In this document: positions 1 through 64,000 of the stretch, piece after piece
How positions within the stretch are numbered: the stretch's first letter is position 1
Layout: each line of letters starts with the position of its first letter
Assembly: GCA_951813535.1 (NCBI GenBank)
Contig: OX638345.1
Location: 1,981,158 to 2,045,157, forward strand
Source of the DNA: an uncultured Dehalococcoidia bacterium
Lineage (GTDB): Bacteria; Chloroflexota; Dehalococcoidia; Lucifugimonadales; UBA3495
Direction of reading: 5' to 3'
DNA length: 64,000 nt
Made by a program: the position numbers and the translations under genes
Notes under the pieces: model-generated
Databases searched by the model: none
The model's input: the letters and a program-made list of their open reading frames with translations, nothing else
Told to the model about the DNA's origin: nothing

Positions 1-821
1 GCGGTAAGACCATCGTCATGACTTCCGGAAAGGGAGGCGTGGGCAAGACTACCGCAACCGCCAACGTGGGGACCGCCCTGGCCCTCCGTTCCAATCGCGT
101 CGCTGTCATCGACACCGACATTGGCCTGCGCAATCTCGACGTGGTGATGGGCCTCGAGAATCGCATCGTCTATGACCTCGTCGACGTTGTGGAAGGGCGC
201 TGCCGCCTCGAGCAGGCCCTGATCCGCGACAAGCATGCCGGCGATCTGTACTTGATTGCTGCCGCCCAAACCCGCGACAAGGATTGCATCACCACCCAGC
301 AGCTCGTCAGCCTCTGCAAGCGGTTGGAGGACGATTTCGACTACGTCATTGTCGACTGTCCCGCTGGCATCGAGCAGGGTTTCCGCAACGCCATTGCTGC
401 CGCCCAGGAAGCCCTCGTCGTCACCACTCCCGAGGTTTCGGCCATCCGCGACGCCGACCGGGTGATCGGCCTGCTCCAGGCGGCGGACATCCGCGAGATC
501 CGGCTGATCATCAATCGGATTAACCCCGCGATGGTTCGCCAGGGCAATATGATGGACGCCTCTGACGTCCTCGAAATGCTGGCGATGGATGCCATCGGCC
601 TGGTTCCGGCCGATGACCGCGTCATCACCTCCACCAACAGTGGCACCCCCGTGGTGTACGACGCCCAGTCGGCCTCGGGTCGTGAGTTCGTCCGTATCGC
701 TGCTCGCATCGACGGCGAGCACCTCCCGCTGATCGATCCGGTCGACGAGACTCCCACGTCCATCATGGACAAGGTGCGCAACATCATGGGCATCAACCGC
801 AGAGCTTCCGCCCATGTTTGA
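1..821 (+). CDS. minD: Septum site-determining ATPase MinD (5' end outside window)
   Basis: MinD is a ParA/MinD-type membrane ATPase that places the division septum together with MinE. The deviant Walker A motif GKGGVGKTT is at the visible N-terminus, followed by the ATPase core and a C-terminal amphipathic stretch (about the last 25 residues, with IMDKVRNIMG) like the MinD membrane-targeting helix. The frame is open to the window edge: codons for GKTIV precede the first ATG at 18, matching the conserved strand before the P-loop (usually IVVTSGKGG). The true start is therefore upstream of base 1 and the ATG at 18 is internal. The stop overlaps the minE start by 8 bases, which indicates translational coupling. 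Confidence 0.95.
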   Translation, partial: GKTIVMTSGKGGVGKTTATANVGTALALRSNRVAVIDTDIGLRNLDVVMGLENRIVYDLVDVVEGRCRLEQALIRDKHAGDLYLIAAAQTRDKDCITTQQLVSLCKRLEDDFDYVIVDCPAGIEQGFRNAIAAAQEALVVTTPEVSAIRDADRVIGLLQAADIREIRLIINRINPAMVRQGNMMDASDVLEMLAMDAIGLVPADDRVITSTNSGTPVVYDAQSASGREFVRIAARIDGEHLPLIDPVDETPTSIMDKVRNIMGINRRASAHV

Positions 822-1071
822 TCTGCTGCGTAAAAATCGGGCCCGCGGCCGGGGCAACCCACGGCAGGTTGCCCGGGAACGGGTTCAATCGGCCATCCGA
901 CGGGACCGCATGGAAGTGTCTGCGCCGCAGTTGTCCGCATTGCGCGACAGCATGCTCTGCACCATCGGGGAACACCTGCCGGTCGCTCCCGAGTTCACCG
1001 AGTTCGGCATTCAACGCGACGGCGACGAGCTTTTCCTGATCTCTCGCGTCCGCCTCCAGCAGGGCCACTGA
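814..1071 (+). CDS. minE: Cell division topological specificity factor MinE
   Basis: An 85-residue protein starting inside the 3' end of minD. Size, position and the pattern ARERVQ...I..DR (anti-MinCD helix region) followed by a C-terminal beta-rich dimerisation part fit MinE, which stimulates MinD ATPase and makes the Min system oscillate. A basic N-terminus (MFDLLRKNRARGRG) could serve as the membrane-binding segment. No minC is visible in the window; it may lie upstream of minD. Sequence similarity to classical MinE is moderate, so the call rests partly on synteny. Confidence 0.85.
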   Translation: MFDLLRKNRARGRGNPRQVARERVQSAIRRDRMEVSAPQLSALRDSMLCTIGEHLPVAPEFTEFGIQRDGDELFLISRVRLQQGH

Positions 1072-1286
1072 CGACCTGACCCGTGCCATCCGCTCTGTAG
1101 CCTCGAAGCAATCCGTCCCACCCGCGCCACGCCCGGACCCGGGTGGTCCGAGCTTGTAGTCCCGTGGCAACCGGCGGGGGTATGCCTCGCGTCACTGGCC
1201 GCCGGCTCCCCATGGTTAGTCTCGCGTGGCGCAACTGGGAACTGCGCGGGAGGTTCCCGCCATGCGCCCACCCGGTTCGGCGCAAT

Positions 1287-1377
1287 TTGACCCCCGGTTA
1301 GCGTGGGTTATAATGCGCCAACTGTCACTAGTTGACCACTGGCAAAGACGACATCCGCGCGTATGGAAGCGGATGTC
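1287..1377 (+). promoter_or_regulatory. Sigma-70 promoter, dyad and 5' UTR hairpin before the MFS gene
   Basis: TTGACC (1287-1292) and TATAAT (1309-1314) are separated by 16 bases, a near-consensus housekeeping promoter. Just after the expected start of transcription lies an imperfect dyad GTCACTAG/TTGAC (about 1323-1336). Further on is a perfect 9-bp stem GACATCCGC (1350-1358) / GCGGATGTC (1369-1377). The UTR to the ATG at 1457 is about 135 nt, long enough for regulation. The rest of the gap after minE (1072-1286) shows no gene that I can support. Confidence 0.6.
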
Positions 1378-1456
1378 TGTCGGTTTCTGACCTGCGCACG
1401 TAGCCGGATCACGTCGGTTGTCAGACCCGGTCTTGGTCGCAAGCAGGAGTGTCGAA

Positions 1457-2863
1457 ATGGCCACGGCTCCCGCCCCGCAGCGTAATTTCTTTCAACAGAA
1501 AGCCTATCGGTTCCTCGCCGCGCTGGTTTTCCGCGACTTCCGGTTCCTCGCCGTGGCCTCCCTGTCCAGCGGCAGCGGCGCCTGGGCTCTCATTGTCGCC
1601 CGCGGCGCCTGGGTTTACAGCATCCCGGAGTTGCAGGGAACTTGGGGCCTGTGGGTCGGCCTGATCACCTTCGCCGCCATGTCGCCCCGCTTCTTCGCCA
1701 CACCCTTCATCGGCTACCTTGCCGACAAGATGACCCGCAAGACCCTGCTGCAGTGGGTCTACGCCCTGCAACTCACTCAAGCGGCGATCATGGCGTTACT
1801 GGTGATGACGGGGGTCGACAACCCCTGGTACGTGTTGCTGCTGGCCATCGTGAACGGCACCCTGCGCGCCACCCAGCAGACCGCTGCCCAAGCGTTGACG
1901 CCAAACCTCGTGGACCGGGAGCGACTGCCCAACGCAGTGGCCCTCAACGAGGCCATGCAACAGGGCTCCCGCGCCGTGGGCCCCGCCATTCTCCTGGCAG
2001 TCTCCGCCACCGTGGGCAGCAGCGTGCTGTTCGGTGAGGGAGGCGTGGGCTTCACCATTCAGAACCTGGCGTTGACCATCGGTACTTCGGCGATCGTGTT
2101 CTGGGCCTGCGCGGTCTTCTACCTGGTTGCCCTGGGGGCCGCCCTGAGCATTCGCACCGTTTCCTCTGGTGTCATCGACCGCCGCCGCAGTTTCTGGGCG
2201 AACACGGCGGCCGGGTTCGTTTACACGTACAGCACGCCACTGGTTTTCGGCATCATTCTCATGACCCTGGCCCACTGTGTGCTGGTCATGTCCTTCGAGT
2301 CGATGTTGCCGCCGCTGGCGCTGGAGAAGTTGTCCCCCGATGGGATCACGTTCAGCGAGAATGACGTTTACGCGCTGATGGCTGCCCTGGGCATTGGAGC
2401 ATTGCTCTCTTCGATTTTCGTGGGCGGCATCGTCAGCCACATGACGCGCGGCAGAGTCTTCCTGTTCCTGGGCTTCACCAGCAGCCTGACCCCCATCGGG
2501 TTGGGGCTTTCCGCCCAGACCGGTATTTCGATGATTGCCGCGATCCTGATGGGACTCGGTACCTCCGGGTTCATGACCATCACCCACACCATCATTCAGT
2601 CGGTTGTACCGGATGACATCCGAGGCCGCGTCTCGTCTGTGTATTCCATGCACGTCGGCGGTAGCATGGCCTTTGCCAACCTGCTGTATGGACGCCTGGC
2701 GGACTTCTGGTCGCCCGGCCTGGTCATGGCAGTGGCGGGCGCGGCGTTCACCCTGGTGGTCGTCGGAACCGTGATTGGCAGCGGCTTCTGGCGCGGCATC
2801 TACTTCCGCGGCGAGGCCCGTCCGGTAGTAGCCGCCGCCAGCCCCGCCGGCGGAGACAATTAG
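1457..2863 (+). CDS. MFS transporter (MFS_3 / putative effector-exporter type)
   Basis: A 468-residue integral membrane protein with about twelve hydrophobic segments in two halves, including the GYLADKMTRKTLL loop typical of the MFS cytoplasmic motif between TM2 and TM3 and VPDDIRGRVSSVY late in the protein, as in MFS_3-type permeases. The substrate cannot be told from sequence. I chose the ATG at 1457 because AGGAG (1445-1449) lies 7 bases upstream; an upstream in-frame TTG at 1418 would add 13 residues but has no comparable ribosome site. It is expressed from its own promoter at 1287-1314 and is not linked to the min genes. Confidence 0.8.
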   Translation: MATAPAPQRNFFQQKAYRFLAALVFRDFRFLAVASLSSGSGAWALIVARGAWVYSIPELQGTWGLWVGLITFAAMSPRFFATPFIGYLADKMTRKTLLQWVYALQLTQAAIMALLVMTGVDNPWYVLLLAIVNGTLRATQQTAAQALTPNLVDRERLPNAVALNEAMQQGSRAVGPAILLAVSATVGSSVLFGEGGVGFTIQNLALTIGTSAIVFWACAVFYLVALGAALSIRTVSSGVIDRRRSFWANTAAGFVYTYSTPLVFGIILMTLAHCVLVMSFESMLPPLALEKLSPDGITFSENDVYALMAALGIGALLSSIFVGGIVSHMTRGRVFLFLGFTSSLTPIGLGLSAQTGISMIAAILMGLGTSGFMTITHTIIQSVVPDDIRGRVSSVYSMHVGGSMAFANLLYGRLADFWSPGLVMAVAGAAFTLVVVGTVIGSGFWRGIYFRGEARPVVAAASPAGGDN

Positions 2864-3028
2864 CGACGCCCCGCACTCGCCGCTTCCGGCCGACTACGGT
2901 CGACCCGACCGCTCCGTCTGCGGAGTTTGCCGGCATTCGCATGAGTGTCGGTCGCGCGGTGCGGCACTGTCGGTTGGCGCTATTTGCTATGCTTGAAATA
3001 GGACACTGTGGTATTCCGGAGTTGAACT

Positions 3029-4354
3029 GTGCCTTCCAACGAAATAACCCGCTACATTGAAACCACGCCAAAATCCCGCGCTATCTGGGAGGAGGCCTGC
3101 CGGTACCTGCCCGACGGCGATAGCCGCCATTCAATCTTCTGGAACCCTTACCCGATATTCACCGAATCGGCGCAGGGAGCGGTGGTCACCGACGCCGACG
3201 GAGTCGAGCGCCTCGACTTCATCAACACGATGACCACCATGATCCTTGGCCACGGTCCCGCCCCCGTCCTGGATGCCGCGCGCCAGCAGATGGAATTGGG
3301 TCTGGCCTATAACTCGCCCAACCGCCACCAGGTCGAACTCGCCAAACTGCTGTGTGAGCGCATCCCGTCCTTCGACCAGGTGCGCTTCACCAACTCCGGC
3401 ACCGAGGCCACTCTGAACACCCTTCGCGCCGCCCGCGCCTTCACCGGCCGGAGCAAGTTTGCCAAGGTGGAAGGCGGATATCACGGCACCCACGACGCCG
3501 TCCTGGTCAGCCTGCGCATCGACCCGGCATCCGGCGGCGCGTACGATCATCCCGAGCCCGTTGCGTCCAGCGCGGGCCTCGCCGATGGCGTATTGGACCA
3601 GGCCGTGATCGTCCCGTACAACGACGTTGAAGTGGCCCGGAACATCCTGGAGGAGCATCGCGAAGAACTGGCCGCGGTTATAGTCGAGCCGGTGATGGGC
3701 TCCGTGGGCATGCTGCCCGCCGACCCGGCCTACCTTTCCATGCTGCGCGACTTTGCCGATGACAGCGGGGCGCTGCTCATATTTGACGAGGTCATCAGCT
3801 TCCGCGTCGCGCCCGGGGGCGCCCAGGAATACTACGGCGTCACGCCCGACATGACTGCCCTGGGCAAGATCATCGGCGGCGGTTTCGCGGTGGGCGCGTT
3901 CGGTGGCCGGTCCGACGTCATGGCCCAATACAGCCCGGTCAACGGGGCCGCCATAGCTCACGGCGGCACCTTCAACGCCAACCCCATCAGCATGGCCGCC
4001 GGCGTCGCTACGCTGAACGAGCTGACCCCGACCGTGTACCGCCGCCTCGCCGAACTCACGGAAATGCTGAAACAGGGTATCCGCCAGGTCTGCGCCGAGC
4101 TGGAGCAGCCCGTCGTGGTCACGGGAGCCGGCTCCCTCTTCGGCATTCACTTTGGCAGCGGGCCGCTTCACAACTACCGCGACATCGCCGCCACGGACAA
4201 GGCGCTGGCCGGACGCGTGTTCATCGGGATGCTGAACGAAGGTTTCCTCCTGGCGCCCAACCTGGTCGGCGCGGTGTCGACAGAGCTGGGGGAGGTTGAG
4301 ATCGACGCGTTCGTGCGCGGATTCAAGCGGGTCCTGCAGCGCCAGATCGACTAG
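3029..4354 (+). CDS. Class-III aminotransferase, glutamate-1-semialdehyde aminomutase-like
   Basis: A 441-residue PLP enzyme of fold type I. Visible family features are FTNSGTEATLNTLRAAR (phosphate-binding region), IFDEVISFR, the PLP lysine K280 in LGKIIGGG and the HemL-like signature HGGTFNANPISMAAG. The N-terminal pattern PDGDSRHSIFWNPYP is that of the HemL-like aspartate aminotransferase family proteins rather than bona fide HemL (usually PGGVNSPVRAF), and no tetrapyrrole gene is adjacent. A role as an omega-transaminase or amino-acid catabolic enzyme is therefore as likely as 5-aminolevulinate synthesis. Start is GTG at 3029; no better start is seen. Confidence 0.75.
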   Translation: MPSNEITRYIETTPKSRAIWEEACRYLPDGDSRHSIFWNPYPIFTESAQGAVVTDADGVERLDFINTMTTMILGHGPAPVLDAARQQMELGLAYNSPNRHQVELAKLLCERIPSFDQVRFTNSGTEATLNTLRAARAFTGRSKFAKVEGGYHGTHDAVLVSLRIDPASGGAYDHPEPVASSAGLADGVLDQAVIVPYNDVEVARNILEEHREELAAVIVEPVMGSVGMLPADPAYLSMLRDFADDSGALLIFDEVISFRVAPGGAQEYYGVTPDMTALGKIIGGGFAVGAFGGRSDVMAQYSPVNGAAIAHGGTFNANPISMAAGVATLNELTPTVYRRLAELTEMLKQGIRQVCAELEQPVVVTGAGSLFGIHFGSGPLHNYRDIAATDKALAGRVFIGMLNEGFLLAPNLVGAVSTELGEVEIDAFVRGFKRVLQRQID

Positions 4355-4393
4355 GTCGCGACTTACTTCCCGGTTCCTAACCTTTATCGACGT

Positions 4394-4930
4394 TTACCCA
4401 TCGTACGGCGGCAAACAGGAAACGAGCGCAAACGGACCAACTGCATATTCAATGTCTGGGTATTCTCGTAAATACCATTCCGCTGTTTCAACAACGCACT
4501 TGGCTGATAGTTCGTCCCTCGACGGTGTAGGCGCGTAATCGAGGCACAATGCCACGGGTAACGTCACAAGCCATTCATCGCTATTGCCAGCAAATCCGTT
4601 GCCGAACTGCCCCCAAAGTATCCCGTCTTTAACCGTGATTTCTGTATCCCACGGGGCGAATCTCAACTCTCGATGGTAATGATTGATACAGCCGCCAAAG
4701 GCTTCCAGTGACTGGAGGCTGCCTTTTGCAACCTCAATTTTCATTGTAGCCGTCGGAACGGACTCGATTTCCCTACCGGGTTCAGGGACAGGGCTGGCGC
4801 TCTGCTTGCTCGTCGGTTCGCGGACATCAGGGACGTCCGCATCAGGTAAGTCCGGTGTGCCAAAGAACGGTAGGCAGGCGATCATCGCCAGCGCTAGGAC
4901 GCTCATCCCCAATACCGCGTTTCGATTCAT
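4394..4930 (-). CDS. Putative lipoprotein of unknown function
   Basis: A 178-residue protein with a lipoprotein-type signal: short basic start, hydrophobic stretch LGMSVLALAMIA and Cys19. Residues about 25-60 are a Pro/Asp/Glu/Ser-rich linker (PDLPDADVPDVREP) followed by a small globular domain with four further cysteines. I do not recognise the domain. Codon use is less GC-rich at third positions than in the neighbours, which suggests a transferred or fast-evolving gene. It is convergent with the aminotransferase gene (39-base gap) and stands alone. Confidence 0.6.
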   Translation of the reverse strand: MNRNAVLGMSVLALAMIACLPFFGTPDLPDADVPDVREPTSKQSASPVPEPGREIESVPTATMKIEVAKGSLQSLEAFGGCINHYHRELRFAPWDTEITVKDGILWGQFGNGFAGNSDEWLVTLPVALCLDYAPTPSRDELSAKCVVETAEWYLREYPDIEYAVGPFALVSCLPPYDG

Positions 4931-5019
4931 CGTGTCTGTCTCCTGCTGCGATGTAGTGATGGCAAAGCTGTGCAGCCGATATGGGCTGTGTTCAGGTGAA
5001 CATTTGAAGATCGGAATCT

Positions 5020-5051
5020 AAAAAGGGCAGGCTCATCGCCTGCCCCTTTTT
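5020..5051 (-). terminator. Terminator hairpin after the monooxygenase gene (possibly bidirectional)
   Basis: GGGCAGGC (5025-5032) and GCCTGCCC (5038-5045) form an 8-bp stem with loop TCATC. It is flanked by AAAAA on the left (U-run on the minus strand) and CTTTTT on the right. It starts 20 bases after the stop of the minus-strand gene at 5072-5401. It belongs to the recurring hairpin set described under findings. Confidence 0.75.
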
Positions 5052-5071
5052 GTTGGCCCGGCGGTTCCAGC

Positions 5072-5401
5072 TCAGTCCACCGGAGGCCGCTTTTCCCACT
5101 TCTCGGGTACGGGATACACCGGCGTGGCGAGCTTGCGGATGTTCTCCGTGGCGAACCAGTCCGCGCACTCTTCCCGCCACTTGATGAAGTGCGGAGCGTT
5201 GCGATGGGCTTCCACGGCTGCTTCGTCCTCGTACACCTCGAACAGGTGGATCTTGTTCTCGTCCTCGTTGTCCTGCAGGACGTCAAAGCGCAGGCACCCC
5301 GGCTCGTCGTTGTTCGATCCCCTCGCGTCCCCCAGCATTGACGCCATGAACTGGTCCTTGAAGCCGGGTTTGATATTGATTTCCACAATCAGCGCGATCA
5401 T
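5072..5401 (-). CDS. Antibiotic biosynthesis monooxygenase (ABM) family protein
   Basis: A 109-residue ABM-fold (dimeric ferredoxin-like) protein. The order MIALIVEINIKPGFKDQF...DEPGCLRFDVLQD...HLFEVYEDEAAVEAHRNAPHF matches small quinol monooxygenase or LsrG-like proteins: N-terminal beta strand, conserved GCLRFDV and E-YEDEAA-HR-PHF. Such enzymes act on small aromatic or quinone-like compounds without cofactors; the substrate is unknown. Monocistronic, with its own terminator. Confidence 0.85.
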   Translation of the reverse strand: MIALIVEINIKPGFKDQFMASMLGDARGSNNDEPGCLRFDVLQDNEDENKIHLFEVYEDEAAVEAHRNAPHFIKWREECADWFATENIRKLATPVYPVPEKWEKRPPVD

Positions 5402-5503
5402 TGTCGTCTCCTTGGATGGCAGCGATTCGTCGGGGATTATAGCAGCGACCGGCGCAAAGTTGTAGAATGCCGCAATAGTCGGCTCGCCACACGGGAGGCA
5501 ATC

Positions 5504-5719
5504 ATGGCAGATATCCCCATCGTGTACACCCTCACGGTGTGTCCCGCATGCGACTCGCTGCGCGCCGCCTGGCGACGCGAGGGCGTTGAATACGACGAAC
5601 GCCGCGTTGATCAGAGCCAGGACACGTTGGACGAGGCTCTGGACTTTGGAGATACTGTTCCCATCATTGTGTGGCCCGATGGAAAGGTGGAGATGGGTTT
5701 CCGCGGTCAGCGCGGTTGA
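5504..5719 (+). CDS. Small glutaredoxin/NrdH-like redox protein
   Basis: A 71-residue thioredoxin-fold protein with a redox-active CPAC motif (C13, C16), the strand IPIVYTLTVCPAC, a YDERRVDQ strand, and the cis-Pro-containing segment TVPIIVWPDGKVEMGF. It is slightly shorter than typical NrdH or glutaredoxins (75-85 aa) and likely reduces disulfides or feeds electrons to reductases. GGGAGG sits just before the ATG. It precedes another thioredoxin-fold gene by 87 bases, which suggests a shared redox role. Confidence 0.8.
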   Translation: MADIPIVYTLTVCPACDSLRAAWRREGVEYDERRVDQSQDTLDEALDFGDTVPIIVWPDGKVEMGFRGQRG

Positions 5720-5806
5720 GAAATCGGCTGACTGGCCGGTGGCCCGTCCCCAATCCTTCTCGCGTCAATTGCCGGAACCAAATCGCGGAACGTAAGAGGT
5801 GCAATC

Positions 5807-6391
5807 ATGGTGCAGGAAGCCAGCGTCGTGACCCCGGAGCGCTACTCCCAGGGCATGACCTACGATCAGTACATGGAAACGGTCAAGGTCAACAAGGCCC
5901 GGATCGAAGAGTATTACTCCAACGTGGAGCTGAGCGCCGAGCAGACCAACAGGCTGCAGGAGTTGGCATCACACGAGAACGGCCCGGCTCGCATGATGGT
6001 AATCGGCGAAGACTGGTGCGGCGACGTGGTACGCGAGCTGCCTGTGCTCGCCAGGGTAGCAGAAGCCGCTGGCGTTGAGCTGCGCATCTTCCCCCGCGAC
6101 GAAAATCACGACATCATGAACGAGTTCCTCAAAGAGGGCCTGTACATGTCGATCCCCGTCGCTGTGTTCTATGACCAGGGTCACGAATACATCTGCCACT
6201 GGATCGAGCGCTCCGAGGCCGCCAACCGCGAGCAGGGTGAGATCGAAGCCGCCATACGCTCCGAGCAACCGGATATCTCCGACCAGGACTTCGGACGACA
6301 GCGGCGCGCCCGGACCGCTGCCCGGGCCGGCGACTGGCAGAAGGCCACCGTCGACGAGTTGGTGGGGCTCATACAGGAGCACCTGCACTGA
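5807..6391 (+). CDS. Thioredoxin-like protein with a single active-site cysteine
   Basis: A 194-residue thioredoxin-family protein. The expected WCGPC is replaced by WCGD (W70, C71, G72, D73), so the resolving cysteine is missing. The context MMVIGEDWCGDVVRELPVLARVAEAAG and the later SIPVAVFYDQG (cis-Pro) still fit the fold. The long C-terminal part is rich in Arg and Glu. A one-cysteine form could work as a glutathione- or bacillithiol-type transferase, or by mixed disulfides; this is inference. AGAGGTG precedes the ATG. Confidence 0.75.
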   Translation: MVQEASVVTPERYSQGMTYDQYMETVKVNKARIEEYYSNVELSAEQTNRLQELASHENGPARMMVIGEDWCGDVVRELPVLARVAEAAGVELRIFPRDENHDIMNEFLKEGLYMSIPVAVFYDQGHEYICHWIERSEAANREQGEIEAAIRSEQPDISDQDFGRQRRARTAARAGDWQKATVDELVGLIQEHLH

Positions 6392-6426
6392 CGCCCGGCG
6401 CTGTTCTCCGGCCGGCCCTTATATCG

Positions 6427-6452
6427 CAGGGGCGGACAATCGTCCGCCCCTG
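6427..6452. terminator. Perfect 11-bp hairpin between convergent genes
   Basis: CAGGGGCGGAC (6427-6437), loop AATC, GTCCGCCCCTG (6442-6452). It lies 35 bases after the thioredoxin-like stop and 3 bases after the purS stop, so it can end transcription from both sides, although no long U-run follows. Confidence 0.65.
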
Positions 6453-6455
6453 AAC

Positions 6456-6707
6456 TTATTCCACCGGTTCCAGCGTGAACCGGTAATTCTCGATGACCGG
6501 GTTCGCGAGCAGACGGTCGCACATTCCCGCCACCTCGCTCTCGGCTTGGGTGTGGTCGTCCGTAGCCACCCGGATTTCCAGGTACTTGCCGATGCGTACG
6601 TCTTCCACGGTTTCGTAGCCCAGGCTGTGCAGGCCGCCCATGACCGTCAGGCCCTGGGGGTCGTTCACGGCGGGTTTGAGGGTTACGTAGACCCGTGCCA
6701 AAAACAT
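6456..6707 (-). CDS. purS: Phosphoribosylformylglycinamidine synthase subunit PurS
   Basis: An 83-residue PurS. The pattern ARVYVTLKPAVNDPQGLTV...LGYETVEDVRIGKYLEI...A...LLANPVIENYRFTLE is diagnostic. PurS bridges PurL and PurQ in the FGAM synthetase complex (step 4 of purine synthesis). It is the last gene of the minus-strand purine cluster, 34 bases after the DUF3105 lipoprotein gene. purQ and purL are not in the window and must be elsewhere. Confidence 0.95.
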   Translation of the reverse strand: MFLARVYVTLKPAVNDPQGLTVMGGLHSLGYETVEDVRIGKYLEIRVATDDHTQAESEVAGMCDRLLANPVIENYRFTLEPVE

Positions 6708-6741
6708 GCTGGTTGCGCTGCCTCTCTGAATGTCCGCGGGC

Positions 6742-7524
6742 TTAGCCGCCCGACGATTGGGTCATGTCAATCCCGGTGGTGCACGGCAGCCCGTTGGCGA
6801 ATTCGGGACCGGTGTTGCCCGGAAAATCGGTAAAGAACCTGGCGATGCGCGCCGGGTCGACACCGTCCATCCTGTCCAGGACGCCCCAGGTGGTCAGCGC
6901 GACCATCCCTTCCGGTATCGCCAGGTAGCGGCGCACTATCGCGAATTCCTGGGCCAGCGGAATGGCTTCCACCGCCGCGCGCAAAGCCGCAACTTCAGCG
7001 TCGTTTGCCAGGTTATAGCTGACGATTATGTTTCCGTGCTCCAGGTTGTGGACCAGCAATTCGTCAGGTAATGGATGATTGTAAAAACCGCAATCGCTCC
7101 AGGCGCCCCAATGGCGGCCGGAGGTCGGCGGTACCGTGCTGTAACCTCCCGGCACCAAGTCGGAAATTTTCAACTGGGATGGGAAGTGATCCCGACTGGG
7201 CATTGCTTCCACGCGGATGGGCCCGTTGGTGGGTTGGACCATCGCGGCTGCGACCTCCGTCGGCGTTGGGGTGGCGGTCGCGGTGGGCGCGGGTGTCTCC
7301 CGTGGCTCCGTGGGCTCCGCCGTAGGCGTGGATGCGCTCGGTGCCAGCGCTAACGTGCTCGTTGGTATGGGCAAGGGGGTCGCGGTGGGTGCTGGTGTGG
7401 CCACTGCGATGGCTTCGAGTGTCGCTTCCGGTGCGGGAACCGGTTCTCTCGTCGGTTGACATCCCAGCAGCGCCACGAGCAATCCCAGGATACAGGCGGT
7501 TCCCAGCGCGATACGCGCACTCAT
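6742..7524 (-). CDS. DUF3105 lipoprotein
   Basis: A 260-residue exported protein with a lipobox ending LVALLGC (Cys22), then a long Pro/Thr/Ala-rich linker (about residues 27-95) that probably spans the cell envelope, then a DUF3105 domain (about 105-250). Domain marks are PPTSGRHWGAW, CGFYNHPLPDELLVHNLEHGNIIVSYN and LPCTTG. The conserved His and Cys residues suggest metal binding or redox activity, but no function is established. It is the tandem neighbour (13-base gap) of a paralogue with a transmembrane anchor. Confidence 0.85.
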   Translation of the reverse strand: MSARIALGTACILGLLVALLGCQPTREPVPAPEATLEAIAVATPAPTATPLPIPTSTLALAPSASTPTAEPTEPRETPAPTATATPTPTEVAAAMVQPTNGPIRVEAMPSRDHFPSQLKISDLVPGGYSTVPPTSGRHWGAWSDCGFYNHPLPDELLVHNLEHGNIIVSYNLANDAEVAALRAAVEAIPLAQEFAIVRRYLAIPEGMVALTTWGVLDRMDGVDPARIARFFTDFPGNTGPEFANGLPCTTGIDMTQSSGG

Positions 7525-7537
7525 ACCGGCGGGTCAC

Positions 7538-8227
7538 CTACGGGTTCATCACGCCGCCGGTTGTGCACGGGGCCCCGTTGGGGAACTCCGGCCCCAACTT
7601 GCCGGAATAGGCCTCGAAGAACCGTTCGATCCGGCCTTGGTCGACCACGTCCATTGGCCCGTCGAGTACACCCCATGTTGCCAGGTAGATCGTGCCTTCG
7701 GGAATCTGGTCGTACGGTCGCGCCACACCCCAGGCATTGGTTAGGCCGATATCGTCGAAGGCGTCTTGCAATTCTTCGATCTGCGCCGGGTCAGTCAGGT
7801 TGTAGCTGACGACGATGTTCCCGTGCTCCAGGTTATGCACGATGCGTTCATCTGGCACGGGGTTGGTGTAGAAGCCGCATTGCACCCACCCATTCCAGTG
7901 TCGACCGGACGTTGGCGGTGTCGTCAGGTAACCTGCCGGCACCACGTCGCCGATGGTCAGATTGTCCGGAAAGTGGGCCGCGCTCGGGGCGAGCTCCGTC
8001 TCGATGCCGATGCCCTCCACGTATTCGCTGGCTTCACCCTGGCCGGTGCCGCCAAAGTTGACCGGCAGTAACACGGGCACCAGCAGCGCGATGATGAACA
8101 GTCCGGCAATCGCGGCAAAGGCGAACAACAACCAACGGCTGCGAAACCCTCCGCCCGTGGCGATGGGCGGTGTGCGCCGCTGGGAACGCCGCGCGGCGCT
8201 CCGCCGGCGATGTCGGGAAGGAGGCAA
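7538..8227 (-). CDS. DUF3105 membrane-anchored protein
   Basis: A 229-residue paralogue of the gene just downstream. It has a very basic N-terminus (about 20 residues), one transmembrane segment (about 32-56, WLLFAFAAIAGLFIIALL), then the DUF3105 domain with TTPPTSGRHWNGW, CGFYTNPVPDERIVHNLEHGNIVVSYN and APCTTG. The two copies share the domain but use different anchors, so duplication was followed by re-targeting. Function unknown. It sits between purC and purS and is probably co-transcribed with the purine genes. Confidence 0.85.
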   Translation of the reverse strand: MPPSRHRRRSAARRSQRRTPPIATGGGFRSRWLLFAFAAIAGLFIIALLVPVLLPVNFGGTGQGEASEYVEGIGIETELAPSAAHFPDNLTIGDVVPAGYLTTPPTSGRHWNGWVQCGFYTNPVPDERIVHNLEHGNIVVSYNLTDPAQIEELQDAFDDIGLTNAWGVARPYDQIPEGTIYLATWGVLDGPMDVVDQGRIERFFEAYSGKLGPEFPNGAPCTTGGVMNP

Positions 8228-8263
8228 TTCTGTTCCTTACTTGCCAGTAGCCGGTATCGACGC

Positions 8264-9175
8264 TTACAGCGTATCGCCGGTGAGCAGTTTGTAGGCCTGC
8301 CGGTAGAGCTCGGCGGTCCGCTGCACGATGTCATCGGGCAACTCCGGCGCCGGCGGCTCCTGGTTCCAACCTTGGGCGGTGAGCCAGTCGCGAACGAACT
8401 GCTTGTCATAACTGGGCTGGGACTTCCCCGGAGCGTATCCCTCGGCGTCCCAGAAACGGCTGGAGTCAGGGGTCAGCAGCTCGTCGATAAGGATCAGCTC
8501 ACCGTTCAGGAAACCGAATTCCATCTTGGTGTCCGCCAGCACGATGCCCCGATCTTTCGCGTAGTCGTGGGCGTGCAGGTATACCGCTTTGCTGATGTCG
8601 GCCAGCCGTTGTGCCGTTTCAGCGCCGACCATATCGACCACTTGCTCGTCGGTCATGTTCTCGTCATGGCCTTCTTCGGCTTTGGTCGTCGGCGTAAAGA
8701 GGGGCTCCGGGAACATGTCCCCTTCGACCAGGCCCGTTGGCATGGGCTTGCCGGAGACGGTGCCCTGGCGGCGATACTCGCCCCAGGCCGAACCGGTGAT
8801 GTACCCGCGCACGATGCACTCGATGTCGATGCGCTCGGCCTTCTTGACGATCATCGCCTGCCGTCCGACGCTGTCTTCGGCATAGGCGGGATGGGAGAGA
8901 ACTGGGTTGCCGGCGTAGGCCGCCGCATCCGGCCCGTCGGCCAGCGCCACCAGGTGGTTGGGTACGATGTGGTCCGTCAGCCCGAACCAGAAGCTGGACA
9001 TTCGGTTCAGGGCCGCCCCTTTGTCGGGAATACCATTGGGCAGAACGACGTCGAAAGCCGAAATTCGGTCGGTTGCCACCATCAGCAGCAGGTCGTCCGT
9101 GAGCTGGTAGGTATCGCGGACTTTCCCGCGATGCATGCGGTTGGGCATTCGGGTTTCAATAATCATGTCAGCCAT
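8264..9175 (-). CDS. purC: SAICAR synthase PurC
   Basis: A 303-residue phosphoribosylaminoimidazole-succinocarboxamide synthase, which joins CAIR and aspartate with ATP. Signatures: RGKVRDTYQL at the start, ATDRISAFDVVLPNGIPDKG, IDIECIVRGYITGSAWGEY and LADTKMEFGF. Length is that of the long PurC form. It is followed on the minus strand by the DUF3105 genes and preceded by purB (35-base gap). Confidence 0.97.
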   Translation of the reverse strand: MADMIIETRMPNRMHRGKVRDTYQLTDDLLLMVATDRISAFDVVLPNGIPDKGAALNRMSSFWFGLTDHIVPNHLVALADGPDAAAYAGNPVLSHPAYAEDSVGRQAMIVKKAERIDIECIVRGYITGSAWGEYRRQGTVSGKPMPTGLVEGDMFPEPLFTPTTKAEEGHDENMTDEQVVDMVGAETAQRLADISKAVYLHAHDYAKDRGIVLADTKMEFGFLNGELILIDELLTPDSSRFWDAEGYAPGKSQPSYDKQFVRDWLTAQGWNQEPPAPELPDDIVQRTAELYRQAYKLLTGDTL

Positions 9176-9210
9176 TCAGGGACCGGATTTGGCCGGTCGG
9201 AGAGAGTGTG

Positions 9211-10524
9211 TCAGGCCAGCGCGGGCACGGGCAGCAGCCCGATGCGCTTGAAGTTGTCGTCGATGTATCGCGTGTAGTAGCCGTAGTCGAAGAGTGCGTC
9301 CATCTCCGCCGTATTGAGGTGCTGGGACGCTTCGGCGTCCGACTTCAGCAGTTGGCGGAAGTCCTGAGCGTCGTCCCAGGCCCGCATGGCGTTGCGCTGC
9401 ACGATCTCGTAGGCGGCTTCCCGGGACAGCCCCTTGTCTTCGACCAGAGCCAGCAGCACCCGTTGGCTGAAGATCAGTCCCCGGCTGCTCTCCAGGTTCT
9501 GCCACATGCGGTCGGTGTCCACCCGCCAGCCGCTGACCACGTGGGTGAAGATGCTCAGGATGTAGTCCAGCATCAGGCAGGTGTCGGGAAGGATGATTCG
9601 CTCCGAGGACGAATGGCTGATGTCCCGTTCGCCCCACAGCGCCACGTTCTCCAGGGCCGGCACCGCATTGCCACGGATGGTGCGAGCCAGCCCGCAGATG
9701 CGCTCCGTCAGTTCGGGGTTCCGCTTGTGTGGCATGGACGACGATCCGGTCTGGCCAGCGCCAAAGGGCTCTTCGACTTCGTGGATCTCGGTGCGTTGCA
9801 TCCCTCGAATCTCGGTGGCGAACTTCTCCAGGGACGCGGCGACCAGCGCGGCCGTGGTGATGAAGTGGGCATGGCGGTCGCGTTGCACCACCTGGTTCGA
9901 TACGGGGGCCACGTCCAGGCCCAGGTGATGGCACACCCGTTCCTCGATGTGCGGCGGTATCGTGGCGTGGGTTCCCACCGCTCCGGAGATCTTGCCGACG
10001 CGGATCGAATCGCGCGCTGCCGCCATGCGTTCCCGCTGCCGGCGCAGTTCGTCCCACCACAGGGCTAGTTTGAGCCCGAAGGTCATCGGCTCAGCGTGCA
10101 CGCCGTGGGTTCGACCCATCATCAGCGTGTCCTTGTGAAGCGATGCCTGCCGGCCCACGGCGTCGATGGCGGCGTCAATTTCCTTCAGCAGCAGATCGGC
10201 CGCGGCCACCAACTGCAGGGCCTGCCCGGTGTCCAGCATGTCGGAAGACGTCATACCCAGATGGAGCCAGCGTCCTTCCGGGCCGAGGGTCTCGGTAATT
10301 GAACGCAGAAACGCCGTGACGTCGTGCCGGGTCGTCTCGAAGATATCCATCATCCGCTGATGGTTATATGCCGCCCCACGCAGCGACTCCATGTCTTCCA
10401 ACGGAATGACCCCGGCCTCGGTCCACGCCTCGCATACGGCCAACTCAACGTCCAGCCACATGCGGTATTTGTTCTCATCAGACCAGACCTGTTTCATCTC
10501 GGGTCTGGAATAACGGTCAATCAC
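9211..10524 (-). CDS. purB: Adenylosuccinate lyase PurB
   Basis: A 437-residue lyase acting twice in AMP synthesis (SAICAR and adenylosuccinate). The fumarase-superfamily signature GSSSMPHKRNP is present, as are TSSDMLDTGQALQL and GRTHGVHAEPMTFG. I chose the GTG at 10524: it gives the conserved N-terminus IDRYSRPEMK and has GGAGG 7 bases upstream. An ATG at 10557 would add 11 residues that do not fit the family. Confidence 0.95.
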   Translation of the reverse strand: MIDRYSRPEMKQVWSDENKYRMWLDVELAVCEAWTEAGVIPLEDMESLRGAAYNHQRMMDIFETTRHDVTAFLRSITETLGPEGRWLHLGMTSSDMLDTGQALQLVAAADLLLKEIDAAIDAVGRQASLHKDTLMMGRTHGVHAEPMTFGLKLALWWDELRRQRERMAAARDSIRVGKISGAVGTHATIPPHIEERVCHHLGLDVAPVSNQVVQRDRHAHFITTAALVAASLEKFATEIRGMQRTEIHEVEEPFGAGQTGSSSMPHKRNPELTERICGLARTIRGNAVPALENVALWGERDISHSSSERIILPDTCLMLDYILSIFTHVVSGWRVDTDRMWQNLESSRGLIFSQRVLLALVEDKGLSREAAYEIVQRNAMRAWDDAQDFRQLLKSDAEASQHLNTAEMDALFDYGYYTRYIDDNFKRIGLLPVPALA

Positions 10525-10626
10525 TGGGTCGCCTCCGCGCCGTTCGCATAACGCCAAAATATTCTATCACAGCGGCTATCCATCCTGGTCGCGCCGCGTA
10601 GCACACCCGCTGGCCATGAGCCGGAA

Positions 10627-11289
10627 TTACCCGCCGTTCCGCGCAGCCATGTACTGCTGGAGGGCTTCCAGCACCGGCGCAAAGTCCGTGAACGGTGCAA
10701 ACTTGATCCCAGCCTCGTCACACATCGCCGCCATCTGTCGATGGGCGAAAACCGTGTCCGCGACCTCGCCAGCCTCGAAGTCCGAGCGCCCGTCTCCCAT
10801 GAAAAACACGTGATGCCCCTGTTCCTGGAAACGGCGCACGATCAGGGCTTTGCTGTTGCCCAGGTGCGGGGCTTCCGGATACGCGAAATCGTACCGGTAG
10901 CCCGCAACCCGGCCTTCCCGGTCGAATTCCGTAACCACCGCGTACACCGGCATTTCCGACTGCCCGCATCCGTCCAGCAGCGCCTGGATGTAGAAGTCCA
11001 GACCCTGACTGATGATGCACATGGGAATCGATTGGACCTGGCAGAACTCCGACAACTCCTCGAAATGCGGGCGGAAATTCGCGTTGGCCCGCACGAACGA
11101 CTGCATGGCGTGTTTGTCCGCCTGGATCCGCAGGAACGCCTCCTCCTGGTAGTCCTTCAGCGATAGTTCACCCGCCCGGAATCTGTCCCGCACATCGGTC
11201 CATGATGGATGGCCGAACTCGTGCAACAACATTTCCGCCACGTTCTGGGCCGCGGCGGTGTCGTCGTAATCTGTCAGCACCGCCGGCAT
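10627..11289 (-). CDS. HAD-family phosphatase (MtnX/PSP-like)
   Basis: About 220 residues with the HAD motif I DYDDT (D7-T11), motif II in CIISQGLDFY, and motif III/IV in FMGDGRSDFEAGEVADTVFA, with a helical cap between I and II. Closest in layout to 2-hydroxy-3-keto-5-methylthiopentenyl-1-phosphate phosphatase or phosphoserine phosphatase-like enzymes. Its place between purE and purB suggests action on a nucleotide or sugar phosphate in this pathway, but that is inference. The start is uncertain: ATG at 11289 or GTG at 11301 or 11322. Confidence 0.75.
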   Translation of the reverse strand: MPAVLTDYDDTAAAQNVAEMLLHEFGHPSWTDVRDRFRAGELSLKDYQEEAFLRIQADKHAMQSFVRANANFRPHFEELSEFCQVQSIPMCIISQGLDFYIQALLDGCGQSEMPVYAVVTEFDREGRVAGYRYDFAYPEAPHLGNSKALIVRRFQEQGHHVFFMGDGRSDFEAGEVADTVFAHRQMAAMCDEAGIKFAPFTDFAPVLEALQQYMAARNGG

Positions 11290-11311
11290 CCGGCGGTCCA
11301 CATCGGCGGTT

Positions 11312-11770
11312 CTAGCGTTCACGAAGGGACTGCCGATAGCGCTCCACGGCTTCGCGGATGTCGTCGTGCTTGATGCCCAGGATCTGCGCGGCATAATAGG
11401 CGGCGTTCCGTGCGCCCCATCCGCCCACCGCCATCGCCGCGACAGGTATGCCGGGTGGCATCTGAGCCGTCGACAGCAGCGCATCCCAGCCGTTGAGCTC
11501 GCTCGACGTCAACGGGATGCCGATCACGGGCAGTGTGGTCTGGGCAGCCAACGCGCCGCCCAGCGCGGCGGAACCGCCGGCGGCCGCGATTATCACTTCA
11601 ATGCCGCGTTCCCTTGCCGTCGATGCGTATTCGTGGACCCGCTCCGGCGTGCGGTGCGCCGACATGACGCGGACCTCGTAGTCCACCCCCAGCGACTCCA
11701 GGGTGTTGATGGTCGGTTGGACCGCCTCTTCGTCGGAGGCGCTGCCCATGATGACTCCTACCAGTGGCAA
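11312..11770 (-). CDS. purE: N5-CAIR mutase PurE
   Basis: A 152-residue class I PurE: IMGSASDEEAV, the catalytic SAHRTPERVHEYA and AAAGGSAALGGALAAQTTLPVIGIP. It moves the carboxylate of N5-CAIR to C4. No purK lies nearby. It is followed by the HAD phosphatase gene (22-base gap). Confidence 0.97.
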   Translation of the reverse strand: MPLVGVIMGSASDEEAVQPTINTLESLGVDYEVRVMSAHRTPERVHEYASTARERGIEVIIAAAGGSAALGGALAAQTTLPVIGIPLTSSELNGWDALLSTAQMPPGIPVAAMAVGGWGARNAAYYAAQILGIKHDDIREAVERYRQSLRER

Positions 11771-11818
11771 GATGTTTCTCCTTATTTCTTGGTTTAGGAC
11801 CGCGATTTGGGATCGCGT

Positions 11819-12247
11819 TCAGTCCATGTCTGCGATGTCGCGAAATGCGGCGATCAGCGCCTGCTGGATCGATTCGGTATCGTCGTCAACCTCCTCGTCC
11901 TCGACAATCACGTACCCTGCGTCCTCGTCGTCGATACCGACCCGCACCTCAATTTCCACCGGCTCCCCATCGTGCCAGTAGAGCGTGTAGACGATCTCGT
12001 CGGCCAGCTCGTCGTCCGCCCCGTCCACGTCGTCATCGAAATCGTACTGCCACGATCTGTCCACCATCACGCGAGCGCCGCCATCCAGCAGGAGGTCGTT
12101 CATTTCGCCCATCATGCCTTCCACCGCCAGTTCCACGGCAAATCGTTCGAGCAACGTGCGTCGCTCGGCAACCTCCGCCATCTGCTTGCCGTAACCCTCG
12201 TTGTCCACGCGGACGCGCAGTCGTTTCAGGTCATCCAGCCAGGGCAT
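11819..12247 (-). CDS. Acidic protein of unknown function
   Basis: A 142-residue, strongly acidic protein. The C-terminal half is full of Asp and Glu (for example DFDDDVDGADDELADEIVY). The pattern LLLDGGARVMVDRSWQYDF...YTLYWHDGEPVEIEVRVG suggests an alpha/beta fold. I recognise no family. It is embedded in the purine cluster with gaps of about 48 bases on each side, so it is probably co-transcribed. Confidence 0.6.
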   Translation of the reverse strand: MPWLDDLKRLRVRVDNEGYGKQMAEVAERRTLLERFAVELAVEGMMGEMNDLLLDGGARVMVDRSWQYDFDDDVDGADDELADEIVYTLYWHDGEPVEIEVRVGIDDEDAGYVIVEDEEVDDDTESIQQALIAAFRDIADMD

Positions 12248-12296
12248 TGGTCAGTCCTCCATCGTCGGGTTGGCGCCGCGGGTTCGGCGGGCGCAT

Positions 12297-12890
12297 TCAA
12301 CTGCCGGTTCGTTTTTGCCGCCCGTTAAGGTAACAGAACTCATCGACTCCGCGAAAGTCGGGCAATTGCATTCTGTGGGCCAACACCGCCAGCGTATCCA
12401 GAAGGTCGATGTAGCACAATCCGGGATGCCCGCTCCGCAACCCGTGCGGCAACATGCCCAAACGACGCAGAGCCCGTTCGGTGTGCGGACTCCACGGCGC
12501 GAAGAGCGTCGGTTCCCTCAGGGTCAGCAGATATGATGGCCACTCCTTGCCCGCGCCGGCAAGACCGAATCCGCCCGCTTCAGTGGCGCACTCTTCGAAG
12601 CGGTTTTCCAGCTTGATGGTGTCGTATAGCAGAAAGTCAACGGCGTCCCGTACCTCAACGATGGGATTGGTTGTAAATCGTTTGGTCTGCCTGCCGCCGG
12701 CGCCGCGATACAAAGCGGTGGCCTCCGCATCCGTGAGCGACGGCAGATAATCCTGCTCAAGCCAGTTGGCCCGCCTGTCGTTCCCCCAGCGGCGACGGCG
12801 AAAAGCATCCAACTCTCCGTCCTGTGCGCCTCGGCGGAAAGCCTCAGCCAGCGCAGTCCAGTCTGGGGAGATCGCCGCGTTGCTCGTCAT
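12297..12890 (-). CDS. Unknown protein with a helix-hairpin-helix-like segment
   Basis: A 197-residue soluble protein. The central part (GGFGLAGAGKEWPSYLLTLREPTLFAPW) has the look of an HhH motif followed by a conserved P-LF--W pattern, as in DNA-glycosylase-like or putative nucleic-acid-binding proteins. A comparable pattern appears in the gene at 24197-24877. It starts 13 bases after purD and is probably in the same transcript. No catalytic residues can be assigned. Confidence 0.6.
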   Translation of the reverse strand: MTSNAAISPDWTALAEAFRRGAQDGELDAFRRRRWGNDRRANWLEQDYLPSLTDAEATALYRGAGGRQTKRFTTNPIVEVRDAVDFLLYDTIKLENRFEECATEAGGFGLAGAGKEWPSYLLTLREPTLFAPWSPHTERALRRLGMLPHGLRSGHPGLCYIDLLDTLAVLAHRMQLPDFRGVDEFCYLNGRQKRTGS

Positions 12891-12903
12891 CGTCGCTATC
12901 CGG

Positions 12904-14214
12904 TCATCGCGTTATTTGGAACGCGGTGGGCTGGTCCGAGTGGAGTTCCGCGATGTCCCGTCTGTAGTATGCGCCCTCGAAACTGATTTCCGCCGCGCGC
13001 CGATAGGCGTGACCGCGCGCCTGCTCGATATCGTCGCCCATCCCTACGCAGGCCAGCACCCGCCCTCCCGAGGTTAGTAGCCGCCCGCTGTTGTCCTCTG
13101 CGCTGCTAACCCCGGCGTGGAACACCAGGCTGTCATCGCTTTCAGCGCCGGGGGAGTTCAGCCCGGATATTTCCACCCCCGTGCGGTAAGACCCCGGATA
13201 TCCGCCGGAAGCCATCACCACCGCTACCGTTGGACGATTCGACCATTCCACCGGACCAACGTCGTTCAAACTGCCGGTTGCGCACGCCATCATCACCTCG
13301 CCGGGGTCGCTCACCAGCCGGGGCATGATCGCCTGCGTTTCCGGATCTCCGAACCGGCAATTGAACTCCAGGACTCGCGGACCATCCTCGGTCAGCATCA
13401 GTCCGCAGTAGAGCGCTCCGCGATATGGCGCGCCGCGCGAGGCCAGTTCCCGTATCACGGGAAGCATGATTTCGCTACTGACTCGCTCGGCCAGGGTTTC
13501 GTCCCAGAATGCCGGCGGACCGTAACTGCCCATCCCGCCCGTGTTGGGACCGGTGTCGCCCTCGCCCGCTCGTTTGTAATCTGTCGCGGCAACCACGGCC
13601 GACAGATTTTCGCCGTCGGTGAACCCGAACACGCTGACTTCCGGGCCGTGCAGCCACTCCTCGACCACCACCGTTTCCCCGGCGTCGCCGAACATCCGGT
13701 CCTGCATGCAGGTCAGGATGGCGGTCTTGGCCTCTTCGAGGTTGGCGCACATCGCAACCCCTTTGCCGGCCGCGAGCCCGTCCGCTTTGACCACCAGGGG
13801 GCGGTTCCGGTGCTCGGCATAGGCCAGGGCGGCTGAAGCGCTGCGGAACACTCGGTATTCGGGCCCGGCCACTCCCGCCGCGTCCTGCACGTCACGGGCG
13901 AAGCTCTTGCTTGCTTCCAGCCGGGCGGCCGCTCGGGTCGGTCCGAAGCACGGAATTCCCGCGGCGGCCAACCGATCCGACAGGCCCAACGCCAGGGGAA
14001 CCTCGGGACCCGCCACCACCAGGTCAATCATTCGGTCGCCGGCGGCGTCCACCAGCCCATCGATGTCAGTCTCGGAGATGGGCAGGTTCGTTCCCAGGCT
14101 CGCTGTTCCCGAATTGCCGGGCGCCGCGAATATTTCGGTCACCGTCGATGAACGCGCCAGCCGCCACGCCAGGGCGTGTTCCCGACCGCCAGAGCCAACT
14201 ACGAGGACGCGCAC
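12904..14214 (-). CDS. purD: Phosphoribosylamine-glycine ligase PurD
   Basis: A 436-residue ATP-grasp enzyme that makes GAR. It starts MRVLVVGSGGREHALAW and contains CFGPTRAAARLEASKSFARD, VVKADGLAAGKGV and VLEFNCRFGDPETQ, all canonical. Directly follows guaA with a 6-base gap, so the two are coupled. Confidence 0.97.
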   Translation of the reverse strand: MRVLVVGSGGREHALAWRLARSSTVTEIFAAPGNSGTASLGTNLPISETDIDGLVDAAGDRMIDLVVAGPEVPLALGLSDRLAAAGIPCFGPTRAAARLEASKSFARDVQDAAGVAGPEYRVFRSASAALAYAEHRNRPLVVKADGLAAGKGVAMCANLEEAKTAILTCMQDRMFGDAGETVVVEEWLHGPEVSVFGFTDGENLSAVVAATDYKRAGEGDTGPNTGGMGSYGPPAFWDETLAERVSSEIMLPVIRELASRGAPYRGALYCGLMLTEDGPRVLEFNCRFGDPETQAIMPRLVSDPGEVMMACATGSLNDVGPVEWSNRPTVAVVMASGGYPGSYRTGVEISGLNSPGAESDDSLVFHAGVSSAEDNSGRLLTSGGRVLACVGMGDDIEQARGHAYRRAAEISFEGAYYRRDIAELHSDQPTAFQITR

Positions 14215-14220
14215 CGCCGG

Positions 14221-15774
14221 CTACTCCCACTCGATGGTCCCGGGAGGTTTGCTGGTGATGTCGTAAACCACGCGATTCACGCCATCGACCTCGTTCACGA
14301 TGCGGTTGCTGATCCGGGCCAGCACGTCGTACGGCAACCTCACCCAGTCGGCGGTCATCGCGTCCTCCGAGTTGACGGCGCGGATGGCGCAGGCGTATCC
14401 GTAAGTGCGGTAGTCGCCCATCACTCCCACGGTCCGGTTGTCAGTCAGCACCGCGAAACTTTGCCAAATGTCGCGGTACAAACCCGCACCGTGGATCTCT
14501 TCCAGCACGACGCGATCGCAGTCGCGCAGCAGCTCGACCCGTTCCGGGGTGACCTCGCCGATGATCCGTATCGCCAGGCCCGGCCCGGGGAACGGCTGCC
14601 GGTAGATGATTTCCTCGGGCAGGCCCAACTCCAACCCCACGGCGCGAACCTCGTCCTTGAACAGGTAGCGCAGCGGTTCCACGAGGCCGAAGTTCATCCG
14701 CTCCGGCAGGCCTCCCACGTTGTGGTGTGTCTTGATGCGGGCCGAGGCTCGGTTCTCCGGAGTTTCGCTTTCGATTACGTCGGGATACAGCGTGCCCTGG
14801 GCCAGCCAGCGCACGTTGTCGATCTCCGCCGCCGCGTCCTCGAACACCCGGATAAATTCGTTGCCGATGGTCTTGCGCTTCGTTTCCGGGTCCGTGACGC
14901 CGCGCAACCCGTTTAAAAAACGGTCCGAGGCGTCCACGTAGCGCAAGTCCATTCCCATGTTCTTATGGAAGGTTTCCTGCACCTGTTCCGCCTCTCCGTG
15001 CCGGAGCAGGCCGTTGTTCACGAAAATGCAGGTCAGCTGCGGCCCGACCGCCTGATGCAGCAATGCCGCCGCAACCGAGGAGTCGACGCCGCCGCTGAGG
15101 CCGCAGATCACCCGGTCGCTGCCCACCTGCTCTCGGACCTGGGCCACGGTGTCCGCCACAAAGTTGCCCGCCGTCCAGGACCCGGAGCAGCCGCAGATGT
15201 CCCGCACGAAGTTGCGCAGGATGGTCATCCCGTCCGGGGTGTGCTGCACTTCCGGGTGAAACTGCAGGCCGAACCAACGCTCGCCGTCCGAAACCGCGGC
15301 GCAGTCACTGTTTTCGGTTCGCGCCAGGGTCGCCATGCCCTTGGGCAGGCGCTCCACCCGGTCGCCGTGACTCATCCACACCGGCGCCGAATTGCCGACC
15401 CCGGCCAGGAGGCGGCTGGCCGAACCGGCCACGCGCAAATCGGCATGGCCGTACTCCCGGGCGTCCCCGGGCGTGACCTTGCCGCCCAGTTGATGCACCA
15501 GGGCCTGCATGCCGTAGCAGATCCCGAGCACCGGGATATCCGATTGCAGAATCCAGTCCGAAATGGTCGGCGCGCCCGCGTCGTACACGCTGGCTGGCCC
15601 GCCGGAAAGGATGATTCCTCTGACGTTCAGGTGCGCAATCCGTTCGCGTCCCGCGCTGGCCGGTATGATCTCCGAGTAGACTTCCAACTCTCGGATGCGC
15701 CGCGCGATCAGATGCGTATATTGAGAGCCAAAATCGATAACCGCGATGGCGTCGGACTGCGCTGTGCTGCTCAT
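14221..15774 (-). CDS. guaA: GMP synthase (glutamine-hydrolysing) GuaA
   Basis: A 517-residue two-domain enzyme. The N-terminal class I glutamine amidotransferase has nucleophile Cys in LGICYGMQ and [10 protein letters not shown]. The ATP pyrophosphatase domain has the P-loop [15 protein letters not shown]. The C-terminal GMPS dimerisation domain ends in KPPGTIEWE. It converts XMP to GMP. It is the first gene of the purine cluster and has a likely extended -10 promoter just upstream (15810-15818). Confidence 0.98.
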
Positions 15775-15809
15775 ACACTCCCTGCCGGCCTCTTGGGGAA
15801 TCGCGAATC

Positions 15810-15818
15810 ATATTAGCA
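15810..15818 (-). promoter_or_regulatory. Extended -10 promoter for guaA and the purine cluster
   Basis: On the minus strand this reads TGCTAATAT, an extended -10 (TGn plus TAATAT). Its position 36 bases upstream of the guaA start is reasonable. No clear -35 is seen. Confidence 0.4.
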
Positions 15819-15866
15819 CAGCATCCCAAACGGTCCCGGCCCGGGGCCACCGCCCGATTGCCATCC

Positions 15867-15875
15867 TGCTAGAAT
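15867..15875 (+). promoter_or_regulatory. Extended -10 promoter for the restriction-modification genes
   Basis: TGCTAGAAT is an extended -10 (TGn plus TAGAAT) 33 bases before the methyltransferase ATG. No clear -35 is seen. It is divergent from the guaA promoter 50 bases away. Confidence 0.4.
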
Positions 15876-15908
15876 AATGCCCGAAATGTTTCCACCCCTC
15901 CGTGTACC

Positions 15909-16613
15909 ATGACTGTCTTCGCAACTACCAGACTGCCGCGCCCGGATGGGTCACCGGCTCCCGAGTGGCCGTTGCCCCTCAACCAGCGGAATCATTGCGA
16001 CGGGCGAGAACTGCTGACCGGGCTGGAACCGGCCACCATCCCGCTGTGCATCTTTGACCCGCAGTATCGCGGTCTACTGGACAAAATGCGTTACGGCAAC
16101 GAAGGCGTGAGCCGGGGTCAGCGACGCTCGGGCTTGCTTCAAATGAGCGAGGAGACCATCGGCGAATTCATCGCCGGCATATCGGCCGCTCTGATCCCGT
16201 CCGGTCATCTCTTTCTGTGGATCGACAAATTCCACCTGTGCACGGGGGTCGGGCCTTGGATTGCACAATGGGGGCTCGAGGTGGTGGACCTGGTGACCTG
16301 GAACAAGGACCGGCTCGGCATGGGTTACCGGACCCGCCGCGTTGGCGAGTACCTGCTCATCCTCCAAAAACCACCCAAGCGGGCCAAGGGGGTCTGGCAG
16401 CGCCATGACATTCCCGATGTGGTGACGGAAAAGGTTGAGCGCATCGGCAATGTCCATCCCAAACCGGTGAACCTGCAAGCGCGGTTGATCGAAGCGGTCA
16501 CCGACCCGGGAGACGTGGTGCTCGACCCCGCCGCGGGCAGCTATTCTGTGATGACCGCGGCGCACCAGGTGGGGCGCCAGTTCCTCGGTTGTGACATCGC
16601 CGCCGGTTCGTAA
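15909..16613 (+). CDS. Type II DNA methyltransferase (N6-adenine or N4-cytosine, beta-like order)
   Basis: A 234-residue amino-methyltransferase. Motif IV is DPQY (50-53, a variant of DPPY) and comes before motif I, DPAAGS (206-211), preceded by HPKPVNLQARLIEAVTDPGDVVL. This is the beta-class order. It is short for the class and has only a small insert between the motifs (LFLWIDKFHLC, TWNKDRLGMGYRTRRVGEYLLILQK) that should hold target recognition. Next to a nuclease gene by 8 bases, so it is probably the protective enzyme of a type II system. Confidence 0.85.
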   Translation: MTVFATTRLPRPDGSPAPEWPLPLNQRNHCDGRELLTGLEPATIPLCIFDPQYRGLLDKMRYGNEGVSRGQRRSGLLQMSEETIGEFIAGISAALIPSGHLFLWIDKFHLCTGVGPWIAQWGLEVVDLVTWNKDRLGMGYRTRRVGEYLLILQKPPKRAKGVWQRHDIPDVVTEKVERIGNVHPKPVNLQARLIEAVTDPGDVVLDPAAGSYSVMTAAHQVGRQFLGCDIAAGS

Positions 16614-16621
16614 CCGCGCAG

Positions 16622-17299
16622 ATGGTCAGGATCGAGGAAAGTAATCCAGGGCGTCGGGACGGTGGCTACGCCCGGCTCTTCAACGATCCGGATATCGGCG
16701 CCCTGGTATCGCGGGTTCACGCCACCAGCATTCGGGCCGGAACTGAACTGGAGCACATAATTCGCCGCGAATCCGTGGTTAACGGCACTGCAATCAGCGA
16801 CCTGGACAAATTCCTGGATAACGGCAGCGAAGGCGTTTTCCTGGCGGACAAGTCCGCTATTAAGGCGTCGACCCGCATCCAATTCCCCAGCGCCGAACCC
16901 GATTACCTGGTATTCGTGAGGGACGGTTCCAAACGGGAATGCTATGTCGTCGAACTCAAAGACGGGGATCAGTTCGACACCAAGAAATCCAGCGGAGAAG
17001 TGAGCAACCTGTCGGCATTCAGCACTAATGTCGGCTCCACGCTACCCTACGCGACATCCATTCGAGTTTGCTCCTTCAACCAGGAAGACAAGCAGGCGAT
17101 TGTGGTTGGATTCAAACAGGCCATCGGCGAAAGCATGGTCTGGACCGGTCGCGAATTTTGCTCGCTGCTCGGCTTCGATTACGATGCCATCATCAGCGAG
17201 CGTAAAGCCGATGCCGACGACAATCGGCGCTTTCTGGTTCAGCAATTGCTCCGCATCCCCGCACTGAGGTCCATCGCAGCCCGCGAGTTACAGCGCTGA
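16622..17299 (+). CDS. Putative type II restriction endonuclease, PD-(D/E)XK fold
   Basis: A 225-residue protein with a PD-(D/E)XK core: PD at 93-94 (SAEPDYLVFV), then a strand ending in E111-L-K113 (CYVVELKDGDQFDTKKSSGE). The glutamate at 40-50 (GTELEHIIRRE) may be an additional active-site residue. Its position 8 bases after a methyltransferase gene and lack of other domains support a restriction enzyme. The recognition sequence cannot be predicted. Confidence 0.75.
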   Translation: MVRIEESNPGRRDGGYARLFNDPDIGALVSRVHATSIRAGTELEHIIRRESVVNGTAISDLDKFLDNGSEGVFLADKSAIKASTRIQFPSAEPDYLVFVRDGSKRECYVVELKDGDQFDTKKSSGEVSNLSAFSTNVGSTLPYATSIRVCSFNQEDKQAIVVGFKQAIGESMVWTGREFCSLLGFDYDAIISERKADADDNRRFLVQQLLRIPALRSIAARELQR

Positions 17300-17394
17300 T
17301 CAGTCGATCAAGATGAACCGGCCATTCGTCGCATCAGACACACAGCCCGTCTTTCCGTTGGCCGCACTTCTGCAAAACTGAGCGCTTCTCGACG

Positions 17395-18045
17395 TTGACG
17401 ATCCTGATCCCATTGGACTTCCAGACCGAAATCCGCCGCGCCGCTGAGATCCTTGCCAAGGGGGGCGTCGTCGCCATTCCCACCGACACCCTGTACGGTC
17501 TGGCGGCGGATGCCCTCAATCCCGAGGCCGTCGACCGAGTTTACGTCGCCAAGGGCCGCCCCGCCGATATGCCGCTGCCGGTGCTGGTGTCCGGCTGGCA
17601 GCAGGCCGGCCAAGTGTCGACCGTGGGGTCAATCAGCGAGGTCCTGGCCCGCCGCCTGGCTGAAGTTTACTGGCCGGGCCCGCTGACGATGGTGCTGCCC
17701 GCCGCTCCCGGTTTGCCGCACCGCCTGACCGCCGGACGTGACACGATCGCCGTGCGTATGCCCGACCATCCGGTCCCTCTGGCCTTGGCGGACGCCCTGA
17801 ATCGCCCCATCACCGGCACCAGCGCGAATCGCAGCGGTGAACCCGACATAACCGATCTGGACGAACTCCGCCGGACCCTGGCCCCTCGGGTTGATGGTAT
17901 CATTGTCTCCGGCCCTCAGCCTGTTGGTACCGCCAGCACCATCGTAGCGGTGTCCGGTCACGGCGTCAGCCTGCTCCGGGAGGGCGTATTGCCTTACGAT
18001 CGCGTGCTCGCGACCCTCGAAATGCTCGGGCCGTTGGAACAGTGA
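17395..18045 (+). CDS. tsaC: L-threonylcarbamoyladenylate synthase (TsaC/YrdC family)
   Basis: A 216-residue YrdC-domain protein for tRNA t6A37 synthesis: VVAIPTDTLYGLAADA, AKGRPADMPLPVLVSG, WPGPLTMVLPA, RMPDHPVPLAL and TGTSANRSGEPD. It has no C-terminal Sua5 domain, so it is the TsaC type. Start is TTG at 17395, the only start matching the family N-terminus. The stop overlaps the next gene (GTGA). Confidence 0.93.
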   Translation: MTILIPLDFQTEIRRAAEILAKGGVVAIPTDTLYGLAADALNPEAVDRVYVAKGRPADMPLPVLVSGWQQAGQVSTVGSISEVLARRLAEVYWPGPLTMVLPAAPGLPHRLTAGRDTIAVRMPDHPVPLALADALNRPITGTSANRSGEPDITDLDELRRTLAPRVDGIIVSGPQPVGTASTIVAVSGHGVSLLREGVLPYDRVLATLEMLGPLEQ

Positions 18046-19082
18046 GGTCGCTCATCACACCGGTGGAAACATATAACAATTACCGGTCGGGCGTTGACGC
18101 TGAGTTGCGATCGACGTTCGATGGCCGGCAGGGCATGTTGTATGACCTCCTGCGATACCATCTCGGATGGGTGGACGAGCGTGGCAATCCCGCGGATGAG
18201 GCGTTGACCCCGTTGCACCATTGCGGCGTTTTGGCCCTGTCCGCTGCTGACGCGGTGTCGGGCGGGCATCAGGAGGCGATTTCCGCCGCCGCTGCTGTTG
18301 AGTTGGCGTATAACTTCGTCCTCGTGCACAACGACGTTCAGGCTGGCCGCATCGATCAGGACAATGTCCGTCCCAGCATCTGGTGGGTTTGGGGCCCGTC
18401 CCAGGCCATCAACGCCGGGGATGGACTGCACGCTCTGGCTCGCTCCATGCTGATGCGCCTGTCCGATTCCGGAACTGCCGCTGAAACCGTCCTGTCGGCT
18501 CTTCATGCCTTGGACCGGGCATGTTTGACCCTCTGCGAGGGGCAATACATGGACCTCACCTACCAGGACCAGTTGATGGTGTCCGAAGCCGACTACATGG
18601 ACATGGTCGGCAGGAAATCCGGATCGTTGACCGGATGCTCGGCGCGCCTGGGTGCGCTGGCGAGCGGGGCCCAGCCAGACACCGCCGACGCGTTGGAACA
18701 ATGGGGTAAGAAACTCGGCATGGCCCGGCAGGTCCGGGAGGATATATCCGACCTTTGGGGGCGCTCCGGTGACGGCTTCACGCCGGCCAACATTCTCAAC
18801 AAGAAGAAAAGCCTGCCCCTGATCCATGCGTTGCAAAACACGGACACCGCCGCTAAACGGGAATTGGGCGCCATCTACATGAAACGCGTGCTGGAACCCG
18901 GCGACACGCCCCGGATAGTCTCCATCCTGGAAGAGGCCGGATCCCGCGAGTACGCTCACGCCAAAATTGACGATCTGCTCGGGGAAGCGCGCGCTGCCCT
19001 CGGGAGCGAGGGTGTCACGCTGCAACATCCCGAAACGCTGGATTGGGCGACCCAGTGGGTCGTGGACCGCGATTCGAGTTGA
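18042..19082 (+). CDS. Polyprenyl synthetase-like protein with altered aspartate-rich motifs
   Basis: A 346-residue all-helical isoprenyl synthase homologue. The first motif DDxxD reads NDVQA (97-101): Asp1 is Asn and Asp5 is Ala. The second reads EDISD (233-237). The surrounding pattern LVHNDVQAGR...RPSIWWVWGPSQAINAGD is clearly homologous. Loss of metal ligands suggests a changed or weak prenyl transferase activity; some members of the family tolerate HND. Start GTG 18042 overlaps the tsaC stop; GTG at V8 is an alternative. It lies 19 bases ahead of pgk. Confidence 0.75.
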   Translation: MRSLITPVETYNNYRSGVDAELRSTFDGRQGMLYDLLRYHLGWVDERGNPADEALTPLHHCGVLALSAADAVSGGHQEAISAAAAVELAYNFVLVHNDVQAGRIDQDNVRPSIWWVWGPSQAINAGDGLHALARSMLMRLSDSGTAAETVLSALHALDRACLTLCEGQYMDLTYQDQLMVSEADYMDMVGRKSGSLTGCSARLGALASGAQPDTADALEQWGKKLGMARQVREDISDLWGRSGDGFTPANILNKKKSLPLIHALQNTDTAAKRELGAIYMKRVLEPGDTPRIVSILEEAGSREYAHAKIDDLLGEARAALGSEGVTLQHPETLDWATQWVVDRDSS

Positions 19083-19101
19083 CCTGACGGATGACCCCAG
19101 C

Positions 19102-20298
19102 ATGAACAAGCGCGCCCTCTCCCAACTGGACGTGAACGGCAAGACCGTCCTGGTCCGTGTCGACTTCAACGTGCCCATCGAGCAGGGCGTGGAATTTATC
19201 GCCAACTACGATCATCGTTTGCGCGCTACCTTGCCCACCATCGAATACCTGCTGGAGCGTCAGTGCAAAGTTGTGCTGTGCTCCCACCTCGGTCGACCCG
19301 GCGGCAAGGTCGACGAGACCCTACGCCTGGCTCCTGTGGGAGAGCGTCTGGCTGCCCTACTGGGCCGGCCCGTCGCCCCGTTGGACGATTGCGTGGGCCC
19401 TGCGGTTTCCGGAGCGGTCGCCCGGATGTCCCCCGGCGACATCTGCCTTCTCGAGAACCTGCGTTTCCACGCGGGCGAAGAAAGTAATGACGCGGGTTTT
19501 TCAACGCAGTTGGCGGGTTTGGCCGACTGCTTCGTCATGGACGCGTTCGCGGTGGCCCACCGCGCCCACGCGTCCACGGTCGGTGTCCCCCGGCTTCTCC
19601 CGACGGCCATGGGCCTCCTGACCCAGCGTGAGGTGGAGTCCCTGGGCGTCGCTCTGGAAAACCCGGTTCGCCCGCTTGCGGCGCTGATGGGCGGCGCCAA
19701 GGTCAGCGATAAAATACTGGTCCTGGAAAATCTGCTGGCCCGGCTTGACCATCTGTTTATCGGTGGCGGCATGGCGGTGACTTTCCTGGCCGCCGCGGGC
19801 AAATCGGTTGGAGCGTCGTCGGTCGAAGACGACCGGCTGGATTTTGCGCGCGACGTGATCGCAAGGGCTGAAAATTCGGGCGTGGCCGTGCATCTGCCTC
19901 AGGACCTGGTCGTCGCCAACCAATTTGATCCCAACCCCGCTGAGGTGGATACAGTAGCCATGGACGATGTTCCCGATGGCTGGTACGTGATGGACATCGG
20001 CCGAAGCGCAGCCTCAGCGTTCGCCGTGGCCCTGGCCGACTGCAGGACCATCCTGTGGAACGGGCCCATGGGCGTGTTTGAAATGGAACAGTTCAGCGCC
20101 GGCACTCGGCAGGTAGCCCACGGCATCGCGGGTTTGCCGGACGCGACGACCGTCGTCGGCGGCGGGTCCACCGCGGAAGCGGTTGAATCCCTTGGCCTGA
20201 TGGATAGCATGACCCACGTTTCGACTGGCGGCGGCGCTTCCCTGGAGTTTCTCGAAGGCCGGATCCTTCCCGGGATCGACGCCATCCCCGACGCCTGA
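19102..20298 (+). CDS. pgk: Phosphoglycerate kinase
   Basis: A 398-residue Pgk: VLVRVDFNVPIEQG at the start, CSHLGRPGGKVDE, LLENLRFHAGEE, LAALMGGAKVSDK, and the C-terminal VVGGGSTAEAVESLG and STGGGASLEFLEG. It makes 3-phosphoglycerate and ATP. I set the start at ATG 19102, which gives the family N-terminus. First of a glycolytic trio with apgM and tpiA. Confidence 0.97.
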   Translation: MNKRALSQLDVNGKTVLVRVDFNVPIEQGVEFIANYDHRLRATLPTIEYLLERQCKVVLCSHLGRPGGKVDETLRLAPVGERLAALLGRPVAPLDDCVGPAVSGAVARMSPGDICLLENLRFHAGEESNDAGFSTQLAGLADCFVMDAFAVAHRAHASTVGVPRLLPTAMGLLTQREVESLGVALENPVRPLAALMGGAKVSDKILVLENLLARLDHLFIGGGMAVTFLAAAGKSVGASSVEDDRLDFARDVIARAENSGVAVHLPQDLVVANQFDPNPAEVDTVAMDDVPDGWYVMDIGRSAASAFAVALADCRTILWNGPMGVFEMEQFSAGTRQVAHGIAGLPDATTVVGGGSTAEAVESLGLMDSMTHVSTGGGASLEFLEGRILPGIDAIPDA

Positions 20299-20323
20299 CA
20301 TCCTGCCAGCCACCGGAGTAAGC

Positions 20324-21529
20324 ATGATTGATCTGGAACAGGTCCACGATAGCATCGCCAGCACCCCGTCCAAAATCGTCCTGTTGGTGGCCGATGGTCT
20401 GGGTGGGTTGCCCCATCCCGATACCCGCAAGTCTGAGCTGGAGACGGCACACACCCCGAACCTGGATGCGTTGGCTCAGCGCAGCGCCTGTGGGCTTACC
20501 ACTCCGGTGGAGGTTGGCGTGGCTCCGGGCAGCGGGCCCGGTCACCTGGCGCTTTTCGGATACAACCCGTTGAAGTACCTGATTGGCCGTGGCGCGCTGG
20601 AAGCCCTGGGCATCGGAGCCGAATTGTTGCCCGGCGACTTGGCGGCTCGCGGCAACTTTTGCACCGTGGACGACGATGGTGTGCTCACCGACCGTCGAGC
20701 CGGCCGTATCGCGACCAAGCTTAGCGCGCCGTTGTGCCAGCGCCTGGACGGCATCGAGATCCCCGGAGTGCAGGTGGACGTGTTGCCGGTGCAGGACTAC
20801 CGGTTCGTACTGCGTTTGCGCGGCGATGGCCTGTCTGAAGAGGTTGAGGAAACGGATCCCCAGCGCGAGGGGCTGCCGCCCCGGCCAGCGCGCGCCTTGA
20901 CGCCAACGGCCGAGCGTACCGCCGAAATCGTGCAGGAGTTTGTGTCCCAGGCCGGGCGCATCCTTTCGGAGGAACAGCCGGCCAACATGGTATTGCTCCG
21001 CGGGTGGGCGCAACTGCCCAACCTCCCCGACTTCGGCGAGGTCTATCATCTGAACCCCGCCGCCATCGCTGCCTATCCGATGTACCGGGGCCTCGCATCC
21101 GTCGCCAACATGCGCATCATTCCCACCGGAATGACCTTCGGCGATGAGGTGGACACCCTCCATGCGAATTGGGGGGATCACGACTTCTTCTTCATCCACT
21201 ATAAGCCTGCTGACGCCGCTGGCGAGGATGGCGACTTCGATGGCAAGGTGAAGTGCCTCGAAGAGTTGGATGCCCACATCCCGCGGATCCTGGATCTGGA
21301 GCCCGACGTGCTGATGGTCGCCGGCGACCACGCCACCCCCGCCATCATGGCTTCCCACAGTTGGCACCCGGTCCCGTTTATGCTCCACTCCCGGCTGACC
21401 CTCGGGGAAGGCGTCGAGGGTTTCAACGAGCGAGCCTGCGCCCAGGGTTCTATTGGCCGCATACCGGCCGAAACCATCATGCTCCTCGCGCTGTCTCACT
21501 CCGGCAAACTGTCCAAGTACGGACCGTAG
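20324..21529 (+). CDS. apgM: 2,3-bisphosphoglycerate-independent phosphoglycerate mutase, archaeal type
   Basis: A 401-residue ApgM of the alkaline-phosphatase superfamily: IVLLVADGLGGLP (metal Asp), TPVEVGVAPGSGPGHLALFGYNP (nucleophile Ser), RGNFCTVD and VLMVAGDHATPAIMASH (C-terminal metal site). It interconverts 3- and 2-phosphoglycerate. Its place between pgk and tpiA supports a glycolytic role. This archaeal type occurs in some Chloroflexota and other bacteria. Confidence 0.93.
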   Translation: MIDLEQVHDSIASTPSKIVLLVADGLGGLPHPDTRKSELETAHTPNLDALAQRSACGLTTPVEVGVAPGSGPGHLALFGYNPLKYLIGRGALEALGIGAELLPGDLAARGNFCTVDDDGVLTDRRAGRIATKLSAPLCQRLDGIEIPGVQVDVLPVQDYRFVLRLRGDGLSEEVEETDPQREGLPPRPARALTPTAERTAEIVQEFVSQAGRILSEEQPANMVLLRGWAQLPNLPDFGEVYHLNPAAIAAYPMYRGLASVANMRIIPTGMTFGDEVDTLHANWGDHDFFFIHYKPADAAGEDGDFDGKVKCLEELDAHIPRILDLEPDVLMVAGDHATPAIMASHSWHPVPFMLHSRLTLGEGVEGFNERACAQGSIGRIPAETIMLLALSHSGKLSKYGP

Positions 21530-21556
21530 CCCAAACTGTCTTTTCGGGATTGTGTG

Positions 21557-22333
<777 letters not shown>

Positions 22334-22350
22334 TCGCTGTCGGCCGGTTC

Positions 22351-23307
22351 ATGTCGGCCCCGCTCAACCTGGTATCCGTCGTCGGACCCACTGCGGTGGG
22401 CAAGACGGCCCTGGTAATCGCCCTTGCGCAACGCTTTGACGGCGAGATCGTTAACGCCGATAGCCGGCAGGTTTACACCGGGATGGACATTGGCACCGCC
22501 AAACCCACTCGCGCCGAGCGCCGGAGCGCCGTCCACCATCTGATCGATATACGTCCGCCGCATTCGCCCATCAGTCTTGGCGAGTACCTGCCGTTGGCGC
22601 GGGAGTGCGTCGAGTCCATCGCGGCCAAGGGAAAATTGCCTATTTTGTGCGGCGGTACCGGACAATACGTTTGGGCGCTCCTCGAAGGCTGGGCCGTTCC
22701 CCAGGTGCCCCCCGACCCGGATTTCCGTGCTCGGTTGGAGCATCGTCTGACGACTGAGGGCCCTGGTGCTCTATGGCAGGAACTGCACCATCTAGATCCT
22801 GACCGGGCTGCGACAATCGATCCACAAAACCCCCGACGCATCATCCGTGCCCTGGAGATCCTGCAGGCCGTCGGGCATCCGGTGGACACTGCCGACAAGA
22901 GCCCCGCGCCTCCGTACCATTCCATTGTCCTTGGTCTCACCGCGGAGCGGCTCGCCCTGTACGACCGCATCGACGCCCGGTTCGATTCGATGATGACTGA
23001 AGGCCTGCTGGATGAGGCCCTTCGCCTCGATGCCGCCGGTTACAACCTTGGCAGCGGCGCGTTATCGGGAGTCGGCTACACCGAACTTGGCATGTATCTC
23101 GCTGGCGAGATGACTTTGGACGAAGCGGTATCGCGCGCCAAAACTAGGACGCATCGTCTGGTCCGCCGGCAGTACACCTGGTTCAAGCCGGGCGACCCGC
23201 GCATTGATTGGCTGGACGCCACCTGCCACTTGCCAGTCGCCGAGGCTGTCTCGCTCGTTAGGCGTTTTCTGGGACCACCGACCCCTTGTGATACAATTGG
23301 CCCCTGA
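22351..23307 (+). CDS. miaA: tRNA dimethylallyltransferase MiaA
   Basis: A 318-residue enzyme that adds the dimethylallyl group to A37 of tRNAs reading UNN codons. P-loop GPTAVGKT (12-19), DSRQVYTGMDIGTAKP, LCGGTGQYVWALLEGW and RTHRLVRRQYTWFK are typical. The start ATG 22351 gives the canonical N-terminus; a longer upstream open frame overlaps tpiA in another frame and is not used. Confidence 0.96.
   Translation: MSAPLNLVSVVGPTAVGKTALVIALAQRFDGEIVNADSRQVYTGMDIGTAKPTRAERRSAVHHLIDIRPPHSPISLGEYLPLARECVESIAAKGKLPILCGGTGQYVWALLEGWAVPQVPPDPDFRARLEHRLTTEGPGALWQELHHLDPDRAATIDPQNPRRIIRALEILQAVGHPVDTADKSPAPPYHSIVLGLTAERLALYDRIDARFDSMMTEGLLDEALRLDAAGYNLGSGALSGVGYTELGMYLAGEMTLDEAVSRAKTRTHRLVRRQYTWFKPGDPRIDWLDATCHLPVAEAVSLVRRFLGPPTPCDTIGP
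23289..23297 (+). promoter_or_regulatory. Possible extended -10 promoter for dapF
   Basis: TGATACAAT is an extended -10 (TGn plus TACAAT) at the 3' end of miaA, 46 bases before the dapF ATG. No clear -35. It might give extra expression to the lysine genes. Confidence 0.3.
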
Positions 23308-23342
23308 CGGGAAGGGCCGATTTCGGCGCAGGAGTCGCGACG

Positions 23343-24200
23343 ATGGAATTCACCAAAATGCACGGTGCCGGCAACGATTACGTCTATGTCGACGCCCGCG
23401 CTATGCCCGAACGGGATTGGAATAACCTGTCTCGGGCAATTAGCGACCGCCATTTTGGTGTCGGCGGCGATGGGTTGATCCTGGTGATGGAATCCGACAT
23501 AGCTGATCTGAAAATGCGCATGTTCAACTCGGACGGTTCCGAGGGAGCGATGTGCGGCAACGGTATCCGATGCTTTGCCAAATACGCCATCGAACGCGGA
23601 ATCGTGTCCGGCTCGGCCCATCAGGTGACTGTCGACACGTTGGCCGGCGTTCGCACCATCGTGCCCCACTACGCTGGCGCCACCGTGGACTCGGCGCGAG
23701 TGAGTATGGGCCCACCGCGGCTCGCGCCGTCAGCAATACCGGTCGATCTCGATCCTGCCATTGCCGGCCGGGACGGTCCGATCATCAACTATGCCATCCA
23801 ACCTGGCGATTTCCGCCTATTCCTGACTTTTGTTTCCATGGGAAACCCCCATGCGGTAACTTTCATTGATCAACCGATCGAGGAATTTCCCCTGCACAAC
23901 ATCGGTCCGCTGGTGGAACGGCATCCCATCTTTCCCGATCGGGTCAATTTTGAAATCGTTAACATCCGGGACGACGGCAATTTGGACGCCAGGGTCTGGG
24001 AACGTGGCTCCGGCGAGACCATGGCCTGCGGGACGGGAGCCTGCGCGATTGGCGTCGCTTCCCGGCTGCTGGGTCACACCGGCGACCGGGTGGCAGTCAA
24101 CCTTCCTGGCGGCACCCTCGACATCGAGTGGGATGGCGCTGGCGAAGTTTACTTGGAAGGCCCTGCGGCCGAAGTTTTCAGCGGAGTGTGGACAGAATGA
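23343..24200 (+). CDS. dapF: Diaminopimelate epimerase DapF
   Basis: A 285-residue epimerase with the two catalytic cysteines C71 (AMCGNGIRC) and C229 (MACGTGACAIG). Starts FTKMHGAGNDYVYVD, as usual. It converts LL- to meso-diaminopimelate for lysine and peptidoglycan. AGGAG precedes the ATG. Its stop overlaps the next start (ATGA). With dapL nearby, the DapL variant pathway is indicated. Confidence 0.97.
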   Translation: MEFTKMHGAGNDYVYVDARAMPERDWNNLSRAISDRHFGVGGDGLILVMESDIADLKMRMFNSDGSEGAMCGNGIRCFAKYAIERGIVSGSAHQVTVDTLAGVRTIVPHYAGATVDSARVSMGPPRLAPSAIPVDLDPAIAGRDGPIINYAIQPGDFRLFLTFVSMGNPHAVTFIDQPIEEFPLHNIGPLVERHPIFPDRVNFEIVNIRDDGNLDARVWERGSGETMACGTGACAIGVASRLLGHTGDRVAVNLPGGTLDIEWDGAGEVYLEGPAAEVFSGVWTE

Positions 24201-24877
24201 GCAATTACGTGACCGGCCCCACCACCTTTGACCAGCTTCGTTGGTCCTCTCAAGTTTTCCGCGGCCTCTCCGACGATGCCATTTGCATCGCCGCCCGCGC
24301 TCAATCCTTCCGCGGGCCCATCTTGTCGGGCCAGAAAGACGCCGATTGGGCAGCGCTGATTGGCTACGTGAACCAATGGGGTTGCCGCATACCCCAGCAC
24401 AAGTCTGAGGGCATCGCCGCGGCGGTAACCGATGCGGCGCGGTTGCTCGAACCCATGGCGGTCTCCGCCCTGGAATTCGACGACCTCCGTTGCTCCACCC
24501 TGGACGTGGTGGAGCGCGCCTTTGATCGTCTCACCGAGGCCAACGGCGTGGGCCCCACCGGAGCGTCTGCTGTCCTGACCGTCATCAATCCACAGCTGTT
24601 TGTTTCCTGGGGCGAAGGCATCCGGAAAGCCTATTTCCCGCAGGACCAGCCCAACGGCGCAACCTATTCGCAGTTCCTCACCGTCATGCGCATGGCGGCC
24701 CTGTCCATCATGGCCGACGCCCGCAGCCAGCGCGGCATCGAAGATCCGGCGGGCGCGCTGTCGGCCCAGCTGGGGATCGATCCGGCGTTCAGCCTGGCGA
24801 AATTCGTCGACGAGTACAACTGGGTGACGCTGGAGCGCGAGATGGTTTTCCAGCCCGACGCGCCGGTGGCAGTTTAG
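24197..24877 (+). CDS. Unknown protein with HhH-like region, coupled to dapF
   Basis: A 226-residue soluble protein. The segment GVGPTGASAVLTVINPQLFVSWGEGIRKAYF resembles a helix-hairpin-helix followed by the P-LF-W pattern also seen in the protein at 12297-12890. Start ATG 24197 overlaps the dapF stop by four bases, so the two are translationally coupled. No catalytic motif can be named. It may bind nucleic acid; this is inference from fold pattern only. Confidence 0.6.
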   Translation: MSNYVTGPTTFDQLRWSSQVFRGLSDDAICIAARAQSFRGPILSGQKDADWAALIGYVNQWGCRIPQHKSEGIAAAVTDAARLLEPMAVSALEFDDLRCSTLDVVERAFDRLTEANGVGPTGASAVLTVINPQLFVSWGEGIRKAYFPQDQPNGATYSQFLTVMRMAALSIMADARSQRGIEDPAGALSAQLGIDPAFSLAKFVDEYNWVTLEREMVFQPDAPVAV

Positions 24878-24981
24878 CCAGCAGCCTCAGCGAGCGATTC
24901 CAGCCGGCCGGCGCTGGCCACTGGTCCGTCAGTCGCCGCGCCGTCACCGATTCAACCAACCCGTGAAGTCCCAGGAGCATC

Positions 24982-26160
24982 ATGCCTAACCTGTCCCAAC
25001 GCCTCGGTAAACTCGCCCCGTATCCCTTCGTTGAGATCTCCAGGATCATCGCGGAGAAGCGCGCCGCCGGCGCCGACGTGGTTACCTTTGGCATTGGTGA
25101 TCCCGATATTCCTACTCCGCAGCCCATAATCGACCGCCTGCTCACCGCGTCTCAGGATCCCCCAAACCATCGGTATCCCGAAACCGACGGACTGCCGGAG
25201 ATGCGGCGCGCCGTCGCTCATTGGTACAAGCAGCGCTTCGACGTTGATCTCAACCCTGACACTGAAGTGCTGCCCCTGATCGGAGCGAAAGAGGGCATTG
25301 GGCACGCGGCTTTTTGCTTCCTCGACCCCGGTGACATCGCCCTGGTTCCCGACCCCGCCTATCCCGTGTATGCGGTCGGCACCATGTTCGCTGGCGCCGA
25401 GAGCTACGTCATGCCCCTGTATCAGCGTAACGGCTGGTTGCCCGAGCTTGATGCGATTCCCGAGGACATTGCCCGCCAGGCCAAAGTTATGTGGCTCAAT
25501 TACCCCAATAACCCCACCAGCGCGGTGGCTTCCCAGGAGGACCTCGAGTCCGCGTTGAGATACTGCCGCGAGCACGACATCGCCATGCTCCACGACGCCG
25601 CTTACTCCGAAGTTGGCTATGACGGCTACCGGGCCGGCAGCATGATGCAACTCGACGGAGCCAAAGAAGTCGGTCTGGAATTCCACTCTCTTTCGAAGAC
25701 CTACAACATGACGGGCTGGCGCATGGGCATGGCCGTGGGTAACGCGGAAATGATCAGGGCCCTCTTCCAGATCAAGGCCAACCTCGACTCCGGCGTACCG
25801 CAGGCCATCCAGGAAATGTCTATGGAGGCCCTCACCGGCCCGCAGGACTGCATCGATGACAACATCGGCATCTACCAGTGGCGTCGGGATCGCGTGCTCC
25901 AGGCTCTGACCCGCATGGGCCTGAACGTAGAGACCCCGCGTGCCAGCCTTTACATCTGGGCCCCCGTGCCCGAAGGCTTCACCTCCGCCGACTTCGCGGC
26001 CCGCCTGCTGGAGGAGATCGACATCGTCGTGACCCCCGGCTCTTCCTACGGCCAGTACGGCGAAGGCTACATTCGCCTCTCCCTCACCACTCCCGACGAG
26101 CGGGTCGAGACCGGTTGCCAACGACTCGAAAATTGGAACATTCCCGCTCCGCGAGGCTAG
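24982..26160 (+). CDS. dapL: LL-diaminopimelate aminotransferase DapL
   Basis: A 392-residue fold-type I aminotransferase. VVTFGIGDPDIPTP, HRYPETDGLPEMRRAVA, NYPNNPTSAVA and PLP-lysine K239 in SLSKTYNMTGWRMG match DapL, which makes LL-DAP directly from tetrahydrodipicolinate. The neighbour dapF supports this over a generic aspartate aminotransferase. AGGAG precedes the ATG. Confidence 0.9.
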   Translation: MPNLSQRLGKLAPYPFVEISRIIAEKRAAGADVVTFGIGDPDIPTPQPIIDRLLTASQDPPNHRYPETDGLPEMRRAVAHWYKQRFDVDLNPDTEVLPLIGAKEGIGHAAFCFLDPGDIALVPDPAYPVYAVGTMFAGAESYVMPLYQRNGWLPELDAIPEDIARQAKVMWLNYPNNPTSAVASQEDLESALRYCREHDIAMLHDAAYSEVGYDGYRAGSMMQLDGAKEVGLEFHSLSKTYNMTGWRMGMAVGNAEMIRALFQIKANLDSGVPQAIQEMSMEALTGPQDCIDDNIGIYQWRRDRVLQALTRMGLNVETPRASLYIWAPVPEGFTSADFAARLLEEIDIVVTPGSSYGQYGEGYIRLSLTTPDERVETGCQRLENWNIPAPRG

Positions 26161-26162
26161 CC

Positions 26163-26738
26163 ATGACTACCGCGAAAACGCCATCGCGCTTGATGACTGC
26201 CGATGAGCTCCTGGTGATGGATCGGGTTCCCGGCAAACGGTATGAGCTCATCCGTGGTGTCCTCACGGAGAAAGAAGTGGCTACCGGTGACCCTCACGGA
26301 GAGACCGTGTCCTTTTCACACGGCAGCTTGTTTCAATACATTATCGCCGTTGGCTATGGCGACCTTCGTGTTGGCGAAAACGGATACTTGCTGGAACGGG
26401 ATCCTGACACCGTCCGCTCCCCGGATATTGCCTGGTTCGCTCCGGGACGCATCCCGCCCGGAACCACCGGCTTTCCCGAACTTACCCCGGACCTGTGCAT
26501 TGAAGTAGCCTCGCCCAGCAACTCCCGCAGCGACCGCCTCCTATCGGAAAAAGCTCAAATGTGGCTGGACTTCGGCGCCCTCGAAGTTTGGGTGCTCAAT
26601 CCCGAAAACACCAGCGTAGCCCGCTATCGCCCTGATCAGCCCACCGTGACGCTCCACGAGGATGACGTTCTGAATGGCGAAGAACTGTTGCCCGGGTTCA
26701 GCATCTCCGTGTGGCAACTGTTTCGTCGGCAGCGATAA
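26163..26738 (+). CDS. Uma2-family putative endonuclease (DUF820)
   Basis: A 191-residue Uma2 protein of the PD-(D/E)XK-like superfamily: LMTADELLVMD, GKRYELIRGVLTE, RSPDIAWF, LCIEVASPSNSRSDRLLSEKAQMWLDFGALEVWVLNP. The PD and E-V core residues are in place. Function of the family is not established; copies are abundant in Chloroflexota and cyanobacteria. Two bases after the dapL stop, ahead of hflX. Confidence 0.9.
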   Translation: MTTAKTPSRLMTADELLVMDRVPGKRYELIRGVLTEKEVATGDPHGETVSFSHGSLFQYIIAVGYGDLRVGENGYLLERDPDTVRSPDIAWFAPGRIPPGTTGFPELTPDLCIEVASPSNSRSDRLLSEKAQMWLDFGALEVWVLNPENTSVARYRPDQPTVTLHEDDVLNGEELLPGFSISVWQLFRRQR

Positions 26739-26747
26739 AGGCCGTCT

Positions 26748-27935
26748 ATGCCCAAATCCCGCCAACCCAAACCAACCGGCCCGCAAACCGAACGGGCCGT
26801 GCTGGTTGCCGTGGAAGCTAAGAAGCGCGGCGAGAATCTCTGGGGGCTGGACGACACGCTGGTCGAGTTGGACTACCTGACCCGGTCTGCCGGCGCCGAG
26901 GTGGTCGCCACCGTGTCCCAGCGCGCCGAACGCATCACCCCGACCTATTTGGGCAAGGGCAAGCTCCAGGAGTTGCAGGACCTGCTGGCCGACGAGCGTC
27001 CGGACGTGGTGATTTGCGACGATGAGCTGACCCCCACCCAGCAGCGCAACCTCGAAGCCGCCCTCCAGATCAAGGTCATCGACCGCACCGCGCTGATCCT
27101 CGACGTGTTCGGGCGACACGCTCGCACCCGCGAGGGCCAGATCCAGGTCGAGCTGGCCCAACACCAGTATTTGCTGCCCCGGTTGGTGGGTCAATGGTCC
27201 CACCTGGAACGTCTCGGTGGTGGCATTGGCACCCGCGGCCCCGGTGAGACCCAGCTGGAGACCGACCGCCGCCTGATCCGCCGTCGCATCCAGAAGATCG
27301 AATCGGAACTCGACGATGTACGCAAACGTCGCAGCCAGTACCTGGAACGCCGCCGCCGCTCGTCCACGCCCATGGCCACACTGGTCGGCTATACCAACGC
27401 CGGCAAGAGCACCCTGTTCAACGCCCTCTGCGATGCCGGCGTTCCTGCTGAAGACCAGCTGTTCAACACCCTGGACCCGGTGACCCGCCGCTTGCGCCTC
27501 CCCGACGGCAACGAACTGCTGCTCAGCGACACGGTGGGATTCATCCAGAAGCTCTCGCCCACCGTGGTTGCCGCCTTCCGCGCCACCCTGGAGGAACTCA
27601 GCGAGGCGGACCTGCTGCTGCACGTCATTGACATAACGCACCCCAAGGCCCCCGAGCAGGCTGAGGTCGTGGAACAGACCCTCGCCGACCTCGACCTCGG
27701 AGGCAAACCGCGGCTGTTGGTGATCAACAAGCTGGACCTGCTCACGGACGATCCCGCCGACGTGGAAGTTCTCGACCAGATCGACCTGTCCGCCATCTCC
27801 GGCGCGGAATCGCCAGCCGTCAACGGCCGGGTCTTCGTGTCCGCAGCCCGAGGTTGGAACCTGCCGGCGCTGCTGGAAGCCATCCTGGAACAGGTTGGGG
27901 CTGCAGCTTCCGTGCCGGCCCCCGCAACCGTGTAG
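26748..27935 (+). CDS. hflX: Ribosome-associated GTPase HflX
   Basis: A 395-residue GTPase. The N-terminal HflX domain has YLGKGKLQEL, VICDDELTPTQQRNLE and RTALILDVFGRHARTREG, then GGIGTRGPGETQLETDRR, a coiled linker, and the G domain with G1 GYTNAGKS (214-221), G3 DTVGF and G4 NKLD. It splits stalled ribosomes under stress in studied species. Confidence 0.96.
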   Translation: MPKSRQPKPTGPQTERAVLVAVEAKKRGENLWGLDDTLVELDYLTRSAGAEVVATVSQRAERITPTYLGKGKLQELQDLLADERPDVVICDDELTPTQQRNLEAALQIKVIDRTALILDVFGRHARTREGQIQVELAQHQYLLPRLVGQWSHLERLGGGIGTRGPGETQLETDRRLIRRRIQKIESELDDVRKRRSQYLERRRRSSTPMATLVGYTNAGKSTLFNALCDAGVPAEDQLFNTLDPVTRRLRLPDGNELLLSDTVGFIQKLSPTVVAAFRATLEELSEADLLLHVIDITHPKAPEQAEVVEQTLADLDLGGKPRLLVINKLDLLTDDPADVEVLDQIDLSAISGAESPAVNGRVFVSAARGWNLPALLEAILEQVGAAASVPAPATV

Positions 27936-27958
27936 CTCGTATCGGACGTTCAGCCGCC

Positions 27959-28696
27959 ATGTCTCCTCGCCGCCAGATCCGCATCATCCATACCTCGGAC
28001 ACGCATCTGGGAGACGACTGGGACCCCGAATCCGCGCAACGCGCTCTGTCAGCCGTGGTGGACGGCGTGCACGCCCTGCGCGGCGATGCACTCCTGATCG
28101 CCGGCGACGTCTTCGATAACGCCCGCGTATCCGACGCCCTGCTTGAGTTCTTCGTGAGCGAGATCGGTCGCGCCGTCATCCCGACGGTGATACTGCCCGG
28201 TAACCACGACCTCTACGACGCCGCTTCGCTGTACCATCGATCTCCCTTCTGCGACGCCCCGGACAATCTTCATATCATTCATGGAACCCGCGGACAGACC
28301 CTGACCTTCCCTGAGCTTTCGCTGGAGGTGTGGGGCCGCGCCATGGACAGTCACACGCCGGCGTTTCGACCTCTGGCCGGCATCCCGAGCCACCGCAACG
28401 GGCACTGGCGGGTTGCCATGGCCCACGGCCACTTTCACTACCCGGACGACACCGAGGAACGCTCATCACCCATACGCCCCCATGAAATCGCCGAGGCAAA
28501 CTGCGATTACATCGCCTTGGGTCATTGGGAACGGTTCGAGGACGTATCCCAGAACGGCGTCACCGCGTTCTACTCCGGTTCCCCCATGGGCGCGTCAACC
28601 AACCGGGGAAGCGTGGCGGTCAACGTCATCTGCTTTGATGCGACTCGAACGAACATAGTAAGCGTAGAGCAGGCCGCGTTGCCCATTCCTCCCTGA
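27959..28696 (+). CDS. SbcD/Mre11-like metallophosphoesterase
   Basis: A 245-residue calcineurin-type phosphoesterase: IIHTSDTHLGDDW, LLIAGDVFDNARV, ILPGNHDLYD, AMAHGHFHY and YIALGHWERF give all metal ligands. It resembles the nuclease part of SbcD but lacks the capping domain and has no sbcC next to it. Start ATG 27959 fits the first beta strand. Confidence 0.85.
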   Translation: MSPRRQIRIIHTSDTHLGDDWDPESAQRALSAVVDGVHALRGDALLIAGDVFDNARVSDALLEFFVSEIGRAVIPTVILPGNHDLYDAASLYHRSPFCDAPDNLHIIHGTRGQTLTFPELSLEVWGRAMDSHTPAFRPLAGIPSHRNGHWRVAMAHGHFHYPDDTEERSSPIRPHEIAEANCDYIALGHWERFEDVSQNGVTAFYSGSPMGASTNRGSVAVNVICFDATRTNIVSVEQAALPIPP

Positions 28697-28711
28697 CGAT
28701 CGGCATTTATC

Positions 28712-29371
28712 GTGCTCGACATTCACGGCTTAATGGCCGGGCTGTCTTCATGCCGGCCAATTTTCCATTCTGAAGCCGATTTTCAGCACGCTCTTGCGTG
28801 GCATATTCATGAAACCCAGCCGGAGTGCGATTTGCGTCTGGAGCGTGAGCAGTTCTTGCCCGGCGCCCAAGAGCGTATGGCGACGGATATTTGGATTCGC
28901 GTTTCGGATGCGGCTGTTGCAATCGAGTTGAAATATACGAACCGTGCTTTGCAGGAAGAATGTAATGGTGAGGTTTTTTCCCTTCGGGACCACGGTGCAC
29001 AACCACCCCGTCAGTATGACTTTATCAAGGACGTGCAACGATTAGAACAGGCTTTGCGACTTCCCAACCCGGCTGATTATGGCTTCGCTGTTTTTCTGAC
29101 CAATAACTCCACGTACTGGACACCACCGAGGCAAAGCAACATTATTGATGCTGACTTTCGTATCCACGATGGCCACCACATTGGCGGTGGGGTACTCCGA
29201 TGGTCGACGCATACCGGGGAGGGCACAAAGCGTAACCGTGAAGAAGCCATAGTGTTGGCTAATTTGTACAAATTACAGTGGCGCAATTATTCGGTATTTG
29301 GCAACGAACCCGGACGAAGATTCCGGTATCTTGCGGTGAGAGTGCCGCCAAACTACAAGCGACTGCGCTAA
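28712..29371 (+). CDS. Unknown protein with PD-(D/E)XK nuclease-like core
   Basis: A 219-residue protein. D59 in ERMATDIWI, then E72-L-K74 in VAIELKYTNRA, give a PD-(D/E)XK arrangement, with E21 as a possible further ligand. No known domain is attached. Codon third positions are visibly more A/T-rich than in hflX or the neighbouring acetamidase gene, so the gene may be horizontally acquired. Start is GTG at 28712. It could be a restriction- or defence-type nuclease; this is inference. Confidence 0.6.
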   Translation: MLDIHGLMAGLSSCRPIFHSEADFQHALAWHIHETQPECDLRLEREQFLPGAQERMATDIWIRVSDAAVAIELKYTNRALQEECNGEVFSLRDHGAQPPRQYDFIKDVQRLEQALRLPNPADYGFAVFLTNNSTYWTPPRQSNIIDADFRIHDGHHIGGGVLRWSTHTGEGTKRNREEAIVLANLYKLQWRNYSVFGNEPGRRFRYLAVRVPPNYKRLR

Positions 29372-29440
29372 CGATCCTGATCAAATACCTCTTTCATCCT
29401 GTTGATCCATGCAAAACTTTCGACTGTAGGAGCCGCCGCT

Positions 29441-30313
29441 ATGAAATCCATCTCCCGCGACCACCGTATCTACGTCCTCCACCCTGAGAACGAGCCGGCC
29501 GTCACCATTGATTCCGGTGACGATCTCATGGTGGAAACCTGGGACGCTTTTGAGGGCATCCGCGAACCCGGCGTCCTGCAGGAAAAGTCCCTAAAGGGAC
29601 CCGCCACCGGCCCGATCTACGTCAACGGCGCCGAACCCGGCGATGCCCTGCGTGTCGAGTTCGTCAGCATCAAGCCCAAGGAGAACCCGGCCCACATGGT
29701 CATGCCTGGCCGTGGCTTCCTGGAGGCCGAGTTCACCCAGGGCTACCCTACTGTGATGAGCATCGACGGTGACGATCTGGTCCTGCCCAGCGGTATGCGG
29801 CTGCCGTTGAATCCATCATTGGGCCTGGTTGCCACCACGCCGACTTACCCGCAGGAGACCGCCAGCGACAGCGGGCCTTACGGCGGCGACATCGACATGA
29901 AAGAATTGGTCGAAGGCAGCGTCCTTTTCCTGCCGGTATTCGTGCCCGGCGCCCTCCTCGCCATGGGTGACTGCCACGCCGTGGTCGGCGACGGCGCGGT
30001 GGCCGGCACCGGCGCGGAGTGCTCCGCCGACACCCACGTCCGTGTCACCGTGGAAAAAGGCATGACCCTCACCGGACCACGCGCCATCACGCCTGAGCAC
30101 TACGTCGTTCTGTCCCACGGCGACGACCTCGGCCCCGCCATGAAGCAGGCCGTCCGCGAAATGGTGGACTTCCTGATCACGGAAAAGGGCATGGCTCCCT
30201 ACGACGCCTACACCCTGTGCAGCCTGGCCGGCGACGTTCGCGTGTCCCGCACCTTCCGCCCCATCAGCCCGGTCAAGATGATGCTTTCGCGCCAGGCGCT
30301 GGAGCAACTGTGA
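29441..30313 (+). CDS. Acetamidase/formamidase family protein
   Basis: A 290-residue FmdA/AmdA hydrolase: VNGAEPGDALRVEFVSI, NPSLGLVATTP, HAVVGDGAVAGTGAECSADTHVRVTVEKG and LCSLAGDVRVS are family marks. It splits small amides to ammonia plus acid. AGGAG lies 8 bases ahead of the ATG at 29441. A strong terminator follows at 30340-30371. Confidence 0.9.
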   Translation: MKSISRDHRIYVLHPENEPAVTIDSGDDLMVETWDAFEGIREPGVLQEKSLKGPATGPIYVNGAEPGDALRVEFVSIKPKENPAHMVMPGRGFLEAEFTQGYPTVMSIDGDDLVLPSGMRLPLNPSLGLVATTPTYPQETASDSGPYGGDIDMKELVEGSVLFLPVFVPGALLAMGDCHAVVGDGAVAGTGAECSADTHVRVTVEKGMTLTGPRAITPEHYVVLSHGDDLGPAMKQAVREMVDFLITEKGMAPYDAYTLCSLAGDVRVSRTFRPISPVKMMLSRQALEQL

Positions 30314-30339
30314 TCTTGAGGTGATGCGCAGCCGATTTG

Positions 30340-30371
30340 TTGGGGCGTCTCATCAGACGCCCCAAATTTTT
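30340..30371 (+). terminator. Rho-independent terminator after the acetamidase gene
   Basis: TTGGGGCGTCT (30340-30350), loop CATC, AGACGCCCCAA (30355-30365), then TTTTT (30367-30371). An 11-bp perfect stem 26 bases after the stop. The opposite-strand toxin gene ends inside this hairpin (stop 30353-30355). Confidence 0.9.
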
Positions 30372-30646
30372 GCTTGCGACCTACAACGTCGGTACATGGA
30401 TTCGTCTCGTCTGGCCACACGCAACACCATCAACATACACTCTTGATCGTCTACCTCGTAGATTACTCGGAACTGGCCTATTCGGATGCGCCAGACTGGG
30501 GCAAAACCTGTGAGTTTGACGCAGCCGGCTGGTCTCGGGTCGTCTGCCAGATTTCGTAGTGCGCCAGGGATGCGGCGGGCGTCTTCCGTGGTCAATCGCC
30601 TTACCTGACGCTGCGCGGCTGGCGACAGCTCAATCCGGTATCGCAA
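30353..30646 (-). CDS. RelE/ParE-family toxin
   Basis: A 97-residue RelE-superfamily protein: YRIELSPAAQRQVRRL, PAGCVKLTGFAPVWRIRIGQFRVIYEVDDQE, LMVLRVARRDESMYRR. The conserved R-x-R-x-G-x-(F/Y)RV-Y strand and C-terminal basic tail are present. Such toxins cleave ribosomal mRNA (RelE) or inhibit gyrase (ParE). Second gene of an antitoxin-toxin pair (6-base gap). Confidence 0.88.
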   Translation of the reverse strand: MRYRIELSPAAQRQVRRLTTEDARRIPGALRNLADDPRPAGCVKLTGFAPVWRIRIGQFRVIYEVDDQECMLMVLRVARRDESMYRRCRSQAKIWGV

Positions 30647-30652
30647 CTGCGG

Positions 30653-30886
30653 TTAGTCGCGCTCGTCCAGGAATTCGGCGAAGAACGCCTCAAATTCCAC
30701 CCCGCCCTGTTCGGCCGCTTCAGCACGGGCAACGTCAATCTCTCGCCGCTCAGCGTCGTCAATGGCGCCGTCGGCCAACCAGGCCTCGACAGCCTCAGAC
30801 ACCAAATCCGAGATTGGCCTGCCGCTGCGGACAGCAACCTCTTCAAGCACCAAATACAGGTTGTCGGTTACGGTTAGCGTTTTCAT
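30653..30886 (-). CDS. Antitoxin of the RelE-type toxin-antitoxin pair
   Basis: A 77-residue protein with a ribbon-helix-helix-like N-terminus (TLTVTDNLYLVLEEVAVRSGRPISDLVSEAVEAWL) and an acidic tail (EFEAFFAEFLDERD) suited to neutralising a basic toxin. It comes before the toxin gene, the usual order, and probably represses its own promoter. Confidence 0.8.
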   Translation of the reverse strand: MKTLTVTDNLYLVLEEVAVRSGRPISDLVSEAVEAWLADGAIDDAERREIDVARAEAAEQGGVEFEAFFAEFLDERD

Positions 30887-30919
30887 TGCTCACTTCCGTT
30901 GCATTGCTGCCCTGACTGC

Positions 30920-31699
30920 TTACGCTACCGAGAAGCCTCCGTCCACCGTGATCACCGCTCCCGTCACGTAATCGGACGCCTGGCTGGACAGGAATACCGC
31001 CGCGCCCTGCAACTCGTTGGCGTCGCCCCACCGTCCCATCGGTATGCGCTTGTTGATCAGGTCGTAGCGCTCGGGCTGGGTTTCCGGTATCGCCTGCGTC
31101 AACTCGGTCATGAACCAGCCCGGCAGGATCGCGTTGGACTGAATGTTGTCCCCCGCCCAGGCCACCGCGAAGCTCTTGGCAAGTTGCACGATGCCTCCCT
31201 TGCTGGACGAGTAGGGAACGCCGCTGCCCCCGCCGCCGAAGATGCTGTACATGCTGCCGATGCAGATGATCTTGCCGCCACCGTGCTCCTTGAAGTGAGG
31301 GTAGATTGCCTTGCACGAAAGGAACGCCGCCCGCAGGTTCACGTCCAGCACGTTGTCCCACTCGGCCGCGGTGATATCCTCTGGCGCCTTGCGCACGGTG
31401 GCTCCCGCGTTGTTGACCAGGATGTCAACGTGACCGAAATGCGCGATGGCCCGCGACGCCATGTCATCGATGTCCGAATCGCTGGTGACGTCTGTCGGAA
31501 TCGCGAACGCCTGACGACCCGTCGCTTCGATGGCGGCAACGGCGGCCGCGTTTTTCTCGACGTTGCGCGCTGCGATGGCGATGTCCGCCCCCGCGTTGGC
31601 CAGCCCCAACGCCATGCCGAGGCCGAGACCGCCGTTCCCGCCGGTGATCAGGGCCACGCGCCCAGTGAGGTCAAACAGGTTGCCGTTGTTGGTGGTCAT
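30920..31699 (-). CDS. Short-chain dehydrogenase/reductase
   Basis: A 259-residue classical SDR: cofactor motif TGGNGGLG, NNAG, catalytic Ser in GSMYS, YSSSKGG (Tyr/Lys), and C-terminal DYVTGAVITVDGG. Closest in style to gluconate 5-dehydrogenase or 2-deoxy-gluconate 3-dehydrogenase. The substrate cannot be fixed. Single gene on the minus strand upstream of the toxin-antitoxin pair. Confidence 0.9.
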   Translation of the reverse strand: MTTNNGNLFDLTGRVALITGGNGGLGLGMALGLANAGADIAIAARNVEKNAAAVAAIEATGRQAFAIPTDVTSDSDIDDMASRAIAHFGHVDILVNNAGATVRKAPEDITAAEWDNVLDVNLRAAFLSCKAIYPHFKEHGGGKIICIGSMYSIFGGGGSGVPYSSSKGGIVQLAKSFAVAWAGDNIQSNAILPGWFMTELTQAIPETQPERYDLINKRIPMGRWGDANELQGAAVFLSSQASDYVTGAVITVDGGFSVA

Positions 31700-31719
31700 T
31701 GCCGTCGTCTCCGTTCAAG

Positions 31720-32439
31720 TCAATTTGAATCGTCATCGTCAACAATTTGTATGGGAATCCCGTCGTAGGCGCACACTCCGCAGCGGGGTGAGTTGACGAT
31801 TGGCAGCCGGTACTCCGTGGCTGGAGCGCAGTTATCACACAAGCCCGCCGTCATCGCAATCCAGTCGTCTTCCGAAGGGCCTACCCATGTCGCCGGCGCT
31901 CCGCACATCGAGCAGTCTATCGTCGGAGCGTCATTGTGGGCCAGCAGAGTGATTTGGCCGCTCCCGTTGCCCGCTACTGCTCCCAGGCTGCGCAGCTGGA
32001 GTGCCGTAGTTGTTCCGTAGTCATACCAGTGGCTGAACACGGTTCGCGGCGGAGCAACCAGCCCCAGCTCAACCTTCATTGTGTTGAGTTCGCGTTCCTG
32101 GAAGTCGGCGAAGAGTTCATCCATCTCAAAAATTTGCCACTTGTACTCCGCGCGGCCAATGAAAAAAGAGCTGAGATGCCCGCAGCATTCCAGCCAAATA
32201 TCCCGCAGGTACTGGTCCAGCTCCGCCAGTTCAGTGGCGGCAGGAACCGCCAGATGCAGCCAGTACTCCAGTCGATAGGTATCTTCCACGGCAAGATGAA
32301 TGCTATTTGCCTGATCTTGGCCCGGCTGTCCGGGCAGCCCGGTTTTGGCCAGGCAACTTTGCAGGTGTCGGGTCATTCCGGATTTCCGGTACGTCTTGCC
32401 GCACAGTTCGCATTTGCCGCTGAATGTAATTTGGGGCAT
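31720..32439 (-). CDS. Zinc-finger protein with pRiA4b ORF-3-like domain
   Basis: A 239-residue protein. N-terminal C2HC finger (C10, C13, H25, C29); then a domain with YRLEYWLHLAVPAATELAELDQYLRDIW and FSHWYDYGTTTALQLRSL, which looks like the plasmid pRiA4b ORF-3 (IS1096 TnpR-like) fold; then three CxxC pairs near the C-terminus (CSMC, CDNC, CGVC), so up to two more zinc sites. Function unknown. I set ATG 32439 as start, since GAGAG lies at a fit distance; GTG 32448 is the other choice. Confidence 0.65.
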   Translation of the reverse strand: MPQITFSGKCELCGKTYRKSGMTRHLQSCLAKTGLPGQPGQDQANSIHLAVEDTYRLEYWLHLAVPAATELAELDQYLRDIWLECCGHLSSFFIGRAEYKWQIFEMDELFADFQERELNTMKVELGLVAPPRTVFSHWYDYGTTTALQLRSLGAVAGNGSGQITLLAHNDAPTIDCSMCGAPATWVGPSEDDWIAMTAGLCDNCAPATEYRLPIVNSPRCGVCAYDGIPIQIVDDDDSN

Positions 32440-32495
32440 TGCAGTCACTCTCGTCGGCCGATTCTCCCGTCACGTCGGCATTGTAACGTATGCAT

Positions 32496-32521
32496 CAGGG
32501 GCGACCAATTGGCCGCCCCTG
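32496..32521 (-). terminator. GGGGCG...CGCCCC hairpin after hppA
   Basis: CAGGGGCG (32496-32503) pairs with CGCCCCTG (32514-32521), with CCAATTGG inside after one mismatch. It begins 27 bases after the hppA stop on the minus strand. There is no U-run. Confidence 0.5.
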
Positions 32522-32548
32522 CTAATTACCAGCGTATGCCGTCAGCGC

Positions 32549-34618
32549 TTACAGGTTTATCAGCGCCGGCGCTGCGACGAATGCCGGAGCAAACACCAGC
32601 GATACGATCGCCATCAGCTTGAGCAGGATGTTCAGGCTCGGTCCAGAGGTATCCTTGAACGGGTCACCCACCACATCGCCCTCCACCGCGGCCTTGTGGG
32701 CGTCCGAGCCCTTGCCGCCGTAGTTGCCCAACTCGACGTACTTCTTCGCGTTGTCCCAGGTTCCGCCGGCCGAGGCCATCATGATCGCCAGCATGAAACC
32801 GGCCGACACGGACCCGATCAGCATCCCGCCCAGGGCGGCCTCGCCCAGGATGAAGCCGGCGGCAATCGGGGCCAGCACCGCCATCACGCCCGGCAGGATC
32901 ATCTCCCGCAGGGCCCCTCGAGTGCTGATGTCCACGCACCGCGCCGAGTCGGGGGTGGCCGTGCCCTCCATCAGGCCCGGTATCTCGCGAAACTGTCGGC
33001 GCACCTCGTCCACGATGCCCTGGGCCGCGCGACCCACGGCCTGCATCGTCAGCGCGGAGAAGATGAACGGCAGCATCGCGCCGATGACCAGGCCCACCAA
33101 AATCTGCGGCTGCAGGATGTTGATGCCGGTGCCCCCTGCCGCCAGCCGTCCGTCCGGCCCCAGGGTGATCAGCCCGGCGCTCACCGAATAGGCCGCCAGC
33201 AACGCCAGGGCCGTCAGGGCGGCTGACCCGATAGCAAAGCCCTTGCCCGTGGCCGCCGTGGTGTTGCCCAGCGCGTCCAGTGCGTCGGTGCGTTCCCGCA
33301 CCTCCGGATCCAGGTTGGCCTGCTCGGCGATGCCGCCCGCGTTGTCCGCAACCGGGCCGTAGGCGTCAGTCGCCAGGGTGATGCCCAGCGTGGACAACAG
33401 CCCGACGCCCGCCAGCGCGATGCCGTAGAAGCCCGCGAACCAGTATGCCAGCAGGATGGCAACCGAAACGCAGATCACCGGGATCAGCGTGCTGAGCATG
33501 CCGGTGGCGATGCCGCTGATAATGACCGTGGCCGCGCCGGTCTGCGACGATTCCGACACCCGCTGTGTCGGCTTGTAGCTGTAGGACGTGTAGTACTCCG
33601 TGGCCAGTCCAATTATTGTTCCCGCCACGAGGCCGGCCACGACACAGCCAAACCACCACCAGTTGCCGGTCAGGGTAATGGTCAGTATCGCGGCGAAGAC
33701 GATCAACAACCCGCCAGCGGCGAATATGCCGTAGCGCAACGCCCACAGCAGCTTCTCGAAGTCCGCTTGCTCGCCGCTGCGCACCACGAAGGTGCCCAGA
33801 ATCGCGGCCACGATGCCCGCGCCGGCCAGCAGCATCGGGAACACCGCGTCGTTGCCGAATACCGCAAAGGCGGTCGTGCTGGCTGCCGCCAATGCAACCG
33901 CCGAGATGATGCTGCCCACGTAGGACTCGAACAGGTCTGCGCCCATGCCGGCCACGTCGCCAACGTTGTCGCCGACGTTGTCTGCGATCACGCCCGGGTT
34001 GCGCGGGTCGTCCTCGGGGATGCCGGCTTCAATCTTGCCCACGAGGTCTGAGCCCACGTCGGCTGCCTTGGTGAAAATGCCGCCGCCCACGCGGGCGAAC
34101 AATGCGATGGAGCTGGCGCCGAACCCGAAACCAGCCACCGCGCCGATGTCCTGGAAGATCAGGTACAGGATGGTAACGCCCAGCAAGCCGATGCCCACCA
34201 CGGTCACGCCCATCACGGTGCCGCTGGAGAAGGCCACCCGCAACGCCGGATTCAATCCCCGCATGGCCGCCGCGGCGGTTCGGATGTTGGCGCGCACGGC
34301 CACGTTCATTCCCACGAACCCGGCAAGTCCGGAACAGATCGCGCCGACCAGGTATGAAATGGCCGTGGCCGGAACGCCCAGGTTGTGAGTGAAGACCGTG
34401 TAGTCCAGTACGGCCAGTACCACTGCCACCACCACAACGAATGGCAGCAGCGACATGTACTCGCGACGTAAAAAGGCGGACGCGCCGGCTCGGATCGCGT
34501 CGCCGATCTCCCGCATGCGCTCATTCCCCTGGTCTGCGCCAATGACCCGAAAGGCCATGAAGGCCGCAAACGCCAGGGCGATTACCCCGGCAGCCAAAGC
34601 TACGATGATTGATTCCAT
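32549..34618 (-). CDS. hppA: Membrane pyrophosphatase HppA (probably K+-dependent)
   Basis: A 689-residue, about 16-TM ion pump driven by pyrophosphate. The substrate loop [24 protein letters not shown] and [21 protein letters not shown] are canonical. Near residue 455 the sequence is [16 protein letters not shown]; Ala before GKG is typical of K+-dependent enzymes, whereas K+-independent ones have Lys there. Whether it moves H+ or Na+ is open. A consensus promoter precedes it (34664-34692) and AGGAG lies before the ATG. Confidence 0.95.
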
Positions 34619-34663
34619 ACTCTCCTCTCCGTTTTTCGGCTATGAATCCCGATAAACGTTGCG

Positions 34664-34692
34664 AAATTAGCACAGGCCCTGTTGGGTGTCAA
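34664..34692 (-). promoter_or_regulatory. Consensus sigma-70 promoter for hppA
   Basis: On the minus strand, TTGACA (34692-34687) and TAATTT (34669-34664) with a 17-base spacer; TGC before the -10 makes it extended. The -35 overlaps the stop of the upstream phosphoesterase gene, so hppA has its own transcription. Confidence 0.7.
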
Positions 34693-35267
34693 TCAACCTG
34701 TCTGGCAGTTTCCGGTGCTACGTCTACTATGTGTGCCGCGATTTCGCCGTCGCTGATGTCAAGGACTGCGATTGTCCCCAGTGACCCGGTGGCGTGGCGA
34801 CGACCGGGATAGGTGGGGCTTCCCGGGTTCACAAACAGGACGCCCTCTTTCCATTCCACCAATTCCTCGTGCGTGTCCCCGAACGCAACCACATCAACCT
34901 CGCCGCCGAACTTCTTCCGGAGCAATGCGCCAAGGCCCGAGTCCGGCCAAACCAGCCCGGTGCCGTCCGGCGTGGTCGCAATCGACGGCGGTGGCCACTG
35001 TATGTCGTGCACCATTCCGATGCGTACGCCTGCCACCTCGACTATGCGAGAAACGTTGGCCAGTCGCTCCCCGGGCTCAACCGGATCCTCATACCCGCGT
35101 ACCGCCAGCACCGGCGCCAGTTCCTCAAGGTAATCGAGTACGCCGATGCACTCCAGGTCACCACAGTGGAGCACCAGTTCACAGCCCTTCAGCGCGTCGA
35201 ACACCGCCGCCGGCAGATCCCGGCCGCTCCCCGCGGAATGGGTGTCGGAGATCAGCCCGATCTTCAC
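34689..35267 (-). CDS. YfcE/MJ0936-type metallophosphoesterase
   Basis: A 192-residue phosphodiesterase: MKIGLISDTHSAG, VLHCGDLECIGV, VRGYED in place of the usual VRGNCD, GMVHDIQW, and VVAFGDTHEEL. Compared with YfcE, Asn in GNCD is replaced by Tyr-Glu and the His of GHTH by Asp (GDTH), so metal ligation is partly changed. Role unknown. Ends where the hppA promoter begins. Confidence 0.8.
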   Translation of the reverse strand: MKIGLISDTHSAGSGRDLPAAVFDALKGCELVLHCGDLECIGVLDYLEELAPVLAVRGYEDPVEPGERLANVSRIVEVAGVRIGMVHDIQWPPPSIATTPDGTGLVWPDSGLGALLRKKFGGEVDVVAFGDTHEELVEWKEGVLFVNPGSPTYPGRRHATGSLGTIAVLDISDGEIAAHIVDVAPETARQVD

Positions 35268-35276
35268 CGGATCGAC

Positions 35277-36296
35277 TTATGCCTTCCCGGGTGACAGCGC
35301 TTCCAACGTGCCCAACATGGTTTCGCGGTCGGACCCGTGTGGGAACGCGACTATGGGCATATCCACCCCGTTGTTTCGGAAACGCGACATCTTCTGACGG
35401 CAGTCGTCGGGCGTTCCTATCGCCGTGATGCTGTCCACCATCTCATCGGTTATGCAGGACGCCGCTCTGGCCCGGTCTCCCTCCGCCCACGCTGCCCGCA
35501 GCCGGTCACACTCGTCCTGGTACCCGTACCGGCAGAAAAGATCGTAGTAATACTGGCCCATCCCACCAATGTAGAAGGCCATGTGCGACCGCGCCTGCGC
35601 CAGTGCGTCGGACACCGTCGCCTCATCCTCGCTGGCGCAGCTGAGGATCTGGGGGGCCGTGGTCACGTCGGAAACTGGCCGTCCCGCCGATGCAGCCGCC
35701 TGATCCAGAGGCTCCTTTATCACTGGAAGCTTCTCACGATGGGTCCAGATGGGTAGCCATCCGTCCGCTTCTCGACCCGTCAACTCCAAGTTGCGCTTGC
35801 CCAGCGACGCCACGTAGATCGGCACCTGCTCCTGCACCGGCCGCACGCCCATGCGAAACCGCTTCAGGTTGTAGAACCGGCCCTCGTAGTTGACCCGTTC
35901 CCCAGTAAGCGCCATCCGAATGATGTCGATGTACTCGGCGGTGCGCGCCACCGGATGGTCGAATTTCACCCCGTGCCAGTCCTCAATCACGATGCGCCCG
36001 CTGCTGCCCAGTCCCAGGATGGCCCGTCCGTTGCTGATACAGTCCAGGGACGCGATACTCTGTGCCACCAGTCCGGGCGTCCTGCTGTAGACGGTGACGA
36101 TCCCGGTCCCCAACCCGATTCGTTCCGTGTGGCACGCCAGCATCGTCAGTACGGTGAAGGCATCGCGCCCCCAGGACTCTCCGGTCCAGAACGATTCGTA
36201 ACCCAACCGGTCCGCGGCCTGAGCCACGGCGATCAGATCGGAGTCATCGTTGTTGTCTCGACTGCTGAAGGTCAGGGCAATGCGTTGGGTGGTCAA
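35277..36296 (-). CDS. LLM-class flavin-dependent oxidoreductase
   Basis: A 339-residue luciferase-like (probably F420 or FMN) enzyme: SDLIAVAQAADRLGYESFWTGESWGRDAFTVLTMLA, GLGTGIVTVYSRTPGLVAQS, GRAILGLGSSG and GVRPVQEQVPIYVA. Similar in style to 5,10-methylene-H4MPT reductase-like proteins. SAR202-type Chloroflexota carry many paralogues for recalcitrant organic matter. Gap of 9 bases to each neighbour suggests co-transcription. Confidence 0.9.
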   Translation of the reverse strand: MTTQRIALTFSSRDNNDDSDLIAVAQAADRLGYESFWTGESWGRDAFTVLTMLACHTERIGLGTGIVTVYSRTPGLVAQSIASLDCISNGRAILGLGSSGRIVIEDWHGVKFDHPVARTAEYIDIIRMALTGERVNYEGRFYNLKRFRMGVRPVQEQVPIYVASLGKRNLELTGREADGWLPIWTHREKLPVIKEPLDQAAASAGRPVSDVTTAPQILSCASEDEATVSDALAQARSHMAFYIGGMGQYYYDLFCRYGYQDECDRLRAAWAEGDRARAASCITDEMVDSITAIGTPDDCRQKMSRFRNNGVDMPIVAFPHGSDRETMLGTLEALSPGKA

Positions 36297-36305
36297 GGTC
36301 GTTCC

Positions 36306-36881
36306 TCAGTTCCGGTTTTGCCAGATGTAGTATGGGTCCAGGGATTCATCCGTCATCGTCTCGCCGAGAGCTTCACCCGAGGCCGGAAACGCCTTGCTTT
36401 CCTGCTCGATCAGCCGGCTCAATTCCTTGGACCACCGGTCAACGTCCGCGCTGTCCAACTTGCCCGACAGCATCTCCGAAAATCCCGTTACCACCTGGTC
36501 GGTCGGAATTGCCAGCGTCGGCCCCGATATGACGAACACGACCACTTCGGGCATGTTGTTTTCGTCGTGGTAGTCCACTCCGAGGCGCTCGAGGATGTAA
36601 TGCATCGCAACCCCGCGCACGATATCGTCCACTTGATTGGGCAGGTGCATCAGGTGCAGGAACGGCCGATCCCCGCCCTCGCGCAGGGCGCTGGCGAATT
36701 CGCTCTCCACCGTCCGATAGTATTCGTCATTGAACACTTCCTCCGTCGACAGCAATCTGACCTCCGCCGACGGCCCCCGGGTGTCGACCACCACGAATTC
36801 CTTCAGGTGCGGAAAGATGGCCAGGGTGATATCGGGATACCTGCCGTTGGGAAGCGGCCCGCCGCTAAGTTCCTGGAACAA
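36306..36881 (-). CDS. Unknown conserved-looking protein
   Basis: A 191-residue soluble protein with no motif that I recognise. It has a beta-rich first third (ITLAIFPHLKEFVVVDTRG), a helix with ...FLHLMHLPNQVDDIVRGVAMHYILERLG, and a strand VVVFVISGPTLAIPTD. It lies 9 bases ahead of the LLM oxidoreductase gene on the same strand and is probably in its operon. Confidence 0.55.
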   Translation of the reverse strand: MFQELSGGPLPNGRYPDITLAIFPHLKEFVVVDTRGPSAEVRLLSTEEVFNDEYYRTVESEFASALREGGDRPFLHLMHLPNQVDDIVRGVAMHYILERLGVDYHDENNMPEVVVFVISGPTLAIPTDQVVTGFSEMLSGKLDSADVDRWSKELSRLIEQESKAFPASGEALGETMTDESLDPYYIWQNRN

Positions 36882-36950
36882 GGTCGTGCTCCTTGCGGCT
36901 GATCCGGCCCGACTTTTCGCGGTTTCGGAGAAGGTTGACCGATCGTGGTG

Positions 36951-37712
36951 TCAGCCGGTGATCAAATCTCGTATCGCCGCTGCTACGCCCGAAAGGTCGT
37001 CGACCTCGGCGTCGGCTTTGCTGTCCGGGTCGTCCGGGTCCGCTGGTTCGTAGAAACCGCGAATCCAGACGGATTTCATTCCCACCCGGTTGGCCCCGAC
37101 CACGTCGTTGCTGACGTGGTCGCCAACGTGGATGGAGTTCGCCGGGCTCGAACGCAAAGCCCCGATGGTCATCAGGAAAATCTCGTCGGAAGGCTTGGCC
37201 AGCAACACCTCGTCGGAAAAGGTCATCGTCTGGAAATATTCCGCCACCCCATGTTGCTCCAGAAATTGCCGGAACGTATATCCCGGCGTCATGCCGGTAT
37301 TCGATATCAGGCCAATCCGCAGTCCCATCTCCCGAACCGATTTTAGGGTTTCGTGCGTTGCGTCGTGGAACCGCGGCGGATAGTCAAAAAACGACTCCGC
37401 GTACACCCTCTCGATCTCGGCGACCGTCGGCTCGGGCAGACGCCCGACCAGCCCTTCTTCGATCAGGTTGACGAATATCTCCACCTGCTCGCGGAAGCTC
37501 ACGTCCGCGTTGTCGTTCCGAACCGCCCGGCACGCTCGATAGCACGCCCGGTAGGCCTCACGGATATGGTCCGGATCGTGGTGGATGCCCTGATCCGCCA
37601 GCAGATTGCGGGCGCCATCCAGGCGAACCTGGGCTCGCTGGAGACCCAGTTCCCGGTTGTCCAGGATCAGCGTCTGCCACAGGTCGAAAGTTACGGCGTT
37701 AATCGTAGCCAC
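36951..37712 (-). CDS. HAD-superfamily hydrolase
   Basis: A 253-residue HAD protein. Motif I is DLWQT (D10-T14), with Trp in place of the second Asp, a variant found in some haloacid-dehalogenase-like members. Motif II is LISNTG, motif III K in LLAKPSDEIF, motif IV HVGDHVSNDVVGA. A helical cap follows motif I. Substrate unknown. Confidence 0.85.
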   Translation of the reverse strand: MATINAVTFDLWQTLILDNRELGLQRAQVRLDGARNLLADQGIHHDPDHIREAYRACYRACRAVRNDNADVSFREQVEIFVNLIEEGLVGRLPEPTVAEIERVYAESFFDYPPRFHDATHETLKSVREMGLRIGLISNTGMTPGYTFRQFLEQHGVAEYFQTMTFSDEVLLAKPSDEIFLMTIGALRSSPANSIHVGDHVSNDVVGANRVGMKSVWIRGFYEPADPDDPDSKADAEVDDLSGVAAAIRDLITG

Positions 37713-37767
37713 TTCGTTTGAAATTCCTCCCGCGTTGGGAGTTTCGTGCCTTATTCGGGAAACGGGA

Positions 37768-39180
37768 CTAAAGCGGAGGTCGCCGGGCGTGCCAGTCCGT
37801 TGCTTGCTGGTACGCGTATGCGGCCCGCAGGACCGTCAGTTCGTCAAAGTTTCGGCCCGCCAGGTGCAGCCCCACCGGCAACCCGTCCGGCCCAAATCCG
37901 CACGGCACCGAAATCGCCGGCGACCCGGTGATGTTGTAAACCCGCGTGTACTTGGTCAGCATCGGCACCGCTGGCAACGCCTCGCCGCCGATTTCGATTC
38001 GCCTTTCCAGGATCTGCGGAGCCGTTACGGGCTCCACCGGCCCGGCCAGGAGGTCGACGTTTTCCAGCAGACCGGCCACCTGCTGGCAGAAAACCTGTCT
38101 CGCCTGCTGCGCCCTCAGGTACTCCGTCGCCGAGATAAAGAGGCCTTCCTCCAGCCGATCACGTACCTGCGGATACATCTTGTCGCCGTCGCTCAACAGG
38201 ACGTCCCGATGGGCGGCCGTGGCCTCGGCGCTGAGGATGGCATTGCTGATGGGCTGGGCGTACTCGTACATCGGCAGCGAAACGTCCACGATCTCCGCGC
38301 CCAGTTCGCCCAGCATGGTGATCGCCTGATGCGTCAATGTCGCCACGGCGGGGTCGATTTCCGTTTCGAAATATTCCTTTACCACGCCGATGCGTAAGCC
38401 GCGAATATCGCCGGTCAGCGCCGCGGTGTAGTCTGGGACCGGCGCGTCCGACGTGGCGTGATCCCGAGGATCGCGTCCGGCGATGACGTTCATGGTCAGC
38501 GCCGCGTCTTCTACGGTTCTGACCATCGGCCCGGGATGGTCCAGGCACCAGGACAACGGCGTCAATCCGGCCCGGCTCACCCGCCCGTAGGTCGGTTTCA
38601 GCCCCACTATCCCGCACAGCGCGGCGGGTATCCGCACGCTTCCGCCGGTGTCGGTGCCCATCGTGATGGTGCACTGTCCGGCCGCCGCCGCGGATCCGCT
38701 TCCGCCGCTGGAACCACCGGTGATTCGCTCCGGGTTCCACGGGTTGTGCATGTGACCGTAATCGCCGTTCTCGCCCGTTGGCCCAAACGCGAATGGATGC
38801 ATGTTCAGCTTGCCCAGCAGTATCGCGCCGGCTTGGCCGAACCGGGTGGCAACCGTACAGTCTTCTTCGGGAACAAAGTTGTCGTAGATCCGTGTCCCCG
38901 ACGTGGTCTTCACTCCCGCCGTGTTGAACAGGTCCTTCAACCCCACGGGAATGCCATGCAGTGGCCCGCGGTAATTTCCCCGGCCAATCTCGTCCTCTGC
39001 ACGCCTCGCCGCTTCCCTGGCCTGTTCCGGAATCAGGGTGATGAAGGAATTGAGGGTGGGTTCGGTAGCTTCGATCCGTGTGAGGCACGCGCCCACAACC
39101 TCCACGGGAGAAACCTCGCGGCTGCGGATCAAGCCGGACAATTCCCAGGCCGACATGTAGTGGAGTTCGTCGCCGGCCAT
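37768..39180 (-). CDS. Amidase-signature enzyme (GatA-like)
   Basis: A 470-residue amidase with the Ser-cisSer-Lys triad: K82 (GIPVGLKDLF), S157 and S181 (GGSSGGSGSAAAAG... GTDTGGSVR). It is close to GatA in the core, but no gatB is seen. The small GatC-like gene just upstream (3-base gap) suggests a two-subunit amidase, like AtzE/AtzG, rather than tRNA amidotransferase. Substrate unknown. Confidence 0.88.
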   Translation of the reverse strand: MAGDELHYMSAWELSGLIRSREVSPVEVVGACLTRIEATEPTLNSFITLIPEQAREAARRAEDEIGRGNYRGPLHGIPVGLKDLFNTAGVKTTSGTRIYDNFVPEEDCTVATRFGQAGAILLGKLNMHPFAFGPTGENGDYGHMHNPWNPERITGGSSGGSGSAAAAGQCTITMGTDTGGSVRIPAALCGIVGLKPTYGRVSRAGLTPLSWCLDHPGPMVRTVEDAALTMNVIAGRDPRDHATSDAPVPDYTAALTGDIRGLRIGVVKEYFETEIDPAVATLTHQAITMLGELGAEIVDVSLPMYEYAQPISNAILSAEATAAHRDVLLSDGDKMYPQVRDRLEEGLFISATEYLRAQQARQVFCQQVAGLLENVDLLAGPVEPVTAPQILERRIEIGGEALPAVPMLTKYTRVYNITGSPAISVPCGFGPDGLPVGLHLAGRNFDELTVLRAAYAYQQATDWHARRPPL

Positions 39181-39183
39181 GGC

Positions 39184-39414
39184 CTAACCTCCAGTTCCTG
39201 CGCTGGGTTCTCGATGCGTCGACGGGATGAATGCCGAAGGAGCCTCGGCGCCGGACACGTCGATCTCGTAAAGACGCGCCAACCCCTCACGCATCAGGGC
39301 CACCCGCCGCGCCAGGTCTTGGGCTCGTTCCTCATCTGACACGTCCAGACCCAACGCCTGGGCCATGCGCAGGAACCCTTCTCCAAACCCTGGTGAATCG
39401 GAAGCTGTGGACAT
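39184..39414 (-). CDS. GatC/AtzG-like small subunit partner of the amidase
   Basis: A 76-residue protein: FLRMAQALGLDVSDEERAQDLARRVALMREGLARLYEIDVSGAEAPSAFIP. The helical hairpin plus the D-x-x--EP/AP tail is that of GatC-like or AtzG-like subunits, which wrap around the amidase. I chose ATG 39414 because GGGGAGAG is just upstream; a longer frame to 39486 would cross the promoter. It begins the amidase operon. Confidence 0.65.
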   Translation of the reverse strand: MSTASDSPGFGEGFLRMAQALGLDVSDEERAQDLARRVALMREGLARLYEIDVSGAEAPSAFIPSTHREPSAGTGG

Positions 39415-39465
39415 TCGCTCTCCCCGCAACATCGTCGCTATCTGCTGTCCCGGCGGGCGTGCGCA

Positions 39466-39494
39466 ATTATGGCCCAACGAGCCCAAGTTGGCAA
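39466..39494 (-). promoter_or_regulatory. Sigma-70 promoter for the GatC-like/amidase operon
   Basis: On the minus strand, TTGCCA (39494-39489), 17-base spacer, CATAAT (39471-39466). The IS target duplication starts 8 bases upstream of this -35. Confidence 0.6.
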
Positions 39495-39502
39495 ATCGGA
39501 CC

Positions 39503-39512
39503 GGTGCGCCGA
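39503..39512. repeat. Left target-site duplication of the IS
   Basis: GGTGCGCCGA, identical to the copy at 40743-40752. Ten bases fits the ISAs1 family. Confidence 0.95.
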
Positions 39513-39530
39513 CAGGGCAATCGCATTTCA
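39513..39530 (+). repeat. Left terminal inverted repeat of the IS
   Basis: CAGGGCAATCGCATTTCA, an exact inverted match to 40725-40742. Confidence 0.97.
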
Positions 39531-39593
39531 GATTATTCTAAAAATCGGGCTAAAGTGTTGCCACGATCTGATTGTCTGAGGTGCGTGGTGGAG

Positions 39594-40727
39594 ATGGACA
39601 ATGTACCGCTTTCGATTGCCGAACGGTTTGGAATGCTGGAAGACCCGAGAACCGGACATGCCAAAAGGCATGAGTTGCTGGACATCATCGTCATCACTCT
39701 TTGCGCGGTGATCTGTTGCGCCGACAACTGGGTGGAGATTGAGGAGTTCGGTAAAGCCAAGGAGGATTGGTTCCGCCGCTTCTTGCAGTTGCCAAACGGC
39801 ATACCCTCCCACGACACCTTTGGTCGGGTGTTTGGTCTGCTGGACCCGGAGCAGTTTTCGGCCTGTTTCATGGACTGGGTACGCTCGGTGAGTGAACTGG
39901 CCCAGGGTGAGGTGGTGGCGATAGATGGCAAGACCCTGCGGGGTTGCCATGACCGGGCCAACGGCCGAGGTGCGCTGCATATGGTCAGCGCGTGGGCCAC
40001 CGAGAACCGGATGGTGTTGGGACAGACCCGCACCGAGGCCCATTCCAACGAGATCACGGCGATACCGGAACTGCTCAAGGTGTTGGAACTGAAGGGTTGC
40101 CTGGTGACGATAGACGCCATGGGCTGCCAGAGGAACATCGCCCAGCAGGTGGTGCAGGGGGGCGCTGACTACCTGCTGGCGGTGAAGGCCAACCAGGGAG
40201 AGTTGCACCAGAACATCAAGGACCTGTTCGCCTGCTGTGAGCGTGTAGGATGGGATGGTGTGGCTTACAGCCACCACCAACAGGTGGGCAAAGACCACGG
40301 CCGGCTGGAACGGCGGGAGTGCTGGGCGATCACCGACCCAGAGGAACTGACCTACGTGGACCCCCAGCGCCAATGGGCCAGCCTGGGCGCGGTGGCCCGG
40401 GTCAGCTACCGACGGGACGCTACCACCGATGCCCCAACCGATACCCGCTACTACATCTGCAGCTATCCGGCGGACGCGGCCACGCTGCTGGCATCGGCCA
40501 GAAGCCACTGGAGCATCGAGAACAGCCTGCACTGGGTGCTGGACGTGGCCTTCGACGAGGACCACAGCCGAGTGAGGACCGGCCACGCTGACCAGAACCT
40601 GGCAGTGATCAGGCACTTGGCACTGAACCTGCTCAAGCAGGAACGCACCGCCAAAGTCGGCATCAAGGCCAAACGCAAAAAAGCCGGATGGGACTTCGAT
40701 TACCTGCTCAAAGTCCTATCCCTGTGA
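39594..40727 (+). CDS. ISAs1-family DDE transposase
   Basis: A 377-residue transposase. The N-terminal region (DPRTGHAKRHELLDIIVITLCAVICCADNW) is the family domain. Catalytic residues are D111 (AIDGKTLRG), D174 (TIDAMGCQ) and E309 (HWSIENSLHWVLDVAF). The stop codon lies inside the right terminal repeat. I set the start at ATG 39594; a longer open frame upstream runs out of the IS and is not used. Confidence 0.95.
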   Translation: MDNVPLSIAERFGMLEDPRTGHAKRHELLDIIVITLCAVICCADNWVEIEEFGKAKEDWFRRFLQLPNGIPSHDTFGRVFGLLDPEQFSACFMDWVRSVSELAQGEVVAIDGKTLRGCHDRANGRGALHMVSAWATENRMVLGQTRTEAHSNEITAIPELLKVLELKGCLVTIDAMGCQRNIAQQVVQGGADYLLAVKANQGELHQNIKDLFACCERVGWDGVAYSHHQQVGKDHGRLERRECWAITDPEELTYVDPQRQWASLGAVARVSYRRDATTDAPTDTRYYICSYPADAATLLASARSHWSIENSLHWVLDVAFDEDHSRVRTGHADQNLAVIRHLALNLLKQERTAKVGIKAKRKKAGWDFDYLLKVLSL

Positions 40728-40742
40728 AATGCGATTGCCCTG
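40725..40742 (-). repeat. Right terminal inverted repeat of the IS
   Basis: TGAAATGCGATTGCCCTG, exact complement of the left end. It contains the transposase stop codon. Confidence 0.97.
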
Positions 40743-40752
40743 GGTGCGCCGA
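40743..40752. repeat. Right target-site duplication of the IS
   Basis: GGTGCGCCGA, identical to 39503-39512. Confidence 0.95.
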
Positions 40753-40844
40753 CGGGTCCGACGAACGGTGCCCAATCCGCCCCAAAATGCCTGTACTCTA
40801 TACTGCGTCGCCCTACCTTGGGCTCCATCCACGATGACGTTGTC

Positions 40845-41612
40845 ATGATGCAATCGTTCTGCAGCCATTGCGGCGCCGCGCTTTGCCCCGGCGCACCCGA
40901 ATGTCCCGGGTGCCAGGCAGTCTTGACTGCTGCTCCCGTTCCATCCGATACCCGCTCATGGGGTATCTGGCAACCCGCCCTGGGGTTGATGGTGCTCGTG
41001 CCCTCCGCGGTGCTGATCGCGTCTTTGGCCTTGCTGATCCCCCTCGCCGTTGCCGCCGTCGTTTCCGCGACCGTGCTGGGCATCCTCCAGGTTGTTCTCG
41101 TGTGGCTCCTGGGCATCCGCGCCTGGCCGCCCCCGTTGGCCCTGATCGGGTTCACCAGTCCTCGCACTTCGCGCCTCATCACACCGATGCTTGCCGTGGC
41201 CGCGCTGATCTGCAGCCTCGGTTTCGCCCAGCTGTACACCATGGCCGCGATGGCGGTGGGTTGGGACTTCCTCATGCCTCCCGAACTGCCGGATGGCCTG
41301 CTGCTCCCCGGAGGTTGGGTGATCGTCAGCGCCGTGGCCCTGGCGGCCTGGACACCGGTTGCGGAGGAGGTGTTCTTCCGTGGATTCATCCTGCGCGGTC
41401 TCGCCAACCGCTGGGGTTTCGCGCCCGCCATCGTCGTGTCGGCCGCGGTGTTCTCCGCCCTGCACCTGTCTCCGGCGTTGCTGTTGCCGGTTTTCGTCAC
41501 GGGCCTGCTGCTGGGTTTCCTGTACCGACGGACCGGCTCGCTTTGGCCCTGCATCGCGGTGCACGCTGCCCAAAACCTGGTGGCCGTGCTCGGCGCATCG
41601 TTGGGTCTGTAG
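40845..41612 (+). CDS. CPBP (CAAX-type) intramembrane protease with zinc ribbon
   Basis: A 255-residue membrane protein. The N-terminus has a zinc-ribbon-like pattern FCSHCGA...CPGCQ (C6, C9, C20, C23). Then come several TM segments and the CPBP motifs: EEVFFRGF (catalytic Glu pair and Arg), FSALHL (His) and an HAAQN late in the last helix. Family members process prenylated proteins or peptides, or act as immunity proteins. Start could be ATG 40845 or 40848, or TTG 40818. Confidence 0.85.
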   Translation: MMQSFCSHCGAALCPGAPECPGCQAVLTAAPVPSDTRSWGIWQPALGLMVLVPSAVLIASLALLIPLAVAAVVSATVLGILQVVLVWLLGIRAWPPPLALIGFTSPRTSRLITPMLAVAALICSLGFAQLYTMAAMAVGWDFLMPPELPDGLLLPGGWVIVSAVALAAWTPVAEEVFFRGFILRGLANRWGFAPAIVVSAAVFSALHLSPALLLPVFVTGLLLGFLYRRTGSLWPCIAVHAAQNLVAVLGASLGL

Positions 41613-41746
41613 GCCGTGGGACCCTATCCGCTCCGATGCGTCGGACCCGGGTGCGCATCCTGTCCTCGGCTGGGTTGCGCTGTCTGGACACCCGCCGGCC
41701 CGTAGGATAGGCTAGTTGCAATCCCACCCAATCTCGAGTGCCGAAT

Positions 41747-42565
41747 ATGTCAACGTCCACTGCAACCCGATCGGACCGCATCGCCGCCAAGTTCGCCTCC
41801 GTCAAGGCTGAGGGGCGTCCTGGCCTCGTGGTGTTCGTCACCGTCGGTCACCCGTACAAGGACGCCGCCCTGGACGTGGTGCCGCGGCTGGTCGAGGCCG
41901 GCGCCGACGCCATCGAGCTGGGCATCCCGTTCAGCGATCCCATCGGCGAAGGTCCGGTGATCCAGGCGTCCAGCTTTGTGGCTTTGCAAAACGGGGTTAC
42001 CGCTCAGGATTGCCTGGACACCGCGGCGGCCCTTCGCCCCCGGATCGGCGACACGCCCATCATCCTGATGGGGTACTACAATCCGGTGATGTCCTTTGGC
42101 TTAAAGGAGTTTGCCGCCGCGTGCTCTGAGGCTACCGTCGACGGCCTGATCATCGTCGATCTCCCCGGCTCGGAGGCGGAATCTCTCGTGTCCGAACTCG
42201 ACCCCTACGGCGTCCGTCTGATCCCGTTGCTAGCTCCGACCAGCACCGATGACAGCATCGAGCGATTCGTCGCTCTGGGTGGCGGCTTCGTCTACTGCAC
42301 CAGCGTCGTTGGGATAACCGGAGCCCGTTCCGAGGTGTCCGAGCGTGGTCTGGATCTCGTCGACCGCGTCCGCCAGCGCACCGACCTTCCCATCACGGTT
42401 GGGTTCGGCATCTCCAGCCGTCAGCACGTGCTGGATGTTGGCGAACGAGCCGATGCCGCGGCGGTCGGCAGCATGCTGGTGCGCGCCCTGGCAGATGGGC
42501 CCGATGAAAAGGCGGCGGATCGTGGGGCCAGCGTCGTCTCGGAACTCGCGGGACGGTCCCTGTAG
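41747..42565 (+). CDS. trpA: Tryptophan synthase alpha-chain homologue with Glu in place of the catalytic Asp
   Basis: A 272-residue TIM barrel of the TrpA family: E57 (catalytic Glu49 equivalent) in IELGIPFSDP, GYYNPVMSFG, LLAPTSTDDSI, GITGARSEVS and VGFGISSR. The position of the second catalytic acid (Asp60 of Salmonella) is Glu68 (SDPIGEGP instead of SDPLADGP). The usual P-D-LPPEE segment reads IIVDLPGSEA. No trpB is adjacent. It may be a true alpha chain at a detached locus or an indole-glycerol-phosphate lyase-like variant. GAGTG precedes ATG 41747; GTG 41738 is the other start. Confidence 0.85.
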   Translation: MSTSTATRSDRIAAKFASVKAEGRPGLVVFVTVGHPYKDAALDVVPRLVEAGADAIELGIPFSDPIGEGPVIQASSFVALQNGVTAQDCLDTAAALRPRIGDTPIILMGYYNPVMSFGLKEFAAACSEATVDGLIIVDLPGSEAESLVSELDPYGVRLIPLLAPTSTDDSIERFVALGGGFVYCTSVVGITGARSEVSERGLDLVDRVRQRTDLPITVGFGISSRQHVLDVGERADAAAVGSMLVRALADGPDEKAADRGASVVSELAGRSL

Positions 42566-42871
42566 GCTCAGCTCGCATCGCCCCGGGCCGGTTTCGGCAA
42601 CAATCAGCGGGTGTTGCCTATCTCCGTGGCGCGTACCCGGTTGCGGTAGTCGGTCAAAAAGCGTCCGCCTCCCCGTCTGATGATCGGGCTACCAAACGCC
42701 GTTCCCGCCGGTTCGGCCGGCCGTGCCTCTCCCGTCGGACGATTGCATCCCGTGTTCAGACCGGGATACCGCACTTGGGTTGCGAGTATTCCCTTGCCAC
42801 ATCCGATCCATCTCTGCGTCTCTTCGCCGCGTCCGGGAACGCCTCAGCCGGTCTCCGTGGCCCGTTTTTTC
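42566..42871. other. Convergent intergenic region without recognised gene
   Basis: About 306 bases between trpA and the GMC gene. A 68-codon open frame inside (42680-42886) is Pro/Arg-rich with no ribosome site and is not supported. GCCGGT and ACCGGC near 42848-42885 could form a weak stem. No clear terminator with U-run was found. Confidence 0.5.
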
Positions 42872-44494
42872 TTACCGGCCGGCTAGCATAAAGTCTGCCA
42901 CGCGTTCGGCTACCATTATCACCGCCGGGTTGATGGGCGCGCGCACGAGGTCGGGCATGATCGACGCATCAACGACGTGCAACCCTTCCATGCCATGCAC
43001 CTTCCCAAACTGGTCCACTACCGCCAGTGGGTCTTGGGACGGTCCCATTTTGCAGGTGCAGGAAATATGCGAGTAAGTGGTCGCTTCCCGCAGCAGCCAT
43101 TGGTCCAGGGCGTCGTCGCTCGCCAGGTCCCGGTCCTCGGGTTCGATGCGTTTGCCCAGCAGCGGCGCCAGTTCGCTTCGCCCGGCCAAGTCCAGCGCCA
43201 GACGAACACCGGCCCTCAGCCGCGCTCTGTCAAAGGGTTCCGCCAGGTAGTTGTAGTGCATTGCCGGTTGCACCCGGTGGTCGGGTGAGGTGAGCGTCAA
43301 TTGTCCCTGGCTTTCGGGCAGCAGCAGCGCGACCATCATCTCGATGTGCCGGCTGGCGGGATCACCCGTCTCGGGCGGCGCACTTTCGCTGGAGCTCGTC
43401 GACGCAGTTCCCTTGACCCGAGGGGCGACCAGGGCGGAAATGCTGATCCCCAGGTCGTTTCTCAAATGGGAACCGGGAGCAGTCAGCCGGAGCGCCGCGC
43501 CGCCTGTTCCGCGGTTGGAGGGAGCGCCAAAACCGTCTCCGACTTCCCAGCTGACGTATGCCTTGGGGTGATCTTTCAGGTTCCGTCCCACGCCGGGGAT
43601 GTCCTGGACGACCGGAATGCCCAGGCTCTCCAGTTGGCCGGCCGGTCCCACGCCGGAGAGCAGCAGCAGATGGGGTGAGCCCACCGCGCCGGCGCTGAGG
43701 ATGATCTGCTCGGCTTCAACGGTGAAGGTCTGACCGCCGCTTTCCACCAGTAGACCGGTCGCACGCTTGCCATGAAACACGACCCGGTGAACCTGGCAAT
43801 CGGATCGCACCGTCAGGTTGAGTCGATGGCGGGCCTGGCTCAGGTAACCCAGGGCGGTGCTGAACCTGACCCCGTTGTGATTGTTGGTCACCCCTGGCCC
43901 GACCCCATTCGAATCCGGATGGTTGTGGTCGTTAGCTTCGGCGAAACCGCTGGCGCGGCAGGCGTTGAAGAAGGCCTTTTGGGCGGCGTCCCAAGCCTCC
44001 GGGTCGGAATGGTGCACGAAGATGGGTCCGTCGGAGCCATGATAGTCGCCGTCCCGGTCAACGTCCGTTTCCAGCTTGCGAAAGAAGGGAAGGACCTTTT
44101 CGAAACTCCACTCGTCGTTGCCCCGAGACGCCCAGGCGTCGAAATCCTCGGGAACCCCGCGGTAAAAAGCTGATGAATTGATGGCGCTGGAGCCGCCGGT
44201 AACCCTGCCTCGAGGCACCAACATCGGCGGCGCCAACTCGGTTGCGGTTGCCGTGAACTGCCAGTTGTGTCGACTGGTGGTCAAAGAGACCGGATGGCCG
44301 CCGGCCGTTCGAGCCGCGGGCGGTACCGGAGCCGCGCTGAACCCGAATTTCAGTTCGTCGGGCAGTCGATCAAAATCCGGATAGTCCGGACCGGCTTCCA
44401 ACAGCAGCACGGACCGGTTCGGATCCTCAGATAGTCGGGCCGCCAGCACGGAACCGGCGGAGCCGGCCCCCACAATTGCCACATCGTATTTCAT
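42872..44494 (-). CDS. GMC-family FAD oxidoreductase (choline dehydrogenase-like)
   Basis: A 540-residue flavoenzyme: YDVAIVGAGSAGSVLAARLSED (FAD Rossmann), LLLEAGPDYPD, RGRVTGGSSAINSSAFYRG, and the catalytic region THSHISCTCKMGP-type (TYSHISCTCKMG) with INPAVIMVAERVADFML at the end. It oxidises an alcohol of unknown identity. I chose ATG 44494, with GAGG nine bases upstream; a longer frame begins with an unlikely 31-residue extension. Confidence 0.92.
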   Translation of the reverse strand: MKYDVAIVGAGSAGSVLAARLSEDPNRSVLLLEAGPDYPDFDRLPDELKFGFSAAPVPPAARTAGGHPVSLTTSRHNWQFTATATELAPPMLVPRGRVTGGSSAINSSAFYRGVPEDFDAWASRGNDEWSFEKVLPFFRKLETDVDRDGDYHGSDGPIFVHHSDPEAWDAAQKAFFNACRASGFAEANDHNHPDSNGVGPGVTNNHNGVRFSTALGYLSQARHRLNLTVRSDCQVHRVVFHGKRATGLLVESGGQTFTVEAEQIILSAGAVGSPHLLLLSGVGPAGQLESLGIPVVQDIPGVGRNLKDHPKAYVSWEVGDGFGAPSNRGTGGAALRLTAPGSHLRNDLGISISALVAPRVKGTASTSSSESAPPETGDPASRHIEMMVALLLPESQGQLTLTSPDHRVQPAMHYNYLAEPFDRARLRAGVRLALDLAGRSELAPLLGKRIEPEDRDLASDDALDQWLLREATTYSHISCTCKMGPSQDPLAVVDQFGKVHGMEGLHVVDASIMPDLVRAPINPAVIMVAERVADFMLAGR

Positions 44495-44710
44495 GGTATT
44501 TGTCCTCGGGTTGAACTCGCTGCATTTAACATTGGAGGCGGAGCATTGAATGCGGACACGGTACCAATCGGCGAGCCTAAGGTTCAAGGGCCATCACTCG
44601 CCGTGATGCTCCCGAACCAGCGTCCGGCCGGCTAGTCCCGGCGGCCGACGCCGACGCATCCTGGTTCTGGCGATTACCAAAACCAGGTACAGATGACCCT
44701 ATGCGTCCCG

Positions 44711-44739
44711 TTGACAACCCGGTGTGACGGGAGTAGCAT
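44711..44739 (+). promoter_or_regulatory. Consensus promoter of the DAHP synthase leader
   Basis: TTGACA (44711-44716), 17-base spacer, TAGCAT (44734-44739). Transcription should start near 44746, only a few bases before the leader-peptide ATG at 44750, so the leader may be read as a leaderless or near-leaderless message. Bases 44495-44710 upstream hold no gene, only a 7-bp stem CCTGGTT/AACCAGG. Confidence 0.8.
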
Positions 44740-44749
44740 TTTCGGTGAA

Positions 44750-44854
44750 ATGAATACCGCCTGCCGCAAAATCGTGCCCGGGTATTATCGCCCGTTCTAC
44801 TTTTACGCTTACCGCAACACGGCCAGCGTAATCCCGGCGTGGGAAGCCCGATAA
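44750..44854 (+). CDS. Aromatic-rich leader peptide of the DAHP synthase attenuator (34 aa)
   Basis: The frame from ATG 44750 to TAA 44852-44854 encodes 34 residues. Codons 11-21 read GYYRPFYFYAY: five Tyr and two Phe within ten codons (12-21), and one Trp follows at 31. Such a density is the mark of attenuator leader peptides (as for pheA). It lies right after a consensus promoter and 24 bases before a terminator hairpin that is itself ahead of DAHP synthase, the first enzyme of aromatic amino-acid synthesis. No strong ribosome site (GGTGA directly before ATG), fitting near-leaderless initiation. Stalling at Tyr or Phe codons should favour read-through. Confidence 0.8.
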   Translation: MNTACRKIVPGYYRPFYFYAYRNTASVIPAWEAR

Positions 44855-44912
44855 AACTTGGTGACAACCACTTTGGCAGGACTTCAGCCGGACGCAGGCT
44901 GAAGTCCTTTTT
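44803..44912 (+). promoter_or_regulatory. Transcription attenuator of aroF/G (pause hairpin, antiterminator region, terminator)
   Basis: Segment 1 TTACGCT (44803-44809) overlaps leader codons 18-20 and pairs with AGCGTAA (44825-44831); CCG/CGG extends this pause stem. Between codon 30 and the terminator, GGGAAGCCC (44841 on) could pair with GGACTTC and CC of the terminator's left arm, with one mismatch and a bulge, as a possible antiterminator. A ribosome stalled on codons 19-21 would cover segment 1. The antiterminator pairing is my reading and is weaker than the other two stems. Confidence 0.6.
44879..44912 (+). terminator. Intrinsic terminator of the attenuator
   Basis: GGACTTCAGCC (44879-44889), 7-base loop, GGCTGAAGTCC (44897-44907), then TTTTT (44908-44912). 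An 11-bp perfect stem located 50 bases before the DAHP synthase start, so it ends transcription within the leader. Confidence 0.9.
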
Positions 44913-44962
44913 GTTGGCAACGTCAGCCCCTTGCATCCGGTACCCGTCAGGAGGACAAACAG

Positions 44963-46036
44963 ATGGCAATCTCACCGGCAAAAGACGTGAACGTGATGAG
45001 TAACAACGCGCTGATCAGGCCGTCCGAATTGGAAGCTCGCATTCCCCTTACCGCGAAAGCCGAGGAGGTGGTGCTCGACAGCCGCCGCCAACTCGAAGCC
45101 GTGCTGGACGGTGAAGACGAGCGCTTCGCGGTTATCGTGGGCCCCTGCTCCATTCACGACCAGTCGGGCGCAATCGACTACGCGGCGCGTCTCAAGCCTC
45201 TCGCCGACCGGCTCAGCGACCGCATCATGATCGTGATGCGCGTGTACTTCGAGAAGCCGCGCACCACCGTCGGTTGGAAGGGCCTTATCTACGACCCCAA
45301 TCTCAACGACACCTACCAGATCGAGGACGGCCTCCACCGCGCCCGCCAACTCCTGCTGGAGATCGCGGAAACCGGCCTGAGCTCCGCCACCGAATTCCTC
45401 GACCCGATTGTGCCCCAGTACGTTGCAGACCTTGTGACCTGGGCTGCCATCGGCGCGCGCACCACTGAGAGCCAGATCCACCGCCAGATGGCGTCCGGCC
45501 TGTCGATGCCCGTCGGCTTCAAGAACGGCACCGACGGAGACCCCCAGACTGCCGTCGACGCCCTCGTCGCCGCCCGCACCCCCCAGGCGTTCCTCGGCAT
45601 CGACCACGATGGTCAGGCCTCCATCGTCGAAACCGCCGGCAACCGCAACTGCCACCTGGTGATGCGCGGCGGACGCAGCGGCACCAACTTCGACGCCCGT
45701 TCCATCTCTGCTGCCGCGGATGCTCTGCGTAAGTCCGGCGCTCCTTCCCCCATCGTTGTGGATTGCAGCCATGGCAATTCCAACAAGGATCACACCCGAC
45801 AGCACATCGCCTTCCGCGACGTTTTGCAGCAGCGGTTGGCCGGCAACTCCGATCTCATCGGGGTCATGCTTGAAAGCAACATCCACCCGGGCGCCCAGAA
45901 GCTCGGCGCGGACCCTTCCGAGCTGGAGTACGGCATCTCCATCACTGACTCCTGCATCGGCTGGGATGAGACTGTCGACTTGCTCGAATGGGCCTACGAG
46001 GCCATCGGCAGCGAGGCGGCGGTTCCGGCGGATTAG
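44963..46036 (+). CDS. aroG: 3-deoxy-7-phosphoheptulonate (DAHP) synthase, class I
   Basis: A 357-residue AroF/G/H-type DAHP synthase joining PEP and erythrose 4-phosphate, the entry to the shikimate pathway. Marks: VIVGPCSIHD, MRVYFEKPRTTVGWKGLIYDP, SSATEFLDPIVPQY, GARTTESQ, GFKNGTDG and VDCSHGNSNKDH. The length and N-terminal extension are those of the type I-alpha enzymes that are inhibited by Phe, Tyr or Trp. AGGAGG lies 8 bases before the ATG. The leader attenuator controls it; which of the three E. coli isozymes it matches cannot be told, though the Tyr-rich leader hints at Tyr control. Confidence 0.95.
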   Translation: MAISPAKDVNVMSNNALIRPSELEARIPLTAKAEEVVLDSRRQLEAVLDGEDERFAVIVGPCSIHDQSGAIDYAARLKPLADRLSDRIMIVMRVYFEKPRTTVGWKGLIYDPNLNDTYQIEDGLHRARQLLLEIAETGLSSATEFLDPIVPQYVADLVTWAAIGARTTESQIHRQMASGLSMPVGFKNGTDGDPQTAVDALVAARTPQAFLGIDHDGQASIVETAGNRNCHLVMRGGRSGTNFDARSISAAADALRKSGAPSPIVVDCSHGNSNKDHTRQHIAFRDVLQQRLAGNSDLIGVMLESNIHPGAQKLGADPSELEYGISITDSCIGWDETVDLLEWAYEAIGSEAAVPAD

Positions 46037-46065
46037 CTCCGCGATATCCATATCCGTACGAGCCC

Positions 46066-46095
46066 AGGAGGGGCGAACGCCAGTTCGCCCCTCCT
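46066..46095 (+). terminator. 13-bp perfect hairpin after DAHP synthase
   Basis: AGGAGGGGCGAAC (46066-46078), loop GCCA, GTTCGCCCCTCCT (46083-46095), 29 bases after the stop. No U-run follows. Member of the recurring hairpin set. Confidence 0.6.
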
Positions 46096-46138
46096 CCGAG
46101 TCCGGCCCGTCTTGGAGCCATTCGACGGGCATTCACCG

Positions 46139-46147
46139 TGTTATAAT
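46139..46147 (+). promoter_or_regulatory. Extended -10 promoter of the acetyltransferase gene
   Basis: TGTTATAAT is a perfect extended -10 (TGn plus TATAAT). It lies 78 bases before the acetyltransferase ATG. No good -35, as is usual for extended -10 promoters. Confidence 0.6.
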
Positions 46148-46225
46148 CCGGGTAATCCTTTGCATAAAATTTGGCCCCCGGAAAAACGGACAGTCATTAC
46201 CATTGCAGTTCTAGGAGGCCGGTAT

Positions 46226-46813
46226 ATGTTCCCAGCAATTGCCATTAACTCAGACGTTTCCCGCGAAGATGTTTCCCGTATCCGCGATTGGCTGCGCGAT
46301 CCCGAAGTGAGCTCGTTGTGGTACGGCACCGATGACTCCGACGGCCACGCCCTCCACATCGGATACGCTCCCGAATCAATCCAGGACGCCGACGAAACCG
46401 CGTGGAATCAGACGTTTAATCAGGACGAGCGACGCATTTACTCCATCTACGCCACCGACGAGGCCCACATCGGCGAAGGCCAGTTGCTGGTCGAATGGCC
46501 GCTCGAAGAAGCGCAACTCTTCATCCTGATCGGCCGCAAGGATCTTTGGCATCACCACTACGGCACCTCGGCTCTGATAACCCTCCTTGATGAGGCTTTC
46601 GACAACCTCGAGCTCCACCGCGTCTGGGTGGACGTTCCGGAGTACAACGAGCACGCGTTGCAGATGTTCCGACACCTCGGGTTTGTGCTTGAGGGTCACT
46701 TGCGCCGTACCCACCGGAAGGACGGCAACTGGTACGACTCCTTCGCCATGGGTTTGCTCTCCGACGAGTACCACCGCCGCCGCGAACGGGTCTTGGCCCA
46801 ATACACGGCGTAG
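46226..46813 (+). CDS. GNAT-family N-acetyltransferase
   Basis: A 195-residue acetyltransferase in the style of RimJ/RimL-like proteins: IGRKDLWHHHYGTSALITLLDEAFDNLELHRVWVDVPEYNEHALQMFRHLGFVLEGHLRRTHRKDGNWYDSFAMGLLSDEY. The acetyl-CoA loop is changed (HHHYGTSAL in place of RGKG-G-A). AGGAGG lies 7 bases ahead of ATG 46226. Acceptor unknown. A promoter is at 46139-46147. Confidence 0.88.
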   Translation: MFPAIAINSDVSREDVSRIRDWLRDPEVSSLWYGTDDSDGHALHIGYAPESIQDADETAWNQTFNQDERRIYSIYATDEAHIGEGQLLVEWPLEEAQLFILIGRKDLWHHHYGTSALITLLDEAFDNLELHRVWVDVPEYNEHALQMFRHLGFVLEGHLRRTHRKDGNWYDSFAMGLLSDEYHRRRERVLAQYTA

Positions 46814-46839
46814 TTAGCGTCCGAGACGGAGGAATCATC

Positions 46840-47550
46840 ATGCCGGTCATAACCATCAACGGCGTAATCGGCAGCGGCACGCTGGAAATCGGCCATCTGG
46901 TCGCCCAGAACATGGGCTTGAATTACGTCGACCGGTACATATTCTCCGAGGCGGCTCGCCTGGTCGGCTCGCCGATCAGCCGTCTGATCGAGAAAGAGCA
47001 GCGGGTGGTCCCGTTCCGCGAAAAAGTCGCCCGCTTCATGCAAACCGTTCTCGAACGCTCGGCCGTCGCCGGCGCCGGCGCCGAACCCTACTTCGGCCGC
47101 GGCATCGAAATGCTCCCCGCCGAAGCGTATACGGAGTTGGTATCCGACGCTGCTTCCTCGTCCAACGTCCACGACCGGGCGTTCATCGAGGCCACCACCT
47201 CGGTCATCAAGGAGTTGGCCGCCAGCGGCGACGTCGTCATCATCGGCCGCGGCAGCAACATGATCCTGGGCAATGCTCCCGGCGTGATCCACGTCGGACT
47301 CCTCGCCCCGATGGATGTTCGTATCGACACCATGGCCAAGCGCGAGTTGTTCTCCCCCGAGGAGGCTCGCTCCTATTCAGAAGAGCTGGAGAACGCTCGG
47401 GTAACGTTCTACCGCAAGTTCTTCCGGGCCGAAGCGAACGATCCCACCAAGTTTCACCTAATGCTCAACATCGGCCGCATCTCCCAGAGCACGGCCGCCG
47501 AGATCATCGCCCACGCCACTGAAGACATCGCGGCAGCAGTCCCCGCCTAG
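46840..47550 (+). CDS. Cytidylate kinase-like protein
   Basis: A 236-residue P-loop-like protein of the cytidylate-kinase-2 family: MPVITINGVIGSGTLEIGHLVAQNMGLNYVDRYIFSEAARLVG, then VVIIGRGSNMIL and HVGLLAP. The Walker A has Thr in place of Lys (GSGT). Catalysis may therefore be weak or different. GGAGG precedes the ATG. The rhomboid gene starts 2 bases after its stop. Confidence 0.8.
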   Translation: MPVITINGVIGSGTLEIGHLVAQNMGLNYVDRYIFSEAARLVGSPISRLIEKEQRVVPFREKVARFMQTVLERSAVAGAGAEPYFGRGIEMLPAEAYTELVSDAASSSNVHDRAFIEATTSVIKELAASGDVVIIGRGSNMILGNAPGVIHVGLLAPMDVRIDTMAKRELFSPEEARSYSEELENARVTFYRKFFRAEANDPTKFHLMLNIGRISQSTAAEIIAHATEDIAAAVPA

Positions 47551-47552
47551 CC

Positions 47553-48383
47553 GTGCTCCCCATCTCCGACGCCGGGCGGCGTCATGGCTCCTTCCCGGTC
47601 GTTAACGTTGCCCTGATCGGGCTCAATTCCCTCGTATTCCTCTACGAGATCACCCTCGGTGGGTTCGGGTTCCTCTTTGGCGGCGGCGGTCTGCCGATCT
47701 TCGTGTTCTTCCTCGAGTTCGGCTTCATACCCGCCGAACTCTCATCCGGACGCGGCTTCGAATTGTTGTCCCTCGGAGCAGGCGCCGTCAGCATTGCTTC
47801 CCCCATCGCAACTTGGGGAACGATGCTCACTTCCATGTTCATCCATGGCAGCTTGATGCATGTCATTGGCAATATGCTGTTCCTGTGGGTGTTCGGCGAC
47901 AACATTGAGGACACGTTCGGCCACGTCAAATACCTGCTGTTCTACCTGGTGGCCGGCGTGTTGGCGACCCTGTCCCACTACGCCATAGATCCGTCCTCCC
48001 AGACCCCGTTGGTCGGCGCCAGCGGCGCAATTTCCGGCGTGATGGGCGCTTATCTCCTTCTCTATCCCCGCAACCGGATCCGCACCCTGCTGATCTACTT
48101 TTTGATTACGGTAATTGAACTGCGCGCGGTCTGGCTCCTCGTCATCTGGTTCGCCCTCCAGGCCATCCAGGGGCTCCTATCGATTGGGGTGAGCCATGAG
48201 GTCTCCACCGCGTTCTTCGCTCACATCGGCGGCTTCGTGGTCGGAGTCATTGTCGGCCTGGCCGTCCGGCCGTTCCGGCGGGGTCCCGGCGGCGTTTCCC
48301 GATCCGGCGGCGGTCGTGGTCGTCGGGGAGATGACGAATACCAACGGCCGCCCCAGTACTGGCGCGGCCGTCGCATAGACTGA
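47553..48383 (+). CDS. Rhomboid-family intramembrane serine protease
   Basis: A 276-residue membrane protease with about six to seven TM segments. H103 and N107 (FIHGSLMHVIGNMLFLW), catalytic S157 in GASGAISG and H224 in FAHIGGF are all present. The C-terminal tail (about 45 residues) is Arg/Gly-rich and cytoplasmic, with an unknown role. Start GTG 47553, directly after the kinase-like gene, hence likely co-translated. Confidence 0.93.
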   Translation: MLPISDAGRRHGSFPVVNVALIGLNSLVFLYEITLGGFGFLFGGGGLPIFVFFLEFGFIPAELSSGRGFELLSLGAGAVSIASPIATWGTMLTSMFIHGSLMHVIGNMLFLWVFGDNIEDTFGHVKYLLFYLVAGVLATLSHYAIDPSSQTPLVGASGAISGVMGAYLLLYPRNRIRTLLIYFLITVIELRAVWLLVIWFALQAIQGLLSIGVSHEVSTAFFAHIGGFVVGVIVGLAVRPFRRGPGGVSRSGGGRGRRGDDEYQRPPQYWRGRRID

Positions 48384-48422
48384 TTCAAGCGCGTCGGTTT
48401 TGGCCAGTGGAGCGCTCCGCTG

Positions 48423-49310
48423 TTACGCCTCCGGATACGGGTTCAGGCCCAGCATGTCTCTGGCCTGTTGCGGCGTCGCCGGCTCTCTGCCGTTCAGCCG
48501 CGCCATGGTGACTGCCCACTCGATGTACTCGGCGTTCGACCTGGGCTCCGGGTTGTTGGGCAGGAACGGGCTGTCTTCCATGCCGACCCGTATGTGCGCG
48601 CCGGTGGCGATGGCGATCGCGCACAATGGGAAGGTTTGGCCCAGGCTGCTGTGCGCCAGCCAGGTTGCCTCCGGGTAGTGTTCCCTGATGGTGTCGGCGA
48701 TCAGCATGTAGTTGCGCGGCGAACCGACCATGTTTAAACGTCCGTCGCCCCAATGAGCCCCCGGCTCAACCAGGAAGTAGCGGGAATCCCGGATGTAGCC
48801 CTCCTGCATCAACGTGATGGCGGCGTTCACGTTTCCCACGTCGTGGACGGCCGGCTCGGGGAACGTGCCCCGCTGGTAGCAGGCGTCCAGGGTGGCCACG
48901 ATGTCCTCGAAGGAGTTCGGGCTGGTGACGGTTCGTCGTCGGCCGGTCTCCGGGTCGGGAACCCAGCGGGTGCCGGAGCCCAGGTTGAGCGAAACCATCT
49001 CCACCGGCTGCGGCGTTTCCAGCAGATACCGCGTTACCGCCTCCACAGGGACGTGCGCCTGACGCGCCGTGGTGTGGTTCAGGACCAGGTCGCACTGCGC
49101 GCGGATCATCGCGTCCGTCTGCGCGTACCAGGACGGGTCGTAGCTGATGCCTCCGTCCGGCGTCCTGGCGTGGATATGCACAATCGACGCTCCGGCTTCG
49201 TAGCACCGGATGGCCTCCTGGGCCACTTCCTCGGGCGTCAACGGTACGTTTGGGTTTTGCTCCCGACCGCGACTGCCGTTCAGACATCCTTTGATGATGA
49301 TGGTATCCAT
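48423..49310 (-). CDS. BKACE-family enzyme (beta-keto acid cleavage, DUF849)
   Basis: A 295-residue TIM barrel, Zn-dependent: IIIKGCLNGSRGREQNPNVPLTPEEVAQEAIRCYEAGASIVHIHARTPDGG, with the His pair in HIHAR, and AHIRVGMEDSPF near the end. BKACE enzymes cleave beta-keto acids with acetyl-CoA (for example 3-keto-5-aminohexanoate in lysine fermentation). The substrate here is unknown. Convergent with the rhomboid gene and divergent from the xanthine dehydrogenase-like gene. Confidence 0.9.
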   Translation of the reverse strand: MDTIIIKGCLNGSRGREQNPNVPLTPEEVAQEAIRCYEAGASIVHIHARTPDGGISYDPSWYAQTDAMIRAQCDLVLNHTTARQAHVPVEAVTRYLLETPQPVEMVSLNLGSGTRWVPDPETGRRRTVTSPNSFEDIVATLDACYQRGTFPEPAVHDVGNVNAAITLMQEGYIRDSRYFLVEPGAHWGDGRLNMVGSPRNYMLIADTIREHYPEATWLAHSSLGQTFPLCAIAIATGAHIRVGMEDSPFLPNNPEPRSNAEYIEWAVTMARLNGREPATPQQARDMLGLNPYPEA

Positions 49311-49518
49311 GCTTCCCGCCTGTTACGCGTTTGTCGTTGCGAGATGAGCGCGGCAATCGCGCCTTTGGGCCACTGTTCACCGCACATGAAGACGAGACGG
49401 GAATCGGCCCGTCCCATCGGTTTGTTTCGCTATGCTATCATACTGCCGACACTGGATTTCAGCGTTTCGCGGAAGAGTGTCTAGCTCGCAATTAACGTAC
49501 CAGCCGGAGGAGCAACTA

Positions 49519-51843
49519 ATGCTGGACTACAAGCCCAACATGGTCCTGACTAGCGACAAGGAATACAAGGTAGTCGGGACCCGCCCGGTCCGCCACGACG
49601 GCGCCGACAAAGTCACTGGCATGGCCCGCTACAGCGCCGACCTGAACCTGCCCGGCATGCTTTACGGCAAGGTTCTGCGCAGCCCTCACGCCCACGCCCG
49701 CATCAAGTCCATCGACACCAGCCGGGCCGAGGCCGCGCCCGGCGTCCGCGCTGTCATCACCGGCGCCGACATCGTGGAGCCCACCGGACGCGCCTCTGAT
49801 CTGGCGGAAGGCGCAATGGTCAACTTCAAGTTTCTGAGCAACAACATCATGGCTCAGGAAAAGGCTCTTTATAAGGGCCACGCCATCGCTGCCGTTGCCG
49901 CGGTCAACGCTCACACCGCCGAAGAGGCTCTGAACCTGATCGACGTCGAATACGAAGTGCTGCCCCCGGTCATGCACGCCCGAGAGGCCATGGCTGATGA
50001 CGCCACCCTGGTCCACGAGCGTCTCGCCGCGTTCCAAACGGCCGGCACACGCGCCGGCGGCGTATTGGATGAGGACGACGACACGCGCGGCACCAACACC
50101 GCCAACCACTTCGAGTTCCGCATGGGCGACCTCGACGCCGGTTTCGCCAGCGCTGACGTCATCGTTGAACGCAGCGTGTCCACCTCCGCAGTTCACCAGG
50201 GGTACATCGAGCCCCACAGCGGCACCGCCATGTGGCACGACGACGGCAGCCTGACCATCTACTCGAGTAGCCAGGGCCACTTCACCGTCCGTGACCACAC
50301 CGCTCGGCTGGTGGGAATTCCGGTATCCAAGGTCAAGGCCGTTCCGATGGAAATCGGCGGCGGATTCGGCGCCAAGCTCGCCGTCTATATGGAACCCCTG
50401 GCCGCCCTGTTGGCCCGCAAGGCCCACGCTCCCGTCAAGGTATCCATGAACCGCACCGAGGTCTTTGAGGCCACCGGACCAACCTCCGGCACCGAAATCT
50501 CGTGCCGGATTGGCGCGACTAACGACGGCAAGATCACCGCCGCCGAGGTGCACCTGATCTTTGAAGCCGGCGCGTTCCCCGGTTCCCCGGTCGCCGGCGC
50601 GGCCAACTGCGTGTTCTCAGCCTACGACATTCCCAACACCTTCATCGAAGGCTACGACATTGTCGTCAACCGGCCCAAGACCGCGGCCTACCGCGCCCCC
50701 GGCTCTCCGGCCGCCGCCTATTGTGTCGAGGTTGCCCTTGACGAGCTTGCCGAAAAACTGGACATCGATGCCATTGACCTGCGTCTGATCAACAGCGCCA
50801 AGGAGGGCACCCGACGTCCTACCGGCCCGTTGACCCCGAAGGTCGGGTACGTGGAAACCCTGGAAGCTACCAAGGCCCACCCGCACTACAGCGCATCCAA
50901 GGACGGCAAGAAGCGCGGTCGAGGGGTTGCCTCCGGTTTCTGGGGCAACAACACCGGGCCGGCCGCTGCCGTGGCCCTGGTCAACCCCGATGGAACCGTC
51001 ACGCTCACCGAGGGCTCGCCCGACATCGGTGGCACTCGCGCTTCCGTGGCCCAGCAACTGGCCGAGGTTCTCGGTATCGCCGTGGAGGACGTGAATCCGC
51101 AGATCGGCGACACCGACAGCATCGGTTTCACCTCCAACACCGGCGGGAGTTCCGTCACCTTCAAGACCGGCTACGCAGCCTACACCGCCGCGCAGGACGT
51201 CAAGCAGCAGATGATCGCCCGCGCCGCCCGCATCTGGGAAGTGGAGCCGGAAGACGTGCTCTATGAGGACGGCGTCCTCAAGCACCGCGCCGACGACCAG
51301 TTGCAGATGACTTTCCAGCAGCTCGCCGCGCGCCAGGTACCCACCGGCGGCCCCATCGTAGGCCGCGGCGGCGTCAACCCCGGTGGCGCCGGCCCGTGCA
51401 TCGGCGTCCACATCGTCGATGTTGAGGTTGACGAGGACACCGGCAAGGTGGAAATCGTCCGCTACACCGCCATTCAGGACGCCGGCAAGGCGATCCACCC
51501 GTCCTACGTTGAAGGCCAGATCCAGGGCGGCGCCGTCCAGGGCATCGGCTGGGCCCTGAACGAGGAGTACTACACCAACGACCGGGGGCACATGGTCAAC
51601 TCCAGCTTCCTGGACTACCGCATGCCCACCAGCCTGGACCTGCCGATGATCGACACCTGCATCGTCGAGGTTGACAACCCCAACCACCCGTACGGCGTCC
51701 GCGGCGTCGGTGAGGTGCCCATCGTTCCTCCCATGGCCGCCATCGCCAACGCCATCTACGATGCCATCGGCGTCCGCTTGACCGTCCTTCCCATGAACCC
51801 GGGCAACGTCCTGGAAGCTTTGTGGGAAAAGAACGGCTCGTAA
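49519..51843 (+). CDS. Xanthine dehydrogenase-family molybdopterin-binding (large) subunit
   Basis: A 774-residue molybdenum hydroxylase subunit: GMARYSADLNLPGMLYGKVLRSPHAHARIKSID, EPHSGTAMWHDDGSLTIYSSSQGHF, IGGGFGAKLAVYMEP, AYRAPGSPAAAYCVE and VRGVGEVPIVPPMAAIANAI (catalytic Glu in GVGE). It normally works with an iron-sulfur and a FAD subunit. Neither is adjacent here, so it must pair with subunits encoded elsewhere. GGAGGAG lies before ATG 49519. A MoaD-like carrier gene follows. Confidence 0.93.
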   Translation: MLDYKPNMVLTSDKEYKVVGTRPVRHDGADKVTGMARYSADLNLPGMLYGKVLRSPHAHARIKSIDTSRAEAAPGVRAVITGADIVEPTGRASDLAEGAMVNFKFLSNNIMAQEKALYKGHAIAAVAAVNAHTAEEALNLIDVEYEVLPPVMHAREAMADDATLVHERLAAFQTAGTRAGGVLDEDDDTRGTNTANHFEFRMGDLDAGFASADVIVERSVSTSAVHQGYIEPHSGTAMWHDDGSLTIYSSSQGHFTVRDHTARLVGIPVSKVKAVPMEIGGGFGAKLAVYMEPLAALLARKAHAPVKVSMNRTEVFEATGPTSGTEISCRIGATNDGKITAAEVHLIFEAGAFPGSPVAGAANCVFSAYDIPNTFIEGYDIVVNRPKTAAYRAPGSPAAAYCVEVALDELAEKLDIDAIDLRLINSAKEGTRRPTGPLTPKVGYVETLEATKAHPHYSASKDGKKRGRGVASGFWGNNTGPAAAVALVNPDGTVTLTEGSPDIGGTRASVAQQLAEVLGIAVEDVNPQIGDTDSIGFTSNTGGSSVTFKTGYAAYTAAQDVKQQMIARAARIWEVEPEDVLYEDGVLKHRADDQLQMTFQQLAARQVPTGGPIVGRGGVNPGGAGPCIGVHIVDVEVDEDTGKVEIVRYTAIQDAGKAIHPSYVEGQIQGGAVQGIGWALNEEYYTNDRGHMVNSSFLDYRMPTSLDLPMIDTCIVEVDNPNHPYGVRGVGEVPIVPPMAAIANAIYDAIGVRLTVLPMNPGNVLEALWEKNGS

Positions 51844-51862
51844 ATCCTGTCCGGATCGCGTG

Positions 51863-51884
51863 GGGGCGGATGGTCATTCGCCCC
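51863..51884 (+). terminator. GGGGCG...CGCCCC hairpin after the molybdopterin subunit gene
   Basis: GGGGCGGA (51863-51870), loop TGGTCA, TTCGCCCC (51877-51884), with one G-U pair, 19 bases after the stop. No U-run, so it may only slow transcription or protect the RNA end ahead of the MoaD-like gene. Confidence 0.5.
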
Positions 51885-51928
51885 TGCCGCATTCCGCCGC
51901 GACTGCTGTCAACCAAGAGGAGGTCGGA

Positions 51929-52198
51929 ATGCCTGACGTATGGATACCCGCGCCGATGCAGCGTATCACCGGCGCTCCCGACCGGGTTCAGGTCGGCGGC
52001 GCTACGGTCCGACAGGTGATCAACAACCTGGAGCAGCTTCATCCCGGCATCAAAGAACTCCTCTACGACGAGGAATTGGATGACATAACCCCTGGACTCG
52101 CCGTCATCGTTGATGGCGACGTCAGCCAGCTTGGCTTGATGGAGCGCGTCAGCGCAGACAGCGAGATGCATTTCCTCCCGGCCATTGGCGGCGGCTAG
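51929..52198 (+). CDS. MoaD/ThiS-family sulfur carrier
   Basis: An 89-residue ubiquitin-fold protein: VWIPAPMQRITGAPDRVQVGGATVRQVINNLEQLHPGIKELLYDEELDDITPGLAVIVDGD and a C-terminal GGG tail, needed for adenylation and thiocarboxylate formation. AAGAGGAGG precedes ATG 51929. Next to a molybdoenzyme gene, so molybdopterin synthesis or sulfur delivery to this enzyme is a good guess. Confidence 0.88.
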   Translation: MPDVWIPAPMQRITGAPDRVQVGGATVRQVINNLEQLHPGIKELLYDEELDDITPGLAVIVDGDVSQLGLMERVSADSEMHFLPAIGGG

Positions 52199-52219
52199 GA
52201 ACACCATCACCGGCGCAAC

Positions 52220-52257
52220 GGGGAGGGGCAACCAATCTGGCTGCCCCTCCCCTTTTA
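52220..52257 (+). terminator. Rho-independent terminator after the MoaD-like gene
   Basis: GGGGAGGGGCA (52220-52230) pairs with TGCCCCTCCCC (52242-52252), with inner CCA/TGG; TTTTATT follows. It is 21 bases after the stop. Confidence 0.9.
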
Positions 52258-52295
52258 TTGCCGATTGTCCGCCGGTTGATGACCTCGGCGCTTAC

Positions 52296-54101
52296 CTACT
52301 CAGGAAACAGCGTGATCACCGCCGTGCTGCGGCTGTAGTTTTCGCCGTTGTCCAATCCCAATGCGAAGACGCCGAGCCCATCGCGCACCACTTCGTATTC
52401 GGCAGCCTCCAGGCGCAGGTCTTCCGCCCCCAGCCGGTCGACGATACGGTGGGTGTTGACATACGCGACGAGTTGTCGGGAGCCCGGCAGGTATTGGTTC
52501 GCGCGCCGGTACTCTGCATTCAAGTCCACGCTGTCACCCTGCCCGTTCTGTAGCTCCACAACGGTGGCCAGGGCCTGTTCCGTGGTGCCGATCGTCAGGT
52601 ACTGATCGTGCAGCACGTATCCGGGTCGGTAGCCAATTTCCCCACTGATCAACGTTTGCAGTGGACCCGGGTCGAACACCGTTGCCGGACCCTCTCCGCC
52701 GACTTCGACAGTGCTGGCGCTCATGCCGGTGTGCGTTTGCGCAAGCCCGGCCAGGCGGCTCATGGTTCCGTCCAGGTCTTCCCGGCTGCCCTCGTTGTAG
52801 GAAAGCATCGCCACCGCTTCAACCGGATTTCCGGCCGGGTCTTCGCGCACGGCCGCGAAATCGAAATCCCGTATCGCCAGGATGCCTGTACCCGCCAGAT
52901 GGTCGAGGAAATCCGCTTCCGGGTCTATTCCCGTCGCCTCCTGGGCCAGCTCCAGCCCCAGGTCCAGCGCATCGGCGAGGGTAGCGTCGGCGTCCAGGTT
53001 CTGGTCCGTTTGGCTCCCGAACCCGGGCAGCATCCCGACTATGCCATCAACCGGGCCGGCGCCGGGCAGTCCGTCAGACAGCCGCCGATCCTCCAGCGCC
53101 GCGCGCCAGTGGTCCGCGTCAGGATCGAAACTGGCCGCGACAAACCCCAGCGTGTCCTCGGGCAACAGCCTGGCCGGGTGATCCAGGTCCGCTACGTTCA
53201 ATCTGTCAGTGGGTACGGACGGCGTTACCCACTCCGTCACCAATCCCCGGTCTACCCACGTGGCGGACGCTCCTACCCATTCCACGGTCTGACCGGCACT
53301 TCCGGTTACTCCATTCCAACCGGTGCCTATGGGCGAGATGTCCCTCGCCAGGGCGTCAATGAGGTCGCCTCCTCCTTCGTAGTCCAAGTATCCGGAAGCG
53401 AAACGCGTTTCCGCCAGCGCATCCCGCGCCGCCTGGAATTTGGGGGATTGCGCCAGGGAGTCTTCGATGCGGCCGTCGATGCGATCAATCGCGCCGTGCA
53501 ACGTCTCCTCATCTGTTGCGAATACCAGCCAGTCGCCGGTCAGGCAGTAGGCGTGATGGCCGCTGTGGGAAACCCAGGTCGGCTGCTCCTGGTATGTTCG
53601 GGCGTCAAAACTCACATCTCGCTCGGCCGCAATGTAGTCCAACCACAAGTGGAGGAAGTCGGTCGCCGCGTCTTCGTCACGAACCCCGACAATTGCGGCC
53701 GCCTTGGGGAGGTCCGTGCCCGCGTCTATGCCCAGCAATCCGGCTGACAATGTCGGGCCTATCCATGTCGCAACGCCCTCATCGAAATTGATGCCCGCTT
53801 CCTCGGCAAAACCGGACTTCCAGTCTTCGACCGCGCCGACAAATCCGGGATACTCGTTGAACCGCTCCCAGATTTCTCGCATATGCCTCATTTGTCTGCC
53901 CCGCGGCGTTAGTGTTACCCATGTATATGCCATGGTGTCCGGAGGGTAAAATTTTGCTGAATATTCCGGCTGTGTCGTGCGCGCAAACACCCCGAGGACC
54001 GACATCGGAACCGGGATCACTCTGAAATATATTCCCAGTGCTATCACCATCGTGGCCAGAATGATGAAGGACGCGGCCACCGAAAATATCCTTAACCCCA
54101 T
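52296..54101 (-). CDS. DUF3352 membrane-anchored protein
   Basis: A 601-residue protein with one N-terminal TM segment (about 5-33) and a large extracytoplasmic DUF3352 region: YPPDTMAYTWVTLTP, then repeated parts such as WLVFATDEETLHGAIDRIDG, LPEDTLGFVAASFDPDADHW and LTIGTTEQALATVVELQNG. The function of this family is unknown. It is divergent from the corrin cluster. The region 54102-54351 upstream holds no gene that I can support. Confidence 0.8.
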   Translation of the reverse strand: MGLRIFSVAASFIILATMVIALGIYFRVIPVPMSVLGVFARTTQPEYSAKFYPPDTMAYTWVTLTPRGRQMRHMREIWERFNEYPGFVGAVEDWKSGFAEEAGINFDEGVATWIGPTLSAGLLGIDAGTDLPKAAAIVGVRDEDAATDFLHLWLDYIAAERDVSFDARTYQEQPTWVSHSGHHAYCLTGDWLVFATDEETLHGAIDRIDGRIEDSLAQSPKFQAARDALAETRFASGYLDYEGGGDLIDALARDISPIGTGWNGVTGSAGQTVEWVGASATWVDRGLVTEWVTPSVPTDRLNVADLDHPARLLPEDTLGFVAASFDPDADHWRAALEDRRLSDGLPGAGPVDGIVGMLPGFGSQTDQNLDADATLADALDLGLELAQEATGIDPEADFLDHLAGTGILAIRDFDFAAVREDPAGNPVEAVAMLSYNEGSREDLDGTMSRLAGLAQTHTGMSASTVEVGGEGPATVFDPGPLQTLISGEIGYRPGYVLHDQYLTIGTTEQALATVVELQNGQGDSVDLNAEYRRANQYLPGSRQLVAYVNTHRIVDRLGAEDLRLEAAEYEVVRDGLGVFALGLDNGENYSRSTAVITLFPE

Positions 54102-54351
54102 CAGTATTTCTCCTCAAGTTATCGGACCGTCCTGTGTCTCTATCGTTTCGGCCTGACAGTGATTCACTCGGCGAAATCGTTGGTGGCTATATGCCTGTGT
54201 ATATATTTACGTACCGCCGGTGGCATCGGATGATTGCTCCGCCGTTTGGGACGCATCAACGTGTTTGAACCAGTGCTGGGCGCCGCGCGATAGACTGCGA
54301 CCCCCGGCGTACGTGCGTTTCGTTGTTGGGCGTTCTTAAAGCCGTTCGCCG

Positions 54352-54380
54352 TTGACAAGCCCCGGCATCCGGGCTACATT
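54352..54380 (+). promoter_or_regulatory. Sigma-70 promoter of the corrin/cobalt cluster
   Basis: TTGACA (54352-54357), 17-base spacer, TACATT (54375-54380). The transcript would begin near 54387 and include the cobalamin riboswitch. Confidence 0.75.
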
Positions 54381-54414
54381 GGCAGCGCGGTTCGGCCGCG
54401 AATTAAAATTCGAA

Positions 54415-54600
54415 AACCAGACACTGGGCGCCATTCAATCCCATCGGCTTAATTGGGAAGGCGGTGCGAATCCGCCGCGGTTGCGCCACTGTAAGCGGGG
54501 AGCCGGTCGACGATTGGCCACTGCCATCCGCGCGACGCGGATTGCGGGAAGGCGTCGGCGCGGTTTGGAGCCGCAAGCCAGGAGACCTGCCCGGTGTTGC
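54415..54600 (+). ncRNA. Cobalamin (B12) riboswitch
   Basis: The core GGGAAGGCGGTGCGAATC (54455 on), then GCGCCACTGTAAGCGGGG (54484 on) and the B12 box AAGCCAGGAGACCTGCC (54575-54591) are canonical. ACACTGGGC (54421-54429) pairs with GCCCGGTGT (54589-54597), closing the outer stem. A terminator follows at 54691-54730, so B12 should switch off the cluster by premature termination. No search was run; this is recognised by motif. Confidence 0.95.
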
Positions 54601-54690
54601 CTCGGAACTCCGCTCTGCGCTCAACAGGGACGTTCTGGTTCGGGCCCCAAGTCGATCAAATGTCCGCCGGCGCGAACTCGCATCAACCGC

Positions 54691-54730
54691 AACCCTGGAC
54701 CCTGGTGGAGCAACTTCCCAGGGTTTTCTT
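54691..54730 (+). terminator. Riboswitch-controlled terminator
   Basis: AACCCTGG (54691-54698) pairs with CCAGGGTT (54718-54725), followed by TTTTCTT. A second ACCCTGG copy (54699-54705) can pair with the same right arm, so two stems compete. It ends 44 bases before the cbiE start. Confidence 0.75.
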
Positions 54731-54773
54731 ATTGCCACTAAAACTGATGACATCCTCAAACGCGGGAATCACA

Positions 54774-55445
54774 ATGACCGTCGTGGGCGTCGGCCCCGGC
54801 GATCCCGATATGCTTACCCTGAAAGGGCGTGAGGCAATCGAACACGCCGACTTGGTTGTGGGCTTCAAGACCGTCCTGGATGTCGTCGCCGGCTGCACGG
54901 GCGACGCCGAGGTGCGCCCCATGGCTTACCGCGACCAGGAGGCCGTGCTCGATTACGCCCAGGAGCAGGCCCGGCAGGGCAAGAGCTGCGTCGTCTGTGT
55001 ATGGGGAGATCTGAACGTCTCCGCTAAGGAACTGCTGAACCGTGTTCGCCGCCGCGCCGAAGCGGTCGAGCTGGTCCCCGGTGTGAGCAGCATCCAATTC
55101 GCCTGCGCTCGCGCTGGCATCTCCCTTGAGGAGTCATTGTTCCTGACGCTGCATCAACGCTGGGATCGAGGCTCGGAATTGGGCGAGTTGGTCGACACTC
55201 TGCGACAGGGCCGCCGCAACGTGATCCTGCTCCCCCGGCCCTTCGACTTCATGCCGCCGGCCATCGCGGCCAACGCCATCATCGATGGCGCCGAGCCCGA
55301 CCACCCCGTCACCGTGTTCCAGCGGCTCACCATGCCCGACGAGCAGCGTTGGGACGGTACCCTTGCCGAGCTCGCCAAGATCACCGACGAATTCAGCGAT
55401 CTTTCCATCATGGTGTTTCCCCGTCCCGCAGAGGATCCAGACTGA
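54774..55445 (+). CDS. cbiE: Precorrin-6Y/cobalt-precorrin-7 C5-methyltransferase (CbiE-like)
   Basis: A 223-residue SAM-dependent tetrapyrrole methylase: TVVGVGPGDPDMLTLKGREAIEHADLVVG, VELVPGVSSIQFACARAGISLEES, TLHQR and HPVTVFQRLTMPDEQRWDGTLAEL fit CbiE. The usual GDP loop is VCVWGDLNVS (Pro to Leu), a change in the SAM site. No cbiT domain or gene is beside it. I chose ATG 54774; ATG 54747 is another in-frame start. First gene after the B12 riboswitch. CobN starts 3 bases after its stop. Confidence 0.8.
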   Translation: MTVVGVGPGDPDMLTLKGREAIEHADLVVGFKTVLDVVAGCTGDAEVRPMAYRDQEAVLDYAQEQARQGKSCVVCVWGDLNVSAKELLNRVRRRAEAVELVPGVSSIQFACARAGISLEESLFLTLHQRWDRGSELGELVDTLRQGRRNVILLPRPFDFMPPAIAANAIIDGAEPDHPVTVFQRLTMPDEQRWDGTLAELAKITDEFSDLSIMVFPRPAEDPD

Positions 55446-55448
55446 TCC

Positions 55449-58400
55449 ATGACCACCGAAGCGCAAACCGCGGCCGGCTCCATCGTACTGGTCACCACCG
55501 CCGATACCGATATCCTCACTGCTGAGCGCGCACTCGTGGGTATGCCGTGGGGCGACGCGGTCACCGTCCATGCGTTCAACCCGGTGGCCCTGGAAGGCGA
55601 GTCGGATGAGGCCGCAAGCGGCCGCCGTGACCTGCTGGAGGCCGTCAACGTCGCGTCCGTCGTGGTGTTGCGCCTGCTCGGAGGCCGGCGCGCCTTGGGC
55701 GACACCTTCGACCCGCTCTGGGAAATCTGCCTCCGTAACCGCACTCCTTTGATTGCCTGTCCCGGCCACCAGGAATGGGACGACGACCTGGTCGCCGCCT
55801 GCACCGCTCCGGTTGCCGAGGTGGAAACGGTCTTCTCCTACCTGATGCGCGGGGGCGTGCTCAACTTCCGCAACCTGTTCCTCTTCCTCGCCGATACCTA
55901 CCTCGGCGGCGATTTCGGACACGAGGCGCCGGCCCCCATGCCCTGGCAGGGGATCTACCATCCGGAGATGGCCGAGGGCATTTCTGTCGCCGACTACCGC
56001 GCCGCCCGGTTTTCCCCCGACCGTTCCTCCGTGGGCGTGCTGTTCTATCGAGCCCACTGGATGAGTGGCAACCTGGCGTTCATTGACGACCTCATCGCTC
56101 GCCTGGAAGCCCAGGACGTCAACGTCCTCCCGGTGTTTTCTTACAGCCTCAAGCATCAGCCCGAGGATGGCGATGCCGACGGCGGCCACACCCTGACCGA
56201 ATACATGGTCGATCCCGATGGCCTGCCCCGCGTGGACTGCATCGTCAACACCATGGGCCTCGCCATGAGCGACCTCGATCACCAGCAGGGTGGCACCGGG
56301 GCCACGGTCGCCACCGGCTGGTCCCAGGAATTCCTCGACAACCTGGACGTCCCCATCATCCAGGGCATCGTCAGCACTGGCAGCCGGTCGGACTGGGAGG
56401 AAAGTTCCCTGGGCCTCGGCCCCATCGACACCGCCATGAACGTCGCCTTCCCCGAGTTCGACGGCCGGATCATCACCGTGCCCGTGTCGTTCAAGGAGGA
56501 CACTGGCGCCGCGCCCGACACCCTGGCCGCCGGCCGGATGCAGCGTTACGTCGCGCAACCCGACCGGATGGACTACCTGGCCCGGCTCGCCTCCCGTCAC
56601 GCCGCCCTCCGACGCAAGGCCAACGCCGACAAGCGTATCGCCATCATCCTCAGTAATTACCCCACCAAGGACGCGCGCATCGGAAACGCTGTCGGCCTCG
56701 ACACGCCCGCGTCAGCCATCAACCTGCTCCAGGCACTGAAAAGCGCCGGATACCAGGTCGATGACATCCCTGCCGACGGTGACGAGTTGGTGCAGCGCAT
56801 CATCGAGCGTTGCAGTAACGACACCGACACCCTGACCGAACAACAGCTCCGTCTTGCGGCCGGTCACGTCGAGCGCCGAGACTACGCCCGGTGGTACGCG
56901 GGTTTCCCCGAATCGGTCCGCGCCGAACTGCTGGAATCCTGGGGCGATCCGCCCGGGCACGTGTACCGTACCGGCGACCGCCTCGCCATTGCCGGCGTGC
57001 CCATGGGCAACGTCTTCGTTGGTCTGCAACCCCCGCGCGGATTCGGCGAAAACCCCATTTCCGTCTACCACAATCCCGATCTCACGCCCACGCACCACTA
57101 CGTTGCCTACTACCGCTGGATACGCGATGTGTTCAAGGCCGATGCGATGATCCACATCGGCAAGCACGGCACGCTGGAATGGCTGCCGGGCAAGGGCGTT
57201 GGGCTCTCTCAGGCCTGCTATCCCGAGGTGGCCCTGGACGACATACCGCTCTTCTACCCGTTCATCGTCAACAACCCCGGCGAAGGCACCCAGGCCAAGC
57301 GCCGGACCCACGCCACCATCATCGACCACCTCATCCCGCCCATGACCACCGCTGACTCCTACGGCGACATCGCCAAGCTGGAGCAGCTCATGGACGAGCA
57401 TTACCAGTGCCAGACTCTGGACCCCGCCAAGCTGCCCACGCTCGAAGCGCAGATCTGGGAGATGGTTCAGCAGGCCGAACTTCATCGCGACCTGGGCGTT
57501 GACGAACAGCCCGACGATTTCCCTGAGTTCATGCTGGAAATCGATGGCTATCTGTGCGAGATCAAGGACGCCCAGATCAAGGATGGCCTGCATACTCTAG
57601 GTCAGCCGCCCACCGCCGAGCAGATGGTCGGCCTCCTCTGCGCGCTGACCCGCTTGGACAACGGAGCCGTCCCCAGCCTGCGCCGGTCCCTTGCCGAAGC
57701 CCTCGGCTACGACTACTACGCCCTGCTCGACGACCCGGCCGCGGCGGTGAACGGAAATACCCCATCTGTCTTGCTGGGTTCCGAAAACGATTCGCCCATC
57801 CGCAACGCCGGCGACGTTATCGAAGCGCTGGAGTCCCTTTGTCACCAGGCCTACCAGCGTCTGTGCGACGACGGTTTCGCCGCTCATCTCATCCCAACCG
57901 TCGTAACCGATGCGCTGGGGCGGCCCGACGCGCGCACCGAAAGCGTGCTTTCCTACGTGGGCCAGCACATCTACCCGTCCCTCCTGCGCACCACCGACGA
58001 AATTGACAACCTGCTGCGCGGCCTCGAAGGTCGGTTCGTGCCGCCCGGTCCTTCCGGCGCGCCCACCCGGGGGATGGTCAACGTCCTGCCCACGGGCCGC
58101 AACTTCTACTCGGTGGACCCTCGTGCCCTCCCCTCTCCCACCGCGTGGGATGTCGGCAAGTCCCTGGGCGATGCCCTGTTGCAGAAGTATCTCGACGAAG
58201 AGGGCGGCTATCCGGAGATGGTGGGCGTGGTCGTCTGGGGCACCTCCGCTATGCGCACCCACGGCGACGACATCGCTCAGATCCTGTACCTCCTCGGCGT
58301 GAAACCCGTCTGGCAGGCCGAAAGCCGCCGGGTCAGCAGCCTCGAGGTGATCCCCATCTCCGAGCTGGGTCGGCCCCGCATCGACGTCACGGTTCGTATC

Positions 58401-59345
58401 AGCGGTTTCTTCCGCGACGCTTTCCCCAACCTCATCTACCTGATCGATCAGGCCGTGGCCCTCGCCGCCGCCCAGAATGAATCGCCCGAGGACAACTACA
58501 TTGTGAAGCACGTCCGTGAGGACGCCGAACGCCGCGCCGCTTCGCCGGAACAGGAATCCACCGAAAGCGCCGGCGACGCTTCGCTCTTCCGAATATTCGG
58601 CAGCAAGCCGGGAGCCTACGGCGCCGGCATCCTCGGCGTCCTGGACGAGCGCAATTGGGAAACCGTCCACGACCTCGCGGAGGTGTACACCTCCTGGGGT
58701 GGCTACGCCTACTCCCGCCAGGATTTCGGCGTCACCGCTCGGAACGAGTTCCGCACCCGCTTCGGTCAGATCGTCATCGCCGCCAAGAACCAGGATAACC
58801 GCGAACACGACGTTTTCGACAGCGACGACTACATGCAGTACCACGGCGGCATGATCGCTACCGTGCGCTCCCTCACCGGACGCAGCCCGCGCCAGTTCTT
58901 CGGCGACAGCAGCGATCCATCCCGCGCACGGGTCCGGGACCTGCAGGACGAGGCTCGCCGTGTCTTCCGCAGCCGCGTGGTCAATCCCAAGTGGATGCAA
59001 TCGATGCAGCGCCACGGCTACAAAGGCGCTTTCGAACTGGCCGCGACTGTGGACTACATGTTCGGTTATGACGCCACTGCCCAGGTCATCGAGGACTGGA
59101 TGTACGAGGACGTTACCGAAGAGTACGTCCTGAACCCGGACATGCAGGAATTCTTCCGCCAGAGCAACCCCTGGGCCCTCCGGGGCATCGTAGAGCGGCT
59201 GCTGGAGGCGGTCCAGCGCGGCATGTGGGAAAACCCGCCGCCGGAGATGCTGGATCAGCTCCGGCAGATGTACCTTGAACTCGAGACCGACATCGAGGCC
59301 CGCCAGGAAGCCGGCGCCCGTATTGGTCCCGCAACCACTTCATGA
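55449..59345 (+). CDS. cobN: CobN/ChlH-type metal chelatase large subunit
   Basis: A 1298-residue chelatase subunit. The CobN/BchH region is clear: MIHIGKHGTLEWLPGKGVGLSQACYPEVALDDIPLFYPFIVNNPGEGTQAKRRTHATIIDHLIPP, with conserved His and Glu. Later parts include SYVGQHIYPSL, LPTGRNFYSVDPRALPS and VDYMFGYDATAQVIEDWMYEDV. Its riboswitch, the cobalt transport genes and CbiE favour cobalt insertion into a corrin over Mg insertion into protoporphyrin. It needs an AAA+ partner, very likely the ChlID-type protein at 61128-63200. Length is typical for CobN. Confidence 0.9.
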   Translation: MTTEAQTAAGSIVLVTTADTDILTAERALVGMPWGDAVTVHAFNPVALEGESDEAASGRRDLLEAVNVASVVVLRLLGGRRALGDTFDPLWEICLRNRTPLIACPGHQEWDDDLVAACTAPVAEVETVFSYLMRGGVLNFRNLFLFLADTYLGGDFGHEAPAPMPWQGIYHPEMAEGISVADYRAARFSPDRSSVGVLFYRAHWMSGNLAFIDDLIARLEAQDVNVLPVFSYSLKHQPEDGDADGGHTLTEYMVDPDGLPRVDCIVNTMGLAMSDLDHQQGGTGATVATGWSQEFLDNLDVPIIQGIVSTGSRSDWEESSLGLGPIDTAMNVAFPEFDGRIITVPVSFKEDTGAAPDTLAAGRMQRYVAQPDRMDYLARLASRHAALRRKANADKRIAIILSNYPTKDARIGNAVGLDTPASAINLLQALKSAGYQVDDIPADGDELVQRIIERCSNDTDTLTEQQLRLAAGHVERRDYARWYAGFPESVRAELLESWGDPPGHVYRTGDRLAIAGVPMGNVFVGLQPPRGFGENPISVYHNPDLTPTHHYVAYYRWIRDVFKADAMIHIGKHGTLEWLPGKGVGLSQACYPEVALDDIPLFYPFIVNNPGEGTQAKRRTHATIIDHLIPPMTTADSYGDIAKLEQLMDEHYQCQTLDPAKLPTLEAQIWEMVQQAELHRDLGVDEQPDDFPEFMLEIDGYLCEIKDAQIKDGLHTLGQPPTAEQMVGLLCALTRLDNGAVPSLRRSLAEALGYDYYALLDDPAAAVNGNTPSVLLGSENDSPIRNAGDVIEALESLCHQAYQRLCDDGFAAHLIPTVVTDALGRPDARTESVLSYVGQHIYPSLLRTTDEIDNLLRGLEGRFVPPGPSGAPTRGMVNVLPTGRNFYSVDPRALPSPTAWDVGKSLGDALLQKYLDEEGGYPEMVGVVVWGTSAMRTHGDDIAQILYLLGVKPVWQAESRRVSSLEVIPISELGRPRIDVTVRISGFFRDAFPNLIYLIDQAVALAAAQNESPEDNYIVKHVREDAERRAASPEQESTESAGDASLFRIFGSKPGAYGAGILGVLDERNWETVHDLAEVYTSWGGYAYSRQDFGVTARNEFRTRFGQIVIAAKNQDNREHDVFDSDDYMQYHGGMIATVRSLTGRSPRQFFGDSSDPSRARVRDLQDEARRVFRSRVVNPKWMQSMQRHGYKGAFELAATVDYMFGYDATAQVIEDWMYEDVTEEYVLNPDMQEFFRQSNPWALRGIVERLLEAVQRGMWENPPPEMLDQLRQMYLELETDIEARQEAGARIGPATTS

Positions 59346-59362
59346 GCAGGAGGACGCGCCAG

Positions 59363-59773
59363 ATGGAAAATACGCTCGAATTGCTCAACGAACTGACCAG
59401 CGATCCCAAAATGATGTGGGTTGTGGGCGGCGGTTCCGTGGTCAGCGAGAACCACGCCCACGGCATCAGGCAACCCGAGGTCCACAACGGGTGGGCCACC
59501 ATCGAGGCCGACAACTGGCATTTCCACCTCCAACTGGAAAAGATCGATGGAATCCAGTTCGTGGAGGCCACCAGCCACGGCGACCTCAAATCCTACTATG
59601 TCCGGTTTTCCCACGAATGGGACGAGACCCTGGCGCGCTGCTATTTCCCCAACCCCTATCTGGACGACAACGAAAAGCGCACCGAACTGCAGCCCGACAA
59701 ACTCCGGGCTTTCGAGGAATCCCGCGATCGTTGGGTCGGAAAGGAGGACGACCTTATCTTCGTGGAGCGCTGA
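59363..59773 (+). CDS. Small protein, possibly ChuX/HutX-like
   Basis: A 136-residue protein: MMWVVGGGSVVSENHAHGIRQPEVHNGWATIEADNWHFHLQLEKIDGIQFVEATSHGDLKSYYVRF. The order of strands (W-x-H-x-H-L, then IDGIQFVEA, then SYYVRF) recalls the heme-carrier fold of ChuX/HutX, with several His that could bind tetrapyrrole or metal. This is only a tentative match. AGGAGG lies 9 bases ahead of ATG 59363; ATG 59342 overlaps the cobN stop. It is co-transcribed with cobN. Confidence 0.6.
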   Translation: MENTLELLNELTSDPKMMWVVGGGSVVSENHAHGIRQPEVHNGWATIEADNWHFHLQLEKIDGIQFVEATSHGDLKSYYVRFSHEWDETLARCYFPNPYLDDNEKRTELQPDKLRAFEESRDRWVGKEDDLIFVER

Positions 59774-59808
59774 TCAGCGCATTCGCCGATATTATGTGAC
59801 TGCCGGTA

Positions 59809-59837
59809 TTGTGCTACTGGCAGCCAGGTACTAAAAT
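59809..59837 (+). promoter_or_regulatory. Internal promoter ahead of cbtB
   Basis: TTGTGC (59809-59814), 17-base spacer, TAAAAT (59832-59837). It could drive cbtB, cbtA and the chelatase ATPase independent of the riboswitch. Confidence 0.5.
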
Positions 59838-59889
59838 GCCAAACGTTGATGCGACGCAAAACGTCCATCCCAGCAAGAGGAGTGAAAAC

Positions 59890-60090
59890 ATGGGTATGAT
59901 TAACCGGTTCCTGTCCGCCACCGATACCGCTGCATGGGCCCCGTGGCTCGTCCTCGGCGCCATGGCCCTGTATGTCGTCGGTTACGTTGATGGCGGAGTG
60001 CACGCCGCTTCCATCGGTGCCCCCGGCGTCCTGGGCACCGTTCACGAGTTCTTCCACCACGCCCGCCACGTCGCCTTCATGTGCCACTAG
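59890..60090 (+). CDS. cbtB: Cobalt transporter subunit CbtB
   Basis: A 66-residue protein: one TM segment (APWLVLGAMALYVVGYV) and a His-rich C-terminus (VHEFFHHARHVAFMCH), the CbtB hallmark for metal binding. It works with CbtA in cobalt uptake. AGAGGAG sits 7 bases ahead of ATG 59890. The next gene but one is cbtA. Confidence 0.9.
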   Translation: MGMINRFLSATDTAAWAPWLVLGAMALYVVGYVDGGVHAASIGAPGVLGTVHEFFHHARHVAFMCH

Positions 60091-60100
60091 GCTCTACGCC

Positions 60101-60127
60101 GGCCCGGCGTTGACCTGACGCCGGGCC
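60101..60127 (+). terminator. 10-bp perfect hairpin between cbtB and cbtA
   Basis: GGCCCGGCGT (60101-60110), loop TGACCTG, ACGCCGGGCC (60118-60127), then GCCTCTTTCTT. It lies 10 bases after the cbtB stop. The U-run is imperfect; it could lower cbtA relative to cbtB. Confidence 0.5.
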
Positions 60128-60211
60128 GCCTCTTTCTTCCGGCTGGAGCCGGAACGGGATCGGCAAATTTCGCCGCGCCAACGCTCTGCGGAGCGTATGG
60201 AGGAGAGCGCC

Positions 60212-60286
60212 GTGAATCTGCCTGACCGGTTTGTCCGTTTCTATCGCGGTTGGCCCCTCGGCCGTAAGACCCGTTCAGTCAGATAG
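60212..60286 (+). CDS. Possible 24-residue small ORF before cbtA
   Basis: GTG 60212 follows GGAGGAGAG at a good distance and runs to TAG 60284-60286. It encodes a basic peptide with two Phe, one Tyr and one Trp (FVRFYRGWPLGRK within it). It ends 16 bases before the cbtA start, so it may couple to cbtA. No homology is known to me. It could also be chance. Confidence 0.25.
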   Translation: MNLPDRFVRFYRGWPLGRKTRSVR

Positions 60287-60302
60287 TCATCGGAGGACCA
60301 TG

Positions 60303-61100
60303 ATGACGCGCATTCTCCCCACCGCCCTGGTCATGGGCGCAGTCGTAGGCTTGCTCGTTGCAGCCTACATGAATATCGTCAACGTGCCCGTGATGGAATG
60401 GGCCATCGCCCTCGAAGGCTGCGACATCGACCGCGCCGGCTGTGCCGAGCAGTTGGCCGCCGCCGAAGACGAGGCGCCGTTACCCCTGTCCTTTTTGACT
60501 TCCCTCGGCGGACAGCGCATTGGCATGACCGTCGGCTTGGCCGTGGTCGGTATCCTCTACGCCGCCGTCTTCACCGGTCTGTACCACCTGATGCGCAACG
60601 CCACGCCGGGATGGAGCCCGTGGGCTTGGGCCACCGTCGCCGCCTTGCTGGGTTTCTGGGGCGTCTCCATGTACACCCAGATCAAGTTCCCTCTCAACCC
60701 GCCCGGCATCGGCGATGAGGGGACGTTGCTGGCCCGACAGGGGTTCCAGTTCCTGTTCATCGCCGTCTCTATTGTCTCCGTCGCCCTGGTGGTCTACGGC
60801 GTTGGCGTGGTCAACCGGACCTCCGCGGCTTCGGGACGTTGGCTGCGTTATGCCGGCATCGGGCTGGCTTACGCCGTGGTGGCGCTGCTGCTCGCGTTTG
60901 CCGTGCCCGGCGTGCGTGACGCCGCGCCGGCCTGGCTCCCGCCTGAACTGACCATCATGTTCCGCACCTTCACCGCCGGCGGACACCTGCTCCTCTGGTT
61001 GGGCATCGCATTCGCCACCGTCGGCTATCGCTACTACCGCGAGCGCGACGTCCATGCCTATCCCCAGGCGGGCGGCGCCGCTCGCGCAACCGCCGGCTGA
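60303..61100 (+). CDS. cbtA: Cobalt transporter subunit CbtA
   Basis: A 265-residue membrane protein with about six TM segments: TRILPTALVMGAVVGLLVAAYMNIVNVPVMEWAIALE, then a loop with paired Cys (GCDIDRAGCAEQ), GMTVGLAVVGILYAAVFTGLYHL and SMYTQIKFPLNPPGIGDEGTLLARQGFQFLF, characteristic of CbtA. GGAGGA (60292-60297) fits ATG 60303; ATG 60300 is just upstream. Its presence with CbtB and B12 regulation supports cobalt uptake. Confidence 0.9.
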   Translation: MTRILPTALVMGAVVGLLVAAYMNIVNVPVMEWAIALEGCDIDRAGCAEQLAAAEDEAPLPLSFLTSLGGQRIGMTVGLAVVGILYAAVFTGLYHLMRNATPGWSPWAWATVAALLGFWGVSMYTQIKFPLNPPGIGDEGTLLARQGFQFLFIAVSIVSVALVVYGVGVVNRTSAASGRWLRYAGIGLAYAVVALLLAFAVPGVRDAAPAWLPPELTIMFRTFTAGGHLLLWLGIAFATVGYRYYRERDVHAYPQAGGAARATAG

Positions 61101-61127
61101 TTGGTTCTGCAGCCCTTTGGTGATTCC

Positions 61128-63200
61128 ATGACGCAACCCGCCGCCGGCCGCGAGCCAAGGTTCCCCTTCACCGCCATCGTCGGCCAGACGCCGATGAAGC
61201 GCGCGCTGCTCCTCAACGCCATCAACCCCCGCATCGGCGGCGTGCTGGTGCGCGGCAAGAAGGGCACTGCGAAAAGCACCGCCGTCCGTTCGTTGGCCGC
61301 CTTGCTTCCTCAGGTGCCCGTGGTGCCTGGCTGTCCGTACAGTTGCCAGCCCGGGTCGCCCCAGGAAGTGTGCCAGTGGTGCCAGCAGGCCGGGCGATCC
61401 GGCAACCAGGCTGCTCGCCAGGTCCGCATCGTTGACCTGCCGGTGGGAGCGACCGAAGACCGCCTCGTCGGCTCCCTGGATATTGAGCAGGCGATCAAGT
61501 CGGGCGAAAAGAACTTCGAGCCCGGACTCATTGCCTCCGCCCATCGTGGCATCCTGTACATCGACGAGGTCAATCTCCTCAACGACCATCTCGTGGACGT
61601 CTTGCTGGACGCCGCCGCCATGGGTCGCAACTACGTGGAACGCGAGGGCATCTCCGTGAGCCACGACGCGGAGTTCATGCTCGTCGGCACCATGAACCCG
61701 GAGGAGGGTGACCTTCGCCCTCAGCTGCTCGACCGCTTCGGCCTGGCCGTCGAGGTTGACGGCGTTTTCGAGCCGCCCGAACGCCGCGAAGTGGTGCGCC
61801 GCCGGATGGCTTTCGAGGCCAGCCCCTTCGAGTTCATGGACAACTGGGCCGATGCCGAGCAGGAGGAACGCCACCGCCTTTTGAGCAGCCAACGGCTTCT
61901 CGCCGAGGTGGTGGTCCCTGATGAAATACTCGAACTGATCACCGACATCTGCGCCGAGTACCAGGTGGATGGGCTCCGCGGCGATATCGTCATGTACAAG
62001 ACCGCCAGCACCATCGCCGCTTACGAGGGCCGCACCGTCGTTGATGTCGAAGACGTGCGCGAAGCCGCCCTCATGGCCCTGCTCCATCGCCAGCGCCGCC
62101 AGCCCTTCCAGCAGCCTCACCTGGTCACCGAGCAACTGGACAACATGCTGGAGGACTTCCAGAACCAGCAGCGCGACCGCGAGCCGTCGGCCGACGACAA
62201 TTCCAGCAACGACGACCCCGGCGACTCCGATAGCGATAGAGAACCCGACCCTCCCGAAGACCAGCCCGATGATCCGGCCGACGCCGCCCTGGGCGACGAG
62301 TGGTTCGAGATTGGCGATCCCTACGCCGTTCAGAACCTCCAAGTCCAACCCCCGGACCGCCGCGCCCGCCGCTCATCCGGACGCCGCGCCACCACCATAA
62401 GCGGCACGTCCGCCGGGCGGTACGTCGGCGCCCGTGTCCCGGAAGGCCCGGCATCCGACCTCGCGCTGGATGCCACCCTGCGTGCCGCCGCGCCCCACCA
62501 GCAGTCCCGCCGTCACGCCGCTGATGCCGACGCCGCTGCCGTCCTCATCGAGCCGTGGGACGTGCGCGAGAAAGTCCGCGAAACCCACACCGGCTCCCTG
62601 ATCCTGTTCGTCGTCGACGCCAGCGGCTCCATGGGCGCCCAGCGTCGCATGGTCGCCGTCAAGGGCGCGGTCATGTCGCTGCTGCTCGACGCCTACCAGC
62701 GTCGCGACCGGGTCGGCCTGATCGCCTTCCGGGGAACCGGCGCCGAGGTCCTGCTCCCGCCCACCGGCAGCGTCGAAATGGCCCAGTGGTGCCTTCAGGA
62801 GATGCCCACCGGTGGCCGGACCCCCTTGGCCCGCGCCATCTATCTCGCCATGGAGACCCTCGAAACTGAGCGCATGAAGGATCGCGACGTCCTGCCCTTG
62901 CTGGTTCTCATGTCCGATGGCCGCGCCAACGTCACCCTGGCCGGTGATCAGTCGTCCAACGTCCTCACCCTGCCCGAAGAGGTGCGCCAGCTCGGCGAGA
63001 CCGTCGCGGCCGCTAAAATCCCCGCCGTCGTGGTGGACACCGAGCAGGATTTCATCAAGCTGGAGCTGGCGAAAAATATCGCCGACGCCATGTCTGCCCG
63101 CTACATCAAGCTCGACGACCTTGCCGCCCAGAGCCTCGCCGACGCCGTCCGTCGCGAATTACCTGGCGAGCGGCCCGTGGAAGACCTCGCCCCGGCCTGA
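61128..63200 (+). CDS. Chelatase ATPase with fused AAA+ and VWA domains (ChlI/ChlD type)
   Basis: A 690-residue protein. Residues about 10-330 are a BchI/ChlI AAA+ domain: Walker A KKGTAKST, Walker B ILYIDEVNLL, and GTMNPEEGDLRPQLLDRFG. A Pro/Asp-rich acidic linker follows. The C-terminal VWA domain has the MIDAS DASGSMGA. It is the motor for CobN/ChlH. A single fused protein instead of separate CobS and CobT. TTG 61101 is an alternative start; ATG 61128 is better. Confidence 0.9.
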   Translation: MTQPAAGREPRFPFTAIVGQTPMKRALLLNAINPRIGGVLVRGKKGTAKSTAVRSLAALLPQVPVVPGCPYSCQPGSPQEVCQWCQQAGRSGNQAARQVRIVDLPVGATEDRLVGSLDIEQAIKSGEKNFEPGLIASAHRGILYIDEVNLLNDHLVDVLLDAAAMGRNYVEREGISVSHDAEFMLVGTMNPEEGDLRPQLLDRFGLAVEVDGVFEPPERREVVRRRMAFEASPFEFMDNWADAEQEERHRLLSSQRLLAEVVVPDEILELITDICAEYQVDGLRGDIVMYKTASTIAAYEGRTVVDVEDVREAALMALLHRQRRQPFQQPHLVTEQLDNMLEDFQNQQRDREPSADDNSSNDDPGDSDSDREPDPPEDQPDDPADAALGDEWFEIGDPYAVQNLQVQPPDRRARRSSGRRATTISGTSAGRYVGARVPEGPASDLALDATLRAAAPHQQSRRHAADADAAAVLIEPWDVREKVRETHTGSLILFVVDASGSMGAQRRMVAVKGAVMSLLLDAYQRRDRVGLIAFRGTGAEVLLPPTGSVEMAQWCLQEMPTGGRTPLARAIYLAMETLETERMKDRDVLPLLVLMSDGRANVTLAGDQSSNVLTLPEEVRQLGETVAAAKIPAVVVDTEQDFIKLELAKNIADAMSARYIKLDDLAAQSLADAVRRELPGERPVEDLAPA

Positions 63201-63266
63201 GACCCTCGGGTTTTCGCCCCTCGCCATCACCCTCGCGCGGACGACGATGTCGGGCCGGACCAGGGA

Positions 63267-63295
63267 CCGTCATTCCTGCGCAAGCAGGAATCCAT
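63267..63295. repeat. Single palindromic repeat of the GTCATTCC...GGAATCC type
   Basis: ATTCCTGC (63272-63279), GCAA loop, GCAGGAAT (63284-63291). It has the look of the widespread REP-like GTCATTCCNGC hairpins. Only this one copy was noticed in the window. It sits between the chelatase ATPase and glyS genes. Confidence 0.6.
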
Positions 63296-63380
63296 CGCTC
63301 CCTCGTAAGCCGATCCCCGTTGAACCAAGCCCGGCAGTGATAACATAATTCCATCCTGATACGCACGAAGAGGTCCCAGT

Positions 63381-64000
63381 ATGCCGCGCACCCTCCCCTA
63401 CGCCGATATGGATAAAGTCCTGTCCCTCTCCAAGCGACGGGGTTTCGTTTTCCAGTCCAGCGAGGTGTACGGCGGCCTCGGATCAACCTGGGACTATGGC
63501 CCCCTCGGCGTCGAACTCAAGCGCAACGTCAAGGAGGCCTGGTGGCGTTCCGTCGTCTCCGAACGCGATGACGTGGTCGGCCTGGACGCAGCCATCCTGA
63601 TGCACCCCCGGGTCTGGGAGGCCAGCGGCCACGTCGAGAATTTCAGCGACCCGCTGGTCGAGTGCCGCCAGTGCCACCGCCGCTTCCGCCAGGATCAGCT
63701 TGAAAGCGGTGTATGTCCTGAGTGCGGCGGCGACTTCACCGAACCCCGCCGTTTCAACCTCATGTTCCGCACGTTCATGGGCCCCGTTGAGGATTCCAGC
63801 AACGAGGTGTTCCTGCGTCCCGAGACCGCCCAGGGCATCTTCGTCAACTTCCAGAACGTCCAGACCGCCACCCGCAAAAAACTGCCCTTCGGCATTGCCC
63901 AGATTGGCAAGGCCTTCCGCAACGAGATCACGCCCGGCAACTTCACCTTTCGCACCCGCGAGTTCGAGCAGATGGAGATCGAGTTCTTCGTCAAGCCCGG
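63381..64000 (+). CDS. glyS: Glycyl-tRNA synthetase, alpha2 type (3' end outside window)
   Basis: The first 206 codons of a class II Gly[73 protein letters not shown] with a CxxC pair and a second [32 protein letters not shown] and [28 protein letters not shown] (motif 2). It is the eukaryote/archaeal-like homodimer form. It runs beyond base 64000 with no stop. No T-box was seen ahead. Confidence 0.96.

Follow-up and report, generated by a model that had tools for sequence, protein, structure and literature searches.

An ISAs1-family insertion sequence and its miniature relatives often lie at a fixed distance from outward-facing promoters in a genus of Dehalococcoidia

Target choice by bacterial insertion sequences is, to our knowledge, mostly unexplained. 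The locus described here poses the question at a single site, where an insertion sequence (IS) lies directly upstream of the promoter of an amidase operon and between the two arms of a palindrome: what accounts for its place? A first-pass annotation of the DNA had proposed that the IS broke an operator, TCGGACC-N12-GGTCCGA, controlling the amidase operon.

The insertion, the amidase promoter and the split palindrome

The IS in the window (the whole 64-kb stretch of DNA analysed; Table 1) clearly belongs to the ISAs1 family, with a transposase that scores 430 bits against the ISAs1 model NF033564 (cut-off, 70) and exceeds the cut-offs of both PF13808 and PF01609. It is like the family in its transposase, its length of about 1.2 kb and its CAGGG-type terminal repeats, and the plasmid members of the family examined here have 10-bp target copies as well. 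The perfect inverted repeats and the 10-bp copy of the target on either side were found where the first-pass annotation had placed them. The IS-bearing genome (G000, a single contig of 4.38 Mb) holds six copies that are 100% identical over the IS length, five of them flanked by intact 10-bp target copies; the identity of the copies suggests recent IS activity, in keeping with the recent insertion that had been proposed. No solved structure similar to the transposase was found at E-values up to 0.01, and the viral contigs searched held no relative. PF13808 occurs in six of 148 genomes of the class (own genome included) and in five of the 48 genomes behind the loci, with few whole elements in either set.

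Table 1. Features at the insertion site, with positions in the window
Feature	Position	Strand	Remarks
Amidase	37768..39180	-	470 aa; PF01425
Small first gene of the operon	39184..39414	-	76 aa; GatC-like according to the first-pass annotation; no Pfam match
-10 hexamer CATAAT, amidase operon	39466..39471	-	17-nt spacer after the -35
-35 hexamer TTGCCA, amidase operon	39489..39494	-	18 nt from the IS edge
Gap from target copy to -35	39495..39502	-	8 nt, GGTCCGAT on the minus strand; holds the left palindrome arm
Left palindrome arm TCGGACC	39496..39502	.	Directly read; absent in 13/13 relatives
Left target copy GGTGCGCCGA	39503..39512	.	10 bp; directly read
ISAs1-family IS	39513..40742	+	1230 bp; terminal repeats CAGGGCAATCGCATTTCA, 18/18 identical
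Transposase, ISAs1 family	39594..40727	+	377 aa; DDE_Tnp_1_assoc + DDE_Tnp_1
Right target copy GGTGCGCCGA	40743..40752	.	10 bp; directly read
Right palindrome arm GGTCCGA	40755..40761	.	Directly read; absent in 13/13 relatives
CPBP/Rce1-like membrane protease gene	40842..41612	+	Divergent; opposite side of the IS

One of the six identical copies, L002 (G000:C1:3892113-3893358, minus strand), has no target copies and has in common with the window IS the 16 nt to the left of the element, CGGACCGGTGCGCCGA, as though the window site, flank included, had been its source; an assembly fault is a possible alternative. The possibility that CGGACCGGTGCGCCGA is a dispersed repeat serving as target was rejected, as no repeat family was found; besides the two IS flanks, it matches 24 places with one or two mismatches, compared to 13 for the reversed control pattern.

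Transcription of the amidase operon is expected to start near position 39459. All 13 same-genus relatives, which hold an amidase orthologue (83–94% identity), retain the promoter with its 17-nt spacer and no more than one mismatch in the two hexamers combined. The models nearest to the amidase are AtzE and GatA, with scores below their respective cut-offs.

Removal of the IS and one target copy does restore a palindrome with arms 12 nt apart, and its left arm adjoins the -35 of a real promoter, as the first-pass annotation had noted. The palindrome itself, however, is conserved in none of the 13 relatives that keep the promoter: no perfect 7-nt arm pair occurs within 60 nt upstream of the -35 in any of them, and the best fit to both arms has 4–8 mismatches of 14 (one of the 13, G009, carries a miniature element, or MITE, at the amidase site). 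The annotation had also pointed to other promoters as places to look for the same palindrome, and a search of the IS-bearing genome for exact matches to TCGGACC-N12-GGTCCGA returned no other occurrence. Perfect 7-nt arm pairs with spacers of 0–20 nt are common in the window, where 184 were counted (one per 348 bp, spanning 4.6% of the bases with at least one pair), compared to 117–151 in five shuffles. The operator reading is rejected, and given almost no credence, because the palindrome is absent in the relatives and has no other exact match in the genome and because such pairs are common. The palindrome is not clearly above chance, while the IS and the promoter are, and on the sequence comparisons the split is best taken as a coincidence, such that the IS probably broke no special control site. 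It is the promoter, not the palindrome, that explains the place of insertion.

Distance between element ends and promoters within the genus

The first sign of a fixed register was a TTGACA-like hexamer at 18 nt, seen when the flanks of the IS copies were aligned by distance from the IS. The same-genus set consists of the ends with no more than one mismatch to the 16-nt IS end in 14 genomes of the genus, most of the genomes used in this analysis being drafts. It holds 135 ends in 12 of the 14 genomes. Of these, 134 had 60 nt or more of flank, 133 were distinct and 131 remained once near-identical flanks were taken out. A TTG is present 18 nt from the end in 33 of the 131 (mean at other offsets, 2.4), and TATAAT-like hexamers (≤2 mismatches) occur at offsets 41 and 42 in 23 and 17 ends, respectively (mean elsewhere, 2.7). 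Promoters scoring at least 9 of 12, which are consensus matches and not mapped starts, have their -35 at 18 nt in 24 cases, at 17 nt in none and at 19 nt in two, and reverse-facing promoters with such a score amount to four matches over 60 offsets in 133 ends. These same-genus data are the discovery set for both the offset and the motif. A profile search with PF00872, intended for a control IS family, gave seven matches in five of the 14 genomes, and because all of these covered only part of the model, there is no control set from another IS family.

Among the ends are those of 39 insertions with 10-bp target copies (30 exact and nine with one mismatch), comprising eight full-length ISs and 31 short elements with the same ends; L262, which has an 11-bp repeat, and two of the three nested pairings of L276 were left out. 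A TTG lies exactly 18 nt from the edge in 24 of the 39 insertions (seven of eight full-length ISs and 17 of 31 short elements), on one side only and never on both, with the flank to the left of the element in 12 cases and to the right in 12. When outward promoters were scored over -35 and -10 together (threshold, 8 of 12 letters), 24 of the 39 insertions had one whose -35 lies at 18 nt, compared to 0–3 at each of 26 other fixed offsets. As counter-evidence, 15 of the 39 elements have no TTG at this distance. Promoter regions differ in bending and melting as a matter of general knowledge, and it could be this DNA shape that attracts the element with no protein partner involved. Such an attraction seems quite improbable, given that the register in the genus is a single nucleotide and that no AT enrichment is present in the 15 nt next to the element (AT, 0.37–0.38).

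The same precision bears on selection as an explanation, under which insertion would be random and the survivors would be those that spare the core promoter, or those that were favoured for altering expression. Core promoters are spared in the matches, and in one published case an ISAs1-type IS upstream of lmb came with raised expression (PMC2875397, in its accessible part). Survival would, however, allow a broad upstream zone, which is not the distribution of the high-scoring promoters over offsets 17, 18 and 19, nor would it call for independent double hits on the same nucleotide; we regard selection as very unlikely to be the cause. The first of these double hits involves the amidase promoter itself. 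In the relative G009, a MITE of 132 bp, which shares its ends with the IS and has target copies of its own, sits upstream of this amidase -35 at a distance of exactly 18 nt; the window IS and the MITE are independent events at the same nucleotide of orthologous promoters. The second consists of the IS copy L203 in G000 and the short element L279 in G004, for which no target copy was found; their promoters are identical at 81 of 100 positions beyond nt 18 and at 8 of 18 before it.

Both hexamers contribute to the signal. A -10 at a 17- or 18-nt spacer accompanies 25 of the 33 TTG flanks (19 and six, respectively). The corresponding counts are 33 for the 1676 TTGs of the window and six for the 71 TTGs that these flanks have at other offsets, and flanks without the TTG still have a -10 at offset 41 or 42 in 15 of 98 cases (background, 3.9%; p = 6e-6). 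A longer spacer moves the -10 while the -35 stays in place, so the register is to the -35. This constancy of the TTG at 18 nt would also be expected if the transposase itself read a TTGAC-like sequence 8 nt outside the 10-bp target, with promoters being struck only for carrying TTGAC, and one match, L005, is apparently located within a coding frame. Direct reading of TTGAC nonetheless appears unlikely in view of the excess of correctly spaced -10 hexamers beside the TTGs at 18 nt over those beside TTGs elsewhere in the same flanks, and of the -10 hexamers in flanks without a TTG, since a reader of TTGAC needs no -10.

L005 is one of five genome copies with the signal; the frame around it seems to encode leucine-rich repeats, and a working promoter there is unlikely. 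Of the other copies, L203 (the same copy as L004) has a 404-aa frame that begins 54 nt past the -10, L006 has a 448-aa frame downstream, and for L003 no clear gene was found within 300 nt downstream. Beside the element end, L208 (G000:C1:914512-915162) and L213 (G001:C45:210120-210770) have near-identical flanks, which probably go back to a single old insertion passed down to both species; the promoter TTGACA-17-TAAACT is still present. Two genomes, G009 and G005 (L222–L267), carry numerous MITEs of about 130–240 bp that share the 16-nt ends of the IS, amounting to 43 ends in G009 and 31 in G005, and the IS itself has only short, partial matches there.

Promoter-bound RNA polymerase as a putative guide

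Together, the flanks suggest that the element and its miniature relatives find their targets via the host RNA polymerase. We consider it probable that the ISAs1-family IS selects targets by promoter, likely through docking of its transposase on promoter-bound RNA polymerase holoenzyme, a contact that we infer solely from the -35/-10 geometry. By the sequence statistics in the genus, the IS and the same-ended MITEs make a 10-bp target copy with its promoter-side edge 8 nt upstream of a sigma70-type -35. Element edge and -35 are then 18 nt apart, and the complete core promoter remains beyond the insertion, facing outward. If transcription begins about 7 nt beyond the -10, the 10-bp target would span positions from about -53 to -44, on the upstream border of the polymerase footprint. 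The alpha C-terminal domains sit at this border, with sigma region 4 on the -35, and in the proposed mechanism the complex of transposase and element ends would dock on the holoenzyme near these parts and be joined to the DNA within this span. Docking of this kind at the amidase operon promoter would have brought the window IS to its place immediately upstream. The host keeps its core promoter, and the DNA above about -53 is replaced. The hexamers are 18–47 nt from the joined end, which is presumably far for a transposase to read alone, and a docked holoenzyme would explain why both hexamers are involved and coupled via the spacer, and why the signal is one-sided and faces outward.

Integration of the yeast retrotransposon Ty3 involves contact with TFIIIB. 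Ty1 integrates upstream of genes via contact with Pol III (PMC10050235, in its accessible part). Both offer a parallel in how the system works, integration upstream of genes through the transcription machinery, with the corresponding contact here being putative, but they are retrotransposons with integrases in a eukaryote and no relatives of the window IS. Another comparison is with ISs that carry an outward -35 and form fusion promoters, where the IS is placed beside promoter hexamers (PMC9330008, accessible part); these differ from the present case, in which both hexamers are the host's and lie outside the element and the target copy. A promoter-anchored target rule for the ISAs1 family was not found in searches of full-text literature, a body from which subscription papers are mostly absent, and the accessible parts of PMC5005324, PMC8763236, PMC9330008, PMC9208149 and PMC6382973 state no such rule. 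The ISAs1 family is listed among those over-represented between convergent genes (PMC9208149, accessible part), an excess that does not favour guidance by promoters.

With a register fixed to both promoter hexamers, target choice becomes a question that can be tested directly. Such a register would turn ISAs1 and MITE insertions into promoter marks in uncultured bacteria, and it would explain why such elements are found just upstream of genes, changing expression while sparing the core promoter.

Other genera and other ISAs1 elements

Across 50 genomes of the family (the genus included), 48 exact ends were found in seven genomes of other genera, and the 47 other-genus regions taken from these yielded 51 ends with no more than one mismatch. 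A TTG at 18 nt is present in five of the 51 (mean elsewhere, 1.1; p = 0.005) and a -10 at offsets 40, 41 and 42 in six each (mean elsewhere, 1.2), with only three promoters scoring at least 9 at 18 nt and the rest scattered over offsets 6–20. The register in these other genera is broader and blurred.

A further sample was drawn from ISAs1 elements on plasmids, consisting of 28 loci out of 867 hits that were hand-picked, with clinical isolates skipped, and are thus not random. Target copies were identified for 23 of the 28 (46 flanks; none for L312, L327, L332, L334 and L342). Six of the 46 flanks have a TTG at 18 nt (mean elsewhere, 0.8; p = 1.7e-4) and nine have a -35-like hexamer (≤2 mismatches) at this offset (mean elsewhere, 1.5; p = 1.6e-5), while the -10 is weak, with four of 46 at offset 41 and also four at offset 57. 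The six TTG matches belong to elements of Rhizobium, Azospirillum and Methylosinus (L308, L323, L325, L329, L330 and L331), including a Rhizobium element with the flank TTGCAC-17-CATAAT and a transposase 39.5% identical to that of the window IS; no signal was found in the flanks of the ISAzs12 copies (L338–L340) or of L333, L335 and L336. A fixed promoter distance is present in the genus and blurred in the other genera, and among the proteobacterial ISAs1 elements examined only some show it.

The IS-bearing genome also holds a second ISAs1 group (L008–L012), with five copies of 1233 bp, ends CAGGGCAATCGCGTCTTA and target copies of 9 bp for L012 and 10 bp for the others. The DNA of this group is 66% identical to the window IS, and the best promoters over scanned offsets of 14–22 have their -35 at 17 nt in three of the five copies (scores 8, 9 and 9). 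Docking that varies from one transposase to another fits both the blurred register of the other genera and the 17 nt seen in the second group. We lean slightly towards a wider statement, that ISAs1 elements, a widespread bacterial family represented here in Chloroflexota and Pseudomonadota, are guided by promoter-bound sigma70 RNA polymerase and insert at about -53 to -44, as a bacterial counterpart of Ty1 and Ty3. In this view the transposase sets the distance, at 18 nt for one group and 17 nt for another in the same genome.

A published insertion with similar geometry comes from IS1548, which we take to be a member of the ISAs1 family. In Streptococcus agalactiae, 9 bp separate IS1548 from the putative promoter of lmb downstream of it (PMC2875397); in its accessible part, this source describes a single site, without a general rule, and leaves unstated whether the target copy is excluded from the 9 bp, a distance close to the 8-nt gap in the window. 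IS1548 has also been described 38 bp upstream of an Mga site (PMC5005324, accessible part).
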